DNA from: an uncultured Bacteroidota bacterium
Lineage (GTDB): Bacteria; Bacteroidota; Bacteroidia; Chitinophagales; Chitinophagaceae
Direction of reading: 5' to 3'
Assembly (NCBI GenBank): GCA_903824665.1
Contig: CAIJXT010000035.1
Location: 1-64,000 of the forward strand
DNA: 64,000 bases
The notes under the pieces are model-generated. The model was not told the DNA's origin. It did not search any database and saw only the letters and a program-made list of their open reading frames with translations. The position numbers were made by a program, and so were the translations under genes. Below, in pieces: positions 1 to 64,000 of this stretch (positions are counted from its first letter, which is position 1; each line of letters begins with the position of its first letter).

Positions 1-1
1 G

Positions 2-274
2 GGAAGTCTTGGCGGCGACATCAGGCTGCTACCCAACCCGAACAAGGGTATGTTTACGATACGTGGTACACAGGGCAGCACGTTGAAGGCGTAAGTGGAA
101 GCCGACGTGACGAACATGCTGGGTCAGGTAGTATACCGTGGTGTGCTGCAGGCCAGAAACGGCACGATAGACACACAGGTACAACTGGACAACACGCTTG
201 CCAATGGCATGTACATACTAACGCTACGGAGCGGAAACGAACAGAAGGTGTTCCACTTTGTGATGGAGCAGTAG
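2..274 (+). pseudogene. T9SS type A sorting domain, C-terminal end, interrupted by a stop
   Basis: Frame 2 from the window edge reads as the tail of a T9SS-secreted protein: a PNPNKGMFTI strand, then VTNMLGQVVYRG, NGMYILTLRSG and a final FHFVMEQ before TAG at 272-274. These are the landmarks of the type A sorting domain that directs outer-membrane export and anchoring in Bacteroidota. An in-frame TAA at 92-94 splits the domain after about 30 visible codons, although both halves stay in one frame and remain well conserved. The gene is therefore either recently inactivated or carries a single base error. The rest lies left of the window. The domain family is clear; the pseudogene status depends on one base. 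Confidence 0.6.
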
Positions 275-316
275 TTAATAGGTGCCGGATCTGGTTTGAA
301 CACCTGCAATGAAAGT

Positions 317-360
317 AGAATATGCTGTGGCCATTTTGGTTTGCAGCATATTCTGTTTTT
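317..360 (+). terminator. Rho-independent terminator after the first T9SS gene
   Basis: Perfect 11-bp inverted repeat (AGAATATGCTG at 317-327, CAGCATATTCT at 344-354) with a 16-nt loop, followed by GTTTTTTGC. It lies 43 nt beyond the TAG at 272-274 and reads correctly for the plus strand. Confidence 0.75.
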
Positions 361-507
361 GCAACCGTGGTCTGTGCGTTTGTATGTATCAAATAAAATG
401 GTAACTTTAAACTGTTTTTTGTGTTTTCTTTAATTTCGGACTCATAAACGGTTATTTTGCAGTAAATAACATGTTTTTATAAATCAGCAACCAATATTCA
501 ACTGAAA

Positions 508-2859
508 ATGTCAATAATGAAAAAGATTTTTATTCTGCTGGCTGTTTTGTGTTGTGCTAGGATGGAACAAGCTCGGGCAGCGATATTTGTAGGTGCAGGT
601 ACCGGTGGTACTAATATTTGTTCCAATCGCGCTGCAACAGGAAGTTCTCCGGCTTTTAACACCTTGAGCGATATCGTGTTTTTCGAAGGCGCAAATGCGG
701 ATATCGGTAACGGTGCGAATGTGCTTGTTATCAATGCGCCCGCAGGGTGGTCGTTTAATACAGCATCTCCGCCAACTTACACATGGACTGCTGGTAGAAA
801 TATTACTTTGGTCGCCGGAGGCGGAATGACAACGACCTCGCTCACGGTTAATATTACTACGACTGGGACAACAATGATGGATGCTTTTCGAATCATTGGT
901 CTGCAGGTACAGGCAAACACAACTGGTTCAGCTGCGGGGTCTATCAGGGCGTCAGTTGCAGCAGTTTTAAATGGAGTAACAACAGGGCCGGGTGGTACAA
1001 ATTTTGGTAATCTATCGTTGCAGACCGCACTTGTTCCGGGAGTAACAATTGCTCAGTCACCGGCAGGTGCAATTTGTGCCGGTACAAGTGTAACCTTTAC
1101 CGCAACTCCAGCCAATGGAGGTACACCCACTTACCAGTGGCATTTAAACGGTACTCCGGTTGCGGGCGCAACGTCTGTAACCTATCCTAATGGCTCGCTA
1201 ACAAACGGTAATACTATTATGGTAACTATGTCTGCTACTGGCTGTGTATCTACACCTACCGTAAATTCAGCAGTTACAACCATGACTGTTAACCCGATTC
1301 CGGCAGTTATTACCGGAGTGTTATCTGTATGTCAGGCGGGCACAACAACACTAAGCAGTGCGTCTGCAGGTGGTGCATGGACAAGTTCGGTGCTAGGGGT
1401 TGCCACAATAAGCACACCAGGTGGTATTGTGGCAGGTATTACACCCGGCACATCGAATATCACATATACCATGCCTACATCTTGCAGAACCTCAACACAG
1501 ATAACAGTCAATCCACTACCAGCAGCATTCAATGTTACCGGAGGGGGTAGTTATTGTGCAAGTGGTTCTGGTGTATCCATTGGTCTCGATGGTTCTGCAT
1601 CAGGATTCACGTACGATCTTTCTGATGGGACATCAACCGTTGCAACCTTACCTGGAACCGGTTCGGCACTTAATTTTGGTTTGTTTACCGCAGGCGGTAC
1701 ATATACCGCTTCTGCAACAAATACCGCAACATCTTGCGTTCGCTCAATGGTCGGAGGTGCTGTGTTAACAGTTGCACCTCCCGTTGTTCCTTCGGTTAGT
1801 ATCGGTGCTTCAGCTACACTGGTATGTTCAGGTTCTTCTGTGACTTTTACTGCCACACCGGTAAATGAAGGTGTTTCGCCTGCTTATCAGTGGTACGTAA
1901 ATGGCATCCCAACGGTTACAGGTACTACTTTTTCATATGTACCAGCAAATGGCGATGTTGTTACAGTAACACTGTATCCGGGTGGAATTTGTGCTGTGCC
2001 AGACTCTGCAACAGTTGACTACACAGTAGTTGTTACTCCACTTGCAACACCGGGTGTAAGTATCTCAGTTAATCCAGGCAATCCTTCATGCCTCGGTGAT
2101 CCGGTAATGTTTACCGCTATTCCTGTTTCAGGCGGAACTGCTCCTGCCTACAGGTGGACTAAGAATGGGGTGAATGTAGCAACCGGGCCAAGTTACATTT
2201 ACACACCCGCTAATGGTGATGTGGTTTATTGTATGATCACAAGTAGCTATGTTTGCCGGTCGATAGATTCTGCATTTAGTGCCAACACCATTATGACTGT
2301 ACAGGCTTCTGCACCACTTCCTGTCGTAAGTATCTCGGCGCTGCCGGGTACAACCATCTCACCGGGCGAAACTGTGGCTTTGACAGCGGTTGCTACTGGT
2401 GCCGCCGGGCCACTCGATTACCAATGGATACTCAATGGTACAGCAATTTCCGGTGCAACAACACCTGTTTACACAACAAATACATACGTTAACGGTGATA
2501 TCGTTACTTGCAGGGTTAGTAATACAGATCCATGTGCAGACTTTGTACTGAAGTCTGTTTTGATCTCAACCGGTACAACTGGCTTTTACGAAACAGGGGA
2601 TAGGTCTAATAGCCTTGTTATCGTACCCAATCCAAACAAAGGTGTTTTTTCTCTGACCGGAGACCTGAATATTGCTGACAACGCCTACCTAAGTATAAAA
2701 AACATGCTCGGTCAGGAGGTTTTCGGAAAACAGGTAATCGCACTTAGTAGTCGCCTGAACGAAACGATAACTACGGATAAATTGCCAGCAGGTATGTATT
2801 TGCTGGAAATTAGATCTGCCAATACTGGTAAGAAGATCCATTTTGTTATATCAGAGTAG
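508..2859 (+). CDS. Secreted Ig-like repeat protein with T9SS type A sorting domain
   Basis: This 783-residue protein is probably exported by Sec and then by the type IX system. An N-terminal signal peptide (hydrophobic FILLAVLCC, cleavage near AQARA-like residues 20-25) is followed by a 150-residue beta-rich domain. About five Ig/PKD-like modules follow, each with a pattern such as TFTATP...YQWxxNG. The last 80 residues are a sorting domain (VPNPNKGVFSL, NMLGQEVFGKQ, AGMYLLEI). An ATG at 517 (MKKIFIL) is an equally good start. The ligand or role is not visible; such proteins are usually surface adhesins or structural proteins. A hairpin terminator follows 25 nt after the stop. Confidence 0.85.
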   Translation: MSIMKKIFILLAVLCCARMEQARAAIFVGAGTGGTNICSNRAATGSSPAFNTLSDIVFFEGANADIGNGANVLVINAPAGWSFNTASPPTYTWTAGRNITLVAGGGMTTTSLTVNITTTGTTMMDAFRIIGLQVQANTTGSAAGSIRASVAAVLNGVTTGPGGTNFGNLSLQTALVPGVTIAQSPAGAICAGTSVTFTATPANGGTPTYQWHLNGTPVAGATSVTYPNGSLTNGNTIMVTMSATGCVSTPTVNSAVTTMTVNPIPAVITGVLSVCQAGTTTLSSASAGGAWTSSVLGVATISTPGGIVAGITPGTSNITYTMPTSCRTSTQITVNPLPAAFNVTGGGSYCASGSGVSIGLDGSASGFTYDLSDGTSTVATLPGTGSALNFGLFTAGGTYTASATNTATSCVRSMVGGAVLTVAPPVVPSVSIGASATLVCSGSSVTFTATPVNEGVSPAYQWYVNGIPTVTGTTFSYVPANGDVVTVTLYPGGICAVPDSATVDYTVVVTPLATPGVSISVNPGNPSCLGDPVMFTAIPVSGGTAPAYRWTKNGVNVATGPSYIYTPANGDVVYCMITSSYVCRSIDSAFSANTIMTVQASAPLPVVSISALPGTTISPGETVALTAVATGAAGPLDYQWILNGTAISGATTPVYTTNTYVNGDIVTCRVSNTDPCADFVLKSVLISTGTTGFYETGDRSNSLVIVPNPNKGVFSLTGDLNIADNAYLSIKNMLGQEVFGKQVIALSSRLNETITTDKLPAGMYLLEIRSANTGKKIHFVISE

Positions 2860-2884
2860 ATTTCCTTTTGCTTTAAGCTAAATT

Positions 2885-2921
2885 GAAAGGGCCTGTGTTA
2901 TGCAGGCTCTTTCGCATTTTT
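2885..2921 (+). terminator. Rho-independent terminator
   Basis: Arms GAAAGGGCCTG (2885-2895) and CAGGCTCTTTC (2903-2913) pair over 11 positions with one G-U, loop 7 nt, followed by GCATTTTTG. It ends the T9SS gene at 508-2859 and lies upstream of the ferredoxin promoter. This argues against the longer ferredoxin reading frame that would begin at 2883. Confidence 0.7.
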
Positions 2922-2985
2922 GAAAGGTTTGCCACAGTTTCGACCAATTATTTCAAAACAGGCTTACAAGTTAGAATTGATGCCT

Positions 2986-2993
2986 TAACTTTG
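2986..2993 (+). promoter_or_regulatory. Bacteroidota -7 box (TAACTTTG) for fdx-iscX
   Basis: TAACTTTG matches the TAnnTTTG consensus exactly and lies 30 nt before the ferredoxin ATG at 3024. No clear -33 TTG is seen. It is assigned by position and consensus only. Confidence 0.5.
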
Positions 2994-3023
2994 CGGTCTT
3001 ATACTGATTACACAATCTCATTC

Positions 3024-3359
3024 ATGTATACAATTAAATTTACGTTTGATCAGAAAGGTCTGAGTCCGGTCACGTTAGAAAATGTTGCGCCTGATCAGAG
3101 TATTCTGGAGGTAGCTTTAGACAATAATATAGAATTACACCACAATTGCGGCATGGTTTGCGCATGCAGCACCTGTCATATTTACCTGCAAAAGGGAGAA
3201 GAGTTTGTTCCCGAATTGAGCGATAGGGAAGAAGACTTTATAGACAGAGCAAGAAATCCGCGAATTAATTCGCGTCTCGGCTGCCAGTGCGTGCTTGTAA
3301 ATGGATCTGGGACACTCGAAATCTGCATTCCTGATCAGTCGTTAATTCACGGAGAATAG
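3024..3359 (+). CDS. fdx: 2Fe-2S ferredoxin, adrenodoxin/Isc type
   Basis: A 111-residue electron carrier. The cluster ligands are plain: C-x5-C-x2-C in the stretch HHNCGMVCACSTC, and a fourth Cys in RLGCQC about 37 residues later, which is the adrenodoxin/Isc-ferredoxin spacing. Such ferredoxins supply electrons for Fe-S cluster assembly. I chose the ATG at 3024 because the frame upstream runs through a terminator and a promoter, and the protein family starts with a beta strand like YTIKFTFDQ. The iscX gene follows 74 nt downstream on the same strand, which fits a role in cluster biogenesis. Confidence 0.9.
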   Translation: MYTIKFTFDQKGLSPVTLENVAPDQSILEVALDNNIELHHNCGMVCACSTCHIYLQKGEEFVPELSDREEDFIDRARNPRINSRLGCQCVLVNGSGTLEICIPDQSLIHGE

Positions 3360-3433
3360 AAACATAAATTATTCAAAATTGTCGATGAAGAGTGTTGGAC
3401 TTTTCAATGAAAATAATATAAATACGAATTACA

Positions 3434-3667
3434 ATGTACGAACCGCCAATAAAGTGGAATGACTACGAAGATATCGCACTGAAACTATACGAGAAATTTG
3501 GTGATGATTTTGGTGAGAGCAAGATATATCGTTTGAGATTTACCGACCTCATAGAATGGGTGCTTGAATTACCAAATTTTGTTGGTAAACGAGAAGAATG
3601 CAATGAGGGGCACCTCGAGATGATACAGTCATCGTGGGTATACGAATGGCGTGACAACCAGAACTAG
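3434..3667 (+). CDS. iscX: IscX-family Fe-S assembly protein
   Basis: A 77-residue acidic protein that resembles IscX (YfhJ). It has the KWxDxEDIAxxLYE start, a central LRFTDLIEWVLEL helix corresponding to the VRFTDMHQWICDL segment of the E. coli protein, a FVGKREECNEGHLEMIQ stretch and a WVYEW ending. IscX binds the cysteine desulfurase IscS and iron and tunes Fe-S assembly. Its position right after a ferredoxin mirrors the fdx-iscX order of the E. coli isc operon. The other isc genes are not in this window. It is about ten residues longer than E. coli IscX. Confidence 0.85.
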   Translation: MYEPPIKWNDYEDIALKLYEKFGDDFGESKIYRLRFTDLIEWVLELPNFVGKREECNEGHLEMIQSSWVYEWRDNQN

Positions 3668-3770
3668 TCGTCAGCCTGAGATGAATGCATATTTAAAATC
3701 TGTACTGAATATCTCAAAGCGATAGTATCCAATATTCAACATTCACCTGTCGTCCAATTAACTTATTAGG

Positions 3771-3778
3771 TATCTTTG
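3771..3778 (+). promoter_or_regulatory. Bacteroidota -7 box (TATCTTTG)
   Basis: TATCTTTG fits TAnnTTTG exactly and ends 16 nt before the ATG at 3795. No convincing -33 element is seen. Confidence 0.5.
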
Positions 3779-3794
3779 CGCCCCAATTAATAAC

Positions 3795-4445
3795 ATGAAT
3801 TTACGTCGCATATTCGTTTTTTATCGTATCCCGATTTCTATTGTTCTTATTGCACTTGGCTTCCTTTTAGGTTTTCAGGTTACCTGGTGGATCGCCTGGA
3901 TACCCTTCCTGATAGCAGTTATCATGATAGTCGCCTATTTCCTGATAGGCCCGATGACACTTATACAGGGGTATATGGAAAGCGGAGATATGGAGGGTGC
4001 GCAGAAGCTGCTGAAAATGGTTAAGTACCCACAGCTCCTCTACAAACCCATTCGGTCCTCGTTCTACATGTTGCAAGCGAATTTTTCAACCATCGGCGAA
4101 GATTTGGACCTGGCAGAAGCACAATTGAAAAAGAGCCTCGACAGCGGCATGCCCGAGAAGGAATATGAAGGCACTGCGTATCTTCAGTTGGGAGCAATAG
4201 CCCAGAAAAAAGGTAACACCCGCGAAGCCTATGAGCATCTCCGCAAGGCCGTAAAAATAGGCCTGCCCGACAAAGACAATGAAGCAACAGCGTACCTGCA
4301 ATTGTCAGGTATTTGCATTCAGCGCCGCGACTTCAGGAATGCCAAGATTTACTTCAACAAAGCAAAATCGTGCAAAGCAACTAATGCACAGGTTGTAGAG
4401 CAGATCAAGGAAATGGCAAAATACATAGCACGGATACCAGGATAG
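3795..4445 (+). CDS. Tetratricopeptide-repeat membrane protein
   Basis: A 216-residue protein with two adjacent transmembrane segments near the N terminus (about residues 13-32 and 34-55). About four degenerate TPR units cover residues 55-210, for example YLQLGAIAQKKGNTREAYEHL and YLQLSGICIQRRDFRNAKIYF. The TPR part most likely faces the cytoplasm and binds a protein partner, but nothing here tells which. It has its own predicted promoter and is convergent with the CvfB-like gene. The specific function is unknown. Confidence 0.75.
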   Translation: MNLRRIFVFYRIPISIVLIALGFLLGFQVTWWIAWIPFLIAVIMIVAYFLIGPMTLIQGYMESGDMEGAQKLLKMVKYPQLLYKPIRSSFYMLQANFSTIGEDLDLAEAQLKKSLDSGMPEKEYEGTAYLQLGAIAQKKGNTREAYEHLRKAVKIGLPDKDNEATAYLQLSGICIQRRDFRNAKIYFNKAKSCKATNAQVVEQIKEMAKYIARIPG

Positions 4446-4489
4446 AAAGGTATTTCGCTGTGTAATATTTTTTGTTTGAAAGTACGAAA

Positions 4490-5329
4490 TTATTCACCTT
4501 CATTTGCCAGCTTCGTACCAGTCTGGGTAAAGACAACCTTGCGTTGCTTGTATAAGGCACCAAGCGTCATTTTGAATGTTTTCTTACTCATGCCAAAGTA
4601 CGCATAGATATCCTCAGTGCTTGATTTGTCGTTGTAAGGCAGGTAGCCACTGTTGTTGTTAAGCAGATCCAGAATGCGTTCCTCTTCGTTTTTGATGCGG
4701 GTGTAACCCTTTACGCCAGGAGACACATCGATTTTGTTGCCTGGCCTGATACTCTTTATAAATCCACGCAGTCGCTCTCCGATTTCCAATTCCTTAAATA
4801 CTTCATTGAAGTGGAGTACACCGGTGTGCTTGTTGTTGATGATTACTTTGTAGCCAATATCGGTTTTCTGGAAAACAACAAGGTCTGCTTCGTCGTTCTC
4901 TTTTATAGTAAGTTCGTAATTACTTAGAAATTTATCAACTTTTTCGGTTGCTGTAACCCGGCCGGTACGTGCGTCGATGACGAGCATTACCATCCGTTTT
5001 TCGCCCGGGTGCATGCGCCTGTCCTGATAGGCAAGCGGTATGAAGACGTCTTTCATGATACCCCATTTAAGGAAGGCACCATGAGGGGTCTCGCTTGCTA
5101 CTTCCATCATCGCTATTTCGCCTACCTGGGCAACAGGTTTGTCGGTAGTAGCTATCAACCGGCCCTCATTATCATGGTAAACAAATACCGTGATTTCATC
5201 GTCAGGTTTCAGGCCCTCCGGTACATAACGCTTGGGCAGCAGAATTTCGTCTTCGCCGCCGTCGAGGTACATCCCGAAATCAACTTCCTTGACTACCCTC
5301 AGTGTATTGTAATTGCCAACCAGTACCAT
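4490..5329 (-). CDS. CvfB-like S1 RNA-binding protein
   Basis: This 279-residue protein looks like the CvfB/YitL family: several S1-type OB folds in tandem followed by a C-terminal winged helix. Visible cues are the first strand set (TLRVVKEVDFGMYLDGG), the segment GAFLKWGIMKDVFIP, a third OB fold with GVLHFNEVF and GERLRGFIKSIRPGNKIDV, and a wHTH-like end (YFGMSKKTFKMTLGALYKQRKV). CvfB proteins bind RNA and modulate gene expression after transcription. The ATG at 5329 is preferred because it starts at the expected MVLVGNYNTL; nine more codons are open upstream. It is a single gene, convergent with the TPR gene. Confidence 0.8.
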   Translation of the reverse strand: MVLVGNYNTLRVVKEVDFGMYLDGGEDEILLPKRYVPEGLKPDDEITVFVYHDNEGRLIATTDKPVAQVGEIAMMEVASETPHGAFLKWGIMKDVFIPLAYQDRRMHPGEKRMVMLVIDARTGRVTATEKVDKFLSNYELTIKENDEADLVVFQKTDIGYKVIINNKHTGVLHFNEVFKELEIGERLRGFIKSIRPGNKIDVSPGVKGYTRIKNEEERILDLLNNNSGYLPYNDKSSTEDIYAYFGMSKKTFKMTLGALYKQRKVVFTQTGTKLANEGE

Positions 5330-5420
5330 CTTGCCCGAAAGGTACGCCGATAACAAAGAAACTCAAAATTTTAGCTGCGGGTAGTTTCCTGGCTTTAGCA
5401 GAAAAAAGGTTATGGGGCGG

Positions 5421-6200
5421 CTAAGCTTTAATGGGTTGGTGGGTATGCTGAATTGATTCTGTCATTGCATTATATACTTTTTGCCAATAGGGGTGTTTTT
5501 CAAGCAGCAACATTTGCTCGTTGATTGTGGCACTGTCGCCGCGCATTGCAGGCCCGGTTTGGACAGCAGAAGGAGATGCCTGCTTAAATCTGGTAAATGT
5601 CTGATCTATTATGGGCTCCAATGCAGAGAATGGCAGATTGTTCTCCGCGCAGATTTTTTCGCAAATGGCCATCAGGTGATTGGTAAAATTGTTGCTGATC
5701 ACTGCCGAAAGGTGCAACCATTTGCGCTGTTCGTACCTGGCTTCAAAAAGTACATCGGTAATCACGTGTGCCAGTGTTAGTGTATACTTTTCTGCCTTGG
5801 GTGAAGACGCCTCCCACGCGGTGGGGATGTTGCGGTGGGCAGGAGGGCTTTGCCGTGGTATGGAGTAAACCGGCCACAGTACTGCCGTGTCGGGCGATGC
5901 GGACTGAATGGCCTCTAAAGACACGGCGCCTGCGGTATGAACAAGTACGGTTTTTTTGTAGGATAGCTTTGAAGCCACCTCGGCAACCGCATTGTCTGAT
6001 ACAACCAGAAAACACACGTCGGCTTCGGTTTCGCGGGCGGCTTTGATATCGCCCTGTTTGTTGCAGAGTAGTGCCTCGGCCAGCTCCTGTACGGCTGCGC
6101 TGTTGCGGCCAAATACGCCTTTGCACAAATGGCGCGCAGCAACGAGCCTGTTGCCGATAAACCAGGCAAGATTGCCGGTGCCGATGATGGTGAATGTCAT
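5421..6200 (-). CDS. Rossmann-fold DUF2520 protein
   Basis: A 259-residue protein. The N-terminal Rossmann fold has a dinucleotide site TIIGTGNLAW and the motif VCFLVVSDNAV. The C-terminal half is the helical DUF2520 domain, with the stretch HLSAVISNNFTNHLM. The family resembles ketopantoate and pyrroline-5-carboxylate reductases and is annotated as a putative NADP oxidoreductase with unknown substrate. Its ATG overlaps the end of the PlsC gene by 4 nt (ATGA), so the two are probably translated together. Catalytic details cannot be read from the sequence. Confidence 0.85.
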   Translation of the reverse strand: MTFTIIGTGNLAWFIGNRLVAARHLCKGVFGRNSAAVQELAEALLCNKQGDIKAARETEADVCFLVVSDNAVAEVASKLSYKKTVLVHTAGAVSLEAIQSASPDTAVLWPVYSIPRQSPPAHRNIPTAWEASSPKAEKYTLTLAHVITDVLFEARYEQRKWLHLSAVISNNFTNHLMAICEKICAENNLPFSALEPIIDQTFTRFKQASPSAVQTGPAMRGDSATINEQMLLLEKHPYWQKVYNAMTESIQHTHQPIKA

Positions 6201-6952
6201 GAGGGGTGGTTTTGATTGGTAATATAGTAAGTTTCCATGATTTGGTGAATCCGTTCTTTCAGCGCCGCAACATCATTCATCGTGAGGCCCACGGTAGGTA
6301 TAGGTTCGAGAAAGTGGATATGAACCGGCATAGGCCTGGCCCATCCTTTGGTATTGTGTGCGAGTACTTTGCCTGTGTTAAATATCACGCCCGGTATGAT
6401 GGGTTTCTGCGCTTTCACGGCCGTAATAAAAGCCCCATCGAAAAAAGGCTGTATGCCGGCACCGGTCTTGTTGCGGGTGCCTTCCGGATACAGGCACAGG
6501 TTGATGCCATTTTCCAGTGTTTCCTGCATCCGTGCAAAGCTCTCGCGGCGACTACCTTCTTTTTTGCGGTCTACCAATATTGAGCCGGTCTTGTAGATTA
6601 TTCCAAACAAGGGTACTCTGGCCATTTCCACCTTTGCAAGGGTCTTGTTGGGACCGGGTATCCAGGGCGATGATACCGGAATGTCCATAAGCGAATTGTG
6701 ATTGATCACCACTACATAGTTCTGTCCCTTACTGAAATGGTGTTTCCCTTTGCGGAACACCGGGCAGAAGATAAGCGGCATGTATACACCCATCCATAGC
6801 CGGAAAACGGGGTGCAACATTCTGGCCCTTCGAGGCTCTGGCAACATAGAGATGAACCAGATGGGTAACAAGACTACCAGCATAGTGGCAACAAACATGA
6901 GCAGTGCATATACTGCATATATATAGCCACCTGCTTTCTTGATTGCGTTCAT
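6197..6952 (-). CDS. 1-acyl-glycerol-3-phosphate acyltransferase (PlsC family)
   Basis: A 251-residue membrane acyltransferase of phospholipid synthesis, expected to transfer a fatty acyl chain to lysophosphatidic acid. It has a hydrophobic N-terminal anchor (about residues 10-35), the catalytic NHNSLMD (NHx4D) motif, and the acceptor-binding block EGTRNKTGAG. It also has the VIPGVI and PMPVHIHFLEPI segments of the family. I chose the ATG at 6952 because a -7 box lies just upstream at 6964-6971; the frame stays open to 7036. It precedes the DUF2520 gene with a 4-nt overlap. Confidence 0.85.
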   Translation of the reverse strand: MNAIKKAGGYIYAVYALLMFVATMLVVLLPIWFISMLPEPRRARMLHPVFRLWMGVYMPLIFCPVFRKGKHHFSKGQNYVVVINHNSLMDIPVSSPWIPGPNKTLAKVEMARVPLFGIIYKTGSILVDRKKEGSRRESFARMQETLENGINLCLYPEGTRNKTGAGIQPFFDGAFITAVKAQKPIIPGVIFNTGKVLAHNTKGWARPMPVHIHFLEPIPTVGLTMNDVAALKERIHQIMETYYITNQNHPS

Positions 6953-6963
6953 AAGGGAGGTAG

Positions 6964-6971
6964 CAAAAGTA
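6964..6971 (-). promoter_or_regulatory. Bacteroidota -7 box (TACTTTTG) for plsC-DUF2520
   Basis: Minus-strand TACTTTTG fits TAnnTTTG and ends 11 nt before the ATG at 6952. The leader would be very short. This position supports the shorter PlsC start. No -33 element is seen. Confidence 0.45.
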
Positions 6972-7040
6972 AAAAGGTAATCGCAGAATAGACCAGGAAT
7001 TTTGTTCCGGTCTACATGCTGCGTCAAAATAGCCAACAGA

Positions 7041-8078
7041 TCACATCAGTACATTATTAACGGGCTCTACCGGAGATGGCAGCTCGGTTTCGCCCAATTG
7101 CTGCAGCAGGTCTATCTCTATTGTCCGGCATAGGGCAAACATGGGAACGTCGTTGGCAAGGCCTTCGAACGGATTTTCGGAATAGTCGCCAACCATTTCC
7201 ATGACCACAAACACCCAGCCCACCATAACGCAGAAGGGTACTGACAGCCACAGACCCCAATCGCCCAGCTTGCTGAACTCGGAGACCATACCGAAGGGCA
7301 GCATGAAAATGAAGATGCTGACAAATATGAAACTCATGCTACCATACTGCCGTGGTAAGGGGAATTTTTTAAGCCGCTCGGCACGACCCTGATGGTCATA
7401 CAGATCGTTGAGTATCTTTTGCAACTCTACCTGTCTGAAATCATTCACGAGGTCGAGCGAACGGAGGTGGGACAACTCCTGCGCCTGAATGTCGATCATT
7501 TGGGTTGCCGCATTTTTGAAGGTAGCCTGACTGGCATATTCGGCGGGGGTAAGGTATTTAGAGAGGTGCTGCTCTGTAATGTTGGTAGGGTAGAGGCCTA
7601 TGCCGAAGTGCTTGCGGCGCTGCTGCCCTACAACACCAAAATGACCCCGCAGGCTTACATGCTCCCATGGGGTAGATATCAGCAACTGGTGACGGAGCGT
7701 ATATACCCAGGCGATCTGCCGGTAAATGAGCGCACGTTTTATTTCGTACAATTCGCTGGCAGATACGCCCTCTGCTGCAAACTGGCCGGATATGTAAGCC
7801 TTAACCATGCTGCCCCATGCTCTGCTGCTGTTGATGATACTACCCCAGATCTTTCTGCCCTCCCATAGCCTGTCGTAAGCCTGGTTGTTTTTGAAGCCTA
7901 CATAGAACGCCACTGCAGTGCCAATGAGTGAAAGCGGCAGCCAGGGCAAATTGAAGTGGCGCAGTGGTGTGAACTCGTGCAGTGCCGCTACCAGCAAAGA
8001 CCAAGCGGTAAGCCAGACGAGATGGCCGCCGGTGAGGGCAATGAGGCTTTTGAGCGAATAGTTTTTCTGGATATACAT
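7041..8078 (-). CDS. Bestrophin-family anion channel protein
   Basis: A 345-residue member of the bestrophin/UPF0187 (YneE) family. Signs are the N-terminal membrane segments, the conserved block FYVGFKNNQAYDRLWEGRKIWG followed by SSRAWG, and the later pair of membrane helices (SMSFIFVSIFIFMLPFGMVS, then LWLSVPFCVMVGWVFVVME). The acidic block DYSENPFEG is also conserved. Prokaryotic bestrophins form pentameric ion channels in the inner membrane, and some conduct cations rather than chloride. It ends 4 nt after the open frame of the PlsC gene begins and is its own unit or the first gene of that cluster. Confidence 0.85.
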   Translation of the reverse strand: MYIQKNYSLKSLIALTGGHLVWLTAWSLLVAALHEFTPLRHFNLPWLPLSLIGTAVAFYVGFKNNQAYDRLWEGRKIWGSIINSSRAWGSMVKAYISGQFAAEGVSASELYEIKRALIYRQIAWVYTLRHQLLISTPWEHVSLRGHFGVVGQQRRKHFGIGLYPTNITEQHLSKYLTPAEYASQATFKNAATQMIDIQAQELSHLRSLDLVNDFRQVELQKILNDLYDHQGRAERLKKFPLPRQYGSMSFIFVSIFIFMLPFGMVSEFSKLGDWGLWLSVPFCVMVGWVFVVMEMVGDYSENPFEGLANDVPMFALCRTIEIDLLQQLGETELPSPVEPVNNVLM

Positions 8079-8314
8079 CTTGCGGTATGGTTAATGGTAA
8101 AGTGCGCACCGGAAACATCGTGCCCAAACGAAAAGTACAAATTTGCCACTAACAACATGGCTGAAAGTTTACGTCAGGCAGGTGTTTTTGCCGTGTGCAA
8201 GCGGTAGGATGGGGGCTGGTATTTGCAATCTTGGGTAACTGCAGCAAGGGCAGTAAAATGAAAATTGCGCAATTTGGGGGTGGTTTTTTTGTTTTCTGCT
8301 GTGGAATTGTAAAG

Positions 8315-8433
8315 TGTTGATAATTAGTGTGTTGGAAAAAATGTAAGCAAACATTTTTGCGCACTTTTTGCGCACTTTTGCGCACGCAGCGGGTTGCCGG
8401 TGATTGAAAAATGCAGGTATAGAATGTGGATAA
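8315..8433. promoter_or_regulatory. DnaA-box-like sites around an 11-bp tandem repeat
   Basis: TGTGGATAA at 8425-8433 is a perfect reverse-complement DnaA box. TGTTGATAA at 8315-8323 differs from it at one position. Between them, TTTTTGCGCAC occurs twice and TTTTGCGCAC once in direct tandem (8354-8385). The arrangement is iteron-like and could be a replication or DnaA-responsive regulatory site. Two boxes alone do not prove an origin, and no dnaA gene is nearby. Confidence 0.25.
8354..8385 (+). repeat. Three tandem copies of an 11-bp TTTTTGCGCAC unit
   Basis: Copies lie at 8354-8364, 8365-8375 and 8376-8385; the last has one T fewer. They are in a non-coding spacer upstream of the bestrophin gene. 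Confidence 0.7.
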
Positions 8434-8876
8434 AGCAATAAAAGTATCGGGCATAAAACTGGGTGTTTACACATAAAGTTCGGTAAAGAAAAGATGCCCT
8501 GCTATAATGGGTTTTATGACAGCCTGCATTGGGTACTATGATAATACGCCAGCTGCACATGATAGAAATTAATAACCGCTGTGGGCAAGGGTTTGGTGAG
8601 AAAAAGTACAGGCTGTAGGAATAGTACCATCGGTACACAAGAATTTGGCTTTCAGCAGCGTGATGCGTGCAGTGGAACGAACGAAGTAAAACTTCGGAGA
8701 GGGGCATTACCCCTTATTATATACCCATCTGGTCGTACTTTTTTTTATTATTTAACTATGGAAATCGAAAATACTCGAACTGCCAATATAAAGAGCAAAC
8801 GGCACGGGAAAGAATGAACGTAGTAGTGTTTATGGTGTTAAAAACTGAACTTACCTTGATAGTCTTTGAAAAGTGG

Positions 8877-8996
8877 AGGCGGTGGTCTGAGTTCGAATTT
8901 TTTTTTGGGAAGATTTGAGGGCTATAGAGGAGTATGGATGCTCGTATTCCAATTGAAATCTGCATGTTTGTTGTTGGCGGGGACTCCGGCAACGAT
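8877..8996 (+). repeat. Dispersed intergenic repeat, copy A
   Basis: This copy shares with copy B (14536-14661) an upstream part (GTTCGAATTTTT, then GATTTGAGGGCTATAGAGGA) and a downstream part (GTATTCCAATTGAA, then TTGTTGTTGGCG and GGCAACG). The stem that is perfect in copy B is imperfect here. It ends just at the stop of the lipoprotein gene at 9001. Confidence 0.55.
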
Positions 8997-9000
8997 GTAC

Positions 9001-9543
9001 TTATTTGTCGATCGCAGGATAAAACACCGCCCTAACTGCACTATCGTAGCCCTTGTCATAGCCCCGTTCAAAGTATTTGGCAACATAAGTGCCATCCTTC
9101 ATCAGTTCCTGGAAGCCAATTGTACCGATTGCCGCTGTATCTAAATCGCGAAAGTTCGCCCCCAGGGAGGGTAAGATCTTCATGTGGTCTGTGAGGATAT
9201 TAATTGATAAGATCGAATAACGTGTGCATATCGTTAGATGAGAAAGTGCGACTGGCACACAAGTGTCCTTGTATTTGCTATCAATGGTGTACGCTATGAA
9301 CGAGTCTATTTTTCTCCATTCAATGATGTAGGCAAAATCCCGGGACAAACCTAGTTTGTCCCAGAACCGCTCTACAACCCAATCTTTAGTGGTATTCTCA
9401 TCTATGTGACTGTAGTCAAATACTGTTGATATCCTAATGTTTGTATCGACTGGAACTGACACAGCCGTGTCTGGCTCGGGGGCATTTCCACATGATACAA
9501 TAAACAAGGTAATGATAATTGACAATGCACGTCTTGTCTTCAT
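9001..9543 (-). CDS. Hypothetical lipoprotein
   Basis: A 180-residue protein with a lipoprotein signal peptide: basic start MKTRRA, hydrophobic core, lipobox IVSC with the lipid-bearing Cys at about residue 18, then GNAPEPDTAV. The mature part is soluble and has no motif I recognise. It ends with a DKGYDSAVRAVFYPAIDK segment. It stands alone, with long spacers on both sides, and the dispersed repeat lies immediately beyond its stop codon. Membrane location is well supported; the function is unknown. Confidence 0.7.
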   Translation of the reverse strand: MKTRRALSIIITLFIVSCGNAPEPDTAVSVPVDTNIRISTVFDYSHIDENTTKDWVVERFWDKLGLSRDFAYIIEWRKIDSFIAYTIDSKYKDTCVPVALSHLTICTRYSILSINILTDHMKILPSLGANFRDLDTAAIGTIGFQELMKDGTYVAKYFERGYDKGYDSAVRAVFYPAIDK

Positions 9544-9908
9544 ATTTCCCCTATTTATGATGCGCGTTTTACACTTAATTTAGCAAGCGGTTTATCCCTA
9601 TAATCCTGGATTATTTTGTGCTTTCTGCCTATCTAATGAGATGTGATTCTAAAAGTAAGTTATTTTATCAGTTTTAACATCACCCGCTGTTTGTGAAGGG
9701 TGGCTGGGTATCGCAAACTGCAAATAGAATCTTCCCGATAACTATCGTGACTATATGGTATTTCATCCTGAATCACCAACATTTGGGCAACGCACCTAAA
9801 ACAAATGTTGGCGGGTGCAATCCTGCGCATAAGTATCCCATTTCAATCTACGGAATCAAAAAAAGCTTCGCCGCCTAAACAAAATCCAGCTTTTTTCGGA
9901 AAGTAGCT

Positions 9909-9988
9909 CTGATCAATGTGCTGCAATGATTGTTAATCGTCAAACTATTTTTTGTTGGGTTTTAAAGGCTATCAGAGGGATACAAGGA
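9909..9988 (+). repeat. Dispersed intergenic repeat, copy E (upstream half only)
   Basis: It shares GATCAATGTGCTG with copy C (28314-28444). It also shares CAAACTATTTT and AAAGGCTATCAGAGG-like segments with copies A and D. The stem-loop half is absent. Confidence 0.45.
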
Positions 9989-10054
9989 GCATGAAGAACT
10001 GGTGCACTAAAAACCATACAAATAACAACCTGTTATTATTTAAAAACAAAGTAG

Positions 10055-10062
10055 TATTTTTG
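10055..10062 (+). promoter_or_regulatory. Bacteroidota -7 box (TATTTTTG)
   Basis: TATTTTTG fits TAnnTTTG and lies 24 nt before the ATG at 10087. Because the longer frame from 9952 would start upstream of this box, it supports the signal-peptide start at 10087. Confidence 0.45.
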
Positions 10063-10086
10063 TACTTCACCTTAAATTTAGCCCTT

Positions 10087-10983
10087 ATGAAATTCCTGTA
10101 TACTCTTCTTCTTTCGCTAACAAGTTTTGGTGCATTTGCACAATATTCTATTTATCAGAATTTCGAAACCCCAAACGACGATTTCAGGACCAATTTTTAT
10201 ATTGACACAGTCAATTGCAGTAACAATCTCTGGCAAATAGGCAGGCCGCAAAAAGCGTTTTTTGATTCTGCATATAGTTATCCAAATGCAATAGTTACTG
10301 ATACCTTGAACCAGTATCCTGTAAATGACACATCAATATTCTATTTGACGATGGCAGGGTCTTATCATGCTCTTCTCTCGTTGTCTTTTTATTTTAAACT
10401 TGATATAGACACGCTTGCAACAGCCAAAATGGAGTTGTCGGGAGACGGCGGTCTGAACTGGATAAACCCTATTACAGAAGACACAACGTTTATGTTTTAC
10501 TGGGTGGGCGGGAAGCCCCGTTTTGATACATCAACTACAGGCTGGCGTAAATTTGACCTAAATATGGATACTTGGTCCCAGTCTTACCCGGGCTCTCACT
10601 TTTCTTTTCCCCACTACCGTACTTCAGACACCATAATATATCGTTTCACATTTATAACGGGCGATTCATTAGTTCACCATGACGGCTGGATAATGGATAA
10701 CTTTAGAGGATTGAACACTGCACGGGTAGGGATGGACAAGGTCGAAGAAATTTCATCAGTTATTTTTCCCAACCCCAGCAACGGGACAATTTTTCTGAGG
10801 CCCAACTTTCGTGGCACAGCAGAAGATCGCATTGTTGTGTATGATATGCATGGGCAACAGGTATATGAGGCTGTTCCGTTTGGTAGTTTGCCAATAAACC
10901 TACCTTTGTCTGATGGTGTATATACAGTGAAGTATATTGGTGTTTCCGGCGTCACAACAAACAGGGTTGTGATCATAAAATAG
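10087..10983 (+). CDS. Secreted protein with T9SS type A sorting domain
   Basis: A 298-residue exported protein. The signal peptide MKFLYTLLLSLTSFGAFAQ is followed by a beta-rich region with DTSTTGWRKFDLNMDTW and FTFITGDSLVHHDGWIMDNF, which resembles the jellyroll (MAM/CUB-like) domains of Bacteroidota surface proteins. The last 75 residues form a sorting domain (VIFPNPSNGTIFL, VYDMHGQQVYEA, GVYTVKYI). The start at 10087 is set by the signal peptide and by the -7 box just upstream. It is convergent with the DUF1501 gene, with 8 nt between the stops. The substrate or partner is unknown. Confidence 0.8.
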   Translation: MKFLYTLLLSLTSFGAFAQYSIYQNFETPNDDFRTNFYIDTVNCSNNLWQIGRPQKAFFDSAYSYPNAIVTDTLNQYPVNDTSIFYLTMAGSYHALLSLSFYFKLDIDTLATAKMELSGDGGLNWINPITEDTTFMFYWVGGKPRFDTSTTGWRKFDLNMDTWSQSYPGSHFSFPHYRTSDTIIYRFTFITGDSLVHHDGWIMDNFRGLNTARVGMDKVEEISSVIFPNPSNGTIFLRPNFRGTAEDRIVVYDMHGQQVYEAVPFGSLPINLPLSDGVYTVKYIGVSGVTTNRVVIIK

Positions 10984-10991
10984 GACAGCAA

Positions 10992-12551
10992 CTACCCGGC
11001 GACCACTAGTGCGATTGTATTGCGGTACGCTCCATTAGTAATCGTGTAGAGGTAGGTTCCAGAGGGCATATTATCTCTGTTAAATGAAACTTCATAAACA
11101 CCTGGGTCGAAACTCTGGTTTACCAATTCACGTACAATGCGCCCCGCATAATCTCTCAATACTATGTTGGTTTGTCCGCCATGTGAAATGAATTTTATTG
11201 TTGTGATACTTGTGACTGGGTTGGGGTAATTCTGAAACAAGATATTGTTGCCGGAACCCGAAACTTCGTCTTTCACCTTGAAAATGGCCAAAGGCGCATA
11301 TTCTTTTTTTAGCACACTGTCTGCATCTTCTTTACTGATGCCAAGCCAGTCTTCCAATATCGCAGCATACACCCTGCGGTAGTCATATTGCATCTCGGTG
11401 TTATCGTGGTAATCTGCATTGGCTGGGATTACGGGATTGCTACCAATAATGCCGGGGATAACATTTTTGCCAAACACGAAGACAGGTCCGGATGTACCGT
11501 GATCTGTTCCGGCGGCACCATTTGAAATAATGCGCCTTCCAAATTCTGAAAATGTCATCGCACTTACCTTGTCGTCGATCTTAAGCAATCGGCAGTCGTC
11601 AAAAAATGCATAAACGGCCTCGGATAAATGTGCCAGCAGGTTAGCATGCTGCCCTGTATGGGTGGCATTTGGAACGGCTTGCGCTGCATGTGTATCAAAA
11701 GAGCCAAGGCTTACCACATATACTTGTGTCTTTAGTCCGCCGCCTATTAATCTGGCAACAATCCTTAGTTGGTCGGCCAGGGCATTGTTTTCGGGATATT
11801 TATCGGACAAATTCCGAGCCTTGCCGGCGGCCTTTTGCAACGAGAAGGTATATTGCTGTGTTTGCTGAGCCATAAACCGTAGAAATGAAAGTTCGTGCCC
11901 GGCGGGTGTATCAGGCACATTTCCTACTGTATTAGTGATCAGGTTGTAAAAATCGTTGATGTCGGTGACTGATGTTCCCATACACACATCCTGACCTATG
12001 AGGCAGGTGGAAATTGTAGTGCCTATCTCGATAGCCGGCGGATCGGGATGCAATTGGTTGGGGTATCCCTGCGGGTATCCTTTAAATTCATTTGAAAGGT
12101 ACCTGCCGACCCAGCCGTTATTTAATATTTGGTCTGTATCAGATCCGGTAAGCCAAACGTCTGTAGCCTTGAAGTGTGAAAAATGGGGATTGGGGTAAGA
12201 CACACCCTGAACTATATTTACCATACCTTCATCATACATACTCCGGATAAAACCCATAGAAGGGTGCAATGCTGTATTGCTGATGCCTGTGATGGGCAAT
12301 ACTCTGTTTTCGGGTATCAAAATATTACCTCGCGCGGCGGAAAGTGCTGTGTATTGATCTAGAGGGATTACCGTATTGATACCATCGTTGCCGCCTACCA
12401 GCTGTATCAGAACAATAACATTATCGTTAACAGACGTTACACCTAATATCTGGTTAAGTGTAGCATTCGCAAGAGCCCTTACCGGAAATCCATTGATCAT
12501 CAGAGAAAGCCCTGCTGCCGGCATCATTTTCAAAAAGTCACTACGGTTCAT
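10992..12551 (-). CDS. DUF1501 family secreted protein with T9SS sorting domain
   Basis: A 519-residue protein. Its N terminus NRSDFLKMMPAAGLSLMIN is a weak signal peptide without a twin arginine. The DUF1501 body follows (LVGGNDGINTVIPLDQY, GVSYPNPHFSHFKATDVW, SLGSFDTHAAQ, TFSEFGRRI, GTDHGTSGPVFVFG). Conserved His and Asp residues recall the alkaline-phosphatase-like fold to which DUF1501 has been compared. The last 75 residues are a sorting domain (LFQNYPNPVTSITTIKF, SGTYLYTITNG). DUF1501 and DUF1800 proteins are commonly encoded side by side, as here, with 20 nt between the genes. The biochemical role is not established. Confidence 0.85.
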   Translation of the reverse strand: MNRSDFLKMMPAAGLSLMINGFPVRALANATLNQILGVTSVNDNVIVLIQLVGGNDGINTVIPLDQYTALSAARGNILIPENRVLPITGISNTALHPSMGFIRSMYDEGMVNIVQGVSYPNPHFSHFKATDVWLTGSDTDQILNNGWVGRYLSNEFKGYPQGYPNQLHPDPPAIEIGTTISTCLIGQDVCMGTSVTDINDFYNLITNTVGNVPDTPAGHELSFLRFMAQQTQQYTFSLQKAAGKARNLSDKYPENNALADQLRIVARLIGGGLKTQVYVVSLGSFDTHAAQAVPNATHTGQHANLLAHLSEAVYAFFDDCRLLKIDDKVSAMTFSEFGRRIISNGAAGTDHGTSGPVFVFGKNVIPGIIGSNPVIPANADYHDNTEMQYDYRRVYAAILEDWLGISKEDADSVLKKEYAPLAIFKVKDEVSGSGNNILFQNYPNPVTSITTIKFISHGGQTNIVLRDYAGRIVRELVNQSFDPGVYEVSFNRDNMPSGTYLYTITNGAYRNTIALVVAG

Positions 12552-12571
12552 GGGTTGGAAGGTGTTTTAGG

Positions 12572-14287
12572 TCAGCAAAGATGGAACTCTGGTAAACGTA
12601 ACAGCGCAATCAATAAAGATCTCAGACGGGCCTGAATAATATTTCTGTTCATTTCTGATGGGTCAGCTATATATGCTTTCCATGCTTCGGTCCAGTAGGA
12701 TGGTGTGACCTGACCTGAAAGCAGGATGCCAATCAGGCTGCTTTTTTGAGTTTCTGCAATATCAATTCCTAAAAGAATCGTCACCATCCAATTGATGAGC
12801 AATCGCGGGTCAGCTACATTGGGACACTTTTCTGCAAACTTTATTACATCGACGAATATTGGCGTATTGGTACCCGTGTCTAATCCGTCGATGAGCAGCG
12901 CATCTGAAAACTGCATACGTGCCGGAAAGGTGCTGGAATTAATCCAACATTGATAATAAGCCGGGGACCTATAATACGCAGGCCAGCCGGCAACGTTTGG
13001 TGGGTCGCCCAGGTTGAGACCATTCAACTCTGCATAAGTATGAATAGTTTTTAAAATACTGTATCTTTCAGCAACACCGTTCACATTCGACATATCTACA
13101 CTGAATGTGCGTAGTATGCCCACCATAAAATCTAGTGGGGTTTTAATGTAGCATCCTATATTGTACCCATCGTAGAAATGCTGGCTTTTTAATAGTTTAT
13201 CCAACACAGGTTTTACTTCAAAATTATTTGCAATCAATATTTGGGAAAGCGGCTTGATAATATGTGTGTCAATGTCTTCTGTGATGTTGTAGTAAACAAA
13301 AAAGCGATACAATTTTGTGCACAAAAAGTGAGCGGTCTCGCTTTTTTCGAAGATCATATTAATCAGCTCGTCAGTTTCCGTTGCACCATCAATGCCGGTG
13401 CGCCCGGTAATGATCTTGTTATTATAAAAAGACGAAAACTGCTTGTCCGACTCGTCATGCCATTTAGGCACAAAATAGCTTTCAAATACAGAGCTGTTTA
13501 TACTCCACCCTGTAAGTACTCTTGCTGCGCTTTTTACATCATCTTCATTATAGTTGTTTTTATTGTTGTTGCCAAGTGTAAATAGTTCCTGGAGTTCGCG
13601 TGCATAGTTTTCATCAGGGTGATTTTTTGTATTGACGTACCCATTAAGATAAAGTAGCATTGCCGGGTCAACTGTTACTTCTTTGACCAGGTTTTTGAAG
13701 TTGCCCAAAGCTTTTATCCGCAGTTTCTCAAAGTGCTTGTAGCTAAGCCTTGCATCTTCTAGGACTAGAACCTGTGTGGCGAAATGATTATGCCAAAAAA
13801 GCAACATCTTCTCTATAATACTTAAGCCCTGATTGATCATCTGCCCAATCCACCAAGACTTCAAAGATTCGGCTCTGGAGAAATTTAGTCCAGCGCTACC
13901 AAAATCGGCGTCTATCCATGTTTCGCCAGCAGGAACTCCGGTGACATCCTGATTGCCAGCAGATGTGTAATTATTAAGCGGTGGATTTAGAATTGCTGCG
14001 GGTGCTGACAATAAAAGGTCTACAGATTCTTGCATGGTCATTGCAGACAAAGTGTTTATATCTTGTTGCCTGACTCCGAACATAGTCCGGTTAATTAAGT
14101 GCTTTATTTCTACCTCTGTCCAATTACCCGTGTATTGGTCAAGTGATAGTGATGTGCTTTTTTTTGATACCGGGAGACTTTTGTTGGCATATCTCTTGAA
14201 AATAGTATCGTCAGAAGGATCAAGGATATCTGGCTGCGACGTTGTCTGGAGTGCGATAAAAAACTGTTTTCGGGTCAAAGGTGGCAT
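12572..14287 (-). CDS. DUF1800 family protein
   Basis: A 571-residue DUF1800 protein. Family blocks seen are WTEVEIKHLINRTMFG, the LSKxAP-like AILNPPLNNY region, SLKSWWIGQMINQG, KMLLFWHNHFATQ, the YLNGYVNTKNHPDENYARELQELFTLG block, and SAARVLTGWSI. NPPNVAGWPAY-like residues (DPPNVAGWPAYY) close the domain. No signal peptide is evident in MPPLTRKQFFIALQ, which is odd for a partner of an exported protein. It precedes the DUF1501 gene on the same strand and is very likely co-transcribed. The function is unknown; a joint role at the cell surface is inferred. Confidence 0.85.
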   Translation of the reverse strand: MPPLTRKQFFIALQTTSQPDILDPSDDTIFKRYANKSLPVSKKSTSLSLDQYTGNWTEVEIKHLINRTMFGVRQQDINTLSAMTMQESVDLLLSAPAAILNPPLNNYTSAGNQDVTGVPAGETWIDADFGSAGLNFSRAESLKSWWIGQMINQGLSIIEKMLLFWHNHFATQVLVLEDARLSYKHFEKLRIKALGNFKNLVKEVTVDPAMLLYLNGYVNTKNHPDENYARELQELFTLGNNNKNNYNEDDVKSAARVLTGWSINSSVFESYFVPKWHDESDKQFSSFYNNKIITGRTGIDGATETDELINMIFEKSETAHFLCTKLYRFFVYYNITEDIDTHIIKPLSQILIANNFEVKPVLDKLLKSQHFYDGYNIGCYIKTPLDFMVGILRTFSVDMSNVNGVAERYSILKTIHTYAELNGLNLGDPPNVAGWPAYYRSPAYYQCWINSSTFPARMQFSDALLIDGLDTGTNTPIFVDVIKFAEKCPNVADPRLLINWMVTILLGIDIAETQKSSLIGILLSGQVTPSYWTEAWKAYIADPSEMNRNIIQARLRSLLIALLRLPEFHLC

Positions 14288-14709
14288 GTGATAGTTTTAT
14301 CTGGTTGAGTATTTTATGCCTATACTGAAAATGTAAATATAAGGTATTTCTAAATAGTAACCATGATGGTTAGGTTATAGCTCGGTCTACCCGAATAACC
14401 CATAAATGCCTGATTTCACAAGCCAGTAGTTTGATATAACTGAATATCAGTTATGCAAAGCATTGAAAGCGGGACGGAAATTGAAAAAGGAGCGACTAAA
14501 GTTATATGTTACAATTCGCTCTGCTTTTCTCATACTGTGCGGCGAAATTGTGAAAGTTCAAATTTTTTAGGGAGGATTTTAGGGCTGTTGTGGACTTTTG
14601 CGGCTAGTATTCCAATTGAATTTGGTTCGTGTGTTGTTGGCGGCGACGCCAACAACGGCGGAAATTTACTCGGGTGGAAGGGCCCCGATAACAGGCATTC
14701 CGAAGGTAT
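14288..14709. other. 422-nt spacer holding repeat copy B
   Basis: No gene is supported. The overlapping plus-strand frame of 141 codons runs into the DUF4919 gene in antisense and resembles nothing I know. The main content is copy B of the dispersed repeat. Confidence 0.55.
14536..14661 (+). repeat. Dispersed intergenic repeat, copy B, with perfect stem-loop
   Basis: This is the best-preserved copy. The upstream half begins TGTGCGGCG and shares GTTCAAATTTTTTAGGGAGG with copy D. The downstream half ends in a perfect 10-bp hairpin, GTTGTTGGCG (14633-14642) and CGCCAACAAC (14647-14656), around a GCGA loop (a GNRA tetraloop if transcribed). Confidence 0.6.
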
Positions 14710-15474
14710 TTACCGGTCCTTTTTTTTCTTTGATTGTTTTTCGTCTTTCACTTGCTTTTTGTTGGTTTTTTGTAAGAAATCATCCAATCCAAACAGTTTT
14801 CGTTCTTCAGCCAATATTTGCTCGATGTTGAAATATATCCCCTTGATATCGTATTTGTTTTCGCCAACTTTAAGGTAGTCGCAATCTTTTATGAGGGATT
14901 GCGATCCTCCAAATTTAAGCCCCATTATAGAAAGGAAGGAATATTCGTCGCTGACAGATCCAATATGGAACCCCGAGTTTTCGGTTCTTCCATCGCCAGT
15001 GGCAACTATTGCCTGCAGTATCATCTTTAGTTTATAGGCGTATTTGGCAGCGCGTGCATCGTTTAGTTTTTGGCAAACGCTGTTTAGCTTATACAAAGTA
15101 CCCAGATCAAAGGGCATTGTATCATGTAGTTTCAGAAAATACCCAAGCAATTGTATAAGATCGTTGTCGGTAAGTGTTTCTTTTTTATAAACAGCTTTTA
15201 TAGAGTCGTTTAGTCCCTGATTGTGGTCGAATATTGAAGCGCCTTCCTGGAAAAATTTTCCATAATACAACAAGTGTATTTGGTATTGGGAGAGCGTGGT
15301 GTCGTTGTGCCGATACCTTTTGAGCAACACAGGGTAGTAGAAAATTGTATTTTTCACCTTTGTTACTGAGTCAATGTAGGCATAGTTGGGTGTTGCAAAT
15401 GAAGGTTGTTGCTGAGACCAGCATTGTGCTGAATTCAAAGCAAAAATGCAAAAAAATAGGATGCGAGAGATCAT
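14710..15474 (-). CDS. DUF4919 family exported protein
   Basis: A 254-residue protein. The signal peptide MISRILFFCIFALNSAQCWS is followed by the family pattern: YAYIDSVTKVKNTIFYYPVLLKR split by RYRHNDTTLS, then YQIHLLYYGKFFQEGASIF. The C-terminal part has GFHIGSVSDEYSFLSIMGLKF and the terminal basic tail KKQVKDEKQSKKKKDR. The DUF4919 family is common in Bacteroidota and has no known function. I chose the ATG at 15474 because the longer frame runs through a repeat and a promoter, and this start gives a clean signal peptide. Confidence 0.75.
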   Translation of the reverse strand: MISRILFFCIFALNSAQCWSQQQPSFATPNYAYIDSVTKVKNTIFYYPVLLKRYRHNDTTLSQYQIHLLYYGKFFQEGASIFDHNQGLNDSIKAVYKKETLTDNDLIQLLGYFLKLHDTMPFDLGTLYKLNSVCQKLNDARAAKYAYKLKMILQAIVATGDGRTENSGFHIGSVSDEYSFLSIMGLKFGGSQSLIKDCDYLKVGENKYDIKGIYFNIEQILAEERKLFGLDDFLQKTNKKQVKDEKQSKKKKDR

Positions 15475-15486
15475 GCAGGTTTTTTG

Positions 15487-15513
15487 CAAATATACAATTC
15501 CGATGTAAGACAA
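15487..15513 (-). promoter_or_regulatory. Promoter of the DUF4919 gene
   Basis: On the minus strand, TTG (15513-15511) is followed 16 nt later by TATATTTG (15494-15487), which fits TAnnTTTG. It lies 12 nt before the ATG at 15474. The upstream element falls inside the repeat that starts at 15497. Confidence 0.5.
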
Positions 15514-15752
15514 CGAGACAATGACATTGGAAAGCTTCCCGTCCTGAAATTGGATCATTGTTGGCAAACAAGAACTTGCCTGCTGAAATGTGGTGGTTAT
15601 TCTCTCCTTATCAATATTATGAAAAGTGGTAAAATGTAAGTCATACCAAACAATATGTAATTTTTTAAGGTATGTGCCGCGTAATTTGAGTATACAGATT
15701 TCCAGTTTGATTTCAGTGAAAGTGATTTGAGGTTTAGAGGAAAGATCAACAT
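15497..15752 (+). repeat. yihY leader repeat, copy 1
   Basis: It resembles 16863-17070 from its first bases (ATTCCGATG, AGACAA, CGTCCTGAAAT, TGCCTGC, TGTGGTTAT, GAAAAGTGGTAAAA). Its second half also resembles 19649-19800, the leader of the intact yihY gene (GTTTGATTTCAGTGAA). It leads directly into the decayed yihY fragment. Confidence 0.65.
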
Positions 15753-15980
15753 CCGGACAGATGAGCAAAATAACAACAATATTGTACAGCGCAAGCTGTC
15801 ATTCGCCGTGGGTATTGAATTTGGTGAAAGCTACATTTGGTGGGGTTGTTGATGATAAAATTACCAAGCTAAGTGCCCTCGCTTGCAAACTATACTCTGT
15901 TTTCAATGGGGCCTCTATTGGTTCTCAGCATATCGTTCTGTAGCTTGTTTTTTAGAGCGGGAAACGATTGAAGTGTTTTA
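15753..15980 (+). pseudogene. Decayed 5-prime fragment of yihY/brkB
   Basis: This is a partial copy of the first ~76 codons of the intact gene at 19801. Conserved runs include TTGGTGAAAGCTACATTTGG and TATACTCTGTTTTCAATGGG. The frame reads NLVKATFGGVVDDKITKLSA against NLVKATFGGFVDDKITKLSA in the intact protein. The start codon is lost (CCG in place of ATG) and indels shift the frame after LSA. Homology ends near 15980. The leader is duplicated too, so this is a segmental duplication and not a separate gene. Confidence 0.75.
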
Positions 15981-16017
15981 TGAAAAATTTCAAAAAAAAA
16001 TTACAGATTCAAGCATT

Positions 16018-16058
16018 AAAAAGCCGGGTATTACACTAATATGTGTAGTAATACCCGG
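16018..16058 (-). terminator. Rho-independent terminator of the small exported protein gene
   Basis: Perfect 11-bp arms CCGGGTATTAC (16024-16034) and GTAATACCCGG (16048-16058). On the minus strand the hairpin is followed by CTTTTTAATG. It lies 31 nt beyond the stop of the gene at 16089. A partial echo of one arm (GGGTATTACACTAATA) recurs near 16580. Confidence 0.75.
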
Positions 16059-16088
16059 TCATTTTAAATTATATACTTTTCCGTTTGG

Positions 16089-16370
16089 TTATTTATCATT
16101 CATCTGTTTATCCAAAGTACGCTTTTCAGCATTCACACGACGCTGTTTTTTGTGCATTTTGCGTACCTTCTTATCCATTTTTGCTTTTTTGCGGTCGGCC
16201 TTGTCTTGCTTATTGTCCATTTTGTTTTTGGTCTCATTTATACCCGCCTGTTTTCTGTCCGCCTTTCTCTGTGCCCGCTCTTCTTTCTTAGTAGGTATTC
16301 TATCCTGAGCAATTGCCGTTGCAGTACTCATTCCCAAAACCATAATGGCCATAATAATGCTTTTTTTCAT
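16089..16370 (-). CDS. Small basic exported protein
   Basis: A 93-residue protein with a signal peptide (MKKSIIMAIMVLGMSTATAIAQ). A mature part of about 70 residues is almost entirely Lys, Arg, Asp, Glu and Gln (DRKQAGINETKNKMDNKQDK and similar), predicted as one long charged helix or coiled coil. Similar short, highly charged exported proteins are frequent in Bacteroidota but have no assigned role. It has its own hairpin terminator. I regard it as real because of the signal peptide and terminator, and I cannot assign a function. Confidence 0.65.
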   Translation of the reverse strand: MKKSIIMAIMVLGMSTATAIAQDRIPTKKEERAQRKADRKQAGINETKNKMDNKQDKADRKKAKMDKKVRKMHKKQRRVNAEKRTLDKQMNDK

Positions 16371-16862
16371 AATTCATTTTTTTATCGGCTGCTATCAACG
16401 AATTTTCTTATTCTATGATTTTTATAGCTGCTTTTTTGTGACTTTAATTATTTATGATGTTATAATGTGTGTGTTTTTCCTTTCACGATAGTAGTTTCGA
16501 ATAGTTTTTCATCGTGTATTTCGCAGCAATACCCCATTCAACTCGTTACCTCCACAAAGGTATTGCAGGAGCCTGCCCGGGGTATTACACTAATAAAGCA
16601 ATCTGTTACATATTTCACATTTTCTCGCATGTAACACGATAGATCAATGGTCCCATTTTTTTTGCTAACCAGCCCATACACACCCTAAAAAGGTTCAAAA
16701 AACGAATTGCCAGCCCTCTGCAGCGTCAAAAATTTCATGTTACACAGGCTCCGTGAAATGATACGCAACTATCAGAAACGTCAGCTGTTGAAACGACGTA
16801 TGTATGGCTGCTTTTTGCGACTTTTTATCAAGAAAGATTGAAGTTGAGCTATCCCCAATGCG
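16371..16862. other. 492-nt spacer without a gene
   Basis: I see no supported gene. A short echo of the preceding terminator arm (CCGGGGTATTACACTAATA) lies at about 16577-16595. The region is otherwise AT-rich and featureless up to the leader repeat at 16863. Confidence 0.5.
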
Positions 16863-17070
16863 ATTCCGATGAAAGACAATGCGACAAGGACTTTGCCGAA
16901 TAAACCGTCCTGAAATAGAACCAATGTTAGCAATAATAGCATGCCTGCCGAAATGCTGTGGTTATACGCTCTTTATCGATACAGTGAAAAGTGGTAAAAA
17001 TGTAAGTAATACCAAATAATAACTGTTTTTTTTAAGTCTGTGCTGTGTAGCTCTAGTATACATATATCAC
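16863..17070 (+). repeat. yihY leader repeat, copy 2, upstream of the AraC gene
   Basis: It shares with copy 1 the order ATTCCGATG, AAGACAA, CCGTCCTGAAAT, TGCCTGC and TGTGGTTAT. With both other copies it shares CTCTTTATCGATAC-like and GAAAAGTGGTAAAAATGTAA segments. No yihY coding part follows; the AraC gene starts 67 nt later. It may carry the promoter of that operon. Confidence 0.65.
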
Positions 17071-17137
17071 AAGCCAAGCTTTTTTGTTTAAAGATAAAAG
17101 AATACAAAATATCGTATATTCGATACAGCAATGTCAT

Positions 17138-17983
17138 ATGGAGTATAAGCTGCTGAACCTCTCGCAAAACAAATACACACAACATTTTCTCAAAGATATT
17201 TATGTCCTCACAAACGCCAGTGAGCATCATATTTATGGATGTGTACCCAATGGAGAAATCGGCATTTCTGTATTGCTGAACGGAGATGGATACATTCGTC
17301 TGGGGAATATATGGCAAAGGCAACCACCTGTATCTGTATATGGTCTTGTTAGCAAGGTGCAATTCCATCAAATGGCTCCTGGTTACCGGGAGGTGAATAT
17401 TGGATTTTTGCCAGAATATCTTCAGCTGTTCATCAGAGAAAGAGTATCAGGGCTCCTTAGAAGGCAAGCTACCGATTTGTACGATATATTGCCAGAGGTT
17501 GAAGTGCAACGCCTTTTTACTGGACTTTTGTCTGCCGTAAATGATAATGACATCGTACACATTGTTGGTGCATTTCTGGAAAGAAATCTGTTGTACGAAC
17601 AAGTGGATAAAAGAGCACAGTATTGTCTTAATCTGATACGCAGTGGAACTGCAACCAATGTAGATTCACTAAGTCAGGACATGAAAATATCCTCCACAAC
17701 GCTGCGCCACATATTTCATCACCACGTAGGCATAACACCAAAGGAGCTCATCAAGATTCTCCGCGTGAAAACGGCACTTTTGCGACAGAATATTACGGAA
17801 GAAAATATGACACAAACCGCGTATTCGCTGGGGTATTATGATCAATCCCATTTTATACACGAATTTAAGGAAGCAGTGGGACTACCTCCGAAGCAATATT
17901 TCATGAGCCAGGAGTTGACTTTCGATTTTTACAATTTTCAGCGGTGGCGCTACGATAGCTTTGCAGGTTTAAGAATCGAATGA
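17138..17983 (+). CDS. AraC-family transcriptional regulator
   Basis: A 281-residue regulator. The N-terminal ~170 residues form a cupin-like sensor of the type seen in Bacteroidota AraC proteins (GCVPNGEIGISVLLNGDGYI and following). The C-terminal ~100 residues are the double helix-turn-helix: DSLSQDMKISSTTLRHIFHH for the first and TQTAYSLGYYDQSHFIHEFK for the second, then GLPPKQYF. I prefer the ATG at 17138; the frame remains open upstream to a TTG at 17084. A serine hydrolase gene starts 1 nt after the stop (TGATATG), so the two form an operon. Confidence 0.85.
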   Translation: MEYKLLNLSQNKYTQHFLKDIYVLTNASEHHIYGCVPNGEIGISVLLNGDGYIRLGNIWQRQPPVSVYGLVSKVQFHQMAPGYREVNIGFLPEYLQLFIRERVSGLLRRQATDLYDILPEVEVQRLFTGLLSAVNDNDIVHIVGAFLERNLLYEQVDKRAQYCLNLIRSGTATNVDSLSQDMKISSTTLRHIFHHHVGITPKELIKILRVKTALLRQNITEENMTQTAYSLGYYDQSHFIHEFKEAVGLPPKQYFMSQELTFDFYNFQRWRYDSFAGLRIE

Positions 17984-17984
17984 T

Positions 17985-19448
17985 ATGCAAAAGTACATTG
18001 TACCATTACTAGCCATGTGCTGGTCTTTGACCTCTATAGGGCAAACTATTAACAACGATTCACGGCTTGGGACTGTGAATAGAGTCATCGACGGCTACAA
18101 TAATCACGATTATGGTGCTATGAGGAAGCCCTGGAACTGGTGGGCTAAACCAATAGTAACGAGGAATAAACTAAAACGTGAGTTTGAGGCCTATCACACC
18201 CGGTATGGCGCACTGTTATTAGACACGATCTTAAAAAAGTCGAAATTCCAGTACATAGCGAAATTGAGAGCAGAAAAAGAGCCCAGAACAACACTATATC
18301 TCAGCTATATTTTCAGCAATAACGGTCACCTCCAAGGTTTTGGCCAGACCTATCCGGAGCTCATATACCGAAAAGCACCGCCGAGTAGACTAAATGTGGC
18401 AGCATTGACTAACGATATTGACTCGTTTATTATTAAAAAGTACACCAGGAAAGCATCTAACGGGTTCAATGGTTGTATAGCAGTACTTGAAAATGGACAG
18501 CCAGTATATGAACGTTGCATCGGTTATGCCGACTTCAACAAGAAAAACCTGCTAAATGATTCCACGTTTTTCGAGTTGGCATCTGTAAGCAAGCAATTTT
18601 CGGCTGTAGCTATTCTGCTGCTCGAAAAACAAGGCAAACTGAAATTGACGGATACACTGCGACAATACTTTCCGGCTTTGCCGTACAGGAACATCACAAT
18701 AGAGCAGTTGTTAACTCACACATCGGGACTGCCTGACTATGAAAAGTTGCTCAAGAAAGAGTGGGATAGAACAAAGTTTGCAACCAATAATGATGTAGTG
18801 GCGCAATTGGCTGAACATCATCCGCGTATTTTATTTCCGGCAGGAACGCGATTTGAGTATTGCAATACGGGTTATGTTCTACTTTCCTCTATCATAGAGC
18901 AGGTATCTGGTCGGAGCTACGCGGCGTTTCTCAAAGAAAATATCTTTGAGCCACTACGAATGACGCATACCCGGATATACAATACCCGCCGAGCCGGGCC
19001 AGAACTTCTGAACAACTATGCATACGGCTACGTATACTCGAATGATCACCAGAAATACCTGTTGCCCGATAGTATGGAAAAATACGCTGAGGTGCGCTAT
19101 CAAGATCCGATAACCGGTGACGGCACTGTGAACTCTTGTATCCTTGATCTGGAGAAATGGGAGAAGGAAGTACAGGATCCGCAGATAATACCGAAAGAAA
19201 TATTCGATATGGCTTTTACCAACCATACATTACCGAACGGGATACTCACCAATTATGGTTATGGTTTTTTCTTGTCTGGAGGCAACGGTACAGAACCACT
19301 TACCTTTCATACCGGCGGTTGGCCGGGCTATACTACGATAATTGTGAACTTTATACAACAGAAAAAACAATTAATCATTTTATCGAACAACGAATACGCG
19401 AATTTCTCGCGAATGGCAGACGACATTGGAGAACTACTAACCCAATAA
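17985..19448 (+). CDS. Serine hydrolase, beta-lactamase/penicillin-binding family
   Basis: A 487-residue exported enzyme. The signal peptide ends near SIGQ (residues 1-20). Residues 25-120 resemble the small DUF3887-like domain found ahead of such hydrolases. The catalytic domain has the SxxK box at S200-V-S-K203, the Tyr-x-Asn box at Y292-C-N294, the LLTHTSGLPDY block and an HTGGWPG block that replaces KTG. These are class C beta-lactamase-like hydrolases, often peptidases or esterases. True beta-lactam hydrolysis is not implied. It is coupled to the AraC regulator just upstream, which may control it. Confidence 0.85.
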   Translation: MQKYIVPLLAMCWSLTSIGQTINNDSRLGTVNRVIDGYNNHDYGAMRKPWNWWAKPIVTRNKLKREFEAYHTRYGALLLDTILKKSKFQYIAKLRAEKEPRTTLYLSYIFSNNGHLQGFGQTYPELIYRKAPPSRLNVAALTNDIDSFIIKKYTRKASNGFNGCIAVLENGQPVYERCIGYADFNKKNLLNDSTFFELASVSKQFSAVAILLLEKQGKLKLTDTLRQYFPALPYRNITIEQLLTHTSGLPDYEKLLKKEWDRTKFATNNDVVAQLAEHHPRILFPAGTRFEYCNTGYVLLSSIIEQVSGRSYAAFLKENIFEPLRMTHTRIYNTRRAGPELLNNYAYGYVYSNDHQKYLLPDSMEKYAEVRYQDPITGDGTVNSCILDLEKWEKEVQDPQIIPKEIFDMAFTNHTLPNGILTNYGYGFFLSGGNGTEPLTFHTGGWPGYTTIIVNFIQQKKQLIILSNNEYANFSRMADDIGELLTQ

Positions 19449-19648
19449 GGTCGGATAGGTTTCAGATTGATTACTATGGACACTTTTATCATTCTGCTCA
19501 ACACACATATTATACATCCTTTTTGGGGGACGCCTTATTACAGGTGTACTAATGCTGTCACCATTCTATTCTGACCTTTAATCCGCTCAATTGGAAGCGT
19601 CTGTGATTCATCCTGAAATTCCTAAATGCCTTCTTCAGGGAAACCCAA

Positions 19649-19800
19649 CTCTCTTTATCGATACTGTGAAAAGTGGTAAAAATGTAAGTAATACCAAACA
19701 AGAAGTAATTTTTTAAAGTATGTGCTGCATAATTTTAGTATTCAGATTTTCGGTTTGATTTCAGTGAATGTGGTTTGAAATTTTGAGGACGGAACACTAT
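19649..19800 (+). repeat. yihY leader repeat, copy 3 (leader of the intact gene)
   Basis: It begins CTCTCTTTATCGATACTGTG and contains GAAAAGTGGTAAAAATGTAA, ACCAAACAAGAAGTAATTTT and GGTTTGATTTCAGTGAATG. All have counterparts in the copies at 15497 and 16863. It is probably the native promoter and leader of yihY. The remaining 200 nt after the hydrolase gene hold nothing I recognise. Confidence 0.6.
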
Positions 19801-20796
19801 ATGACAGACGAGCAAAATAACACCAATATTGAACAGCGAAAGCTGTCATTCGCGGGGGTATGGAATTTGGTGAAAGCTACATTTGGTGGGTTTGTTGACG
19901 ATAAAATTACTAAGTTAAGTGCCTCGCTTGCATACTATACTCTGTTTTCAATGGGGCCTTTACTGGTGCTCATCATATCGTTATGTGGCTTGTTTTTTGA
20001 GCGGGAAGCGATTGAAGGAGAAGTGTATTCTGTTCTTCAGGATTTTGTAGGGCAGGATACCGCAGCACAGCTACAGGAAATAATAAAGAATGCATCGATC
20101 ACCGGGCAAAGCGCTACAGCAGCAACTATAGGGCTTGTAGTACTTGTAATAGGTGCAACATCTGTGTTTGCTGAAATACAGGATTCTATAAACAGTATCT
20201 GGGGGCTAAAAGCAAAGCCCAAGCATGGTTGGCTGAAAATGATACAGAATAGATTTTTGTCTTTTTCTGTTATCATCAGTCTCGGATTTTTGCTATTGGT
20301 TTCATTGGCCGTTACCGGTATAATAGAAGGCCTTAGCAACGGCCTGCAGGAAAGGTTCCCACAGGTAGCTGTGGTATTATTTTACATCGTAAACCTGCTA
20401 CTTACTTTTGGTATCAGTATGCTGATATTTGCCGTTATTTTCAAAGTGTTGCCTGATGCCAAAATAAAGTGGAGGGATGTGATGGCCGGGGCTTTTATCA
20501 CGGCATTATTGTTCATTGCAGGCAAGTTTGGTATTTCGCTTTACATATCCAAGACAAAGGTGGGTAGCACCTATGGTGCGGCAGGCTCGCTGGTAGTGCT
20601 GATATCGTGGGTGTATTATAGTTCCATGATTCTATATTTAGGCGCAGAATTCACGAAAGCGTATGCCATTGCTTATGGTTCACAAATTCACCCCAATGAC
20701 TATGCCGTAACTGTAAAACAAGTAGAAGTAGAAACCGGTAAGGCAACAATTCAGAAAAACGAAAAAGTTGCAGACTCGATTAAGACGGCAAATTAG
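19801..20796 (+). CDS. YihY/BrkB family membrane protein
   Basis: A 331-residue inner-membrane protein of the YihY/virulence factor BrkB family (once misnamed ribonuclease BN). Six or so membrane segments are visible, and family blocks include KLSASLAYYTLFSMGPLLVL, FAEIQDSINSIWGLK, ISLGFLLLVSLAV and the C-terminal GAAGSLVVLISWVYYSSMI with YLGAEFTKAYA. Its transport or structural function is unknown. The ATG at 19801 fits the family; the frame is open for 11 codons upstream. A broken copy of its 5-prime end lies 4 kb upstream. Confidence 0.9.
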   Translation: MTDEQNNTNIEQRKLSFAGVWNLVKATFGGFVDDKITKLSASLAYYTLFSMGPLLVLIISLCGLFFEREAIEGEVYSVLQDFVGQDTAAQLQEIIKNASITGQSATAATIGLVVLVIGATSVFAEIQDSINSIWGLKAKPKHGWLKMIQNRFLSFSVIISLGFLLLVSLAVTGIIEGLSNGLQERFPQVAVVLFYIVNLLLTFGISMLIFAVIFKVLPDAKIKWRDVMAGAFITALLFIAGKFGISLYISKTKVGSTYGAAGSLVVLISWVYYSSMILYLGAEFTKAYAIAYGSQIHPNDYAVTVKQVEVETGKATIQKNEKVADSIKTAN

Positions 20797-20827
20797 GGCG
20801 AATGAAACACGAATGGGTCCTCTCTAA

Positions 20828-21778
20828 TCAGTTAAAATTGATCCGTTCTTTTTCTATTACCAGAGGGCGTTTTTTTACCTGCCGGTGTATCGCTCCTATG
20901 TACTCGCCTATAATGCCAATGAAAAACAGCTGTACAGAGGAAAAGAAAAACATACCGATGACCATTGGTGCCTGCCCCACCTGGAACCTGTGCCAGTAGA
21001 TGAGTTTGTAGATAAAATATACTATAGCAAAAGCAAGACTGATTATGCCCGAGAAGAATCCGATAAAAGCTGAAAGACGAAGCGGCAGGCGTGAATGGCT
21101 GGTAAAGCCAAGCATAGCCATATCGTAAAGTGTGAAGAAATTGTTTTTGGTAGTGCCCCCGGCTCTCCGGGGTTGGGTATAATGCAGCTCGCAGCGGTTG
21201 AATCCCAGATCAGTTATAAGGCCCCGGAAGTAAGGGTAGGGGTCGTCGAGCGAACGAAGGACGGCTACAAATTTCTGGTCGTACAGTCCAAATCCGGTGA
21301 AATTTCTGACAGGCTTTTCGCCGCCTTCAGACACGCTTGCGAGCAGGTTATAGAACAGGCGCCTTAATGCAAACATGATCGGGTTTTCGCGGCTCTTTTT
21401 CTTTATGCCGATCACAATTTTATAACCTTCTTCCCATTTCTCCAGAAATTTGATGATCATTTCGGGTGGGTCCTGAAAGTCTGCTACAAGTGATATCACT
21501 GCATCTCCCCGGCACTGTATCATACCATAAAATGGCGAGCGAATATGGCCAAAGTTGCGATCGTTAACTATTATTTTTACATGTTTGTCGGTAGCAGCAA
21601 TATCCTTTAGAATGCCTACTGTATTGTCTGTTGATGAATTGTCGATAAATATATGCTCATAGGTATATTGCGGAACCTGCTCAAATTCATTGGCGACAGC
21701 TTTAATAAGTGCAGCCACATTTTCCTCCTCATTGTAGCAGGCGGTAATAACTGATATGTGCTTTTTGACATTGTCCAT
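20828..21778 (-). CDS. GT2 glycosyltransferase, polyprenyl-phosphate sugar synthase type
   Basis: A 316-residue GT2 enzyme of the DPM1/GtrB/CsbB type, which transfers a sugar from a nucleotide donor to undecaprenyl phosphate at the cytoplasmic face. It has ISVITACYNEEENV at the start, IDNSSTDNT, the donor site VADFQDPPEMI with the QDPP signature, and RGLITDLGF. Two C-terminal membrane helices follow (SAFIGFFSGIISLAFAIVYF and IGMFFFSSVQLFFIGIIGEY). I use the ATG at 21778; a TTG four codons upstream is possible. It is the last gene of the glycan cassette, and a YfhO-type protein heads the same operon. Confidence 0.85.
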   Translation of the reverse strand: MDNVKKHISVITACYNEEENVAALIKAVANEFEQVPQYTYEHIFIDNSSTDNTVGILKDIAATDKHVKIIVNDRNFGHIRSPFYGMIQCRGDAVISLVADFQDPPEMIIKFLEKWEEGYKIVIGIKKKSRENPIMFALRRLFYNLLASVSEGGEKPVRNFTGFGLYDQKFVAVLRSLDDPYPYFRGLITDLGFNRCELHYTQPRRAGGTTKNNFFTLYDMAMLGFTSHSRLPLRLSAFIGFFSGIISLAFAIVYFIYKLIYWHRFQVGQAPMVIGMFFFSSVQLFFIGIIGEYIGAIHRQVKKRPLVIEKERINFN

Positions 21779-21780
21779 TT

Positions 21781-22011
21781 TTAACTGCAATACATATGTT
21801 TGAAATGTTTGAGAGTATTTGCAGCCTCGTTTGTGGTAATGGGCAGGTAGTTGTTTTTTGCAATATCGACTAATAGCTTACTTAGCTTGTTTTTTGACTC
21901 ATCTGGCCCGGAGCTATTTTCGGGCACATTATCGTACTTACATGCAAATAGGGTGGTGCATGCTTTGACTGTGTAGCGAGATGAAACATTGTTCAGAGCC
22001 GTCTTAGTCAT
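21781..22011 (-). CDS. Small unknown protein in the glycan cassette
   Basis: A 76-residue reading frame that overlaps the aldolase gene by 8 nt and ends 2 nt before the GT2 start. It has the strongest Shine-Dalgarno I noticed in the window, GGAGG five bases before the ATG. That and the tight packing argue that it is translated. The sequence (MTKTALNNVSSRYTVKACTT, later KNKLSKLLVDIAKNN) is soluble with two or three short helices and three Cys. I recognise no family. It might be the remnant of a larger enzyme or a small partner of its neighbours. Confidence 0.5.
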   Translation of the reverse strand: MTKTALNNVSSRYTVKACTTLFACKYDNVPENSSGPDESKNKLSKLLVDIAKNNYLPITTNEAANTLKHFKHMYCS

Positions 22012-22825
22012 TTTTTCCTCCTGTTTTCGATATTAGTTTTTCGTAACGCAGCTGCAGTGTTTCTATTCTGTTTTCATCTTCTTTATAGATCATTGCATAG
22101 TAGTTGCGCTTGTTTTTCAGCCACATTAATTCGAAACCGAGGGCTTTCTGGATACCGTTTTCGCCACCCTTGGCCAGCGTTGCATTATGTGCGTCGAAAA
22201 GAACTTTTCGTGTTTCAAACTTGTCAAGGTTGCCTATAGTAAGGTTATCAAAAAAGGGCAGCGATTCGGTAGAAACACCACCGCCTATAACGCACTCCAT
22301 GCCATTGAACTTCTTTGCTTTACCCAATATGGCGTCGCAAATATTCAGTATGGCATCGGTATTAATGTCATTGGCGCTAAGGTTCATTGAGCCTGTAAGA
22401 TCGGTACGACCGACAACAATGCCTTTGAGCTCGCTAATATTTGGCAATACAAGCATTTGGTCGAAGTTTCTTACAGCGGTTATTGTTTCAATATTTATAA
22501 GAAAATCGACTTCTCTTCTTTCCTCTTCGGGAAAGGCAAGATTAGCGCAGGCCAGAAATTTTTTGAGTGCATACTGCGACTCTATCATTGGGCCAACAAT
22601 GCGGGTAACCCCGATAGATCGCGCATCAAACATGTCTTTCAGTGCTTCGCAGCCGCCTATCTTGATGGTCAGGTCCAGTCCGGCTTTTGTGATTACTTCT
22701 TTCAGGCGAAGTGCCTCTTCAAGCCGTGTGCCTTCTGCTTCAAATTCCGCCTTAATACCAATTGCAAAGTGGTTCTCTTTCAAGTCTTTCAATTGGTCCA
22801 CCATTTTCCTTTCCAATGCATTCAT
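22004..22825 (-). CDS. HpcH/HpaI-type aldolase or citrate lyase family protein
   Basis: A 273-residue TIM-barrel protein that I place in the aldolase/citrate lyase superfamily. It has IGIKAEFEAEGTRLEE near the start, the segments LDLTIKIGGCEALKDM and GVTRIVGPMIES, the metal-site-like FLINIETITAVRN, and GIVVGRTDLTGSMNL. The conserved Glu in NIET and Asp in GRTD would bind the divalent metal that holds a 2-oxo acid. Members cleave or form C-C bonds with pyruvate or similar. It lies 53 nt after the TPP enzyme gene, so both could act on one carbon skeleton. The substrate is not readable. Confidence 0.75.
   Translation of the reverse strand: MNALERKMVDQLKDLKENHFAIGIKAEFEAEGTRLEEALRLKEVITKAGLDLTIKIGGCEALKDMFDARSIGVTRIVGPMIESQYALKKFLACANLAFPEEERREVDFLINIETITAVRNFDQMLVLPNISELKGIVVGRTDLTGSMNLSANDINTDAILNICDAILGKAKKFNGMECVIGGGVSTESLPFFDNLTIGNLDKFETRKVLFDAHNATLAKGGENGIQKALGFELMWLKNKRNYYAMIYKEDENRIETLQLRYEKLISKTGGKND
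22017..22021 (-). promoter_or_regulatory. Strong ribosome binding site inside the aldolase gene
   Basis: GGAGG on the minus strand, 5 nt before the ATG at 22011 of the small ORF. It forms the Gly-Gly codons near the end of the aldolase. Such purine-rich perfect sites are rare in Bacteroidota, so it stands out as evidence that the small ORF is translated. Confidence 0.5.
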
Positions 22826-22878
22826 ACAGGTACTATATTTTCATCAAATTAAGCATAAGGAATCCAGTATCCCAATTG

Positions 22879-24684
22879 TCAGCCATTATATTCCTTAATC
22901 AATAAGTTTGTTCTGAATTCATCTCTATCAAGAAAGGGTGCAAGGTCTTCGAGCGGAGCAGAGACCATGCGCCCGTCGTCGAGTCGTTTCGACGATACTT
23001 TAGGCAGAAACTTGTAGTCATCTGTCAGTATCACCTCGCATATAACCGGTCCGTCGGTGTTCAGAAACCGGATTAATTCTTCCTTCAGGTTGTTGTGAGA
23101 GGTTATCTGGCATGTTTTGAACCCATACGCTGCTCCGATTTTTGTGATGTCGGGAAAGCTGACACCCGATGCCGGATCGCTGCCCACTCTGCGACCGCCA
23201 AAAAAATCGTCCTGAGTCTGTTTGATAGATATGTATCCGTTATTGTTCAGGTACAGGAGTTTTATGGGCATCCGGTGGTGTATCACCGTTTGCAGCTCCT
23301 GAATATTCATTTGGAGGCTTCCGTCTCCAGCCATACATACCACTGCACCCATATTGTTGGCCACACACGCACCTATGGCAGCTGGTAGGTCGTAGCCCAT
23401 GGATGCGCAACCGCTGTTCCAGAATACCCTTATTTTGCCGGCAATGGGCATTGCCTGAAAAGGAACCACGCAGGCGGTACCATCGCCTGCTACGCAGATG
23501 CTGCCATCTGGCAGGCATTTGCCCAATACTTCCATGAAAACGTATGGGTGTACTCCGTTTTCTGAGAGGTGGTAATCGGGCAATACGCTGGGATATTTTT
23601 CTTTACGCACAGAATTCCAATCAAGCCAGTCTGAATGTAGGTTGGCAACCGATCTGCCAAGGGCATTGTTGAGTAGAGTAAGGAATACTCTGGCGTCGGC
23701 CTGTACTGGCAGGTCGGGCTTAACAGTAGGCTTTTGCAGCTCTGCCGCGTCAATGTCTACCACTATTTTGTATGCTTCTCTGGCAAAAAATTCCCAATTG
23801 TAGCTTACCTGACGAATGTTGTTTCTGGTGCCAATAGTAATAAGCAGGTCGGCATTTTGTACACAGAAGTTTCCAGCTCGGTTGCCCAATGTGCCAAAGC
23901 GGCCAATGTAATTTTTGTTGGCTTCGTTGACCACATCCATCCCATTAAAGGTTGTTATCACGGGGATGTTGCAATTACTGAGTAGGGTTTCCAATTCGGG
24001 TATTCCGCCAGACAAGCGTATTCCGTGTCCGGCTATTATTACCGGTCGTTTGGCATTCTTTATTCTTTCCGATATTTCTAATATGGTTTTCTGCAGCTGT
24101 GCGGCATTACTGTCAGCTGGGGCAGGTGGTGTGAAGGGCCGCAGCGTAGCTTCGTCAACCAGAGCACCCTGAATGTTCATCGGAATATCGATCCATACAG
24201 GACCAAACCTTCCGGTTGTTGCCTCGTATATGGCTTTCTCCAGCAAATAGCGCACATCAGCGGCATCCGTTATACTTATTGCAAACTTCGTGAGTGGTTT
24301 TACTATGCTTATGATGTCTACTTCCTGATCGCCAAGCTGGCGAAGCCCGTTAACTTCGGGGCAAGCACCTATGGTTGTCTCGAACTTCACTTGTCCCGAG
24401 AGGTAAAGTACCGGTACCGAATCGGTCCATTGTCCCATAACTCCGGTTAACGCATTGAGTCCTCCCGGGCCGGTTGTCACGTTTACCACGCCCAGCTTAT
24501 TGTTTACCCGTGAGTAGCCTTCGGCAGCGATGGCGCAAGCCTGTTCGTGGTGATTGTTGATACAAATAAAAGCTTTGCCTAGTGAGTCATTCAGGTGCAT
24601 AGCTCCTCCACCAGTAACCATAAAAACATGGGTGACTCCATATGCGCTCAGCCTCTTTGCTATATAATCAGTAACCTTGATCAT
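22879..24684 (-). CDS. Thiamine-diphosphate-dependent enzyme, acetolactate synthase-like
   Basis: A 601-residue enzyme with the three-domain layout of the acetolactate synthase family. The cofactor-activating Glu is E47 in NHHEQACAIAAEGYSR. The central domain has IIAGHGIRLSGG and LGNRAGNFCVQNADLLITIG. The diphosphate/Mg motif begins GDGS at about residues 453-456 and ends NNN at 480-482. Location in a glycan cassette makes a sugar-directed role more likely than branched amino acid synthesis: YerE, for example, uses this fold to add a two-carbon branch to a sugar. It overlaps the epimerase gene by 4 nt. Confidence 0.85.
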   Translation of the reverse strand: MIKVTDYIAKRLSAYGVTHVFMVTGGGAMHLNDSLGKAFICINNHHEQACAIAAEGYSRVNNKLGVVNVTTGPGGLNALTGVMGQWTDSVPVLYLSGQVKFETTIGACPEVNGLRQLGDQEVDIISIVKPLTKFAISITDAADVRYLLEKAIYEATTGRFGPVWIDIPMNIQGALVDEATLRPFTPPAPADSNAAQLQKTILEISERIKNAKRPVIIAGHGIRLSGGIPELETLLSNCNIPVITTFNGMDVVNEANKNYIGRFGTLGNRAGNFCVQNADLLITIGTRNNIRQVSYNWEFFAREAYKIVVDIDAAELQKPTVKPDLPVQADARVFLTLLNNALGRSVANLHSDWLDWNSVRKEKYPSVLPDYHLSENGVHPYVFMEVLGKCLPDGSICVAGDGTACVVPFQAMPIAGKIRVFWNSGCASMGYDLPAAIGACVANNMGAVVCMAGDGSLQMNIQELQTVIHHRMPIKLLYLNNNGYISIKQTQDDFFGGRRVGSDPASGVSFPDITKIGAAYGFKTCQITSHNNLKEELIRFLNTDGPVICEVILTDDYKFLPKVSSKRLDDGRMVSAPLEDLAPFLDRDEFRTNLLIKEYNG

Positions 24685-25565
24685 TTGTCTTTTAAAAGTA
24701 ATTCTTTATTGATGTTATATCGGTTCGAACTATACCATTCATACAGCATTCCTATTGCTGTTTCTGCCGGTGTGAACTGCAAAGATGGTACTTCTTTATG
24801 TAACAATGAATTATCACCACTGTACTCGGTACCCATACCCTCTGTAGCAACACAAATATCTATACCATTGCCTGCTACGGTTCTTACCATTTCTGCGACA
24901 TGCAGCAGCTCTAAAGTGTGATCTGGAGTGATGTTAAATGATTTTTCCTGTGGACTGCGCTCAATGAAATGCTCCAATACCGGCATCAAGTCATCGATGA
25001 ACAGATAGTCAAATTTTCTGTTTTGCTGCAATGTTATGGGCATGCCAGAAATAGCTTTGCATATAGCATTGGAAATAAACCGAATGGCATAGTCTTCGTA
25101 CTTGCCAAAAACGCCAAACAGGCGAAAGTCATAAACATTCTCTATGCAGGGTAGAAGCTTGCCCAGCAGGTATTTGTTGTATCCATGCTCATCAGCCGGG
25201 ATGTAAGTGCCAAAATATGACTCCTTCATTTTGGGTATATAGTGGCGCATGTCATATATAGCTCCACTGCCCATATTCAGCAACTTTCCCCAGCGATGGC
25301 GATAGTGAAGGAGATTTGCTATCATGCGCGAGTTGGTGAGGAGGAGGTTGTTTCTATCCGGCGCATTTCTGTGACTCGGTTTAGCTGCGGCGTGTATTAC
25401 CACATCAAACTGATGTCTTGCAAAATACTCCCGCACGCTATCATCGTTGCTGCAGTCCAGTTCGGCACGGGCAGGAGTAAAAAGGGTATATTTATTTTTC
25501 AGGAAAGATTCGGTAATGTTTCGACCTATAAATCCGGATCCGCCTGTAATCAGTATTTTTTTCAT
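24681..25565 (-). CDS. NAD-dependent sugar epimerase/dehydratase
   Basis: A 294-residue extended short-chain dehydrogenase. The nucleotide site GGSGFIGRN lies at residues 8-16, HAAAKPSHRN corresponds to the conserved HxAA block, and MGSGAIYDM precedes a Tyr-x3-Lys pair in KYLLGKLL. DYLFIDDLMPVLEHFI is the usual C-terminal block. Such enzymes modify nucleotide-linked sugars by epimerisation, dehydration or reduction; the exact reaction cannot be read. It overlaps both neighbours by 4 nt, the YfhO gene upstream and the TPP enzyme downstream, so the three are translationally coupled. Confidence 0.85.
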   Translation of the reverse strand: MKKILITGGSGFIGRNITESFLKNKYTLFTPARAELDCSNDDSVREYFARHQFDVVIHAAAKPSHRNAPDRNNLLLTNSRMIANLLHYRHRWGKLLNMGSGAIYDMRHYIPKMKESYFGTYIPADEHGYNKYLLGKLLPCIENVYDFRLFGVFGKYEDYAIRFISNAICKAISGMPITLQQNRKFDYLFIDDLMPVLEHFIERSPQEKSFNITPDHTLELLHVAEMVRTVAGNGIDICVATEGMGTEYSGDNSLLHKEVPSLQFTPAETAIGMLYEWYSSNRYNINKELLLKDK

Positions 25566-28060
25566 TCCGTAGTGGTCTTTATTCTTTTCTCCCCTGACCG
25601 GCCCAAGACCAGCAGACCTATGAAAGCAGCTATTGCCAAAAGAGATACAATTGTACCCTGACTCCTGAGCCTTGGCTCAAAGTGCAGGTCTACATCGCTT
25701 TTTTGAGCAGGTAGCTTCAGCCCTGTGAGTCCGCAGTTTACGCGGTACACTTTTGCATCAACACCATTCACAGTTGCCTTCCATCCCTCATCAAACGGGA
25801 TGGAGAAAGTCAGTATTTTGGGGGACTGCAGGGTTATGTTTCCCTTTATGTGGTTTTCTTTGAATTGAGTTATGGTAAGCGTATCCTTACGGAGCGAATT
25901 GGTATATGCGAGGTAGCTGCCGTCGTCAAACAATACGGTTGTATCAGCTTTTTGGAAGGCCCGTCCTATCTGCATAAGTTCTTTATCTTCTTTGGCAACT
26001 ACACAACCCCTTATCATGAACAAATCTTTCTGGAAACTGGTCATCTGTTTAAATGCAGATTCTTCCATTGTCAGATCGCACGTATAGCCAAAAGGCACCG
26101 GAAATCTATTTTTGAAGACTTTGGTGTTGCCAAAATTAGCAATGGAGTCATATCCCAAAATGCGCAAGCGCTGTCCGTTTTCTTTGGTTAATGCATACTT
26201 GCCTGAAGCCATGGTAAACAGCAGCGGACGATCCAAAAAACCGCGCAACCATCGTGTGGCGACCTGATCAGTAGGGTCAATAACCCCCAGGTCGCCAAGA
26301 AACTTCACATAGTTTTTCTGGTTGAAGGAGTGGTAGGATGGTGTACTGTAATATCCCTGTACCATTGCATCATTGACGCTGAGATCGCCAGCCAAACCAG
26401 AGCTGAAGTCTTTGTTGATTCGGTAAAAACTTTTGTCATGGTCTTTGAGATACCTTACCGCATCTATTGTGTAGTCGTTATATCCGGTTTTTTCGTTAAG
26501 CTCTGCAGCTGTTATCACGTCCCGGTCGTTAGCAGTCTGTGATGAGTTTAAGAGCATTTCCCCAAAGACAATTACCAAAAGGGCTATGAGCGATATTTTG
26601 CTGGTCTGCCCCTGACGGGTAATGCCAACCAGCAGTGCAGCGTAAAGCAGCAGCAGGAGTGCAGCAGTAGACCTTAGCCCACTGTCTATAGCATGTGCAA
26701 ATTGCTCAGCAGGGCTAAATAGCAGGATGAGCATTGTCAGCACGGTTATACCCAGCAATACAATATTCAGCTTGCCGGTATTAATGATATTGCTGAGTGC
26801 CTTAGCGGTGAAGACCACCAGCATAATTGTGATGACCAGGGAGAAAGACCTGAAATAATCGCCTGTAAATGCCCAGAATGAATAACGAAAGAATGGGAAA
26901 AATATGGGCAATGCAAATATGCCAGCCATAATGCCGTAGGCTATCCGCTGTTTTTTATCGAGCCCTATAAATAGTTGCGGAAAGGTTACCAGGCAAAGTA
27001 TGCCGCAGTAGAATTGTGGCGCCTCCATGTAGTTTTGCCAGCCCTGGTAGGCCCTGCCCGCACCCAGCATATTGGTGCCAAAGGCCCTGAATGTAGTAGT
27101 GAAACGTAGTAAATCGTTGGCCATTCCAAATAACGGCTGAGCTTTCAACGTATCTATAAGGCGGGCTTGTCCGCCAACCCTTGGGCTTTCTAAATATTGC
27201 AATATGTCTGGAAACAGCTGGTACGCACTGATGGCAACACCCAAAACTGCCAGGCCAAGTGTTTTGGCCAGAAACAGTGCAAACTTGCCCCATATACCGT
27301 TGTGCAGATCACTATACCGCACCGGGATATAAATAGCAAGGAATATAGCGTACAGAAACAGGAAGAATGGCTGCAAAAAACTCATTGCCATGATGCCCAA
27401 CACAAACCAAATCCACTTGCCACTGTTCATCCACCGCTCCAGGCCGTAGAGGATGGTTGCAATGTACAGTGCCTCGCAGGAAAAGACGTTCCATTCTCCA
27501 CCCAATATTATGTATCCGCTGAAGGCGAAAAGAAAACCACCGATACAGGCTGCTATGCTGTTGATTTGCAGCTGCATCAGGTACTTGTAAAAAACAACCC
27601 CACACAGTATCACCTTTAATACCTCCATATAGGCAATGCCATAAGGAAGCTGCTCCTTGCTCAATAGCATCAGAAAATTGGAGAAAAAGTCGCCTAACCA
27701 TAATGGAAATACGTTTTGTCCCAATCCCTGAGAGAACGTCCAGGTAGGCACTCCGTTGGCTTTAATGTATTGGGTCATGTTTGCCAGCCAGGGGAAGTAT
27801 ATGTTGATGGAGTCGCTGGCTACATCTTTGTACAAGTATACTTTGTCGCAGGTGATGAAATCCTTGAACACAAAAAAACAGCCGATAAGCAGTGCCCCGA
27901 GCAGTATAAAGAATTCCTTTCCCTTGATTTTGTCATTCAGAAAATCCAAACCTGTTTCTGAGTCTTGCTTTGCTGTGGTTTTAGCTTCATTTTTCGGCGG
28001 GATATTTTCCGGGTTCGAAGGCACTGGCTCTTTACTGTTGGCATTCTTTCTCTTAGACAT
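25562..28060 (-). CDS. YfhO-family membrane glycosyltransferase-like protein
   Basis: An 832-residue polytopic membrane protein. After a charged, Pro/Lys-rich cytoplasmic start (residues 1-50) come a first membrane helix and a long extracytoplasmic loop with DVASDSINIYFPWLANM; its acidic residues resemble the GT-C active site. About a dozen further helices follow, then a soluble beta-rich domain (residues 500-790), and a last helix near the C terminus. YfhO proteins are GT-C-type enzymes that move a sugar from a polyprenyl carrier to a surface polymer, paired with a CsbB-like GT2. It heads this six-gene unit. Confidence 0.8.
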   Translation of the reverse strand: MSKRKNANSKEPVPSNPENIPPKNEAKTTAKQDSETGLDFLNDKIKGKEFFILLGALLIGCFFVFKDFITCDKVYLYKDVASDSINIYFPWLANMTQYIKANGVPTWTFSQGLGQNVFPLWLGDFFSNFLMLLSKEQLPYGIAYMEVLKVILCGVVFYKYLMQLQINSIAACIGGFLFAFSGYIILGGEWNVFSCEALYIATILYGLERWMNSGKWIWFVLGIMAMSFLQPFFLFLYAIFLAIYIPVRYSDLHNGIWGKFALFLAKTLGLAVLGVAISAYQLFPDILQYLESPRVGGQARLIDTLKAQPLFGMANDLLRFTTTFRAFGTNMLGAGRAYQGWQNYMEAPQFYCGILCLVTFPQLFIGLDKKQRIAYGIMAGIFALPIFFPFFRYSFWAFTGDYFRSFSLVITIMLVVFTAKALSNIINTGKLNIVLLGITVLTMLILLFSPAEQFAHAIDSGLRSTAALLLLLYAALLVGITRQGQTSKISLIALLVIVFGEMLLNSSQTANDRDVITAAELNEKTGYNDYTIDAVRYLKDHDKSFYRINKDFSSGLAGDLSVNDAMVQGYYSTPSYHSFNQKNYVKFLGDLGVIDPTDQVATRWLRGFLDRPLLFTMASGKYALTKENGQRLRILGYDSIANFGNTKVFKNRFPVPFGYTCDLTMEESAFKQMTSFQKDLFMIRGCVVAKEDKELMQIGRAFQKADTTVLFDDGSYLAYTNSLRKDTLTITQFKENHIKGNITLQSPKILTFSIPFDEGWKATVNGVDAKVYRVNCGLTGLKLPAQKSDVDLHFEPRLRSQGTIVSLLAIAAFIGLLVLGRSGEKRIKTTTE

Positions 28061-28313
28061 GAATAAATATTTTTAATTGTTTTTTACAGCTCATTTGCCG
28101 GAGGCATTTAATGCGTAGCGTTTTTTATTTTATTGCAAAATATAAGTTTTATTTCAGACTTCACATACCAGGAACATTATTTGCAGATTAAAGGAAGAGC
28201 GGCATTTTCAGGTAAAGTAAAAGCCAGGAGCAAGCTGGTTTTTAGTCGTGAATATGCTACGGTTGGTCAGATAGGCAGGTGATGGAAACGAATGAAAAAT
28301 AGATCTGTAATGC

Positions 28314-28444
28314 GTCAGATCAATGTGCTGGTGGGTTTTCAATCTTCAAACTGTTTTATGGGGTATTTTTTGGTGATAGGGGAATTTTGAGTTGGGTCCT
28401 ACAATTGAATTCGGCACGTGTGTTGTTTACGCCAGCAACGGCGG
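28314..28444 (+). repeat. Dispersed intergenic repeat, copy C
   Basis: It shares GATCAATGTGCTG with copy E. It also shares CAATTGAATTCGG, CGTGTGTTGTT and GCAACGGCGG with copy B. The hairpin stem is partly eroded. The rest of the 500-nt spacer (28061-28562) holds the presumed YfhO promoter region and the terminator at 28504. Confidence 0.55.
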
Positions 28445-28503
28445 ACGAAATACACCCTCCAAATTCTTTGATACCAAACCCATTACAGACGCACAAGAAA
28501 GAA

Positions 28504-28545
28504 CAAATCCCAACCTGATACGAAGACACATCAGGTTGGGATTTG
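28504..28545 (-). terminator. Terminator of the giant surface protein gene
   Basis: Perfect 16-bp inverted repeat (28504-28519 and 28530-28545, core ATCCCAACCTGAT) with a 10-nt loop. On the minus strand it is followed by the U-rich TTCTTTCTTG. It starts 18 nt past the stop of the giant gene. Confidence 0.8.
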
Positions 28546-28562
28546 CTTTTGTATTTTGAAGG

Positions 28563-31500
28563 CTACGGTTGGTACACCAATCTGCCCATGCGGCTACTGC
28601 CATCAGCTCCTTTGAAGCGGAACATATATATGCCTGCTGCAAGGTTGGTAGGTAGCGATAGGGTAGTGCCCGAAGTTGGTATGTCTTTGCGGGTTATTTC
28701 CCGGCCGTCTATGGTATACACCACCATTTCGCCTGCTACGCCTGAGTGGATGGTGAGGGAGCCTGTGGTGGGGTTGGGGGACACGGAGAATATGGAAATG
28801 GCTTCATCACCCACAGTAGTCATAGCCCCGCGTGGAGCACAATTTACCGTAACTACTGTAGTAGCATTGCACTCACCTGCTGTATAAGTGATAGTAGCCG
28901 TCCCTTCTGCTACACCGGTTACAACTCCCGTGCTGTTCACAGTTGCAACGTCGGTAGCACCGCTACTCCAGCTACCGCCGGAAGTGATGTGGCTCAGTGG
29001 GGTTGTAGCGCCAACACACAGGGTAAGCGATCCTGTGATAGGCGAGAAACCTTCAGTAAGTTTCATAACAGTAACTTTATGGCTATTGCTATAATCCCGG
29101 TACGCTACATAAGGGACAGTACCGCCATTGAAGGCAAGCGATGTATTTTCTATTATCCCAGCCGAAAACCCTTTGCTACCTACTGTAACCCAAGTGCTAC
29201 CACTGTATTTCATTACTGTTGCTTTACCACTCACGCTGAGGTCTCTGTAAGCCACAAATGGCGAACCACTACCATCTATTGCCATAGAGATATATGCGGC
29301 TATGCCGTCGGAGAAACCCGCGCTACCTACCGTTACCCAGCTACTGCCGTTATACTTCATCATGGTTGCTTTTTGGCTCACAGTCTGATCCTGGTAAACT
29401 ACATATGGCGTACTGCCATTAAGTGCAAAAGAGATATGAGAGGCAGTACCTGCCGAAAAACCCGCGATACCCACCATTTCCCAGGTAGTTCCATTATACT
29501 TCATGACTGTGGGCTTACTGCTTACACTGCCATCCTGAAAAGCCAGATAAGGTTTGCCGCTGCCATCGATAGCAAGCGAAGTAGCACCAACATCACTACT
29601 CGAAAAACCTGCGCTACCCACAGTTACCCAAGTTGTGCCACTGTATTTCATTACCGTAGCTTTATTGCTCACGTTACCATCCTTATAACCGACATAAGGC
29701 GTACCCGTTCCATCAATAGCAAGAGAAGTATTTTCGGTTGCTCCAGCCGAGAAGCCCGCAGTGCCAACTGTTTCCCAGTTAGCTCCATTATACTTCATCA
29801 CGGTTGCTTTAAACCCTATACTGTGATCCCGGTAAGCCACATAAGGGGTTCCGCTGCCATCTATGGCTATAGAGGTATATTGGGCTACACCACCCGAAAA
29901 ACCGGCACTACCCACCGTCACCCAGTTGGTACCGTCATATTTCATTACTGTCGCCTTGCCTGCGGCAGCAATATCGCTGTAAGCCACATAAGGCGTACCA
30001 CTTCCATTAAAAGCAAGTGATTCAAACTCGGCTTGTCCGGCTGAGAATCCGGGGTTACCAGCAGCCTGCCATGACTGGCATAGCACAGTCGGGTTAACAC
30101 TTACCGCCTTCACAGCACTCGCACTCCCGCACTCATTGCTCACATTATAAGAAATGGTCACACTCCCCGCAGCTACACCAGTCACTATTCCGGTGCTCCC
30201 CACCGTAGCTATTGCGGTATTGGATGAAGACCATGTACCACCACAAGAAGCTGTGGATAGTGTAATAGTGGCGCCAACTGTGACAGATGATGAACCCGTT
30301 ATAGTACCTGGTGCAGGAGCACCGCTACACGTACCCAGTTTTATGAGCATTCCATCATCTCCGCCACCATGTAATGGTTGATGGGCGCAAACAGTTGCGA
30401 TCCCAGATGTGCTTTGGCTTTGCCCTGTGAGATATATGTTTCCCGCCCCATCGATAGCTATCCCCTTTCCTTCATCATAGTTGCTGCTACCATAGTATGT
30501 ACCCCATTGTCTCACACCAAGGCTGTTCAGTTTGACGATAAATGCATCGTTAGCTCCTCCAAATGCCGGTTGGTAAGCACCGGTAGCAGAAGAAATGCCT
30601 GAAGTACTAAAGGTTTCGCCGGCTAAATACACAAAACCTGCAGTGTCAACACTGACACTGCGCCCAACGTCTATGCTAGTGCCGCCGTAATAAGTACCCC
30701 ACAGATGCGCGCCCGAATTACTGAACTTCACTAGGAATGCATCCATAGTACTTCCTCCGAATGTTGTTTGATGAGCGCCGCCAGTGGCTATACCGGAGGT
30801 GCTATTTGTGTAGCCACTCATGTATATATTATTAGAACCATCAATCACCAATGAACTTGGGGCCTCGCCCCCACTGCCACCGAAATAAGTACCCCATATT
30901 TGGGTGCCCGAACTGTTGAACTTAGTAAGGAACGCTTCATCACTTCCTCCGGATACTGTTTGGTAGCCGCCGGGTGTGGCTATTCCGGATGAGCTGCCGG
31001 ACCCACCAGCAAGAAAAACATTGCCTGAGTCATCTACTGCAACTGCCTGACCGTCTTCAGCGCCCGTACCGCCGAAATAGGTGCCCCATTGTCTTACTCC
31101 GGCATTAGTGAATTTTGCGAGATATGCATCGAAGCTGCCATCGTAAGTAGCCTTATGGGAACCCGGAGTTGCGATATTAAACGAACTGAATGCGCGCCCT
31201 GCCAGATATACGTCGCCCAATGAACTTGTGGCAATTGAATAACCGTAATCGGCACTGTTACCACCATAATACGTAGCCCATTGGCATGCGCCACTGCTAT
31301 TAAATTTAGCCAGAAAGGCGTCAAAAACACCTCCGAAAGATGTCTGATGAGCACCTGTAGTAGCAATGCCGGATGTGCTTCCCGTTTCGCCTGCAATAAA
31401 AACATTGCCTGCGGCGTCGACCGCTAATGAAGAAACACCTTCGTTACCACTGCCACCAAACAATGTGGCCCACTGCCGAACACCGGAGCTATTAAATTTC

Positions 31501-34500
31501 ACAAGGAAGGCATCAAAACTGCCGCCGCCAAATGTGGTCTGGTGTGCTCCAGCAGTTGCTATACCCGTTGCGCTTGCCGATTTGCCAGCGATGTACACAT
31601 TCCCGGCATTATCGACGGCAACAGCATAAGCATTATCCTGAAGACTGCCTCCGCAATAAGTTGCCCACAGTCTTTGAATCACTACTGTGTCAACTGCGGC
31701 ATTGACAGTCAGTGATTTCGTTGCACTGGCACTGCCACAAGCATTGGTGACTGTGTAAGAAATGGTCGCACTGCCAACAGCTATACCAGTTACGATACCG
31801 GTACTGCCTACGGTTGCTATTGCGGTGTTAGATGATGACCACACACCGCCAGGGGTGGTGTTAGACAAAGTTATGTTAGCGCCAACATCAAATGTTGATG
31901 CACCCGTGATAGTACCGGGAGAGGGCAGGTTGCCGAATTTCATAACGGTGGCTTTTCCGCTCAAGCTATTATCTGAGAAAGCCACAATAGGTGTGCCAAT
32001 GTTATTAATTGCAATTGAAATCCAGAAAGCCCCGCCAGCAGATGCGGGCGCACCACCGACTGTCATCCAACTGCTTCCATTATACTTCATCACACTGGCT
32101 TTGTTGCCTCCGTTACTTCTGAATGATACATAGGGGGTTCCAGCATAGTCTATCGCGATCGCTGGCCATGCGTCAGCTTCAGTACCTTCACCAAAACCTG
32201 GGGATCCCACTGTTGTCCAGTTTGTCCCATCATATTTTTTTACAGTGATTTTGTTTCCCAGGGGCATGTCCCAGTAAGACACATAGGGCGCGCCGCTACC
32301 GTCTAGTGCCAGATAAGTATAACTGACACTACCAGTTGAAAAACCTGCAGCACCAACCGTTTCCCATGTCGTTCCATTGAACTTCATTACCGTAGCCTTA
32401 TCGCCATTGGCTCCATCCATAAAAGCAAGATAGGGTGTACCGCTGCTATTTAATGCTAGAGATGTGGTACTTATCGGCCCGGGCGTGAAACCCGCGCCAC
32501 CTATTGCCACCCAAACAGATCCATTAAACTTCATTACCGATGCTTTACCGCTTAATCCCATATCTCTGAACGCAACATACGGTGTACCACTATTATCAAT
32601 CGCAAGAGAAGAATAGAATGCAATACCAGCAGAGATTCCGGGAGGTCCAACTGTTATCCAATTAGTACCATCATACTTCATGACTGTGGCCTTTCCCGAG
32701 TTTCCATCATCTTGAAATGATATATAGGGTGTGCCGCTTGCGTCTACTTTAATCGAAGTCCAATAAATTGAACCAGCCGAAAAACCAACACTGCCAACAG
32801 TTTCCCAAACACTGCCGTTATATTTCTTGACAGTAGCTTTATTTCCTGCGCTATTGTCCCTGTAAGCCACAAACATAGTGCCGCTGGCATCTGTGGTAAC
32901 TGATGTATGTTCCATCCCTCCAGTTGAGAAACCTGCTATTCCAACAGCCTGCCACAAACTACAGGGTGTAACAACCGGGTTTATACTTACCGCCTTCACC
33001 GCACTCACACTCCCGCAAGTATTGCTCACCGTATAAGATATAATCACACTCCCGGCAGCCACACCACTCACCACACCCGTACTGCCCACTGTTGCTATCG
33101 CTGTATTTGAAGATGACCAGGTGCCACCTGTGATAATGTTAGCGAGTGTAATATTAGCGCCAGCATCCACGGTTGATGGGCCGGTAATAACGCCTGCCGA
33201 CAGGTCACCACAACCATTAAATTTCACAAGGAATGCGTCGCGTCCGCCACCGCCATAGGCGACTTGATGGCTTCCGGATGTTGAGATCGAAGCTGTGCTG
33301 GTAGTGAAGCCGGCCATATATGCGTGCCCTGTTGCATCGATCGCAATTGAGCGGCCCTCGTCATTACCCGCGCCACCAAAATAGGTTCCCCACTGCCGTT
33401 GGCCGGCTCCGTTGAATTTGGCAAGGAAGGCATCGCTGCTACCTCCGCCATAGGCCGTCTGGTGTGACCCTGCCGTTGCAATTGCGGATGAGCTAGCAGT
33501 CCATCCTGCCAGGTACACATTTTGGTATAGATCAGTTGTTGTTACCCACCTTATATCCGAAGAAGCGCCACTGGTACCGCCATAGTATGTTCCCCACTGA
33601 CGAATTCCGTTCGTATTAAACTTGACAAGGTAAACACCAGCCGTACCTTTTACCACCTGGTACGCCCCGGCCGTGGAAATGTTTGATGAGCTGTTAGTGT
33701 AGCCAGACATATATACGTTACCGGCATTGTCTGTCGCCAAAGAATGTGCGTCGTCTTCGCTGCTGCCGCCAAAATATGTCCCCCACTGCCGCTCACCAGC
33801 CTCGTTGAATTTTACGAGAAACGCGTCTGAATTAGAAGAGCCCACTACTGCAAGGCTGGAAGACATGTGTGTTCCCTCCGTGGCTATCCCAGTCAGGCTG
33901 TTAGTTCGTCCTGCCAAATAAACGTTTCCACTTCCATCTGTTGCGACACATGGGGTATATTCTTCGCCGGAGTTGCCATAATAAGTGGCCCATTGACGCA
34001 CACCTGATCCGTTAAATTTCACCAGGAAGAGATCGTAAACACCTCCGAATGTTGCTTGTTGCGCTCCAGCGGTAGCTATTCCCGATGAGCTGTTTGTATA
34101 TCCGGCCAGGTACACATTGGTGCCGTTTGTCGCCAGGGCTGCAATGTCACAATTTTCCGCCCCGCTGCCGCCGTAATAAGTGGCCCACATTTTCGCTCCG
34201 GAGCTGCTGTATTTCACTACAAAAACATCAGATGTTCCACTCAGGCTGGTCTGGTAAGCGCCGGTAGTCGCTATCCCCGAAGAGCTCTGCGTCTGGCCTG
34301 ACAAGAGAACATTGCCGTCTGCATCTATAGCAACTGAGGTATTCGTCTCTGCACTGCTCCCACCAAAATAGGTAGCCCATAACAACAAACCACTGCTATT
34401 AAATTTGGCGAGATATGCGTCTAAACTTCCTCCAAATACAGTTTGGCTCGCCCCTGACGTGGCTATCCCTGACGTGCTGTTTGTATAACCGCTCATGTAA

Positions 34501-37500
34501 ACATTGCCTGCCTGATCTATAGCTACATTATGTCCGAAGTCGAACGCAGTGCCACCCAGGTAGGTAGCCCATATAGCGGTAGCAAATGAAGGCGGCGGTG
34601 GGGTAGTCACTGTAATTGCTTTTGTAGCGTTTGCCACCCCGCATCCGTTGCCGACTACATAGGATATAGTCACACTTCCGTTAACCACACCCGTCACTAC
34701 GCCGCTGCTATTCACCGACGCTATTGCACTGTTAGATGAACTCCACGCGCCACCGGATGCAGAATTTGACAATGTAATAGTCGCTCCTGCATCAACCGAA
34801 GCCGGCCCGGTGATAGCCCCCGCATTTGGCAACGGCTGTACTGTCACCACCGCTGTGGCCGTTCCAGGGCCCGATGTATAGCTGATAGTAGTGGTGCCCG
34901 CCGACAGGCCCGTTACAAGCCCTGCACTTACAGTTGCTACACCTTCATTGCTGCTGCTCCACGTTCCGCCTGGGTTTCCATTGTCGAGTGCTGTTACGCT
35001 TCCCACACACACATTCAGCCCACCCGTGATCGGCACAAGCCCTGCATTTACGGTTATACTTTGCGTAGCCACTGCACTGCCACATCCGCTGGTTACTGTA
35101 TATGAGATAGTGGCCATACCCGCGGATACGCCGGCCACAACACCACTACCACTTACAGAAGCGATCGCCGCATTCGACGAGCTCCACACACCACTTCCCG
35201 CGGTATTGGTAAGCGCCAGCGTTCCACCCACAGCTAGTGAGCTTCCGCCCATTATCGTTCCCGCATCCGGCCCGGTCGTCACTGCGATCGACTTGGTTAT
35301 ATAGCATCCCGAGCTTGTCAATTTATAGGTGATGATCGCATCACCCGTAGCTATGCCCGCTACCACTCCCGAAGATAAATGCACGGTAGCCGCAGCAGTA
35401 TTGCTGCTGCTCCAGGTGCCGCCTGCTGTGGCATTGGTGAGCGATATTGTTGCCGCCGGACATACTGCCGATAGGCCACCTATAGCTGCTGGCAAGCCCT
35501 GTACGGTGATGGTTGCTGTTTTGTAACAACCGCCTTCCAGCATGTACGATATCACTGCTGTACCGGCGCTTATACCTGTTGCCAATCCGGTACCTGCATC
35601 TACAGTGGCTCTGCCGGGCAGGCTGCTGCTCCAGGTGCCGCCAGTCGTTTCATTGCTCAGTGTCGTGGCATCACCCACACACATGCTCAGTGTGCCGGTG
35701 ATGGACGCAGGTATGGGGTTTACTGTTACCTCGCGCTGCGCGGTGCAGCCGGTGCTGGTAACACGGTAGGTGATGTTGGCTGTACCCGCACTGATACCTG
35801 AAACCGAGCCTGTGGTTACATTGATCGCAGCTACTGCTGCATTGCCTGTGCCCCAGGTGCCGCCACCAGTGCTGTTGGTAAGCGTAGTGGTGGCGCCGGT
35901 GCATAGCACTGCTGTGCCCCCTATGGTTGCAGGAGGTGTAGATACATTTTGCGTGCGTGTGTTGTAGCAGCCCGGGCTTACCATGTAGGTAATTGTTGCC
36001 GAGCCTGCACTGACACCGGTCACAATACCGGTGGTGTTATCTATTGTCGCTTTGGCAGTATTGCTGCTGGCCCATGTGCCGCTTGTCACGGTATTGGCCA
36101 GACCCACAGTGGCTGCAGGACATACTGCTGTTGGGCCGGTAATGGCAGGCATGGCTGCGTTTACGGTTACATTGGTGATTACAAAACAGCCGGTGCCTGT
36201 GCTGTAAGAAATATTTACAGTACCCACCGTCACACCGCGGGCTAGGCCGGACGTCGGGTTGATCACTACCTTGCTGTTGCTGGCACTCCATGTGCCTCCC
36301 GGTACCGGGTTGGTCAATATGACCACATTGGGGCCTACACAGATGGTGGGCGTGCCCACATTGGCCGAAGGGCCGGCATTGACGGTAACCACTACAGGGG
36401 TGGCTGCGCAACTGCCTATGGCGTAGCTGATAGCCGCATTGCCCGCGCTGATGGCTGTGACAACGCCTGTAGCAGCATCGACCGATGCTACTGCAGTATT
36501 GCTGCTCACCCATACCTTTCCTGATGCGGCGGCATTGAGTGTGGTGGTATTGCCGGGGCATAGTGCCAGTGTACCTGAGATGGCTGCTGGAGCGGCTGTG
36601 ACAGTAACAACAGTTGTTCTGAAACAGCCTGTAGCAAATGCGTAGCTGATCACCGATGTGCCTGCTGATATGCCTGTTACCAGGCCAGTAGTGGCATTGA
36701 CAGTAGCCCGAGCTGTATTGCTGCTGCTCCATGTGCCGCTGCCATCGCTGGTCAAAGCGGTAGTACCGCCGATACATGTAGAGGTAGTGCCACTGATGGC
36801 GGCTGGCAGCGGGTGCACTGACACTTCGTAAGTGGCACGGCAGGTGCCGCCAAGGGTGTATGACAGGAGTGCGGTGCCTGCTGCAGCACCGGTCACGATA
36901 CCTGTAGATGTCGTTACGGTAGCATTGGTAGAGCCTGATGTCCATACCCCTCCTGCGGGGCTGCAGGAGAGCGTTACCGTACTGCCCTGACATAGCAATG
37001 CGGGGCCGCTGATGGTGCCCGGCAGGGGCTGCACGGTGATGAGCAATGTTTTGAAGCAGCCGGGGCTAACAGTATAAGTAATATAGGATGTGCCTGCGCT
37101 TAATGATGATACGAGGCCGGAGGCAGGGTTTACTGTAGCCACAGCGATGTTGCTGCTGCTCCATGTGCCACCGGTCACGGGGTGCGACAGGCTCGTAGTG
37201 GCTCCAGCACAAATTGTGGCTGTACCTGTTATTGCTACTGCTACGCTGTTAATAGTAACCTGGGTACTGCTGGTGCAGCCTGCACCTACGGTGTAAATAA
37301 TGTTAGCAAGTCCTGCGCTAACACCCGACACCACGCCGGTAGAGAGGTTCACGCTGGCTTTATCTGCGGCATCGCTGCTCCATGTACCGCCCGATGTGGC
37401 ATTGCTGAGTGTGGTGGTTTGTCCTACACACACCACTGCTGTGCCGGTATTGGCACCTATGCCCGAGTTCACGGTGACAGTAGCGGTGTTGGCGCAACCA

Positions 37501-38408
37501 GTGCTGATAATATAACTGATGGTAGCCATACCATCGCTGAGCGCGCTCACTACACCTGTGGTGGAGATTGAAGCTACAGCAGGGTTGCTGCTGCTCCATG
37601 CGCCACCGGGAGTGCCCGATGTGAGTGCTGATGTATTACCGGTGCATAGTGTTGTAGTGCCAACAATAGCACCCGGTGAACTATTGACTGTGACCTGTGC
37701 CACCCTGCGGCAGCCTGTGGGCAGGGTGTAACTGATGGTTACAAGGTAGTAAGAAGTAAGCCCTCCGGATACTGTGGTCATGGTTCCGGATACCGGATCT
37801 ATCAATGCCACGCTGGTGTTTCCGCTTATCCATGTACCGCCGGCAGGTGCCGAGGTGAGTGTGGTAGCAGCACCGGGGCACACTGCACCGGGATTGGAAA
37901 TAGGTGCCGGTAACGGATTGACCGTAATCTCGCGGGTAACGAAGCAACCCGAAGCAGTGACCCGGTAGGTGATGAGTGCGGTACCGCCGCCTACTCCTGT
38001 CACCTTTCCATTGGGCACCACAGTAGCTATGCTGGTATTGCCGCTGGCCCATGTACCTGCGGTACCCATGGAGTTGGAGAGATTAGTGAAGGCTTCTTCA
38101 CAGATCACATCGGCACCGGTTATGGCCGGTGGCTGCGTGAATACGGTGACAACGCGCGTGAAAGTAGCCCCGGGCAGGTTGTAGCTGATGAGTGCTGTGC
38201 CGGCCAGGTTGCCGGTAATAATGCCGGTGGCTGGATTAACCGAGGCTACCCCTGCATTACCACTGCTCCATGTTCCACCAGAGGTATCAATAGTAAATGT
38301 GGTATTGAGGCCGGTGCAAACTGTGGCTGTGCCGGAGATGGTGGTGGCATAACTTACCAATGCGCCATGCAAAAGCATGGCTATAGCCAGGAGGTAGATT
38401 TTTTTCAT
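28563..38408 (-). CDS. Giant T9SS-sorted protein with Ig-like domains and four beta-propellers
   Basis: A 3281-residue exported protein: signal peptide MKKIYLLAIAMLLHGALVSYA and a C-terminal sorting domain (SVSPNPTTGSLTIHSG, AAGIYMFRFKG). In between are 17 Big_2-like Ig domains of ~75 residues (pattern GGTWSSSN...GTATISY; DNA about 34600-38340). Seven SBBP-type repeats follow (WATYxGG...DAFLVKF; 33210-34580), one Ig, then seven repeats of a second kind (GTPYVAYRD...KATVMKYNG; 31930-32970). One Ig, seven SBBP repeats (30330-31680), one Ig, seven of the second kind (29050-30080) and one Ig follow. Seven repeats per block suggests four complete seven-bladed propellers. It probably acts as an adhesin or surface fibre. 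The frame stays open 23 codons upstream. Confidence 0.85.
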   Translation of the reverse strand: MKKIYLLAIAMLLHGALVSYATTISGTATVCTGLNTTFTIDTSGGTWSSGNAGVASVNPATGIITGNLAGTALISYNLPGATFTRVVTVFTQPPAITGADVICEEAFTNLSNSMGTAGTWASGNTSIATVVPNGKVTGVGGGTALITYRVTASGCFVTREITVNPLPAPISNPGAVCPGAATTLTSAPAGGTWISGNTSVALIDPVSGTMTTVSGGLTSYYLVTISYTLPTGCRRVAQVTVNSSPGAIVGTTTLCTGNTSALTSGTPGGAWSSSNPAVASISTTGVVSALSDGMATISYIISTGCANTATVTVNSGIGANTGTAVVCVGQTTTLSNATSGGTWSSDAADKASVNLSTGVVSGVSAGLANIIYTVGAGCTSSTQVTINSVAVAITGTATICAGATTSLSHPVTGGTWSSSNIAVATVNPASGLVSSLSAGTSYITYTVSPGCFKTLLITVQPLPGTISGPALLCQGSTVTLSCSPAGGVWTSGSTNATVTTSTGIVTGAAAGTALLSYTLGGTCRATYEVSVHPLPAAISGTTSTCIGGTTALTSDGSGTWSSSNTARATVNATTGLVTGISAGTSVISYAFATGCFRTTVVTVTAAPAAISGTLALCPGNTTTLNAAASGKVWVSSNTAVASVDAATGVVTAISAGNAAISYAIGSCAATPVVVTVNAGPSANVGTPTICVGPNVVILTNPVPGGTWSASNSKVVINPTSGLARGVTVGTVNISYSTGTGCFVITNVTVNAAMPAITGPTAVCPAATVGLANTVTSGTWASSNTAKATIDNTTGIVTGVSAGSATITYMVSPGCYNTRTQNVSTPPATIGGTAVLCTGATTTLTNSTGGGTWGTGNAAVAAINVTTGSVSGISAGTANITYRVTSTGCTAQREVTVNPIPASITGTLSMCVGDATTLSNETTGGTWSSSLPGRATVDAGTGLATGISAGTAVISYMLEGGCYKTATITVQGLPAAIGGLSAVCPAATISLTNATAGGTWSSSNTAAATVHLSSGVVAGIATGDAIITYKLTSSGCYITKSIAVTTGPDAGTIMGGSSLAVGGTLALTNTAGSGVWSSSNAAIASVSGSGVVAGVSAGMATISYTVTSGCGSAVATQSITVNAGLVPITGGLNVCVGSVTALDNGNPGGTWSSSNEGVATVSAGLVTGLSAGTTTISYTSGPGTATAVVTVQPLPNAGAITGPASVDAGATITLSNSASGGAWSSSNSAIASVNSSGVVTGVVNGSVTISYVVGNGCGVANATKAITVTTPPPPSFATAIWATYLGGTAFDFGHNVAIDQAGNVYMSGYTNSTSGIATSGASQTVFGGSLDAYLAKFNSSGLLLWATYFGGSSAETNTSVAIDADGNVLLSGQTQSSSGIATTGAYQTSLSGTSDVFVVKYSSSGAKMWATYYGGSGAENCDIAALATNGTNVYLAGYTNSSSGIATAGAQQATFGGVYDLFLVKFNGSGVRQWATYYGNSGEEYTPCVATDGSGNVYLAGRTNSLTGIATEGTHMSSSLAVVGSSNSDAFLVKFNEAGERQWGTYFGGSSEDDAHSLATDNAGNVYMSGYTNSSSNISTAGAYQVVKGTAGVYLVKFNTNGIRQWGTYYGGTSGASSDIRWVTTTDLYQNVYLAGWTASSSAIATAGSHQTAYGGGSSDAFLAKFNGAGQRQWGTYFGGAGNDEGRSIAIDATGHAYMAGFTTSTASISTSGSHQVAYGGGGRDAFLVKFNGCGDLSAGVITGPSTVDAGANITLANIITGGTWSSSNTAIATVGSTGVVSGVAAGSVIISYTVSNTCGSVSAVKAVSINPVVTPCSLWQAVGIAGFSTGGMEHTSVTTDASGTMFVAYRDNSAGNKATVKKYNGSVWETVGSVGFSAGSIYWTSIKVDASGTPYISFQDDGNSGKATVMKYDGTNWITVGPPGISAGIAFYSSLAIDNSGTPYVAFRDMGLSGKASVMKFNGSVWVAIGGAGFTPGPISTTSLALNSSGTPYLAFMDGANGDKATVMKFNGTTWETVGAAGFSTGSVSYTYLALDGSGAPYVSYWDMPLGNKITVKKYDGTNWTTVGSPGFGEGTEADAWPAIAIDYAGTPYVSFRSNGGNKASVMKYNGSSWMTVGGAPASAGGAFWISIAINNIGTPIVAFSDNSLSGKATVMKFGNLPSPGTITGASTFDVGANITLSNTTPGGVWSSSNTAIATVGSTGIVTGIAVGSATISYTVTNACGSASATKSLTVNAAVDTVVIQRLWATYCGGSLQDNAYAVAVDNAGNVYIAGKSASATGIATAGAHQTTFGGGSFDAFLVKFNSSGVRQWATLFGGSGNEGVSSLAVDAAGNVFIAGETGSTSGIATTGAHQTSFGGVFDAFLAKFNSSGACQWATYYGGNSADYGYSIATSSLGDVYLAGRAFSSFNIATPGSHKATYDGSFDAYLAKFTNAGVRQWGTYFGGTGAEDGQAVAVDDSGNVFLAGGSGSSSGIATPGGYQTVSGGSDEAFLTKFNSSGTQIWGTYFGGSGGEAPSSLVIDGSNNIYMSGYTNSTSGIATGGAHQTTFGGSTMDAFLVKFSNSGAHLWGTYYGGTSIDVGRSVSVDTAGFVYLAGETFSTSGISSATGAYQPAFGGANDAFIVKLNSLGVRQWGTYYGSSNYDEGKGIAIDGAGNIYLTGQSQSTSGIATVCAHQPLHGGGDDGMLIKLGTCSGAPAPGTITGSSSVTVGATITLSTASCGGTWSSSNTAIATVGSTGIVTGVAAGSVTISYNVSNECGSASAVKAVSVNPTVLCQSWQAAGNPGFSAGQAEFESLAFNGSGTPYVAYSDIAAAGKATVMKYDGTNWVTVGSAGFSGGVAQYTSIAIDGSGTPYVAYRDHSIGFKATVMKYNGANWETVGTAGFSAGATENTSLAIDGTGTPYVGYKDGNVSNKATVMKYSGTTWVTVGSAGFSSSDVGATSLAIDGSGKPYLAFQDGSVSSKPTVMKYNGTTWEMVGIAGFSAGTASHISFALNGSTPYVVYQDQTVSQKATMMKYNGSSWVTVGSAGFSDGIAAYISMAIDGSGSPFVAYRDLSVSGKATVMKYSGSTWVTVGSKGFSAGIIENTSLAFNGGTVPYVAYRDYSNSHKVTVMKLTEGFSPITGSLTLCVGATTPLSHITSGGSWSSGATDVATVNSTGVVTGVAEGTATITYTAGECNATTVVTVNCAPRGAMTTVGDEAISIFSVSPNPTTGSLTIHSGVAGEMVVYTIDGREITRKDIPTSGTTLSLPTNLAAGIYMFRFKGADGSSRMGRLVYQP

Positions 38409-38589
38409 AAGGTGTGTTTGTACTCGGGTAATTTTGATGTTAAGATGTAAAAATATGACATAGAAAGGAGATGTCAAAATAATAATAAATTAAGAAAATA
38501 GAATTTGAATGGTGGGAAAATTGTTTTGCATTAGCCCGATTGGACTTTTCTTGATCACAGCTGCACTAATAGTATGGCAAACGAGTTAG

Positions 38590-38636
38590 GCAAAAAAAAA
38601 GGAGACAAACAGGGGTTGATTCCAGTTTGTCTCCTT
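38590..38636 (-). terminator. Terminator of the amidase operon
   Basis: Perfect 12-bp arms AAGGAGACAAAC (38599-38610) and GTTTGTCTCCTT (38625-38636), loop 14 nt. On the minus strand a run of T follows (CCTTTTTTTTTGC). It lies about 280 nt past the amidase stop. The spacer 38409-38916 otherwise holds repeat copies D and F and no gene. Confidence 0.75.
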
Positions 38637-38637
38637 C

Positions 38638-38706
38638 TGTGCGGCGGGGTTGTCAATGTTCGAACTATTTTATGGAGGATTTGAAATCCATAGAGGAGTT
38701 TTGACC
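38638..38706 (+). repeat. Dispersed intergenic repeat, copy D
   Basis: Copy D runs TGTGCGGCG, GTTGTCAATGTTCGAACTA, TTTTATGGAGGATTTGA and CATAGAGGAGTTTTGACC. These match the upstream halves of copies A and B. The stem-loop half is missing. Confidence 0.55.
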
Positions 38707-38855
38707 ATAGCAAGACAATAGCCGCCAAAACAAAAATACCATGCGGCTGTATCCACTACGATCCCTCACGTAAACCCTTAATCCCAGAAGTAAATTGCAA
38801 GACATGCATAAAGCAGCCGCTGGCTGCGGCTGAAGCAATTGAATGAACCCTATGG

Positions 38856-38893
38856 TACAAATCTCGAACTGGTTTGGTGAGGATTTGAAAAGG
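38856..38893 (+). repeat. Dispersed intergenic repeat, fragment F
   Basis: A short fragment that carries TCGAACTGGTTTGGTGAGGA and TTTGAAAAGG, similar to the middle of copy D, 150 nt from it. It is weaker than the other copies. Confidence 0.35.
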
Positions 38894-38916
38894 TTAGCGG
38901 CGTAATATTGCTTTTA

Positions 38917-41900
38917 TTACAGCTTAATTATTTTCTTCTTAACTGAATATTTTTCTGTTTCAATGGTTACGAAGTAAATCCCAGGTACCTGATTTGACAA
39001 GTCAATCAAATGTTGAGTTTTATTTGCTTTATTTATCGTTCCGTAGGCTATTCTTTTACCTATTACATTAGTTACGATAACTGCTGTAATTCCTTCACTA
39101 CTATTGATTTCAAATTTTCCTGTTGAGGGATTCGGGTTAATTTCTATTTCTACATTATTTGCTACTGGATCAATACCAGTACCGCAGTCACCTGTTACGG
39201 TAATATAGTTTGCAGCTATTTTAGTATCGTATCCGCAAGTATTTGTAACTATTAACTTGACCAAGTAATTGCCCGAAAAATTGTAAAGTATGCCGGTTGG
39301 ATTTTGTAAAATAGATGTAATGGGAGAACCTGCACTACCATTATATATTGTCCAGGCCCAAGATGTGCCGGTTGGTGTAGAAAGATCGAAAAAATCAACA
39401 GGAAACGGGCAATTTCCGGAGGTTTGAGAAGCCCCAAAGTCTGCAACAGGAGTATTAGTGACAGTTATTAATAAAGTTGCAGCAGTTGTACCGCAGGAAT
39501 TGGTCACAGAATACGATATTGTGGCGCTTCCCGTAGCGATACCGATTACTATACCCATTCCGCCAACCGTTGCAATTGAAGTATTGCTGCTGCTCCATAC
39601 TCCTCCTGCTACACCATCTGATAAAGTAGTTGTTGAACCAACACATACACTTGTTGCGCCAGTAATAGTACCAGCTACCGGCAAAGGATTGACCGTAATT
39701 GACTGTGTTGCTACAGCAGTGCCACAAGCATTAGTAACTGAATATGATATGATGACACTTCCTCCAGATACCCCTGTCACTATGCCTGTCCCGCCTACGG
39801 TTGCAATTGTCGTACTGCTACTGCTCCAAACGCCTCCTGGCGCAACATCAGTCAATGTAATGTTTGTACCCTCACATACAGTTGATGCACCGATTATGGT
39901 ACCGGCTACTGGTACTATATCAACAGTAATAGGCGAGGTGGTGGTTGCAGTGCCACAAGAATTGGTTACTGAATATGAAATGGTGGTACTTCCTACAAAT
40001 ATCCCTGACACTACGCCGGCCCCGCTTATAGTTGCAATCGATGTACTGCTACTGCTCCAAACCCCTCCCGGCGCACCATCTGTTAATGTAGTTGTTGAGC
40101 CAACACATACACTTGTTGCGCCGACAATAGTGCCAGCTACAGGCAAAGGATTGACCGTAATTGGTAGTGTTGCTACAGCAGTGCCACAAGCATTAGTAAC
40201 TGAATATGAAATGGTGGTACTTCCTGCGGATACTCCTGTTACTATACCAGTACTGCTTACGGTTGCAATTGCAGTACTGCTACTGCTCCAAACCCCTCCC
40301 GGTGCACCATCTGTCAATGTAATAGTTGAAGCTACACATACACTTGTTGCTCCGGTTATAGTACCGGGTACTGGCAATACATTAACAGAAAAGGATAAAG
40401 TGGCTGCTGCTGTTCCACAAGAGTTGGTTACTGAATATGAAATGATGACACTTCCAGCAGACACCCCTGATACAACGCCAGTTCCGCTAATAGTTGCAAC
40501 CGATATGTTACTACTACTCCATACCCCTCCCGGCGTGCCATCGGTTAATGTAGTCGTTGCCCCTACGCATACACCTGATGCACCGGCAATAGTACCTGCG
40601 ACAGGCATAGGATTGACCGTAATCGGTTGTGTTGCTACAGCAGCACCACAAGAATTGGTTACTGAATAGGATATGGTGACACTTCCTCCAGATACCCCTG
40701 TCACTATGCCTGTCCCGCCTACTGTTGCTATTGCCGTACTGCTACTGCTCCATACTCCTCCCGCTGCTCCATCTGTCAAAGTAATCGTTGTTCCTACGCA
40801 TACACTCGATGCGCCGGTAATGGTGCCGGCTACCGGCACTGTTGTAACAGTAAAAGGCCATGTAGCCGCTATGGTACCACAAGAATTGGTTACAGAATAC
40901 GATATGATAACACTTCCTCCAGATACGCCTGTCACTATTCCTGTCGCACCTACGGTTGCAATTGAAGTACTACTACTGCTCCATACCCCTCCCGGTGTGC
41001 CATCTGTTAATGTAGTCGATGCTCCAACACATACACTTGATGCACCAGAAATAGTACCAGCCACCGGTAACGGGTTTACAGCAATTGTTGTATTTGCACA
41101 GGTTGTTGTATTACACGTTCCTTCCGCCCGTACATAATAGGTTGTTGTTGAACTTGGGGATACTGTTATCGAAGATCCTGAACCGATATATGTTCCACCA
41201 CAGCTTCCGGAGTACCATTTCCAAACGGCACCCGTACCTAACGAACCACCGCTGACGCTCAATGCTGATGAACTGCCCGCACAAATTGTACCAGGACTTG
41301 CGGTTATTCCCGACGGTGGGGTTGAATTCGTGCCTATAGTAATGGTTACACTGGCGCAACCTGTTGTATTACATGTACCTTCGGCCCTCACAAAATAAGT
41401 TGTTGTTGAACTAGGCGAAACGGTTATTGAGGACCCTGAACCAATATATGTTCCACCACAACTTCCGGAGTACCATTTCCAAACGGCGCCGGCTCCTAAT
41501 GAACCGCCGATAACACTCAATGTTGATGAACCGGCAGCACAAATTGTGCTGGTACTTGCTGTAGCACCTGATGGGGCAGTTGAACTTGTACAACCACAAG
41601 TTACGCTTAAATATGTTCCGGAACTCCAACCAGAGGTTGAACCAGTTGAAGCGGGAGTATAGTATTCATACCAACCTCCACTATTATTAAAAGAAACAAA
41701 TCGCTGATTGTCTATCGCTTTATCTATGATGCTAGTACCGGTTGTTGACGGACCATTTCTTACATTTAAAGGCGTTGGCCAGGCACCAGTAACTTCAACT
41801 TGATTGGAACAAGGGACCGTACTAACTAAAGCATTCGAAATCCACCCGTCAAAATGTTGTGAATTACTTCCTGGAATAAAAATCAAATACCAACCAGTGC

Positions 41901-42615
41901 CTGGGTCCTGGAAATATGCAACATATTCTTGATTTAGAGACACAGTTGTTAAGAGAGGACTTGAAGCTCCGGGCCCCGTTCTAACACTTAAAGTTGAAGT
42001 AGTTATTTTAAGTTGCTGATAAGTGGAAGTTGTACCGCTTACACTTTGAATGAAAGTATCCCAATCAAAAAAACCTCCGGGGTCTGTATGACCACTTGCC
42101 CCCCCCCAACCACCACTGCCATTCGGCACTTGATTGTGGCCTATGATATTCACCCTATTTTTTGCAATTCCCCAATGATTGCAATCCCACACGACAATAT
42201 TTTTAACACTATTTGTAAGAGAAGTAGTAAAGTAAGATGGATCAGCTGCATAACCTTCCATTTCAATACCAATGCCATTTTGATTGTAGGAAAGATATCC
42301 GGCATGCCATGCCATATCTTTTTCATCAACCATTTGATAAATAAATCCATCACTTGACCTTACAACATAATGGGCACTTGCTCCTGAAGCACAACTTTGA
42401 AACCATGACACAGCCGAGGCAAAAGAACCTTCTGTAGTATGGAGTATTAACTTATTTACCGGATAAGTGGTTGGGCGGCTCATAGATGTATAATTGCACG
42501 ATGCAGCGGAGTTCCATACTGCGCCGGGATAACCTACGACTGCAAAACTTATACTTGGAAATGTTATCCCAAAAACCAGTATCAGACCGATTGTTTTTGT
42601 TAAATATGTTTTCAT
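38917..42615 (-). CDS. T9SS-sorted N-acetylmuramoyl-L-alanine amidase
   Basis: A 1232-residue exported cell-wall hydrolase. The signal peptide is residues 1-25. The Amidase_2 domain (about 48-190) has likely zinc ligands H59 (LILHTTEG), H160 (IIGHNQVP) and D178 (TDPGGFFDW), and E118 in GIGIEMEG. Two SH3b-like modules follow (LSVRTGPG, LNVRNGPS; about 200-340), then two Ig-like repeats with VWKWYSGSCGGTYIGSGSS, seven Big_2-like repeats of ~82 residues (505-1080), a PKD-like domain (PVADFGASQTSGNCPFPVDF) and the sorting domain (EINPNPSTGKFEINS). It should cleave the stem peptide from glycan outside the cell, probably on foreign or shed peptidoglycan. It follows a lysozyme-like gene by 49 nt. 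Confidence 0.9.
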   Translation of the reverse strand: MKTYLTKTIGLILVFGITFPSISFAVVGYPGAVWNSAASCNYTSMSRPTTYPVNKLILHTTEGSFASAVSWFQSCASGASAHYVVRSSDGFIYQMVDEKDMAWHAGYLSYNQNGIGIEMEGYAADPSYFTTSLTNSVKNIVVWDCNHWGIAKNRVNIIGHNQVPNGSGGWGGASGHTDPGGFFDWDTFIQSVSGTTSTYQQLKITTSTLSVRTGPGASSPLLTTVSLNQEYVAYFQDPGTGWYLIFIPGSNSQHFDGWISNALVSTVPCSNQVEVTGAWPTPLNVRNGPSTTGTSIIDKAIDNQRFVSFNNSGGWYEYYTPASTGSTSGWSSGTYLSVTCGCTSSTAPSGATASTSTICAAGSSTLSVIGGSLGAGAVWKWYSGSCGGTYIGSGSSITVSPSSTTTYFVRAEGTCNTTGCASVTITIGTNSTPPSGITASPGTICAGSSSALSVSGGSLGTGAVWKWYSGSCGGTYIGSGSSITVSPSSTTTYYVRAEGTCNTTTCANTTIAVNPLPVAGTISGASSVCVGASTTLTDGTPGGVWSSSSTSIATVGATGIVTGVSGGSVIISYSVTNSCGTIAATWPFTVTTVPVAGTITGASSVCVGTTITLTDGAAGGVWSSSSTAIATVGGTGIVTGVSGGSVTISYSVTNSCGAAVATQPITVNPMPVAGTIAGASGVCVGATTTLTDGTPGGVWSSSNISVATISGTGVVSGVSAGSVIISYSVTNSCGTAAATLSFSVNVLPVPGTITGATSVCVASTITLTDGAPGGVWSSSSTAIATVSSTGIVTGVSAGSTTISYSVTNACGTAVATLPITVNPLPVAGTIVGATSVCVGSTTTLTDGAPGGVWSSSSTSIATISGAGVVSGIFVGSTTISYSVTNSCGTATTTSPITVDIVPVAGTIIGASTVCEGTNITLTDVAPGGVWSSSSTTIATVGGTGIVTGVSGGSVIISYSVTNACGTAVATQSITVNPLPVAGTITGATSVCVGSTTTLSDGVAGGVWSSSNTSIATVGGMGIVIGIATGSATISYSVTNSCGTTAATLLITVTNTPVADFGASQTSGNCPFPVDFFDLSTPTGTSWAWTIYNGSAGSPITSILQNPTGILYNFSGNYLVKLIVTNTCGYDTKIAANYITVTGDCGTGIDPVANNVEIEINPNPSTGKFEINSSEGITAVIVTNVIGKRIAYGTINKANKTQHLIDLSNQVPGIYFVTIETEKYSVKKKIIKL

Positions 42616-42664
42616 CGTTTTGAATATGTAAATGTTAATTATAAAATTTTATTTCTTTGAATCA

Positions 42665-43258
42665 TTACTTTGATAACGGGTCAACCAATAACTCTGGTTT
42701 AATTTGAACCTTATTGATTTTAATTCCATACTGGTTATATCCTTGGTTTAAAATATAATAAACATCATGAGAATAAATTTGAGCGGTTTTTGGCTGTGGT
42801 ATCCCAGAGTATCTCTCTAAAACATTTTTCCAATCTTCTAATTTCAAAAATTTATTCATTTTATTTTTTGATTCTTCATCTGCATACTTTCTTAAAAGTG
42901 CTGCTGCCCCTCTAATGTTTGTTAAAGCGTCTGTCTTTAATTTATCTGGTGTTACATTAATTAATTTTGCTGCTTTAATAAGAGAATGGCCAAAAAAAGG
43001 ATCGTCTCTTAATCCCATAACACCGTATGCAGGGGGCATGTGCCCTTCTTCATTATTTGTGGGGATTCTTTGTACCCAATGTGATTCTACAAAACCGATA
43101 CCTTCAAGTATTTCTATTGGTATGTGAAATTCTCTTGACGCATTTTCAAAATACTTAATCATGAAAGACCGGTCGTGTAATTGCTCAGAATTATTTTGTG
43201 CCGTTCCGCTCAAGCAAATTAATGCGAGCATGATTGTTATGGAAAATCTTCTTTTCAT
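42665..43258 (-). CDS. Exported lysozyme/transglycosylase-like protein
   Basis: A 197-residue protein with a signal peptide (MKRRFSITIMLALICLSGTAQ). A lysozyme-like domain has the candidate catalytic Glu E58 in GIGFVESHW, followed by AYGVMGLRDDPF, which takes the place of the GLMQ block of SLT domains, then TNIRGAAALLRKYADE and WKNVLERYSGIP. SLT and related enzymes cut the glycan strand of peptidoglycan. Together with the adjacent amidase it would make a complementary pair of hydrolases. No sorting domain is present, so it may stay in the periplasm. The family is a motif-based inference. Confidence 0.65.
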   Translation of the reverse strand: MKRRFSITIMLALICLSGTAQNNSEQLHDRSFMIKYFENASREFHIPIEILEGIGFVESHWVQRIPTNNEEGHMPPAYGVMGLRDDPFFGHSLIKAAKLINVTPDKLKTDALTNIRGAAALLRKYADEESKNKMNKFLKLEDWKNVLERYSGIPQPKTAQIYSHDVYYILNQGYNQYGIKINKVQIKPELLVDPLSK

Positions 43259-43321
43259 TGGTTTGACATTTATGTAGTTGTGATTTTTTGTTTGATATCT
43301 AGCTATTAACCTCTTTGTATT

Positions 43322-45949
43322 CTATTTCCTACCTGTAGTTAACTCTTCTACCTTCCTTTGTAAATCGGCGATTTTCTGCTCTTGTCTTTCAATACTTTTC
43401 TGTTGTTCCTGGATTTTGGTGTACAGCTCCTGCACCGCTTTGACAAGTGGTATAGTAAATTCAGCATATGCCAGGCTGTAATTGTCATCGCCATTGTTTG
43501 GGACGTGCAATCCACTAAAAGAGTAGCCACACTCGATGGAGGCTGCTTCTACTTCCTGAGCTATGAATCCACTATGTGTAATACTTTCAGATGCAGAATA
43601 ATTAAGACAATTTAGTATTTTCTGCTGCACACTATCCGGTTTATTTTTCATTAAGAAGGCATCGAATTTCCTAGCCTCAAAATTGTATGTAACCGGCCTT
43701 AGCTTTTCGATAAACTCTAACCCTTTTACACTATTTGCAATATTTTTTTTGAATCTGCCATCTGATGGTGTAAATGCAGTGTTGCCCTCAATAACAGTAA
43801 CTGCCCCATTTCCAATCCGCACTTTATTATTTGCATTGACCATTGCACCAAAACCCATGGCAGTAGCGTTCGAAAAGTTGTTTGCAGATGCATCTGCAAA
43901 TGTTCCTATAGCAGTGTTATTTGAACCAGTGGTGTTGGTAGTAAGTGCGGAACGTCCGTGAGCGGTGTTGTTGGATCCGGTTGTATTGTTACTTAACGCA
44001 AATACTCCGGCAGCAACATTCTGACTTCCTGTAGTATTGTTCTGCATTGCATAATTGCCAACTGCGGCGTTAGCACCACCCGTTGTATTGTAATACAGAG
44101 AAGACAATCCAGCAGCCGTATTGTCGTAACCTGTTGTATTTGAATACAGTGAATTTGCTCCGAATCCGTTATTCCAATCACCCGTGTTGTTTTTTAGAGC
44201 ATTAAAACCATTTGCCGTATTGTATCCACCACCAGAATTGTAATAAAGTGCTGACTCACCGGTGGCGGTATTATTGCTGCCATTTACGTTTGTGTAGAGC
44301 GAATACCGTCCAATGGCATTATTATTGCTTCCTGTTGTATTTGAGTGAAGTGCTGTATAACCAAATGCTGTGTTGTTTGAACCGGTCGTATTTGAATATA
44401 AAGCCTGATTGCCGACGCCAATATTAGATGCACCCGTTGTGTTTGCTCTCAAAGCGTCATCGCCAATAGCAATGAGAGCAAGTGCTGTTGTATTAGAATA
44501 AAGTGCACCGTTACCGATTGCAATATTATATGAACCTGTGGTATTTGTGAAAAGGGTTGCATTTCCAATCGCGGTATTATATGTTCCTGTAGTATTCGAA
44601 TACAATGAATTGGCTCCAATCGCCGTATTTGCATAAGCCGTCGTATTGCTATAAAGGGAATTGAAGCCATTCGCCGTGTTATAAGCACCTGTTGAATTAA
44701 AAAAAAGAGCCTTGCTACCAACGGCTGTATTAAATCCAAATCCACCATTAATATTGTACAACGCAGAATCGCCAATTGCCACAAGATTTTTACCACTATT
44801 ATTACTATACAGGGCACCTCTTCCGATTGCTACATTACTAAACCCGGTGGTGGCTGCCTGGCCGGCATTGACCCCCACTGAAACGTTACCAGTGGATGGA
44901 TTGATATCTCCAGCCCACAGATTATTGACTTTAAATCTTAGTGCTACGTTGTCGGTGGTGCCCACAAAATTCGTTCCTGCAATAGTCCCGGAATTTCCGG
45001 TAAGTGACCACCCGCTCCCCCCGGCGCTTGCAGGCGTCCAGGCCGATCCGCTCCACTGTAAAACCTGACCAGAGGTTGGAACCGCAGATGATACTGGATT
45101 ACCTTGCAGTTTTGCGACAGTTGATGAACTACTTGCTCCAGTAACATCGCCTCCCATGGTTACTGTTGCGGGTAAGGCGATAGCAATATTTGAAGCGCTG
45201 GTAATCCTGCCATAAGCGTCAACTGTAATTTGCGGTACCTGAGTTGTCGTACCGAATGTTCCCACAGTCACCCCCGACGTTGCCAACCCGATTGTTCCCG
45301 AGGACGTGATCGGCCCTCCTGTCAACGGTGTTGATGTACTTATTGACGTTACAGTTCCAACGCCTCCGCTGGCAATTGAGGTATTGACAACACCCGTTAC
45401 CCTGCCCTGAGCATCAGTAGTTATCACCGGCACCTGAGTAGCGGAACCATAGGTCCCCGCCGTGCCCACATTGGGCATACTGATAGTCCCCGATGTGGTA
45501 ATTGTCCCACCTAATAAACCTGCACCGGCTGTTATTGAAGATATACCCGTGCCATTTGCGGCATACAAGGCATACGGAACGCTCAACAACTGGCTATTGC
45601 CGGCAAGGGTATAGCTGGTGCCACCTGACGGATCTAGCTCGACCTGCAGATATTTTGCACCACTACTCCAATTGATGGTGTTAAATGCTCCACTCAACAC
45701 TACACCTCCTCCAACAAACACATTGAACAATCCGAAAGCGTTTGTCATTGGTACATGTCTTTCCTGGTATACAGTGGGGCCAGTGGCAGATCCATCATGT
45801 ATGGAAATGCGGAGCCCTATCGAAGCCGTAGATAATGGAGAGCCTGCCCCATTTCTCGCAACCCCTTGATAATTGAATGCATTCGGAGCTTGTGCGTGAG
45901 CGGAGATGGCTAGTAAAAAAATAAATACCGTGTAAATTATATGCTTCAT
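43322..45949 (-). CDS. Tail-fibre-like protein with YadA-type repeats and S74 chaperone domain
   Basis: An 875-residue exported protein. The signal peptide ends at AISAHA. Residues 20-130 form a head (AFNYQGVARNGAGSPLS and so on) common in Bacteroidota. A region rich in GTVTSISTSTPLTGGP-like repeats follows. Nineteen 17-residue repeats of the type NTAIGxNSLYSNTTGxx lie at DNA 43877-44836 and recall the left-handed roll of YadA heads. The C-terminal intramolecular chaperone of Peptidase_S74 type begins DGRFKKNIANSVKGLEFI and is followed by a coiled coil with IERQEQKIADLQRKVEEL. S74 domains assist trimerisation and are often self-cleaved. A trimeric surface fibre is likely. It is 19 nt downstream of a small T9SS gene. 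Confidence 0.8.
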   Translation of the reverse strand: MKHIIYTVFIFLLAISAHAQAPNAFNYQGVARNGAGSPLSTASIGLRISIHDGSATGPTVYQERHVPMTNAFGLFNVFVGGGVVLSGAFNTINWSSGAKYLQVELDPSGGTSYTLAGNSQLLSVPYALYAANGTGISSITAGAGLLGGTITTSGTISMPNVGTAGTYGSATQVPVITTDAQGRVTGVVNTSIASGGVGTVTSISTSTPLTGGPITSSGTIGLATSGVTVGTFGTTTQVPQITVDAYGRITSASNIAIALPATVTMGGDVTGASSSSTVAKLQGNPVSSAVPTSGQVLQWSGSAWTPASAGGSGWSLTGNSGTIAGTNFVGTTDNVALRFKVNNLWAGDINPSTGNVSVGVNAGQAATTGFSNVAIGRGALYSNNSGKNLVAIGDSALYNINGGFGFNTAVGSKALFFNSTGAYNTANGFNSLYSNTTAYANTAIGANSLYSNTTGTYNTAIGNATLFTNTTGSYNIAIGNGALYSNTTALALIAIGDDALRANTTGASNIGVGNQALYSNTTGSNNTAFGYTALHSNTTGSNNNAIGRYSLYTNVNGSNNTATGESALYYNSGGGYNTANGFNALKNNTGDWNNGFGANSLYSNTTGYDNTAAGLSSLYYNTTGGANAAVGNYAMQNNTTGSQNVAAGVFALSNNTTGSNNTAHGRSALTTNTTGSNNTAIGTFADASANNFSNATAMGFGAMVNANNKVRIGNGAVTVIEGNTAFTPSDGRFKKNIANSVKGLEFIEKLRPVTYNFEARKFDAFLMKNKPDSVQQKILNCLNYSASESITHSGFIAQEVEAASIECGYSFSGLHVPNNGDDNYSLAYAEFTIPLVKAVQELYTKIQEQQKSIERQEQKIADLQRKVEELTTGRK
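43877..44836 (-). repeat. Nineteen degenerate 51-bp coding repeats
   Basis: Tandem in-frame units of 17 codons inside the tail-fibre gene. Most carry an AIG or A-x-G core and a SNTTG turn. One unit is a codon longer and one a codon shorter. Not a CRISPR array: there are no spacers. Confidence 0.8.
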
Positions 45950-45968
45950 AAAATAGTGTTATCAATTG

Positions 45969-46499
45969 TTATTTTTTTTCAATTTTGTATACCACCGTTG
46001 TTTCAAGGCCGTTAGGGCCAGTTATAGATACTTTCAATAAATACTTGGCAGATGGAAGTTTGGAAACATCCAATTTTTCGACGGTTAAGCCACTTTTAAG
46101 CTCCTTGGTGTTACCAGTAATTTGCCGCCCCGCCACATCCCAAAGCTTGTAAGAGAGCATGCCTTTAATGGCCGATTGGTATTCTATGTTAATAATATCG
46201 GTTGCTGGATTAGGGAAGACACTCAACTGCTCCATCAGGTGATGCGCCATAACACTCACGGAACCGTCCTTTGCAGGCTGAAGTATACCTTGGGTAACTA
46301 TCATGGTCGGTGAGACGAGTGTGCTTATCATTGTCAATTCACAAATGGACCAATCATAAGAATCGCCGCTTATCACTACAGAACCACCGGTTGCATTAAT
46401 TGTGCTAGGCTCAATACTTTGACAAAGCGTATCCGATGGACAGAATAAGTTTATTGTCATTATTATTATGAAAAGAAAAGGATATAGATGTGGCCTCAT
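45969..46499 (-). CDS. Small secreted protein with T9SS sorting domain
   Basis: A 176-residue protein. A signal peptide covers about residues 1-27 (PFLFIIIMTINLFC, cleavage near CQS). A region STINATGGSVVISGDSYDWS, ending in a TQGILQP motif, is typical of the short Bacteroidota proteins that sit next to S74 tail-fibre genes. The C-terminal 80 residues are a sorting domain (LSVFPNPATDIINIEYQ, LWDVAGRQITGN, SAKYLLKVS). It begins a four-gene unit with the tail-fibre, lysozyme-like and amidase genes. The role is unknown. Confidence 0.75.
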   Translation of the reverse strand: MRPHLYPFLFIIIMTINLFCPSDTLCQSIEPSTINATGGSVVISGDSYDWSICELTMISTLVSPTMIVTQGILQPAKDGSVSVMAHHLMEQLSVFPNPATDIINIEYQSAIKGMLSYKLWDVAGRQITGNTKELKSGLTVEKLDVSKLPSAKYLLKVSITGPNGLETTVVYKIEKK

Positions 46500-46540
46500 A
46501 AATTCAAGTTTATTATTGAATATAAAGGAACATACAAATA

Positions 46541-46579
46541 GAAAAAGAAAGCAGCCAATCTTGAATTTGGCTGCTTTCT
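46541..46579 (-). terminator. Terminator of the gene at 46630
   Basis: Perfect 13-bp arms AGAAAGCAGCCAA (46546-46558) and TTGGCTGCTTTCT (46567-46579), loop TCTTGAAT. The minus strand continues as TTTTC. It closely resembles the hairpin at 48358-48392. Confidence 0.75.
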
Positions 46580-46629
46580 AAAAGAAACATTGCAGGTTCA
46601 GGCAGAATTTGGAAAAAGCTTATTCTGTT

Positions 46630-47088
46630 CTAACAACCGCACTCCCCAAAGTAGGTAGTTTTTGTCGTATAGCTCCCTAGTTGCCCTATAGGAGGTTTTC
46701 GCACCTCAATTTCTATTGTTCCTGATTCTTCCGATACTTCATAGCCCGTCTTTTTTCCCAGCTTGGCCGTCTGGGTCAACACATAAGTATCGTTGCAGTA
46801 GATTGTAATGTTCTTTATCGTTTTGACAAGGGTGAATTTCTCAAGTTTGCCATCAATAAACATAAATGCGTTGTCTTCACCATTTACGTCGCCATAAAAA
46901 GAAATGAAAATCGTCTTTTTATCAGCTTTAGCTTTTGTAAAGGTACAGCCACACCCTTCCTGGCGCATTGAGGTGATTGTTCCAATTTTGGGGCCTTTAT
47001 TGGGAATAGATTGTGCTAATCCAATAGTCGAAAACGTAAGGAGATTGAGAACCGATATAACAAACAGAAGTCTTAATGTGTAAAGCAT
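46630..47088 (-). CDS. Unknown exported protein with paired cysteines
   Basis: A 152-residue protein. The signal peptide (RLLFVISVLNLLTFSTIGLAQ) is followed by a compact beta-rich domain of ~125 residues. Cysteines cluster at both ends (EGCGCTF near the start of the mature part and a terminal GECGC). They could form disulfides or a metal site that closes the domain. I recognise no family. It is a single transcription unit with its own strong terminator. Export is well supported; function unknown. Confidence 0.65.
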   Translation of the reverse strand: MLYTLRLLFVISVLNLLTFSTIGLAQSIPNKGPKIGTITSMRQEGCGCTFTKAKADKKTIFISFYGDVNGEDNAFMFIDGKLEKFTLVKTIKNITIYCNDTYVLTQTAKLGKKTGYEVSEESGTIEIEVRKPPIGQLGSYTTKTTYFGECGC

Positions 47089-47194
47089 AAAAGTTATGTT
47101 TTTTGTAATTGATAAATTTTAAACCGGTTCATAATTTCTCGCAATCAAAGGATGTTATCCATCCACCTGGCATATATACTCTTATCCGCTTGCG

Positions 47195-47806
47195 TCAATT
47201 TCTTATTCTCCAGCCATCGTCATACTTTGTAAATATTTCCCTTTTATTTATTATTTTATTGTCCGTGTTTTGCTCATCCTTAAAATAGTACTTGCCAAAT
47301 GGTGTGAAGTTTCCCCTCTTTATACTAAATTCAGTTTTCGCAATATTTGATTTCTCCTCTTCTATTATTCCGTTGATTTTGTCAAACACTAAGTCACAAA
47401 CTTTTATTTCATACTCTAGAGCAGATTGTTTGGTTACATACCGTGATCCGGCATCCGTTACAGTAATCTTTGCGTGTATTGTATGACAACGGTCATAGTG
47501 TTCTTCGGTATCTTTAATGGTGATCAGGCCAATACTTAGAAAATAGTCAAGCATGTCCCTTGACCCGTCATATCGGCTTTCATCAAGAGGCAGACAAACC
47601 TGTTCCATGTTTAAGAATCCGCCCCTGTCACCCCATGATTTCTTGTAGTAGAACCTGGGCAATTTTTCAATCTGACTATCAGGTAGCTTATACTTCGTGA
47701 CGATTAGCTCCTCTGCTTTGCTTCTCGATAATTTACCATCACAGGAGGTGAACATTATAAAAACAAAAGGAAAAATAAATATGGAATAGCTAATGTTGTT
47801 GTTCAT
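47195..47806 (-). CDS. Hypothetical lipoprotein
   Basis: A 203-residue protein. The signal peptide (YSIFIFPFVFIMFTSC) has a lipobox ending at Cys22, so it is likely anchored in the outer or inner membrane by lipid. The mature protein begins DGKLSRSKAEELIVTKY and contains two alpha/beta halves with KITVTDAGSRYVT and the final REIFTKYDDGWRI. The last segment resembles the ends of small stress-sensor or NTF2-like folds, but I cannot assign a family. The flanking genes are unrelated, and it is probably a single unit. Confidence 0.65.
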   Translation of the reverse strand: MNNNISYSIFIFPFVFIMFTSCDGKLSRSKAEELIVTKYKLPDSQIEKLPRFYYKKSWGDRGGFLNMEQVCLPLDESRYDGSRDMLDYFLSIGLITIKDTEEHYDRCHTIHAKITVTDAGSRYVTKQSALEYEIKVCDLVFDKINGIIEEEKSNIAKTEFSIKRGNFTPFGKYYFKDEQNTDNKIINKREIFTKYDDGWRIRN

Positions 47807-47898
47807 AAAATATTTTTTAATAGGTTAGCGCCGCACTCCCTACTTCAGGGTAATGCGACAACATTTTTGGCAATTTCTTTACGATGCTTTATAGTGAA

Positions 47899-48273
47899 CT
47901 ATTTTTTTTCCTGGGTGGGGTCTAGGAAATTTATGATTGTCGTCACTAAGAAGCCGATGATGCCTAAGACACCACCAGCCTTTAGGTCAATTCCATTGAT
48001 TTTATCTTTTGCAATTAAGTACCCGATCAACAAACTCAGGATTCCTACAATTCCGGTGATAGCTAGCTGAACGTAATTTTTAAACAAAAAGATCAACCCG
48101 CCACATATTATTGCCACAGAAAAGAAAGCTTTAATATCTGAAGAGACGTGATCAGATTGAATGATCTGAATGCCATTCACGTTTTCGCCACCGCATCCTA
48201 CTACCGGAAGAAATAATATGCTAATGACTGCTATAGCTCCCCCAATATTCGAAATTGTCTTTCTATTATTCAT
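47899..48273 (-). CDS. Small membrane protein
   Basis: A 124-residue protein with about four hydrophobic segments: ISNIGGAIAVISILFLPVVG, AFFSVAIICGGLIFLF, YVQLAITGIVGILSLLIGYL and AGGVLGIIGFLVTTIINFL. The first ends in VVGCGGENV, which could be a lipobox or part of a membrane helix. No family is recognised. The ATG at 48273 is preferred to a TTG seven codons upstream. It lies between the lipoprotein gene and the LytTR regulator operon. Confidence 0.6.
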   Translation of the reverse strand: MNNRKTISNIGGAIAVISILFLPVVGCGGENVNGIQIIQSDHVSSDIKAFFSVAIICGGLIFLFKNYVQLAITGIVGILSLLIGYLIAKDKINGIDLKAGGVLGIIGFLVTTIINFLDPTQEKK

Positions 48274-48351
48274 TTGAAATGGATTTTTTTGCAAAAAATG
48301 CCTTTCGTTTATTTATGCAGTGTAAATGATGACAGTAAATTTATCTACTGA

Positions 48352-48392
48352 ATGAAAAAAGAGCAGCCAAATCTTGAATCTGGCTGCTCTTT
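48352..48392 (-). terminator. Terminator of the first kinase/LytTR operon
   Basis: Arms AAAGAGCAGCCA (48358-48369) and TGGCTGCTCTTT (48381-48392), perfect over 12 bp, loop 11 nt. On the minus strand CTTTTTTCATT follows. It lies 20 nt past the stop of the LytTR gene. Confidence 0.8.
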
Positions 48393-48411
48393 CTAAGAAA
48401 TAGATATGTTT

Positions 48412-49182
48412 TTAGTGGAATTTGGTCAATCCCAGTCTCCTCAGCAGGGTGTCTTTTCTCTGTTTTGAGACCGCCAAGATTGTACCATCCATCATTTTGA
48501 CAGTATTATCGTGCTTTGCAAATTCCACTACATGTTCTAGGTTGACCAGGTTTCTGTTGTGAATACGGCAAAAGCCATGCCGCTCTATTACTTCTTCCCA
48601 TTTGCCAATGCTGACTGTAGAAGCTAATTTCTTTTTTCCATAAACTTCATTTGTCAAAAAAAAGAACGTTGTTGTGTTCTCTGATTGAGCGTATAGTATG
48701 TTATCGGTCTTAACCCGGATATTGCGATCTATATCACTAATCCATATAGTCTTAGTTTCATCCCGTTCCAATTCAAGATTCATTTTTAGGGTTCTTACAC
48801 GTTCAATACTGGCGGCTCTATTTTCAAAAAAACGGTTCAGCGATACACCCAACTCACTCGGCAAGACCGGCTTGGGCAAGAAATCAAGAGCACACAACCG
48901 AATTGCATTAATTGCGTTGCTGGTGTTATTATGTTGTGTGGTAAAAATAACAGCAAAATCAAGATTATCGAATCGTTTAATCAATTCAAACCCACTTCCT
49001 CCTCCTTCGAGTTCTATATCAAGAAAAACCAACTCAGGCTTACGTTCGTTAATAGACCTTTCAGCATCCTGTATGTTTGTACAAACTGCTAGGATATCAA
49101 TCTGTTGATGGAGGTCTTTTATCGAACGGATAAGTGTGTCACTATGATTTGGGTCATCTTCAACAATAATACTTTTTATCAT
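48412..49182 (-). CDS. LytTR-family response regulator
   Basis: A 256-residue two-domain regulator. The receiver (1-125) has the acidic pair in VEDDPN, the phosphoacceptor D55 in LVFLDIELEG, Thr in IFTTQHNN and Lys in FLPKPV. The LytTR DNA-binding domain (155-256) has NILYAQSENTTTFFFL, WEEVIERHGFCRIHNRNLVN and MDGTILAVSKQRKDTLL. It starts 19 nt after the TPR-kinase gene and is almost certainly its target. Regulated genes are not visible. The acidic and lysine residues needed for phosphorylation are all present. Confidence 0.9.
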   Translation of the reverse strand: MIKSIIVEDDPNHSDTLIRSIKDLHQQIDILAVCTNIQDAERSINERKPELVFLDIELEGGGSGFELIKRFDNLDFAVIFTTQHNNTSNAINAIRLCALDFLPKPVLPSELGVSLNRFFENRAASIERVRTLKMNLELERDETKTIWISDIDRNIRVKTDNILYAQSENTTTFFFLTNEVYGKKKLASTVSIGKWEEVIERHGFCRIHNRNLVNLEHVVEFAKHDNTVKMMDGTILAVSKQRKDTLLRRLGLTKFH

Positions 49183-49201
49183 AATAGTTCCTATTTTCGA
49201 A

Positions 49202-51229
49202 TTATTCCATTATTACCAACGGTAAAGCAAAAATAACTTTTGTGCCCTTTGTATTGTTGTCCTTGCCTGCCAAATCTACTATGCTTAGTGGCGACGCGCC
49301 TGCGGAGTCATTTGCCATTTTCAATAGTCTTTCAGCAAGAGTACTTCCAATAGATGTCCTAAACTTGTCATTACCTTCTTTGTTCTGTGTCGCGGCCAAA
49401 CGGCCAATCCCATTGTCCTCTACTATACATAACAACTGATCTTTGTTCTGTGAAATTAATATTTTCAGTTTTCCGCCAAATGTTTTTTTAAATCCATGCT
49501 TAATAGCATTCTCCGCAAGAACCTGAAATATAAGAGGCGGGACAAACGTATTTTCTTCGTCAATGCTATTGTCTATGTCAATTTCCCATTCTAAACTCCC
49601 ACAAGGAAACCTTAGTGCTTCTAGCTCGAGATAATCCCTTAAAATTGCCATATCCTCCCTTAGTGATATGTTTTTTTTTATGGCGTTTTCCAAGACACGT
49701 CTGATCAACCTGCTGAATAGGATCAAATATTCACTTGCCTTGTCTTTTTCATTATTCCTGATGAAATTATTTATTGAATCCATTGTATTGCCAATAAAAT
49801 GATCGCTCATCTGGGCATTCAATGCTTCTTGCTTCAATGCTATCACTTCCTGTTTAAAAAGGTAGATCTTCCTTTTCCGGTAAGCATAAACGATGGAGCC
49901 GGAAATAATGAATATGGAAATGGCGGAAATGATCCCAATAGTGCTTTTTTTCTTTTGATCTTCTATTTTTGCTTCACTTCTTATCTTATCATTTTGAAGA
50001 ATGACATTCTCTTTTTCCTTTTGTTCGATCTTGTATTTTGCATTCATTTGCGAAATAGCCTTAGCCATGTCCTCGTTAAATAAACTATCTTTCAATGCCA
50101 ATCCTTTACTTGCATAGGCTAACGCCAGATCAGTTTTTCCGCTTTTCTTACAGATTTCGAATAATAGCAGGTTATTTTCCGTACGCAGTTTTAAGTATCC
50201 TGTCTTAGGGCTCATTCTTAATGCCTTTGTCGCAATATTATTTGCCTTGTTATTTTCATTCTTTGCTAAATACAACCTGGCTAATCTGTTTGATGTCGTA
50301 AGGAACCCATCTCTATCATTCGTTTTACTGCGCAGGTCGAGTGCTTTTTTAAAATAGTCTTCTGCAATTGACCACTTACCTAACTCGAAATAGACCTGCC
50401 CAATATTGTCGGTCGTAGTTGCTATTGTTTTTGTGTTTCCATATTTCTCTTTGATGTTCAGGGCAGTAAAATAGTTTGTCAGTGCCTTTTCATATTCCTT
50501 CTTGATCCTGAAAATATTTCCAATGTTGTTGAAAGCAGAGGCAATACCTAGTGAGTCAAGTTCTTTTTCTAGTATTGCCATTGCTTTATGATTGTAGTTC
50601 AAGGCTTCGTCCAGCCTATTGAGTTCTTTCAGGATGTTGCCAATAGTCATGTAAGATGTTGCCAGTTCATTTTTCCTGTCAAAAGTTTCGAGTATCTTAA
50701 CAGACTCCATACTGGTTCCGAAAGCTTCCTCATAGTTACCCTGGTTCTTATAGGCGATTGCAAGGTTTGCAAGGCATTGGGCATATAATTCCTGCCTTAT
50801 ATGAAATTGGAAAATATTTTTTGCGTTAGTAAAGTACTTTATTGCGCTATCGTAGTCCGTTCTTTCGCTAAATATCAAACCAATATTATTTAGCGCTATC
50901 GCTTCATTTAAGGTGTCATGTGCTTGCCTGGAAACGATTACTGCCTTATGATAATAGGTATCAGATAATGCTACTTCCTTTTTTTGCAGATAAAGGGTTG
51001 CTATTAGTATTAAGCATTTCAAGTGTTCCTTATTGTCATTCTCCGATATCGCTATACTATCTGCCCGAAAGGCAAAACCCAGTCTTTTGTCGTAGCCGTC
51101 ACTGTCATTTTTGGCGTGGCCAATAAGATCAGAAACTATGTCCGGTATTTTTTCCGGTTCATTTTTTGTTTTGCAGCTATATACACCAATCAATAGAATA
51201 ATTAGTACTATCCTTGAAATTACCTGCAT
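49202..51229 (-). CDS. TPR sensor histidine kinase, LytS/YehU type
   Basis: A 675-residue sensor. The N terminus looks like a lipoprotein signal (LIILLIGVYSC, Cys19). About eight TPR units cover residues 70-380 and face the periplasm. A coiled segment and one membrane helix follow (430-450). The His_kinase domain carries H477 in ALNAQMSDHFIGN and the DYLELEALRFPCG block. The ATPase has LAENAIKHGF and VEDNGIGR. The region around H477 departs from the usual NPHFLFN, lacking the Pro and second Phe. It should phosphorylate the LytTR regulator just downstream. The input signal is unknown; the TPR region suggests a protein or peptide. Confidence 0.85.
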   Translation of the reverse strand: MQVISRIVLIILLIGVYSCKTKNEPEKIPDIVSDLIGHAKNDSDGYDKRLGFAFRADSIAISENDNKEHLKCLILIATLYLQKKEVALSDTYYHKAVIVSRQAHDTLNEAIALNNIGLIFSERTDYDSAIKYFTNAKNIFQFHIRQELYAQCLANLAIAYKNQGNYEEAFGTSMESVKILETFDRKNELATSYMTIGNILKELNRLDEALNYNHKAMAILEKELDSLGIASAFNNIGNIFRIKKEYEKALTNYFTALNIKEKYGNTKTIATTTDNIGQVYFELGKWSIAEDYFKKALDLRSKTNDRDGFLTTSNRLARLYLAKNENNKANNIATKALRMSPKTGYLKLRTENNLLLFEICKKSGKTDLALAYASKGLALKDSLFNEDMAKAISQMNAKYKIEQKEKENVILQNDKIRSEAKIEDQKKKSTIGIISAISIFIISGSIVYAYRKRKIYLFKQEVIALKQEALNAQMSDHFIGNTMDSINNFIRNNEKDKASEYLILFSRLIRRVLENAIKKNISLREDMAILRDYLELEALRFPCGSLEWEIDIDNSIDEENTFVPPLIFQVLAENAIKHGFKKTFGGKLKILISQNKDQLLCIVEDNGIGRLAATQNKEGNDKFRTSIGSTLAERLLKMANDSAGASPLSIVDLAGKDNNTKGTKVIFALPLVIME

Positions 51230-51254
51230 ACATTAGAAATTTTTAGCAAGGTAA

Positions 51255-51291
51255 AACAAAAACCCACCTGAAATAGGCATTTCAGATGGGT
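51255..51291 (-). terminator. Terminator of the small lipoprotein gene
   Basis: Arms ACCCACCTGAAAT (51262-51274) and ATTTCAGATGGGT (51279-51291), 13 bp with one G-U on the minus strand, loop of 4. The minus strand continues TTTTTGTTTT. It lies between the lipoprotein gene and the kinase gene, so these are separate units. Confidence 0.75.
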
Positions 51292-51312
51292 CTGTAAAAA
51301 TATTACGCCTCT

Positions 51313-51702
51313 TTACTGTTGTATTAGAAGTGTATCAATCCTGGAAGTGACGGAATCTACCAGAACCATAGTTGTATTAATGGGTACATACCCATCGTTT
51401 GTGGCACTAAGATTCCACTGTCCCAGGTATGGTACTGATAAGGAGCACACACCGGAATTGTCGGTTGTGCCCGTCACAACATCATTACCAATCTGTAGTT
51501 TAATGGACGAACCGCTGACAGGGCTATTTTCGATATTTACATGGTTTATGATAATAATTGGACGGTCATCATCTTCCCCCCCGTCGCGGTGGGCTACATT
51601 CATACTTGCGGTTTGTTGTGGCTGGGTGTTGTCTTTACTTTTCGAGCAACTTAATATCAAAAGGCTCCCAATTGCCATAAATAGCACTATTTTGTTTTTC
51701 AT
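51313..51702 (-). CDS. Small lipoprotein with carboxypeptidase-regulatory-like domain
   Basis: A 129-residue protein. A lipobox (LLILSC) puts a lipidated Cys near residue 19, followed by SKSKDNTQPQQ. The mature part is one beta-sandwich of the CarboxypepD_reg/Big_1 type: SPVSGSSIKLQIGNDVVTGT, then TTDNSGVCSLSVPYLGQW and NLSATNDGYVPINTTM. Such domains act as binding or structural modules. It is encoded between two TPR-kinase systems and has its own terminator. It could be a ligand or reporter for one of them, but that is speculation. The ATG at 51702 is preferred to a GTG ten codons upstream. Confidence 0.7.
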   Translation of the reverse strand: MKNKIVLFMAIGSLLILSCSKSKDNTQPQQTASMNVAHRDGGEDDDRPIIIINHVNIENSPVSGSSIKLQIGNDVVTGTTDNSGVCSLSVPYLGQWNLSATNDGYVPINTTMVLVDSVTSRIDTLLIQQ

Positions 51703-51803
51703 CGAACATGATTTTTGGAATAGGAGCTGCACACGGCTGAAGTGATTTGATACATCACCCCTTACTCAGCACAAATCGTAGCTGGCTCCAGTTAAAAAAT
51801 GGC

Positions 51804-51902
51804 GGGAAATAATTAATACGCAATCGTCTACTTGTTATTCACTGGTATTAGTGAATTGCTTATTTCCCATTATCACATTTACAAATAGCCAATTGCGTAT
51901 TA
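51804..51902 (-). promoter_or_regulatory. Crossing inverted repeats upstream of the small lipoprotein gene
   Basis: Two dyads cannot form together. GGGAAATAA (51804-51812) pairs with TTATTTCCC (51860-51868) and encloses TTCACT/AGTGAA (51838-51855). TAATACGCAAT (51814-51824) pairs with ATTGCGTATTA (51892-51902) across the first dyad's right arm. This could be an attenuator, an operator or a LytTR target site. It lies about 100-200 nt upstream of the ATG at 51702. Confidence 0.35.
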
Positions 51903-51956
51903 TCTATAGCAAAGTTGGGAATATACCGGAATGTATTTTTTCGGTATTTGGGAAAT

Positions 51957-52826
51957 TTACCGAAAGACTTCGGAGTAGAAGTAGGTGGGGATATGTTCGC
52001 TGATTTTCGGTAGCGATGGTCTTATTTCCTGATCAAATAAAGCAGTTGGCACATACTTCAAATGTTGGACTGAGTTGTTGGTCATAACGAAAATTATTTC
52101 CAGAACATTTGTATCAATGTAAGCAACCCAAAGCAGGTTAACTATCAAATGGCTGTTTACCGATTTGAAATTTGGATTTAATTCCTTGAATTCCTTAAGT
52201 GTACTGGACGTTGAGGTTGCTGTATGTATTTCGCCCGACACCAAGTCTCGGTAATGAATGGCGATTCTTTCGTTTTTTAAAGATTCCACATATAGCACAT
52301 CAAAGAATATTATTGTCGATTTTGTGCTTATTTTCTGAGATTCAATGCTGCCGATCCTATTTGTGCTTTCATTAAAATACTTGCTACGAAAATTCTTATT
52401 GCCATAAAGCATTACATTGAGAATGCTGTTTTCAAATGCGCTCAAAGCTGATTGAATATCATCCTTATCTTTAGAGTAACAAAAGTCATCGTACTGTTTG
52501 TCTCTTAATTCTTCTTTGGTGTAACGTATGGAGGCATCTGTTATCGAATGGAGGATCTTATAGATCCTGTATCTTGCATTGTCGACTAATTTAAACAAAT
52601 CAGTACCATAGTTGCCATTAAGATTGTAGTCGACTAGTAAAAGCCCTATCTCCTGTTGATTGCTCAGAATGTAACGCTTTGCTTCTTGAAAGGCGTTTAC
52701 CCTGCTAAATGTCTTAACATGATATATTGCCAATTCGGATTGATAGCTTTCAACAGCCATTTCAAGCTTTTGAGCGTTGAGGATGTTATCATCAACCAAG
52801 ACAATATTTATTTTCAGTTTATCCAA
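51957..52826 (-). CDS. Atypical response regulator with LytTR-like C-terminal domain
   Basis: A 289-residue protein. The receiver has IVLVDDNILNAQKLE with D12/D13, the likely phosphoacceptor D66 in LLLVDYNLNG, and a Lys in FCYSKDKDD. The C-terminal 130 residues follow LytTR order but are strongly diverged (FFDVLYVESLKNERIAIHYR, then FKSVNSHLIVNLLWVAYIDT). It starts with TTG: the next ATG would remove the acidic pair, and the TTG overlaps the kinase stop by 8 nt (TTGGATAA) with AGAAAG just upstream. It is therefore coupled to the kinase gene and is its likely partner. Confidence 0.75.
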   Translation of the reverse strand: MDKLKINIVLVDDNILNAQKLEMAVESYQSELAIYHVKTFSRVNAFQEAKRYILSNQQEIGLLLVDYNLNGNYGTDLFKLVDNARYRIYKILHSITDASIRYTKEELRDKQYDDFCYSKDKDDIQSALSAFENSILNVMLYGNKNFRSKYFNESTNRIGSIESQKISTKSTIIFFDVLYVESLKNERIAIHYRDLVSGEIHTATSTSSTLKEFKELNPNFKSVNSHLIVNLLWVAYIDTNVLEIIFVMTNNSVQHLKYVPTALFDQEIRPSLPKISEHIPTYFYSEVFR

Positions 52827-55050
52827 TATTCTTTCTAATAAATTGGAGAATTACTTTGGTACCCTTACCATCGTTTAAGTCGTGCTTTTTGTCAAACACT
52901 TGATTCTCAGAAAAGACAATTAAATACTCTTCACCCTCAAAATTGTTAAAGACCTTGATAAGGTTTTGGGCAAGATCATTTCCGCTACTTTCCATACGTG
53001 TGTTTTGCTTTTTGCTTTTTGTGTACTCAATTCCACAACCGTTATCATCAATACTGATTGCGTATCCCCTTTCTGTTTTTAATGCACTTATCTTAATATC
53101 TAAAACATATTGTATTTCCTCCTCATCGCCGATTAAACCATGCTTCAGGGAGTTCATAATAAAGTTGTTTAAAAGATGGGTAGGAACATGCATGTCATTT
53201 AAGACATAATCATTCTGTATTTCGTTAATAATATTGATCTTATACCCTTCGCCCAAATGCACAATTTGGAAAGCTTGTGCATATTCTTTAGACAAATCGA
53301 TTTCTCGGCTGACGGTTGTGACAATTTCTTTTGAATATGCGTAATATTTAGTAATGTAGTTACTTACAACACCTGAAAAGTGTATTATGTGCTCAATATT
53401 AAGTTTAAATGTGTCATTAGGAGGCAGATCTTTCCGGATAAACCTGTTCATTTTTATTTCCACATAATCCGCGATGTTTTTCACAAGCGTTTTGATTTCA
53501 TGATTGGTTGCATGTTGGTTTAATACTTCCAGAATTCTGATCTTATTTTCTTGATCATATAGTATAGCCTCATTTTCCAATACTATAGCTCGCTGTTGTA
53601 CAAGACTCTTTTCGAGACCCAATTTGTTTGCTTTATAGCCCTCTTCAATTGATCTCTTTCGCCAGTACAAAATCAGCAACCCAAACGCACTGATAATTAG
53701 CAAACTGGAAATGCTCAAAATCAATTTTTGATTTTTGTGTCGTACGATTCTTGCTTCATTTATGACCTCATTCCTTTTCAGAACTGCGTTTTCTCTATTT
53801 TTCTTTTCAGTGTCATATTTTATTTGCAGATCATTAATATTCTTATTGTTTTCGTTGTTTAATATTGAATCCTTTACTTCCGTGTAGCGTACAAACATTT
53901 CATATCCGTTCCTGAAATCTCCCATAGCCACATAGTTGTATGACAACCCCCGGTAACCATCCCGAAGCCGATCCCTGGAACCAACTTGCATCGAAATGTT
54001 AATTGCTTCCTTGTAACACTTTGTGGCAGCTGAATATTGCTTTGTGTCTGCATATACCTGAGCAATATTAATTAGGGAAGATGCTATGTCTACTTTATTG
54101 CCAACTTGTTCAGCAAGATTTTTTGATTTGAAAAGATATCTTAACGCTTCAGAATAATTCTTTAGGTAATAATATATTGTACCGATATTGTCTACGCAGC
54201 TTATGATGCCCTTCTTGTTGTCAATTTCCTCAAGTTTTGATAGCGCCTCGATATAATATTTCAAAGCAGTTTTATAGTCTTCCTTTCTAGCGTATGCGTT
54301 ACCCATATTATTCAACGTATAACCCAAGTCTCCCTTATTACCTAAACTATCCCTTATCAATTTTGCCTTCTGATAATATTCTAGAGCCTTATCATAAGCA
54401 CCGAGTGCCATATGAATATTGCCCACATTATTGTAGGAGTTTGACATTTCGGACTTGAGCCCCAATTCTTCCTCAATCTGCAAGTCTTTAATATAATATT
54501 GCAACGCAGTATCAAATTTGGCCATCCCTTCATAGATCAGTCCTAAATTGTTGTAGGTTGCTCCGAGTCTTGTCTTTTTGCCTAATTTCTGCTCTATCTT
54601 TAAGGATTGTAGTTGATATAACAATGCCGTGTCAAAGTTTCCATTATCGGTATATATGTTGCCAATGTTGCTTAGTACCATTGCGGTTCCATTCAAATCT
54701 TTCAATTCCTCATAAAAAGAAAGAGAAGTCAAAAAATATTTCAATGATTCCCTATAACTCCCTATATCATAATAGAACAGACCAATATTATTGTTTGCAT
54801 TAGCCAGCCCGGGTTTGTAATTTAGTTTATTAGAAAGGGTTATTGCATAATGGCCGTAGAGTAGGGATCTTGTTGTATCTCGATCCGATAATTTATATGA
54901 TAAAGAATTTAGCAACTTTACTTTGTTTGTATCCTCTCCTTGTTTTTGCATAACTCTTTCCAGAGAGTCAATAACACCCAACTTCTGTCCCTTAGCTGTC
55001 AACCCTACTAAAAGACCCAGTATTATCTGAAATATCAAAAATGCTCTCAC
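52819..55050 (-). CDS. TPR sensor histidine kinase-like protein with degenerate H-box
   Basis: A 743-residue sensor. The signal peptide is about residues 1-22. Eight or nine TPR units of the NNIGxxYxxxxxYxxALxY type cover 45-385, then comes a charged coil, one membrane helix (KLILSISSLLIISAFGLLIL, about 430-455) and a cytoplasmic kinase region. The ATPase part is recognisable (NNFIMNSLKHGL, SIDDNGCGIEYTK, NDGKGTKVILQFI). The dimerisation region LEVLNQHATNHEIKTLVKNI does not fit the LytS H-box, so the phosphorylated His is uncertain. It overlaps the regulator gene by 8 nt. It begins next to the defence island boundary. Confidence 0.8.
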   Translation of the reverse strand: MRAFLIFQIILGLLVGLTAKGQKLGVIDSLERVMQKQGEDTNKVKLLNSLSYKLSDRDTTRSLLYGHYAITLSNKLNYKPGLANANNNIGLFYYDIGSYRESLKYFLTSLSFYEELKDLNGTAMVLSNIGNIYTDNGNFDTALLYQLQSLKIEQKLGKKTRLGATYNNLGLIYEGMAKFDTALQYYIKDLQIEEELGLKSEMSNSYNNVGNIHMALGAYDKALEYYQKAKLIRDSLGNKGDLGYTLNNMGNAYARKEDYKTALKYYIEALSKLEEIDNKKGIISCVDNIGTIYYYLKNYSEALRYLFKSKNLAEQVGNKVDIASSLINIAQVYADTKQYSAATKCYKEAINISMQVGSRDRLRDGYRGLSYNYVAMGDFRNGYEMFVRYTEVKDSILNNENNKNINDLQIKYDTEKKNRENAVLKRNEVINEARIVRHKNQKLILSISSLLIISAFGLLILYWRKRSIEEGYKANKLGLEKSLVQQRAIVLENEAILYDQENKIRILEVLNQHATNHEIKTLVKNIADYVEIKMNRFIRKDLPPNDTFKLNIEHIIHFSGVVSNYITKYYAYSKEIVTTVSREIDLSKEYAQAFQIVHLGEGYKINIINEIQNDYVLNDMHVPTHLLNNFIMNSLKHGLIGDEEEIQYVLDIKISALKTERGYAISIDDNGCGIEYTKSKKQNTRMESSGNDLAQNLIKVFNNFEGEEYLIVFSENQVFDKKHDLNDGKGTKVILQFIRKNIG

Positions 55051-55400
55051 AAAAAAATGATAAAAAGGCTAAAAAAAAATCTCGTAATTCTATAGATCAT
55101 GCATAGGCTGAATTCAAGCAGCAAATGCAACACTATGTAAATTTAGCAATTTAGTTGATGTGATAAATTTGTTCTTTTTACGAGGACTGTTGTTGAGCTT
55201 TTTTTGCACTTGATTTATTCTGTCTACTGTTATTGTGCTAAGTGCATTAAAGCAATTTTTTGAGAAAATCGACGCCATCAAAAAAATGGCGAGCTATCGA
55301 TATACCTATACTCTCCAAACAATATACTATTGACAATAATTAGACTGGCTACAGATAATGACACATCACAATGTATGCCTAAATTGGTCAACTGAAAAAG
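55051..55400. other. 350-nt AT-rich spacer
   Basis: This spacer holds the presumed promoter region of the kinase gene, with no clear TAnnTTTG match on the minus strand. It has no gene. It leads into the transposase remnant. Confidence 0.5.
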
Positions 55401-55808
55401 TCAGATGCCAACTACTAATGATTTTGGAGTCGGAGGTTCATCATTCATAAAGGTAGCCACGTATGCAATAAGGTTTGACCATAAGGCAAAAGGCACTTGC
55501 CCGGCCAGATTGACTAGGTTGGTTACCATTATTATGGAGACGATTAACAATTCGCTAGTCTTTGCCAGTCGGGCTTTTATGTGACCTAAGCCATACTTTC
55601 TTTTTGCCTGGCCAAACTTGCCTTCTATTGGGTTTCGCTCTCCCGGACTTACGTGTTATTTCACTGCATTTGGTCTTCCAAGTGGCTTGGCTTTTAGATT
55701 TATCCCAAGCAGCTATAGTTGCTTTCCGTTCTCCCAGGTACAATCTATTTTGTCGGCCAGTGGCTCCTTACGGTATTATCCAAATCGCCTTTTATACCTT
55801 TCAGGCCG
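55401..55808 (-). pseudogene. Decayed C-terminal part of an IS1182/IS5-type transposase
   Basis: One minus-strand frame reads the end of a DDE transposase: ERYKRRFG, then ADKIDCTWENGKQL (family ADKIYRTRENR), KAKPLGRPNAVK (family KPLGRP), ERNPIEGKFGQAKRKYGLGH (family ERIPIEGKFGQGK), and an ITVNL-like end at MVTNLVNLAGQVPF. At least three stops interrupt it (TAA after RRFG, TAG after GKQL, TAA after AVK), and only the C-terminal third is left. No inverted repeats could be recognised. It marks an old insertion at the edge of the defence island, 54 nt from the end of hsdR. Confidence 0.75.
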
Positions 55809-55861
55809 ATTTTAGAGCGACAACTGATGTTTGGAAATACGTCAAAACAGTTAATATTTTA

Positions 55862-58834
55862 TCAATAATACTCCTTTATATACCCATACGCCTTTTCAAA
55901 AAGTTCTTCTTCTTTATGAAGTTGATACTTTAGTAGTGTTTTTCGCAATGACTTTTGAACCTCTCTTTCTCCCGCAACGGTTGTTTGCCAGCCGGGAAAG
56001 CGAACTATTTTTACTATAGCGTCTATGTCATTCACTATACGCTCTACGACAGCAGGTGTTTTATCCGTTTTTAATTCTAAAAACAGCTCGGTTAATACTG
56101 ATGTCGCCGATTTTCGTTCTTCAGGCGTGTACATGTTCCGCTCAACCTCTAAAGTGTCGCGTGCTATCTGGCAAAGCTCTTTGATAAAGTCGATGCTACT
56201 TATCAATCCCTTTTCTGCTTTAAGCCGCACATCATCAAGCCTATCACTAAGTTTTTTAATTTCCGGGTCACCACCACGCCCTTTGAACCTGTAGATCAGT
56301 AACCTCATTACTTTCTCGGCTTCCTTAGGGTCCTTTTTATTCATTAGGCTATCAATAACTTCAGCATCAAGCACCATTTCTTCCATCTCATGGTTTACAC
56401 CATCTACGTGTATATGATCATGAATGAGGGCAGTTGTTTGCGCACCAAGGGCGTGCCACAATAGCCTGCCATGATCGTCTGTAGCAGGGCGCACAGAAGT
56501 GTAGACCTGGCTTAGCCATTTATAATCTCGCTGGCATGAATTGAGGATAGGATCGGGACTTAACGCCTCCCAAACTTTAGACAAGGAATTATAGTCTTTG
56601 GCAAAAGCATCTCTTTTTTCATTGGTGTTGATACATTCCTGTGCTTTTGTCAAACCTTCAAATCCTTCAATAGACCTGTCAGTTCCCGAAAAATGCATCA
56701 AACACTTTTCTATCAATAGAGGTAACTGTTCCCTGAGCTCCTCCAAATTTGTGACAATTGCTTTTACCGCAAGCTCATCGAAGGCTAATGCTTTGGCTGT
56801 ATCATCAAAAACGCCGAAATAATCTACTATCCTGCCAAACGATTTGTTTGGGAATAAACGGTTGGTCCTGCAAATGGCCTGCAAAAGCGTATGATCTTTC
56901 ATAGACTTATCCAGGTACATAGTTTGCAGAATAGGCGCATCAAATCCAGTAAGCAGCTTTGCAGTGACTATTAAGAATTTCAGTGGCGAATTAGCATCAT
57001 TATATTCGTCAACTACCTTTTCCTGCTTGTCTTTATCCATCGCCCACTTCTGCTTGAATTCGAGACTGTCGTTGGCCGTTGTTGAAATAACTACCTGACT
57101 CATTCGCTCCGGCAGGAGTATATCAAGTTGCTCTTTGTACAGCACACAAGCTTCCCTGTCTGGTGCTACTATCATTGCTTTAAAACCTTGCGGCTCCACA
57201 TGCTCCCGGAAGTGTTCCGCTATATCAGTTACAATGGTCCTGATACGCTCCGGCGATTTAAGGAAAACGGACATCTTTGCCGCCTGCTGGCTCAGCAGAT
57301 TCTTATCAGCTTCACTAAGGTCGTTTGCCAGTTCATTAAATGCAATGTCAAGTTTTTCTTTGTCTATATGAACGTTAGGCAGGCGGGGCTCAAAATGCAA
57401 TGGCCTTGTTTGCTCATCGCGAAGACTGTCCTGGAAAGTGTACCTGCTCAGATAGCCTCCCTCATCCCCTTCGGCACCAAAAGCCCAGAAGGTATTTTTA
57501 TCAGCTTTATTTATGGGAGTACCAGTTAGGCCGAACAAAAATGCGTTGGGTAAAGCAGCACGCATTTTCCTGCCTAGGTTGCCCTCCTGAGTGCGGTGGG
57601 CTTCATCCACCATCAGGATAATGTTTTCGCGTTTATTCATGTCGGCATAAGCATCCTTAAACTTATGCACCATGGTAATAATAATTTTCCTGGTGTCTTT
57701 TTCAAGCAGGTCGTGCAGCTCTTTAATACTATCGGCATTCACCAGGTTGGGTATATCCGCAGCATTGAATGTGCCTGATATCTGAGTGTCGAGGTCTATG
57801 CGATCTATTACTATGACCACAGTGGGGCTCTTCAGCTCCGCCATTTTCCGCAGCTTTTGCGCAGCAAACACCATGAGTAATGACTTGCCCGACCCCTGGA
57901 AATGCCAAATCAAACCCTTCCTTATGATCCCTTCTTCTACGCGGGCTACTATAGCATTGGCACCTTCATATTGCTGGTAGCGGGCTACTACCTTTATTTT
58001 CCGCTTTTTGCTATTGGTGCTGTAGATGACGAAATACTGCAAAATATCAAGCAGCGTTTGCGGGCGCAGCAGGCTGCTCATTTGCTTTTTTACGTCATGC
58101 AAGTTGGCATATTTTGCCAGCTCGTCATTTTCTTCTTCTATCCTCCACGGGCACCAGAATTCCAGCGGTGTTTTCACCGCACCATACCTCAGCTCTTTAC
58201 CCTCTGTGGCAAAGCTGAGGATATTGGGCACAAATAGTGCAGGCACTGTGCCCTCATAAATATCATGAATATCAAAAGCGCCATCTAGCCACGATACCGC
58301 TGGGCGCACTGGCGTTTTGGCCTCACCTACCACAACCGGTATGCCATTGATGAACATTACTATATCCGGTATCTTGGTTTCTCTGGCTCTGATCTTGAAT
58401 TGGTTGGTGAGTATGTAGGTGTTATTACCATAGTCCTCAAAATCAATGAGCCTTATCGCCACATGAGCCCCATCTTTACCGAAGGGCATGGTCTTATCTC
58501 CCTTTAGCCACAATGCAAACTCTTCATTGGCCGATACCAGCCCCAAGTTGCCTACTGATAGCAAAATGGCCCGCAGCTTATGTATCACCTCATCTGCCCG
58601 CTCCGGCTGCGCATATATCTCAGGGTTTATTTTGATAAGTGCCTTTTTCAGCTCTCCCTCCAGCAACACTTCAGTTATTTCCCGCTTAAGCCTATCGGCA
58701 GGTACATACTCCCATAGAGCATTGCCATACCGCGACTCCGGTTCACTCACCACTCCACCGGCAAGGTTAAGATTTACGCCAGTTAGCTCTTTTACGATAA
58801 GGTGTTCTACGGTATTGAGTTCGTTGAATGACAT
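55862..58834 (-). CDS. hsdR: Type I restriction enzyme, restriction subunit R
   Basis: A 990-residue motor-nuclease subunit. The N-terminal nuclease domain has the PD-(D/E)xK residues D157, E171 and K173 (KIPDIVMF, VVVGEAKTP). The helicase has GSGKS (314-318), the DEAH box at 410-413 (VDEAHRTQ), GLTGTP (435-440) and TAKLLTGFDAPILQ. A helical region that binds the methylase core follows. With HsdM and HsdS it cuts DNA lacking the host methylation pattern after translocating along it. Its ATG lies 1 nt after the HNH gene, so it is last in the operon; the methylase gene must lie outside the window. All core residues are intact. Confidence 0.95.
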   Translation of the reverse strand: MSFNELNTVEHLIVKELTGVNLNLAGGVVSEPESRYGNALWEYVPADRLKREITEVLLEGELKKALIKINPEIYAQPERADEVIHKLRAILLSVGNLGLVSANEEFALWLKGDKTMPFGKDGAHVAIRLIDFEDYGNNTYILTNQFKIRARETKIPDIVMFINGIPVVVGEAKTPVRPAVSWLDGAFDIHDIYEGTVPALFVPNILSFATEGKELRYGAVKTPLEFWCPWRIEEENDELAKYANLHDVKKQMSSLLRPQTLLDILQYFVIYSTNSKKRKIKVVARYQQYEGANAIVARVEEGIIRKGLIWHFQGSGKSLLMVFAAQKLRKMAELKSPTVVIVIDRIDLDTQISGTFNAADIPNLVNADSIKELHDLLEKDTRKIIITMVHKFKDAYADMNKRENIILMVDEAHRTQEGNLGRKMRAALPNAFLFGLTGTPINKADKNTFWAFGAEGDEGGYLSRYTFQDSLRDEQTRPLHFEPRLPNVHIDKEKLDIAFNELANDLSEADKNLLSQQAAKMSVFLKSPERIRTIVTDIAEHFREHVEPQGFKAMIVAPDREACVLYKEQLDILLPERMSQVVISTTANDSLEFKQKWAMDKDKQEKVVDEYNDANSPLKFLIVTAKLLTGFDAPILQTMYLDKSMKDHTLLQAICRTNRLFPNKSFGRIVDYFGVFDDTAKALAFDELAVKAIVTNLEELREQLPLLIEKCLMHFSGTDRSIEGFEGLTKAQECINTNEKRDAFAKDYNSLSKVWEALSPDPILNSCQRDYKWLSQVYTSVRPATDDHGRLLWHALGAQTTALIHDHIHVDGVNHEMEEMVLDAEVIDSLMNKKDPKEAEKVMRLLIYRFKGRGGDPEIKKLSDRLDDVRLKAEKGLISSIDFIKELCQIARDTLEVERNMYTPEERKSATSVLTELFLELKTDKTPAVVERIVNDIDAIVKIVRFPGWQTTVAGEREVQKSLRKTLLKYQLHKEEELFEKAYGYIKEYY

Positions 58835-58835
58835 G

Positions 58836-59708
58836 CTATATTGATTGTATAAATTTGATAAATGCTATGCGTAATACCGTCGCGCCGCGTTTATTCCCTA
58901 TTGCGGCCACTAAAAATTGATCATATTGTAGTAGCATTTCTTTATAAAATGCACTGTATGATAAATTCCGACTTATCGGCCGCCATATATCTTCTTCGAT
59001 AATGTCCTTCAAATCGTCTATAACGACGATTGCGGCTCTTTCTCCAGATACATACCTGTCAATACGTCTTCCAAATTTGTACAGAAGATCATCGACAATT
59101 TTCTTTCTTCCATTGATCCAAAGTTCGTCTCTATTCAAGCCATAAACTTTAATACTCAATGTACCCCTTGGAGAGTTACTATCAACAATTTTACCACTTG
59201 GCAAAAATTTAATGTGCTTTGCAGGGTCATCGATTTCGGGGTTTATAAGCTCAAAACCTTCGTTCTTTAGAGGACTATTCAAAATGAAATTTGCTCTGTC
59301 ATCGAGAACACCAGCCAAAAGCGTAGGACCAAGAACTCTTCCTGGTATGTTTCTTATCGGGAACTGATTGTTTTTAGTAGAATTACAATTGCCACAGGCA
59401 AGTAACAGGTTTGACCATTCATAAGCTAGCCAATAATAACCAGTGTGAACAATTCCAAATACTCCATCCTTGGGCCGAAAATGTTCAACCTGAGCTGGAC
59501 TCCCTTTAGGTTCTTGTTCGCAATAAGCACATTTGCTATTGTAAATCCCTTTCAACATACGAAGGATGGGTGCACTTCTATATAATCCTGAAGCACCAGG
59601 GAACCAGCCACCAGCTGCCATTACAGCAGCCTTTGCATCGATATACGGTTGCCTATGTGGGTTTAGACTAAGTGGACGAATTAGATAATGTTTGTTTATT
59701 TTTTTCAT
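58836..59708 (-). CDS. HNH endonuclease, PtuB-like
   Basis: A 290-residue nuclease. The zinc-finger type HNH core has C60-x2-C63 (SKCAYCEQ), then VEHFRPK with H76 as the likely catalytic His, a WSNLLLAC stretch, and the second Cys pair C105-x2-C108 (ACGNCNSTKNNQFP). This pattern is that of the HNH partners of AAA ATPases in Septu-type defence systems and in some retron systems. It overlaps the ATPase gene by 4 nt (ATGA), as in Septu ptuAB loci. In Septu the pair protects against phage, and the ATPase controls the nuclease. The assignment rests on motif and neighbour. Confidence 0.85.
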   Translation of the reverse strand: MKKINKHYLIRPLSLNPHRQPYIDAKAAVMAAGGWFPGASGLYRSAPILRMLKGIYNSKCAYCEQEPKGSPAQVEHFRPKDGVFGIVHTGYYWLAYEWSNLLLACGNCNSTKNNQFPIRNIPGRVLGPTLLAGVLDDRANFILNSPLKNEGFELINPEIDDPAKHIKFLPSGKIVDSNSPRGTLSIKVYGLNRDELWINGRKKIVDDLLYKFGRRIDRYVSGERAAIVVIDDLKDIIEEDIWRPISRNLSYSAFYKEMLLQYDQFLVAAIGNKRGATVLRIAFIKFIQSI

Positions 59709-61492
59709 TTTTTGCCAAGGGTTGCTTTCAGTTTAGCTATATACTGTGCATCAGGCATAATTTTGATATTCAGCTTTTTCTTCAGTTCCTCAAAGTCTTT
59801 GGCTTCTTCGTAGTCATCCTGAGTTAGAATTTCCGATTTATCTTGATTTGAATTGGCAGATATCGTTCGCATTCCAAAAACAGGTGAAGTCAAAATGTTG
59901 TTTGGAGTGAGGTTCTTTACATGGAAATTCTCTATTTTATCAACGACAATTTCCATTTTTGAATCGCGTTTTACCACATAAAAGGCACTTTCTTCAGGAG
60001 CGCCAAGCAATGGAATTGGGCTATGAGTTGAAATTACAAATTGAATACATCGAAAATTATCATTCAGCAGCTTAACAATTGCCTTCTGAAAAATTGGGTG
60101 TAGGTGGATATCAATTTCATCTATTAACACAATACCTTGAAGTTCTGCTATGTCCGTTACTTCCGGCTGCTCCTGAAATAATCTAACAATCATATCGCCT
60201 ACCATCGATATGATATTTTTAGCCCCAGAGGCCAATTGTCCATATGAAACTTTTAACACAGCAACGTCAGCCTCCAATTTGTCTACGTTGAACTGAGAAT
60301 CACTTTCTTCGAATAGTTCATCATTGTCCGGATTACCTAAAACGTATTGTGTAGGACTATTGTCATTTGACCATATAAATTTTCGAAAACCGGGGATCAT
60401 ATCCCGTATTGCTGCTGCTATTATTGACTTTCGCTTCTCCAGCTCTTCATCGTCAAGATTCGGAAGTAACTGCAATCCTTTTTCAATGTCGTATAGTATA
60501 GGTGCCGAATTAAATAAACTGTCGTTGTAACTATGTTGGCTTATATCAATATCAATAGAGTGGTTAGTCATCAATCTATACGGTCCATAACTTGCGTAAC
60601 CTAAAACCACTTTCTCCGCAGTGTGGTTGGAACTTTTTGTTTTACTAAACTCTACAACTTTTTGCGCACTGCCTTTTTCAGTATGTACACTCAGTTTAAC
60701 TTCAACATTATAGTCTCCTTCTAGGCCTGATTCTGCAATTATTTTGTGATCAGACGTCAGGGCAGTACCAATTGCTTTGAGAATAGTACTTTTTCCGGTT
60801 CCATTTTCCCCAGTCAAAAAAATACACTTTGCATTTTGAGGAATATCTCCGATAACGCAGTTTTTAATTCCGAGAAAAGAGTTAATTCTTATTTCATTAA
60901 GCTTGAACGGATTTGGCACCTCCCTTTTTTCATCTTCAGTAGTAAATGTAATGCTAGTTATTCTAGGCGTTCTACGATATCGCTCAATGTTATTTATCCA
61001 TTTTTCAAATGTTTTCTCAGGTATTAAACCAAGTTTGTTGCCGTCTTTTTTCAATTCTGTTGACCTCAAGATAGCATCATCAATTCTAGGTTTATCTTCT
61101 TTCAAGAATACATCCAATGATTCTTTTATTATTCCAAATTGCCAACCGCTATTACCATAGTATTTGTAATACCTTCCTTTAATAAGGTCCAATTCTGAGA
61201 TTTTGCCATAAAGCTCCCTATCCACAAAAGTTTTTTTAATATCTGAGTCAAAAACCGAAATCATCAAGAAACACTCCGTATCCATGATACAGAAATAAAT
61301 GTTCGGAGTTTTGTTCATCCAGTCGGTACCTGTCCAGAATGAAATCGCTATATAACTATCATTACCATGAAACCAATACCCGCGATCTAATCGTCCAAAC
61401 CTATTTGTGATTCTGGTTGTAAATCGAAAGCCGGGGTCATGTTCATGCCTCTCGGACAAGTACTTATATAACTCTTCATATAATTCATGCAT
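59705..61492 (-). CDS. AAA/ABC-type ATPase, PtuA-like
   Basis: A 595-residue ATPase of the RecF/SMC-like ABC class. Walker A is GENGTGKS (228-235), a signature-like QLASGAK stretch lies near 419-425, Walker B is VLIDEID (455-461) followed by HLHP, and the switch His is H490 in STHSP. Residues 1-190 precede the ATPase and form an extra N-terminal domain (YWFHGNDSYIAISFWTG, TPNIYFCIMDTECFLMISVF) that I do not recognise. As the upstream half of a Septu-like pair it would sense invading DNA or nucleotide state and license the HNH enzyme. It starts 12 nt after the GIY-YIG gene. Confidence 0.85.
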   Translation of the reverse strand: MHELYEELYKYLSERHEHDPGFRFTTRITNRFGRLDRGYWFHGNDSYIAISFWTGTDWMNKTPNIYFCIMDTECFLMISVFDSDIKKTFVDRELYGKISELDLIKGRYYKYYGNSGWQFGIIKESLDVFLKEDKPRIDDAILRSTELKKDGNKLGLIPEKTFEKWINNIERYRRTPRITSITFTTEDEKREVPNPFKLNEIRINSFLGIKNCVIGDIPQNAKCIFLTGENGTGKSTILKAIGTALTSDHKIIAESGLEGDYNVEVKLSVHTEKGSAQKVVEFSKTKSSNHTAEKVVLGYASYGPYRLMTNHSIDIDISQHSYNDSLFNSAPILYDIEKGLQLLPNLDDEELEKRKSIIAAAIRDMIPGFRKFIWSNDNSPTQYVLGNPDNDELFEESDSQFNVDKLEADVAVLKVSYGQLASGAKNIISMVGDMIVRLFQEQPEVTDIAELQGIVLIDEIDIHLHPIFQKAIVKLLNDNFRCIQFVISTHSPIPLLGAPEESAFYVVKRDSKMEIVVDKIENFHVKNLTPNNILTSPVFGMRTISANSNQDKSEILTQDDYEEAKDFEELKKKLNIKIMPDAQYIAKLKATLGKK

Positions 61493-61504
61493 GATGATGG
61501 TAAT

Positions 61505-62050
61505 TTATAGTTTGGGCTCCGCCAATATACTCAAATACTTAATAATATCACTGGCAACAACTTCTACTACCTCTTCATTCTCGTTCCCAAAGTGTATTTC
61601 CTGCTGATACAACGGCCATTTACCAGTCACTGACTTTATTCTGAACACTATTTCCGCTTCAATACATTCCACTAGGCGTTTGTATTCATCATAACCAGGA
61701 TCGCCCTTTTTTATGGCTGTTTTGAATGGCTCAAACACCCATACGAATAGCTCAACATCTTCTTCTCCCTTCCAACCATAGCCGTGATAGCCTTTCTGAT
61801 TTTTGGGATACAGGCCATAGCGCAGCCTGCTGCCTATATGCTGATCAGCATAGCCCACATAGAGTACATCTTTTCCTTTGCGAACGATGTATATTTTAGG
61901 GCACCGGCCTTGGCGAACATCTTTGTCAAAGTTCTTTATACAAATCCCTTCCTTTTCTATGCGGCATATTTTTCTTGCATCAATACCATGCTGGGCGAGA
62001 TGTAGCGTATACCGGAACGGGTCTGAATATTTGGGTGGGGTTTTTATCAT
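61505..62050 (-). CDS. GIY-YIG-like nuclease domain protein
   Basis: A 181-residue protein. The central part matches the GIY-YIG layout: IYIVRKG (53-59) in place of GIY, LYVGYA (63-68) in place of YIG, Arg in SRLRYGLYP (75-77), and a conserved Glu in CIEAEIVFRI (131-133). WPLYQQEIHF follows where the conserved Asn is often found. The N-terminal 45 residues are helical (FRYTLHLAQHGIDARKICRI). GIY-YIG enzymes cut DNA one strand at a time. It sits 10 nt after the HEPN-like gene and 12 nt before PtuA. I take the ATG at 62050, just after that stop codon. Confidence 0.7.
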   Translation of the reverse strand: MIKTPPKYSDPFRYTLHLAQHGIDARKICRIEKEGICIKNFDKDVRQGRCPKIYIVRKGKDVLYVGYADQHIGSRLRYGLYPKNQKGYHGYGWKGEEDVELFVWVFEPFKTAIKKGDPGYDEYKRLVECIEAEIVFRIKSVTGKWPLYQQEIHFGNENEEVVEVVASDIIKYLSILAEPKL

Positions 62051-62060
62051 GGTTGTATGT

Positions 62061-62993
62061 TTAGATATCGGTAGCCTGCCACCCCCAATCATACCCAAAT
62101 TTCACCAGGCTGATATCGAGATGCATCATGTGCAGTAACTCTGCTCTTTTTAAGTATTGCTCTGAAGCCTCGTTGCGCTTTGCTTCATATTTGTTCAGGT
62201 GTGCTAATGTTACCGGGTTGTTGGTGCGGGTTATGGTAATGAGCTCACCGATGTCGGCAAGTAGTGCTGTGACTTTATTGGGCTCTATAACCAGGTCTTT
62301 AACAGGAAACGGAATCCACTCCGGCAATTCTCCTTCCAGAATATCGTCTACCTTTTCCGGTACTGGGGCTATATGCAGGCAGTATACCCATCCGTCGGCG
62401 GTATGTACTGTTGCCGATAGCAACATCAGTTCTGCCAGCACTTCTTTATCTTTCAACTTCAAGGCATAAGCACCTATACCCAAAGGCTCCATTTTATCCA
62501 TCATCAGCAACTTATGCTCATGGGCCTTTAGGAAATACTGCTCGTCCATAAACAGTACATTCAGCAATACTACACACCGCCGCATGCGGGCACGCAGTAT
62601 ACCACCCAGGTCGCGGTCTTTGCTGGCGTGCATATATTTATTGCGATCGTCTCGTAATTTATGTAGCAGATCATTGAGCCCTTTGGTTGGTTCCTTTGTG
62701 GTGATATCATCAATGAGCCCTGCCAGAATTTTATCGTTTTTCAGGCCCAGTTGCGTACACCGCAGCTTTACCGCCAGTTCGACTATGCGCAGCACCTTGC
62801 TATACGCCTCATCATACAGTAGCGGGTGATAATAAGCATGAGCCATCATATACTCAGCCAGCAAGTATTCTTCTCTTATTTCCCCAGGTACCGAAGGATG
62901 AAACCTGCCCCTGATGACAAACTCCCTACAGTAACTTTCAAAGTCATGCAGATCATATAGTTTCCACCACACTGCCGGTTCATGATACTCCAT
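62061..62993 (-). CDS. HEPN-like protein with RX4H motif
   Basis: A 310-residue, mainly helical protein. Residues 40-140 look like a HEPN domain: LLAEYMMAHAYYHPLLYDEA, VELAVKLRC, then LHKLRDDRNKYMHASKDRD, with R117 and H122 forming RX4H. This is the metal-independent RNase motif of many HEPN toxins and abortive-infection proteins. The C-terminal half (VHTADGWVYCLHIAPV, then YEAKRNEASEQYLKRAEL) is unknown to me. Its ATG overlaps the hsdS stop by one base (TGATG), so it is coupled to hsdS. An RNA-cutting role is an inference. It could instead be a non-catalytic helper of the restriction system. Confidence 0.65.
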   Translation of the reverse strand: MEYHEPAVWWKLYDLHDFESYCREFVIRGRFHPSVPGEIREEYLLAEYMMAHAYYHPLLYDEAYSKVLRIVELAVKLRCTQLGLKNDKILAGLIDDITTKEPTKGLNDLLHKLRDDRNKYMHASKDRDLGGILRARMRRCVVLLNVLFMDEQYFLKAHEHKLLMMDKMEPLGIGAYALKLKDKEVLAELMLLSATVHTADGWVYCLHIAPVPEKVDDILEGELPEWIPFPVKDLVIEPNKVTALLADIGELITITRTNNPVTLAHLNKYEAKRNEASEQYLKRAELLHMMHLDISLVKFGYDWGWQATDI

Positions 62994-64000
62994 CAGGCAC
63001 TGAATATTTGGTTGATTAATTGCTTCTTAATTAGTTGGGTTTTCGAAATCTGATTGCCTATTTCTAAAATACAATCCTCTACTATATTGATTCTTGTAAC
63101 AATCGCCTCTTGCTCGAGAATAGTAAGATTAGGAACTTGAATTTCCTTCAAAATTGCAAGGTTCAAACCTGTCCTTGAGTTGCTATCCCCTGTCATTTCC
63201 CTAAAGTCATCATATTTACTATCTAAATAATGAAACAGAAATTCAGGCAAAAAAAGCTGTTTATTAGGCAAAAATGCAGCAACGGACTGATTTGTACATA
63301 ATTCAACTTTTGTAATTGCAACCGTGCCTTTTGTTTTACCTTGACCAGCTAAAGCTATGACTACTGAGTTTTCTGGTAAAATTTTTGTACTGGAATTGTT
63401 TAGCCCATCTTCGGTGATTCTTCCTTCAACATCATAGATTCTTTTTTTGTGAACGTCACCAGATGCCATCCATTTGATACTGCCATTTTCCCAATACCTT
63501 CTCTCACTAGTACTTGGAGTGCCTCCAGCTGTTAACTTAAAAATAGTTCCAGCTTTCACAAATTTCCCCTTGTAGTCTTTAAAAAATACTTTCCTTAAAC
63601 AATCCTTCACAATAAGTTCGGATTTCATCAATTCCTCCAATCGTTCTATTGTTTCATCTGCAGCCCAAAGCAACTCAGCCAGCTTTGCCTGCTGGTCTTT
63701 TGGGGGTAGCAGGATTTTGAAATCCGCAACATCTCTCCATCTTACATGAGGATTGGTGGAGCCGACTATAGCACTTGTGGTATGACTATAGAATGAATGC
63801 GATAAAAACAATTGAGGAAAGAACTGCTCATCAACCAATTCGTTGTTCGCCTCCAATGTCAGCGTTTTCTCTCCACAAATACCATCAAAAGAAGCTAACG
63901 CAACTCTTCTCAAATGTGGATTTCGGGTGGGGTATAATACCTGTCCTTTTCTGAAAATTTTGTAGAACGTAGGTGGTAATTCATCCTTCACAATTTCGCC
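62993..64000 (-). CDS. hsdS: Type I restriction enzyme, specificity subunit S (N terminus outside window)
   Basis: The last ~335 residues of HsdS; the open frame runs off the right edge, so the start is missing. The visible part begins in the first target-recognition domain and ends it with VRWRDVADFKILLPPKDQQA. The first conserved helix LAELLWAADETIERLEELMK follows. The second target-recognition domain comes next (KFVKAGTIFKLTAGGTPSTS, IKWMASGDVHK, INDRITEDG-like GRITEDGLNNSSTK), with NLTILEQEAIVTRINIVED and the second conserved helix to the end. The specificity subunit sets the DNA sequence recognised. The coding sequence is visibly richer in A and T than that of the HEPN gene. Confidence 0.9.
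   Translation of the reverse strand, partial: GEIVKDELPPTFYKIFRKGQVLYPTRNPHLRRVALASFDGICGEKTLTLEANNELVDEQFFPQLFLSHSFYSHTTSAIVGSTNPHVRWRDVADFKILLPPKDQQAKLAELLWAADETIERLEELMKSELIVKDCLRKVFFKDYKGKFVKAGTIFKLTAGGTPSTSERRYWENGSIKWMASGDVHKKRIYDVEGRITEDGLNNSSTKILPENSVVIALAGQGKTKGTVAITKVELCTNQSVAAFLPNKQLFLPEFLFHYLDSKYDDFREMTGDSNSRTGLNLAILKEIQVPNLTILEQEAIVTRINIVEDCILEIGNQISKTQLIKKQLINQIFSA

Follow-up and report, generated by a model that had tools for sequence, protein, structure and literature searches.

The four genes that lie between hsdS and hsdR at the end of the window (the whole stretch of 64,000 nucleotides analysed here) are cargo in a type I restriction-modification lineage that carries varied defence modules, and do not form a fixed unit. 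They belong to a run of nine genes in the order hsdM1-x142-hsdM2-hsdS-HEPN-GIY-PtuA-PtuB-hsdR, and we consider it probable that this type I operon with two HsdM genes acts as a chassis that accommodates additional defence genes. The features are listed below; those with coordinates past 64000 lie beyond the window on the same contig (L004).

55862..58834, minus strand: hsdR, type I restriction motor/endonuclease subunit, 990 aa (HSDR_N, SWI2_SNF2, T1R_D3-like; TIGR00348)
58836..59708, minus strand: PtuB-like HNH nuclease, 290 aa (PDLC00316, PF01844, motif)
59705..61492, minus strand: PtuA-like ATPase, long form, 595 aa (PDLC00287; motifs)
60932..61492, minus strand: PtuA N-terminal domain, residues 1-187 (alignment, model)
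61505..62050, minus strand: GIY-YIG-like small nuclease, 181 aa (relative L052, four-member alignment)
62061..62993, minus strand: HEPN-like protein, 310 aa (alignments of relatives, motif)
62993..64153, minus strand: hsdS specificity subunit, 386 aa when complete, cut by the window end at 64000 (PF01420, PDLC03100)
64150-65622, minus strand: hsdM2
65619-66047, minus strand: x142, a 142-aa gene
66047-67531, minus strand: hsdM1

All junctions in the run overlap or leave a gap of at most 12 nt: hsdS and HEPN overlap by 1 nt and PtuA and PtuB by 4 nt, while the gaps measure 1 nt (hsdR/PtuB), 10 nt (GIY/HEPN) and 12 nt (PtuA/GIY). For the GIY gene the ATG at 62050 was taken as the start; an upstream TTG start would reach into the HEPN gene. 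The first-pass annotation had described six closely spaced minus-strand genes with these two overlaps, and all are present where it placed them, but the six are the end of the nine-gene run and not the whole operon. Same-strand extra genes with hardly any gaps between hsdS and hsdR are the arrangement of the TgvAB/DarTG2 type. An att-site search found no direct repeats of at least 20 nt in L004, nor is the tRNA-Leu end repeated within the window; the left-flank gene has no close orthologue in four same-genus genomes (best 36% identity).

Family, profile and motif matches bear out the initial description, in which hsdS and hsdR of a type I operon flank a Septu-like pair and nuclease-like genes. 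HsdR scores 548 bits against TIGR00348 (cut-off 284.55) and by its family matches is predicted to combine a nuclease N-domain with an SF2 motor; HsdS matches Methylase_S (PF01420) and PADLOC PDLC03100 (3.6e-52), and the two HsdM proteins match MTase_I with 664 and 550 bits and carry NPPY/NPPF motifs. PtuA matches PADLOC PDLC00287 (437 bits, 2.6e-131) and contains GENGTGKS (Walker A) and VLIDEIDIHLHP, Walker A and Walker B both being present, and PtuB matches PDLC00316 (163 bits, 3.7e-48) as well as the HNH family PF01844, with an intact CxxC...VEHF motif. The window thus shares with Septu an adjacent, overlapping pair of PtuA ATPase and PtuB HNH nuclease with intact motifs, but its PtuA differs in an extra N-terminal domain of ~180 residues and in its place inside a type I operon (the PtuA of PDB 8ee4 has 465 aa and lacks this domain, against 595 aa here). 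In structure searches the PtuA core and PtuB match solved entries, PDB PtuA and retron PtuA within residues 395-550 only and a solved PtuB weakly (E 1.9e-4). No fold in PDB (solved) or BFVD (viral) resembled the PtuA N-terminal domain at E<=0.001. The HEPN model, built from a two-sequence input, was poor (pLDDT 47), and nothing is concluded from it.

The labels of the two remaining insert genes come from relatives and motifs. The window GIY protein has no Pfam match; its relative in L052 matches PF01541 above cut-off, and the four aligned members have the core tyrosines of GIY...YIG, the Arg (Lys in L101) and the Glu, with Q at the putative C-terminal catalytic position, where GIY-YIG enzymes usually have N. 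Searches of 60 related genomes, genome contigs, plasmids and the loci compared here brought up no second hsd operon of this kind with the gene, a single-protein search of genome contigs returned nothing, and the relatives in L052 and L102 (blast) and L101 (annotation only) showed no hsd genes. A weak match in G042 (L008) has stops and did not match in the comparison of relatives. In the HEPN family, the Rx4-6H motif (R117-x4-H122) is invariant in seven aligned members, of which four match DUF4145 (best 1.9e-5), one HEPN_Apea and one a HepT-like family at E<=1 in Pfam. The window protein itself matches no Pfam family even at E<=1, and PADLOC Csx1/Csm6 only at E=0.0023. One relative lies at a BREX locus (L046), and none was found in viral contigs or phage records.

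For the hsdS|hsdR gap we compared 16 relatives, the window not counted, whose hsdR reaches >=50% identity, 12 from a first search (E 1e-100) and four new ones from a second (E 1e-180); members of the lineage may have been missed, because these thresholds are strict and at most two candidates were scored per genome. Two relatives were dropped, G277 (L099, hsdR at the contig end) and G392 (L100, hsdR broken up), which left 14 readable loci, eight with cargo in the gap and six with an empty one. The cargo is PDC-M29 in L090 and L103, PDC-M11 in L092, L094 and L095, a retron III-A (PRTase+RT) in L096, PDC-M21 in L105, and PDC-M21 plus a PD-Lambda-4-like module in L104. L092 was counted as occupied on a gap seen in part, its contig stopping before hsdS; the pair that abuts its hsdR is 92% identical to the PDC-M11 pair of L094. 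Neither Septu nor HEPN nor GIY-YIG was found in any of the 14 gaps, in the sense of a blastp match to references at 1e-3 among ORFs of at least 100 aa, and the cargo of the window is therefore uncommon. The idea that the four genes recur as one unit is not supported, the census gaps being empty or filled with other modules and the GIY gene not having been seen elsewhere in this setting.

Parts of the insert do recur, so the finding that the first-pass annotation named as its refutation was not obtained. With the N-terminal domain of PtuA as query, PtuAB turned up in the hsdS|hsdR gap of four more loci of the hsdR lineage (L059, L066, L069, L073), and HEPN and PtuAB stand together in this gap once besides the window, in a Roseivirga MAG (L069); all four insert genes together were not seen outside the window operon. 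Cargo has been exchanged: in L066, where hsdR is 66% identical to that of the window and belongs to its lineage, PtuA clusters at 100/100 with its counterpart from a different type I operon of Chryseobacterium, and PtuB at 97/93 with the window PtuB. Across the loci seen, gaps of the lineage hold retron, PDC, GmrSD-type, IetA, DUF1016, macro-domain, kinase and Schlafen-type modules. Embedding already serves to discover defence genes, and since one restriction lineage holds this many modules in the same few gaps, these sites are a place to look for further systems.

The ~180-residue N-terminal domain of the long PtuA looks new. It was found in 22 loci and supported by an alignment, has no consistent Pfam family, is modelled with a pLDDT of 92.1, and is also present on a KAP NTPase (L058/L074; the L058 protein matches KAP_NTPase) and on other larger proteins. 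No relative was detected in viral contigs, and residues 1-200 of PtuA, used as query against plasmids, gave nothing. PtuA proteins with the domain occur on three methylation-linked backbones, namely the type I lineage of the window, a Chryseobacterium type I operon with GmrSD, and a MTase - NurA-like - HerA arrangement. The listed matches of the ordinary control PtuAs, and that of the short PtuA of L069, begin at residue >=196 of the window or Chryseobacterium PtuA, so these proteins lack it.

This association was counted in 16 long-PtuA loci (14 of the 15 PtuA loci found, plus the window and L050; the one excluded is L071, which is truncated and nearly duplicates L070) and in 16 controls chosen from 27 ordinary PtuA loci (L018-L044) as high-scoring with enough flanking contig, which is not a random draw. 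Restriction or modification genes lie near 13 of the 16 long-PtuA loci (window included) and one of the 16 controls, a count biased toward the long-PtuA side because the reference genes came partly from long-PtuA loci; with the near-identical L050, L061, L062 and L063 merged into one, this reference-aided test gives p=0.00013. A motif test that used no references from the tested loci placed methylation genes by nine of 16 long-PtuA and one of 16 ordinary PtuA loci (p=0.003). Among the controls, L113 has a HerA-like gene nearby, and L120 has a methyltransferase-like match (E 2.5e-6) that would raise the controls to 2/16 at a looser threshold; the short PtuA of G248 (L051) stands outside the control set and showed no hsd match. 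Three of seven N-domain proteins other than PtuA are near type I genes. L080 was left unscored, the script having picked no ORF at the match; its locus contains hsdM- and hsdR-like genes.

Judged by family membership, HsdM, HsdS and HsdR would protect the cell's own DNA by modification and cleave phage DNA that lacks it. In the chassis reading, genes at hsdM1|hsdM2, hsdM2|hsdS and hsdS|hsdR would be exchangeable cargo. The cargo at hsdS|hsdR, a Septu-like PtuAB with an extra PtuA domain plus a GIY-YIG-like nuclease and a candidate RNase of HEPN type, would most likely add further layers: PtuAB may cut invading DNA, perhaps starting from nicks or ends left by HsdR, and the HEPN protein would shut the cell down if phage replication continues. 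The sequences show which genes are present and in what order, that cargo recurs and is exchanged, and that motifs are intact; co-transcription, anti-phage action, the sequence of layers and a link through the PtuA N-domain are what we infer. The chassis explanation can take two forms, with the cargo either coupled to the host operon or merely stacked in it. Coupling, which we hold to be unlikely, would mean that the N-domain docks on or reads the state of the modification-restriction complex, so that working restriction keeps PtuAB inactive until HsdR is blocked or itself generates broken DNA. The three methylation-linked backbones, the type I genes beside other N-domain proteins, the ordinary and short PtuAs without the domain, and its confident fold with no known match are consistent with this, but a modification gene was not detected within 8 kb of three long PtuAs (L065, L070, L072), and common inheritance could account for part of the association with methylation. 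We read the domain as a candidate adaptor or sensor, which may connect a Septu-like nuclease with DNA modification; that it is an undescribed adaptor which couples effector ATPases (PtuA, a KAP NTPase, further large proteins) to DNA modification, sensing restriction failure or activity, we find unlikely. Were the adaptor reading true, the operon would be an integrated multi-layer defence and not a stack of independent genes, and if the domain links effectors to restriction, a defined domain would allow a direct test of the long-standing notion that restriction is guarded.

That the cargo is independent, the hsdS|hsdR gap simply tolerating recombination and co-location bringing common transcription and transfer only, is in our judgement about evenly poised. 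The many unrelated modules in the gap fit this, as do two papers, in which the site is termed a potential recombination hotspot (PMC12255303) and an embedded pair protects even without HsdR nuclease activity (PMC11411939), but long PtuA is enriched by methylation genes relative to ordinary PtuA, beyond what random stacking of PtuA would give. A third reading, very improbable, is an unrecognised retron I-A-like system with PtuAB held by an RT-msDNA complex: PtuA and PtuB weakly match retron Ec78 models and retron PtuA structures match the ATPase core, but the NCBIfam PtuA/PtuB matches fall far under their cut-offs (130 vs 500 bits and 51 vs 150 bits), and Rfam, which may lack such an RNA, gives only a tRNA in L004:1-16000. 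We dropped it because there is no reverse transcriptase gene among the operon proteins scanned.

The anticodon nuclease PrrC is linked to type I restriction-modification, and the window shares with it an RNA-cutting toxin candidate in a type I operon, the window protein being HEPN-like and not PrrC. A four-gene PrrC/Hsd cluster is named in PMC11555353. The first-pass annotation knew of no named system with this insert; our literature search likewise found no name for the combination hsdS-HEPN-GIY-PtuA-PtuB-hsdR, but defence genes embedded between hsdS and hsdR have already been described (PMC12255303 and PMC11411939). The RptR-RMS-DarTG island of EPEC shares a defence pair between hsdS and hsdR and a small gene upstream of the operon, but its cargo is DarTG2, it has one hsdM, and no Septu, HEPN or GIY is described in the passages seen (PMC12255303), while TgvAB in the type I operon of Vibrio cholerae VPI-2 is likewise an embedded two-gene defence for which complementary layers are proposed, but is a GmrSD-like type IV pair with one hsdM and no Septu (PMC11411939). 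Hma systems share a Septu embedded in a methylation-based system, the host being a helicase-methylase-ATPase and not type I (PMC12255303, citing Payne et al.). Among the backup effectors of BREX and BREX-related systems, nucleases including HEPN proteins likewise lie next to modification genes, with a proposed suicide or backup role, but around a BREX core and not a type I system (PMC12839542).

On plasmids of Exiguobacterium (hsdR 50.7% identical to that of the window) and Streptomyces (49.3%), two genes for methyltransferases stand with hsdS and hsdR, and there are no inserts; this supports the two-HsdM backbone of the chassis reading. Against it, not all members of the hsdR lineage showed both hsdM genes: one was seen in L073, L089, L090 and L103, and in L069 one plus methyltransferase-Schlafen genes.

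All six minus-strand genes of the first-pass annotation, with the overlaps described there, were found in the window. The window end cuts hsdS, and contig C35 (94,963 bases) carries on with hsdM2, a 142-aa gene (x142) and hsdM1 on the same strand. The full operon comprises nine genes in the order hsdM1-x142-hsdM2-hsdS-HEPN-GIY-PtuA-PtuB-hsdR, running from 67531 down to 55862 (window coordinates), and every junction is an overlap or a gap of at most 12 nt. Upstream, after 153 nt, comes a 168-aa gene. Two features beyond the window belong to this region (L004 is the locus on the same contig):

65619-66047 (L004:10619-11047), minus strand: x142, between hsdM1 and hsdM2
68798-70513 (L004:13798-15513): serine recombinase-like gene, so labeled from its sequence, past the 168-aa gene

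The recombinase-like gene overlaps, at its 3' end, a tRNA-Leu next to the operon. Among the four same-genus genomes examined, one (G002) shares this tRNA-Leu neighborhood and has different downstream genes; in the other three such a tRNA was not found within the stretch examined. The recombinase-like gene and the comparison with G002 suggest that the operon region is an inserted island, for which a second attachment site was searched for and not found.

Family matches clearly identify hsdR, hsdS and both hsdM genes. Residues 3-580 of the 595 in PtuA match PADLOC PDLC00287 and PtuB matches PDLC00316; the Walker A and LIDEIDIHLHP segments of PtuA are intact, as is the HNH motif, and matches to solved PtuA structures are confined to residues 395-550. 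Neither the HEPN nor the GIY-YIG-like (GIY) protein of the window matches a Pfam family. R117 and H122 are invariant across seven aligned HEPN-like members, of which four, the window protein not among them, match DUF4145 at E<=1 (best 1.9e-5), which we take to belong among HEPN domains; HEPN_Apea and HepT-like are each matched at E<=1 by a single member, in neither case that of the window. A GIY relative in locus L052 does match Pfam. GIY-YIG enzymes usually have N at a site where all four aligned GIY members have Q, and K replaces the usual R in one of them. The x142 protein has no match in Pfam or PADLOC and by eye looks PD-(D/E)XK-like.

The type I lineage was followed with hsdR as bait, blind to the extra genes (cargo) in the gaps between hsd genes. 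At an inclusion limit of at least 50% identity, 12 relatives were found in 395 phylum genomes, and a further 4 came from 350 genomes of the class, the window's own excluded; 14 were readable. The hsdS-hsdR gap holds cargo in eight of these and none in six, some of which hold cargo in other gaps.

Cargo in loci of the lineage, by gap.
hsdS-hsdR, L090: PDC-M29 and a macro-domain gene
hsdS-hsdR, L103: PDC-M29
hsdS-hsdR, L092, L094, L095: PDC-M11
hsdS-hsdR, L096 (L096:4395-6980): retron III-A PRTase and RT pair
hsdS-hsdR, L104: PD-Lambda-4-like protein and PDC-M21
hsdS-hsdR, L105: PDC-M21
hsdS-hsdR, L089, L091, L093, L097, L098, L106: no cargo
hsdM2-hsdS, L097: IetA
hsdM2-hsdS, L098: DUF1016 nuclease (PDC-S02)
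hsdM1-hsdM2, window: x142
hsdM1-hsdM2, L106: protein-kinase gene
hsdM1-hsdM2, L059: methyltransferase-Schlafen fusion
hsdM1-hsdM2, L066: GmrSD
hsdM1-hsdM2, L104: HEC-05-like gene
hsdM1-hsdM2, L094: DUF4062-HATPase

Some loci of the lineage do not show both hsdM genes. Insert-free sets of two methyltransferases, hsdS and hsdR occur on Exiguobacterium and Streptomyces plasmids. PtuAB, HEPN or GIY occurred in the hsdS-hsdR gap of none of the 14 readable relatives, which speaks against HEPN-GIY-PtuA-PtuB being a fixed four-gene unit.

The Septu pair itself does recur. The extra N-terminal domain of the window's PtuA (residues 1-187; "long" PtuA), searched against about 85,000 species genomes, gave 22 loci. 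Four of them, L059, L066, L069 and L073, are members of the window's hsdR lineage (hsdR identity 64-80%) with PtuAB between hsdS and hsdR; in L073 the same gap also holds a PDC-M29 pair. HEPN and Septu share this gap in two loci, the window and L069 (a Roseivirga MAG; hsdS-HEPN-PtuA(short)-PtuB-PtuA(long)-PtuB-hsdR), with HEPN proteins 24% identical. The tandem pairs of L069, one with a short and one with a long PtuA, lie behind the HEPN gene at L069:6692-12584. Further HEPN relatives were seen close to type I genes in L045 and L047, alongside BrxA and BrxC at the BREX locus L046, and on a plasmid behind ATPase, helicase and BRCT genes (L053); for those in L048 and L049 the references used revealed no modification gene. 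Among 394 other genomes of the phylum, 5 had HEPN relatives.

Elsewhere, in type I operons of Chryseobacterium, long PtuA comes after hsdR (L061-L063, with L050 near-identical). A cluster of methyltransferase, NurA-like protein, HerA, long PtuA and PtuB recurs in Bacteroidota (L057/L064, L060, L067, L068), with HerA labeled from Pfam, the methyltransferase from its SPPY motif, and NurA by eye in the absence of a Pfam or PADLOC match. It is possibly a separate defense system, and no name for it with Septu was found in the literature among the matches listed. Long PtuA has no such modification genes nearby in L065, L070 and L072.

When blast references that came in part from long-PtuA loci were used (E 1e-10), 13 of 16 long-PtuA loci, window included, had a same-strand restriction/modification gene no more than 8 kb away, compared with 1 of the 16 loci of ordinary PtuA (p=1.9e-5; p=1.3e-4 with Chryseobacterium collapsed). 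A methyltransferase motif using no reference from long-PtuA loci, which misses the four Chryseobacterium loci, gave 9/16 against 1/16 (p=0.003). Against this association stand three long-PtuA loci without such a neighbor, a weaker methyltransferase-like match (E 2.5e-6) in control L120 and a HerA-like gene near control L113. The sole positive control has an ordinary PtuA-like ATPase between hsdR-like and hsdM-like genes (L111:4036-12700).

Residues common to the 16 domain members include G38, W40, F41, G43, N44, Y47, D57 and I65. The domain model is confident (pLDDT 92.1, pTM 0.87); Foldseek found nothing at E<=0.001 in PDB (best 0.078) or BFVD (best 0.0098), sequence profiles found nothing convincing in PDB (best E 0.026), and no Pfam family fits more than one of the 16 members at E 1. 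The 22-locus search also placed the domain on seven larger proteins (L074-L080); the one scanned is a KAP NTPase (L074, also L058), and three scored as near type I genes.

Trees place the window's PtuA with that of L059 (100/100) and the PtuA of L066 with those of Chryseobacterium (100/100); for PtuB, L066 and the window fall together (97/93). Long branches leave several other placements unsure. Since the hsdR of L066 is also 66% identical to that of the window, we infer that PtuA, PtuB and the hsdR-defined chassis have not always traveled together.

In the literature on Septu with type I restriction and HEPN, PtuA with hsdR and hsdS, embedded defenses, two hsdM genes and methyltransferase-NurA-HerA, no description of this operon or PtuA domain was recognized among the matches listed; the Payne et al. 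preprint on embedded defenses, cited in several of PMC11411939, PMC12255303, PMC13092281, PMC12839542 and PMC11555353, may already include type I operons that carry Septu. By family membership, type I restriction would form the first layer. PMC11555353 reports nicked DNA as the substrate of Septu PtuAB and tRNA as that of retron-Eco7 PtuAB; nicked DNA could here come from HsdR cutting. HEPN may be a last-resort RNase, after the backup-effector model of PMC12839542. That these layers are coupled to each other seems rather unlikely. In the hsdM region of the lineage, a DNA methyltransferase is fused to a Schlafen AlbA_2 domain at L059:5853-7301 and L069:950-2503.
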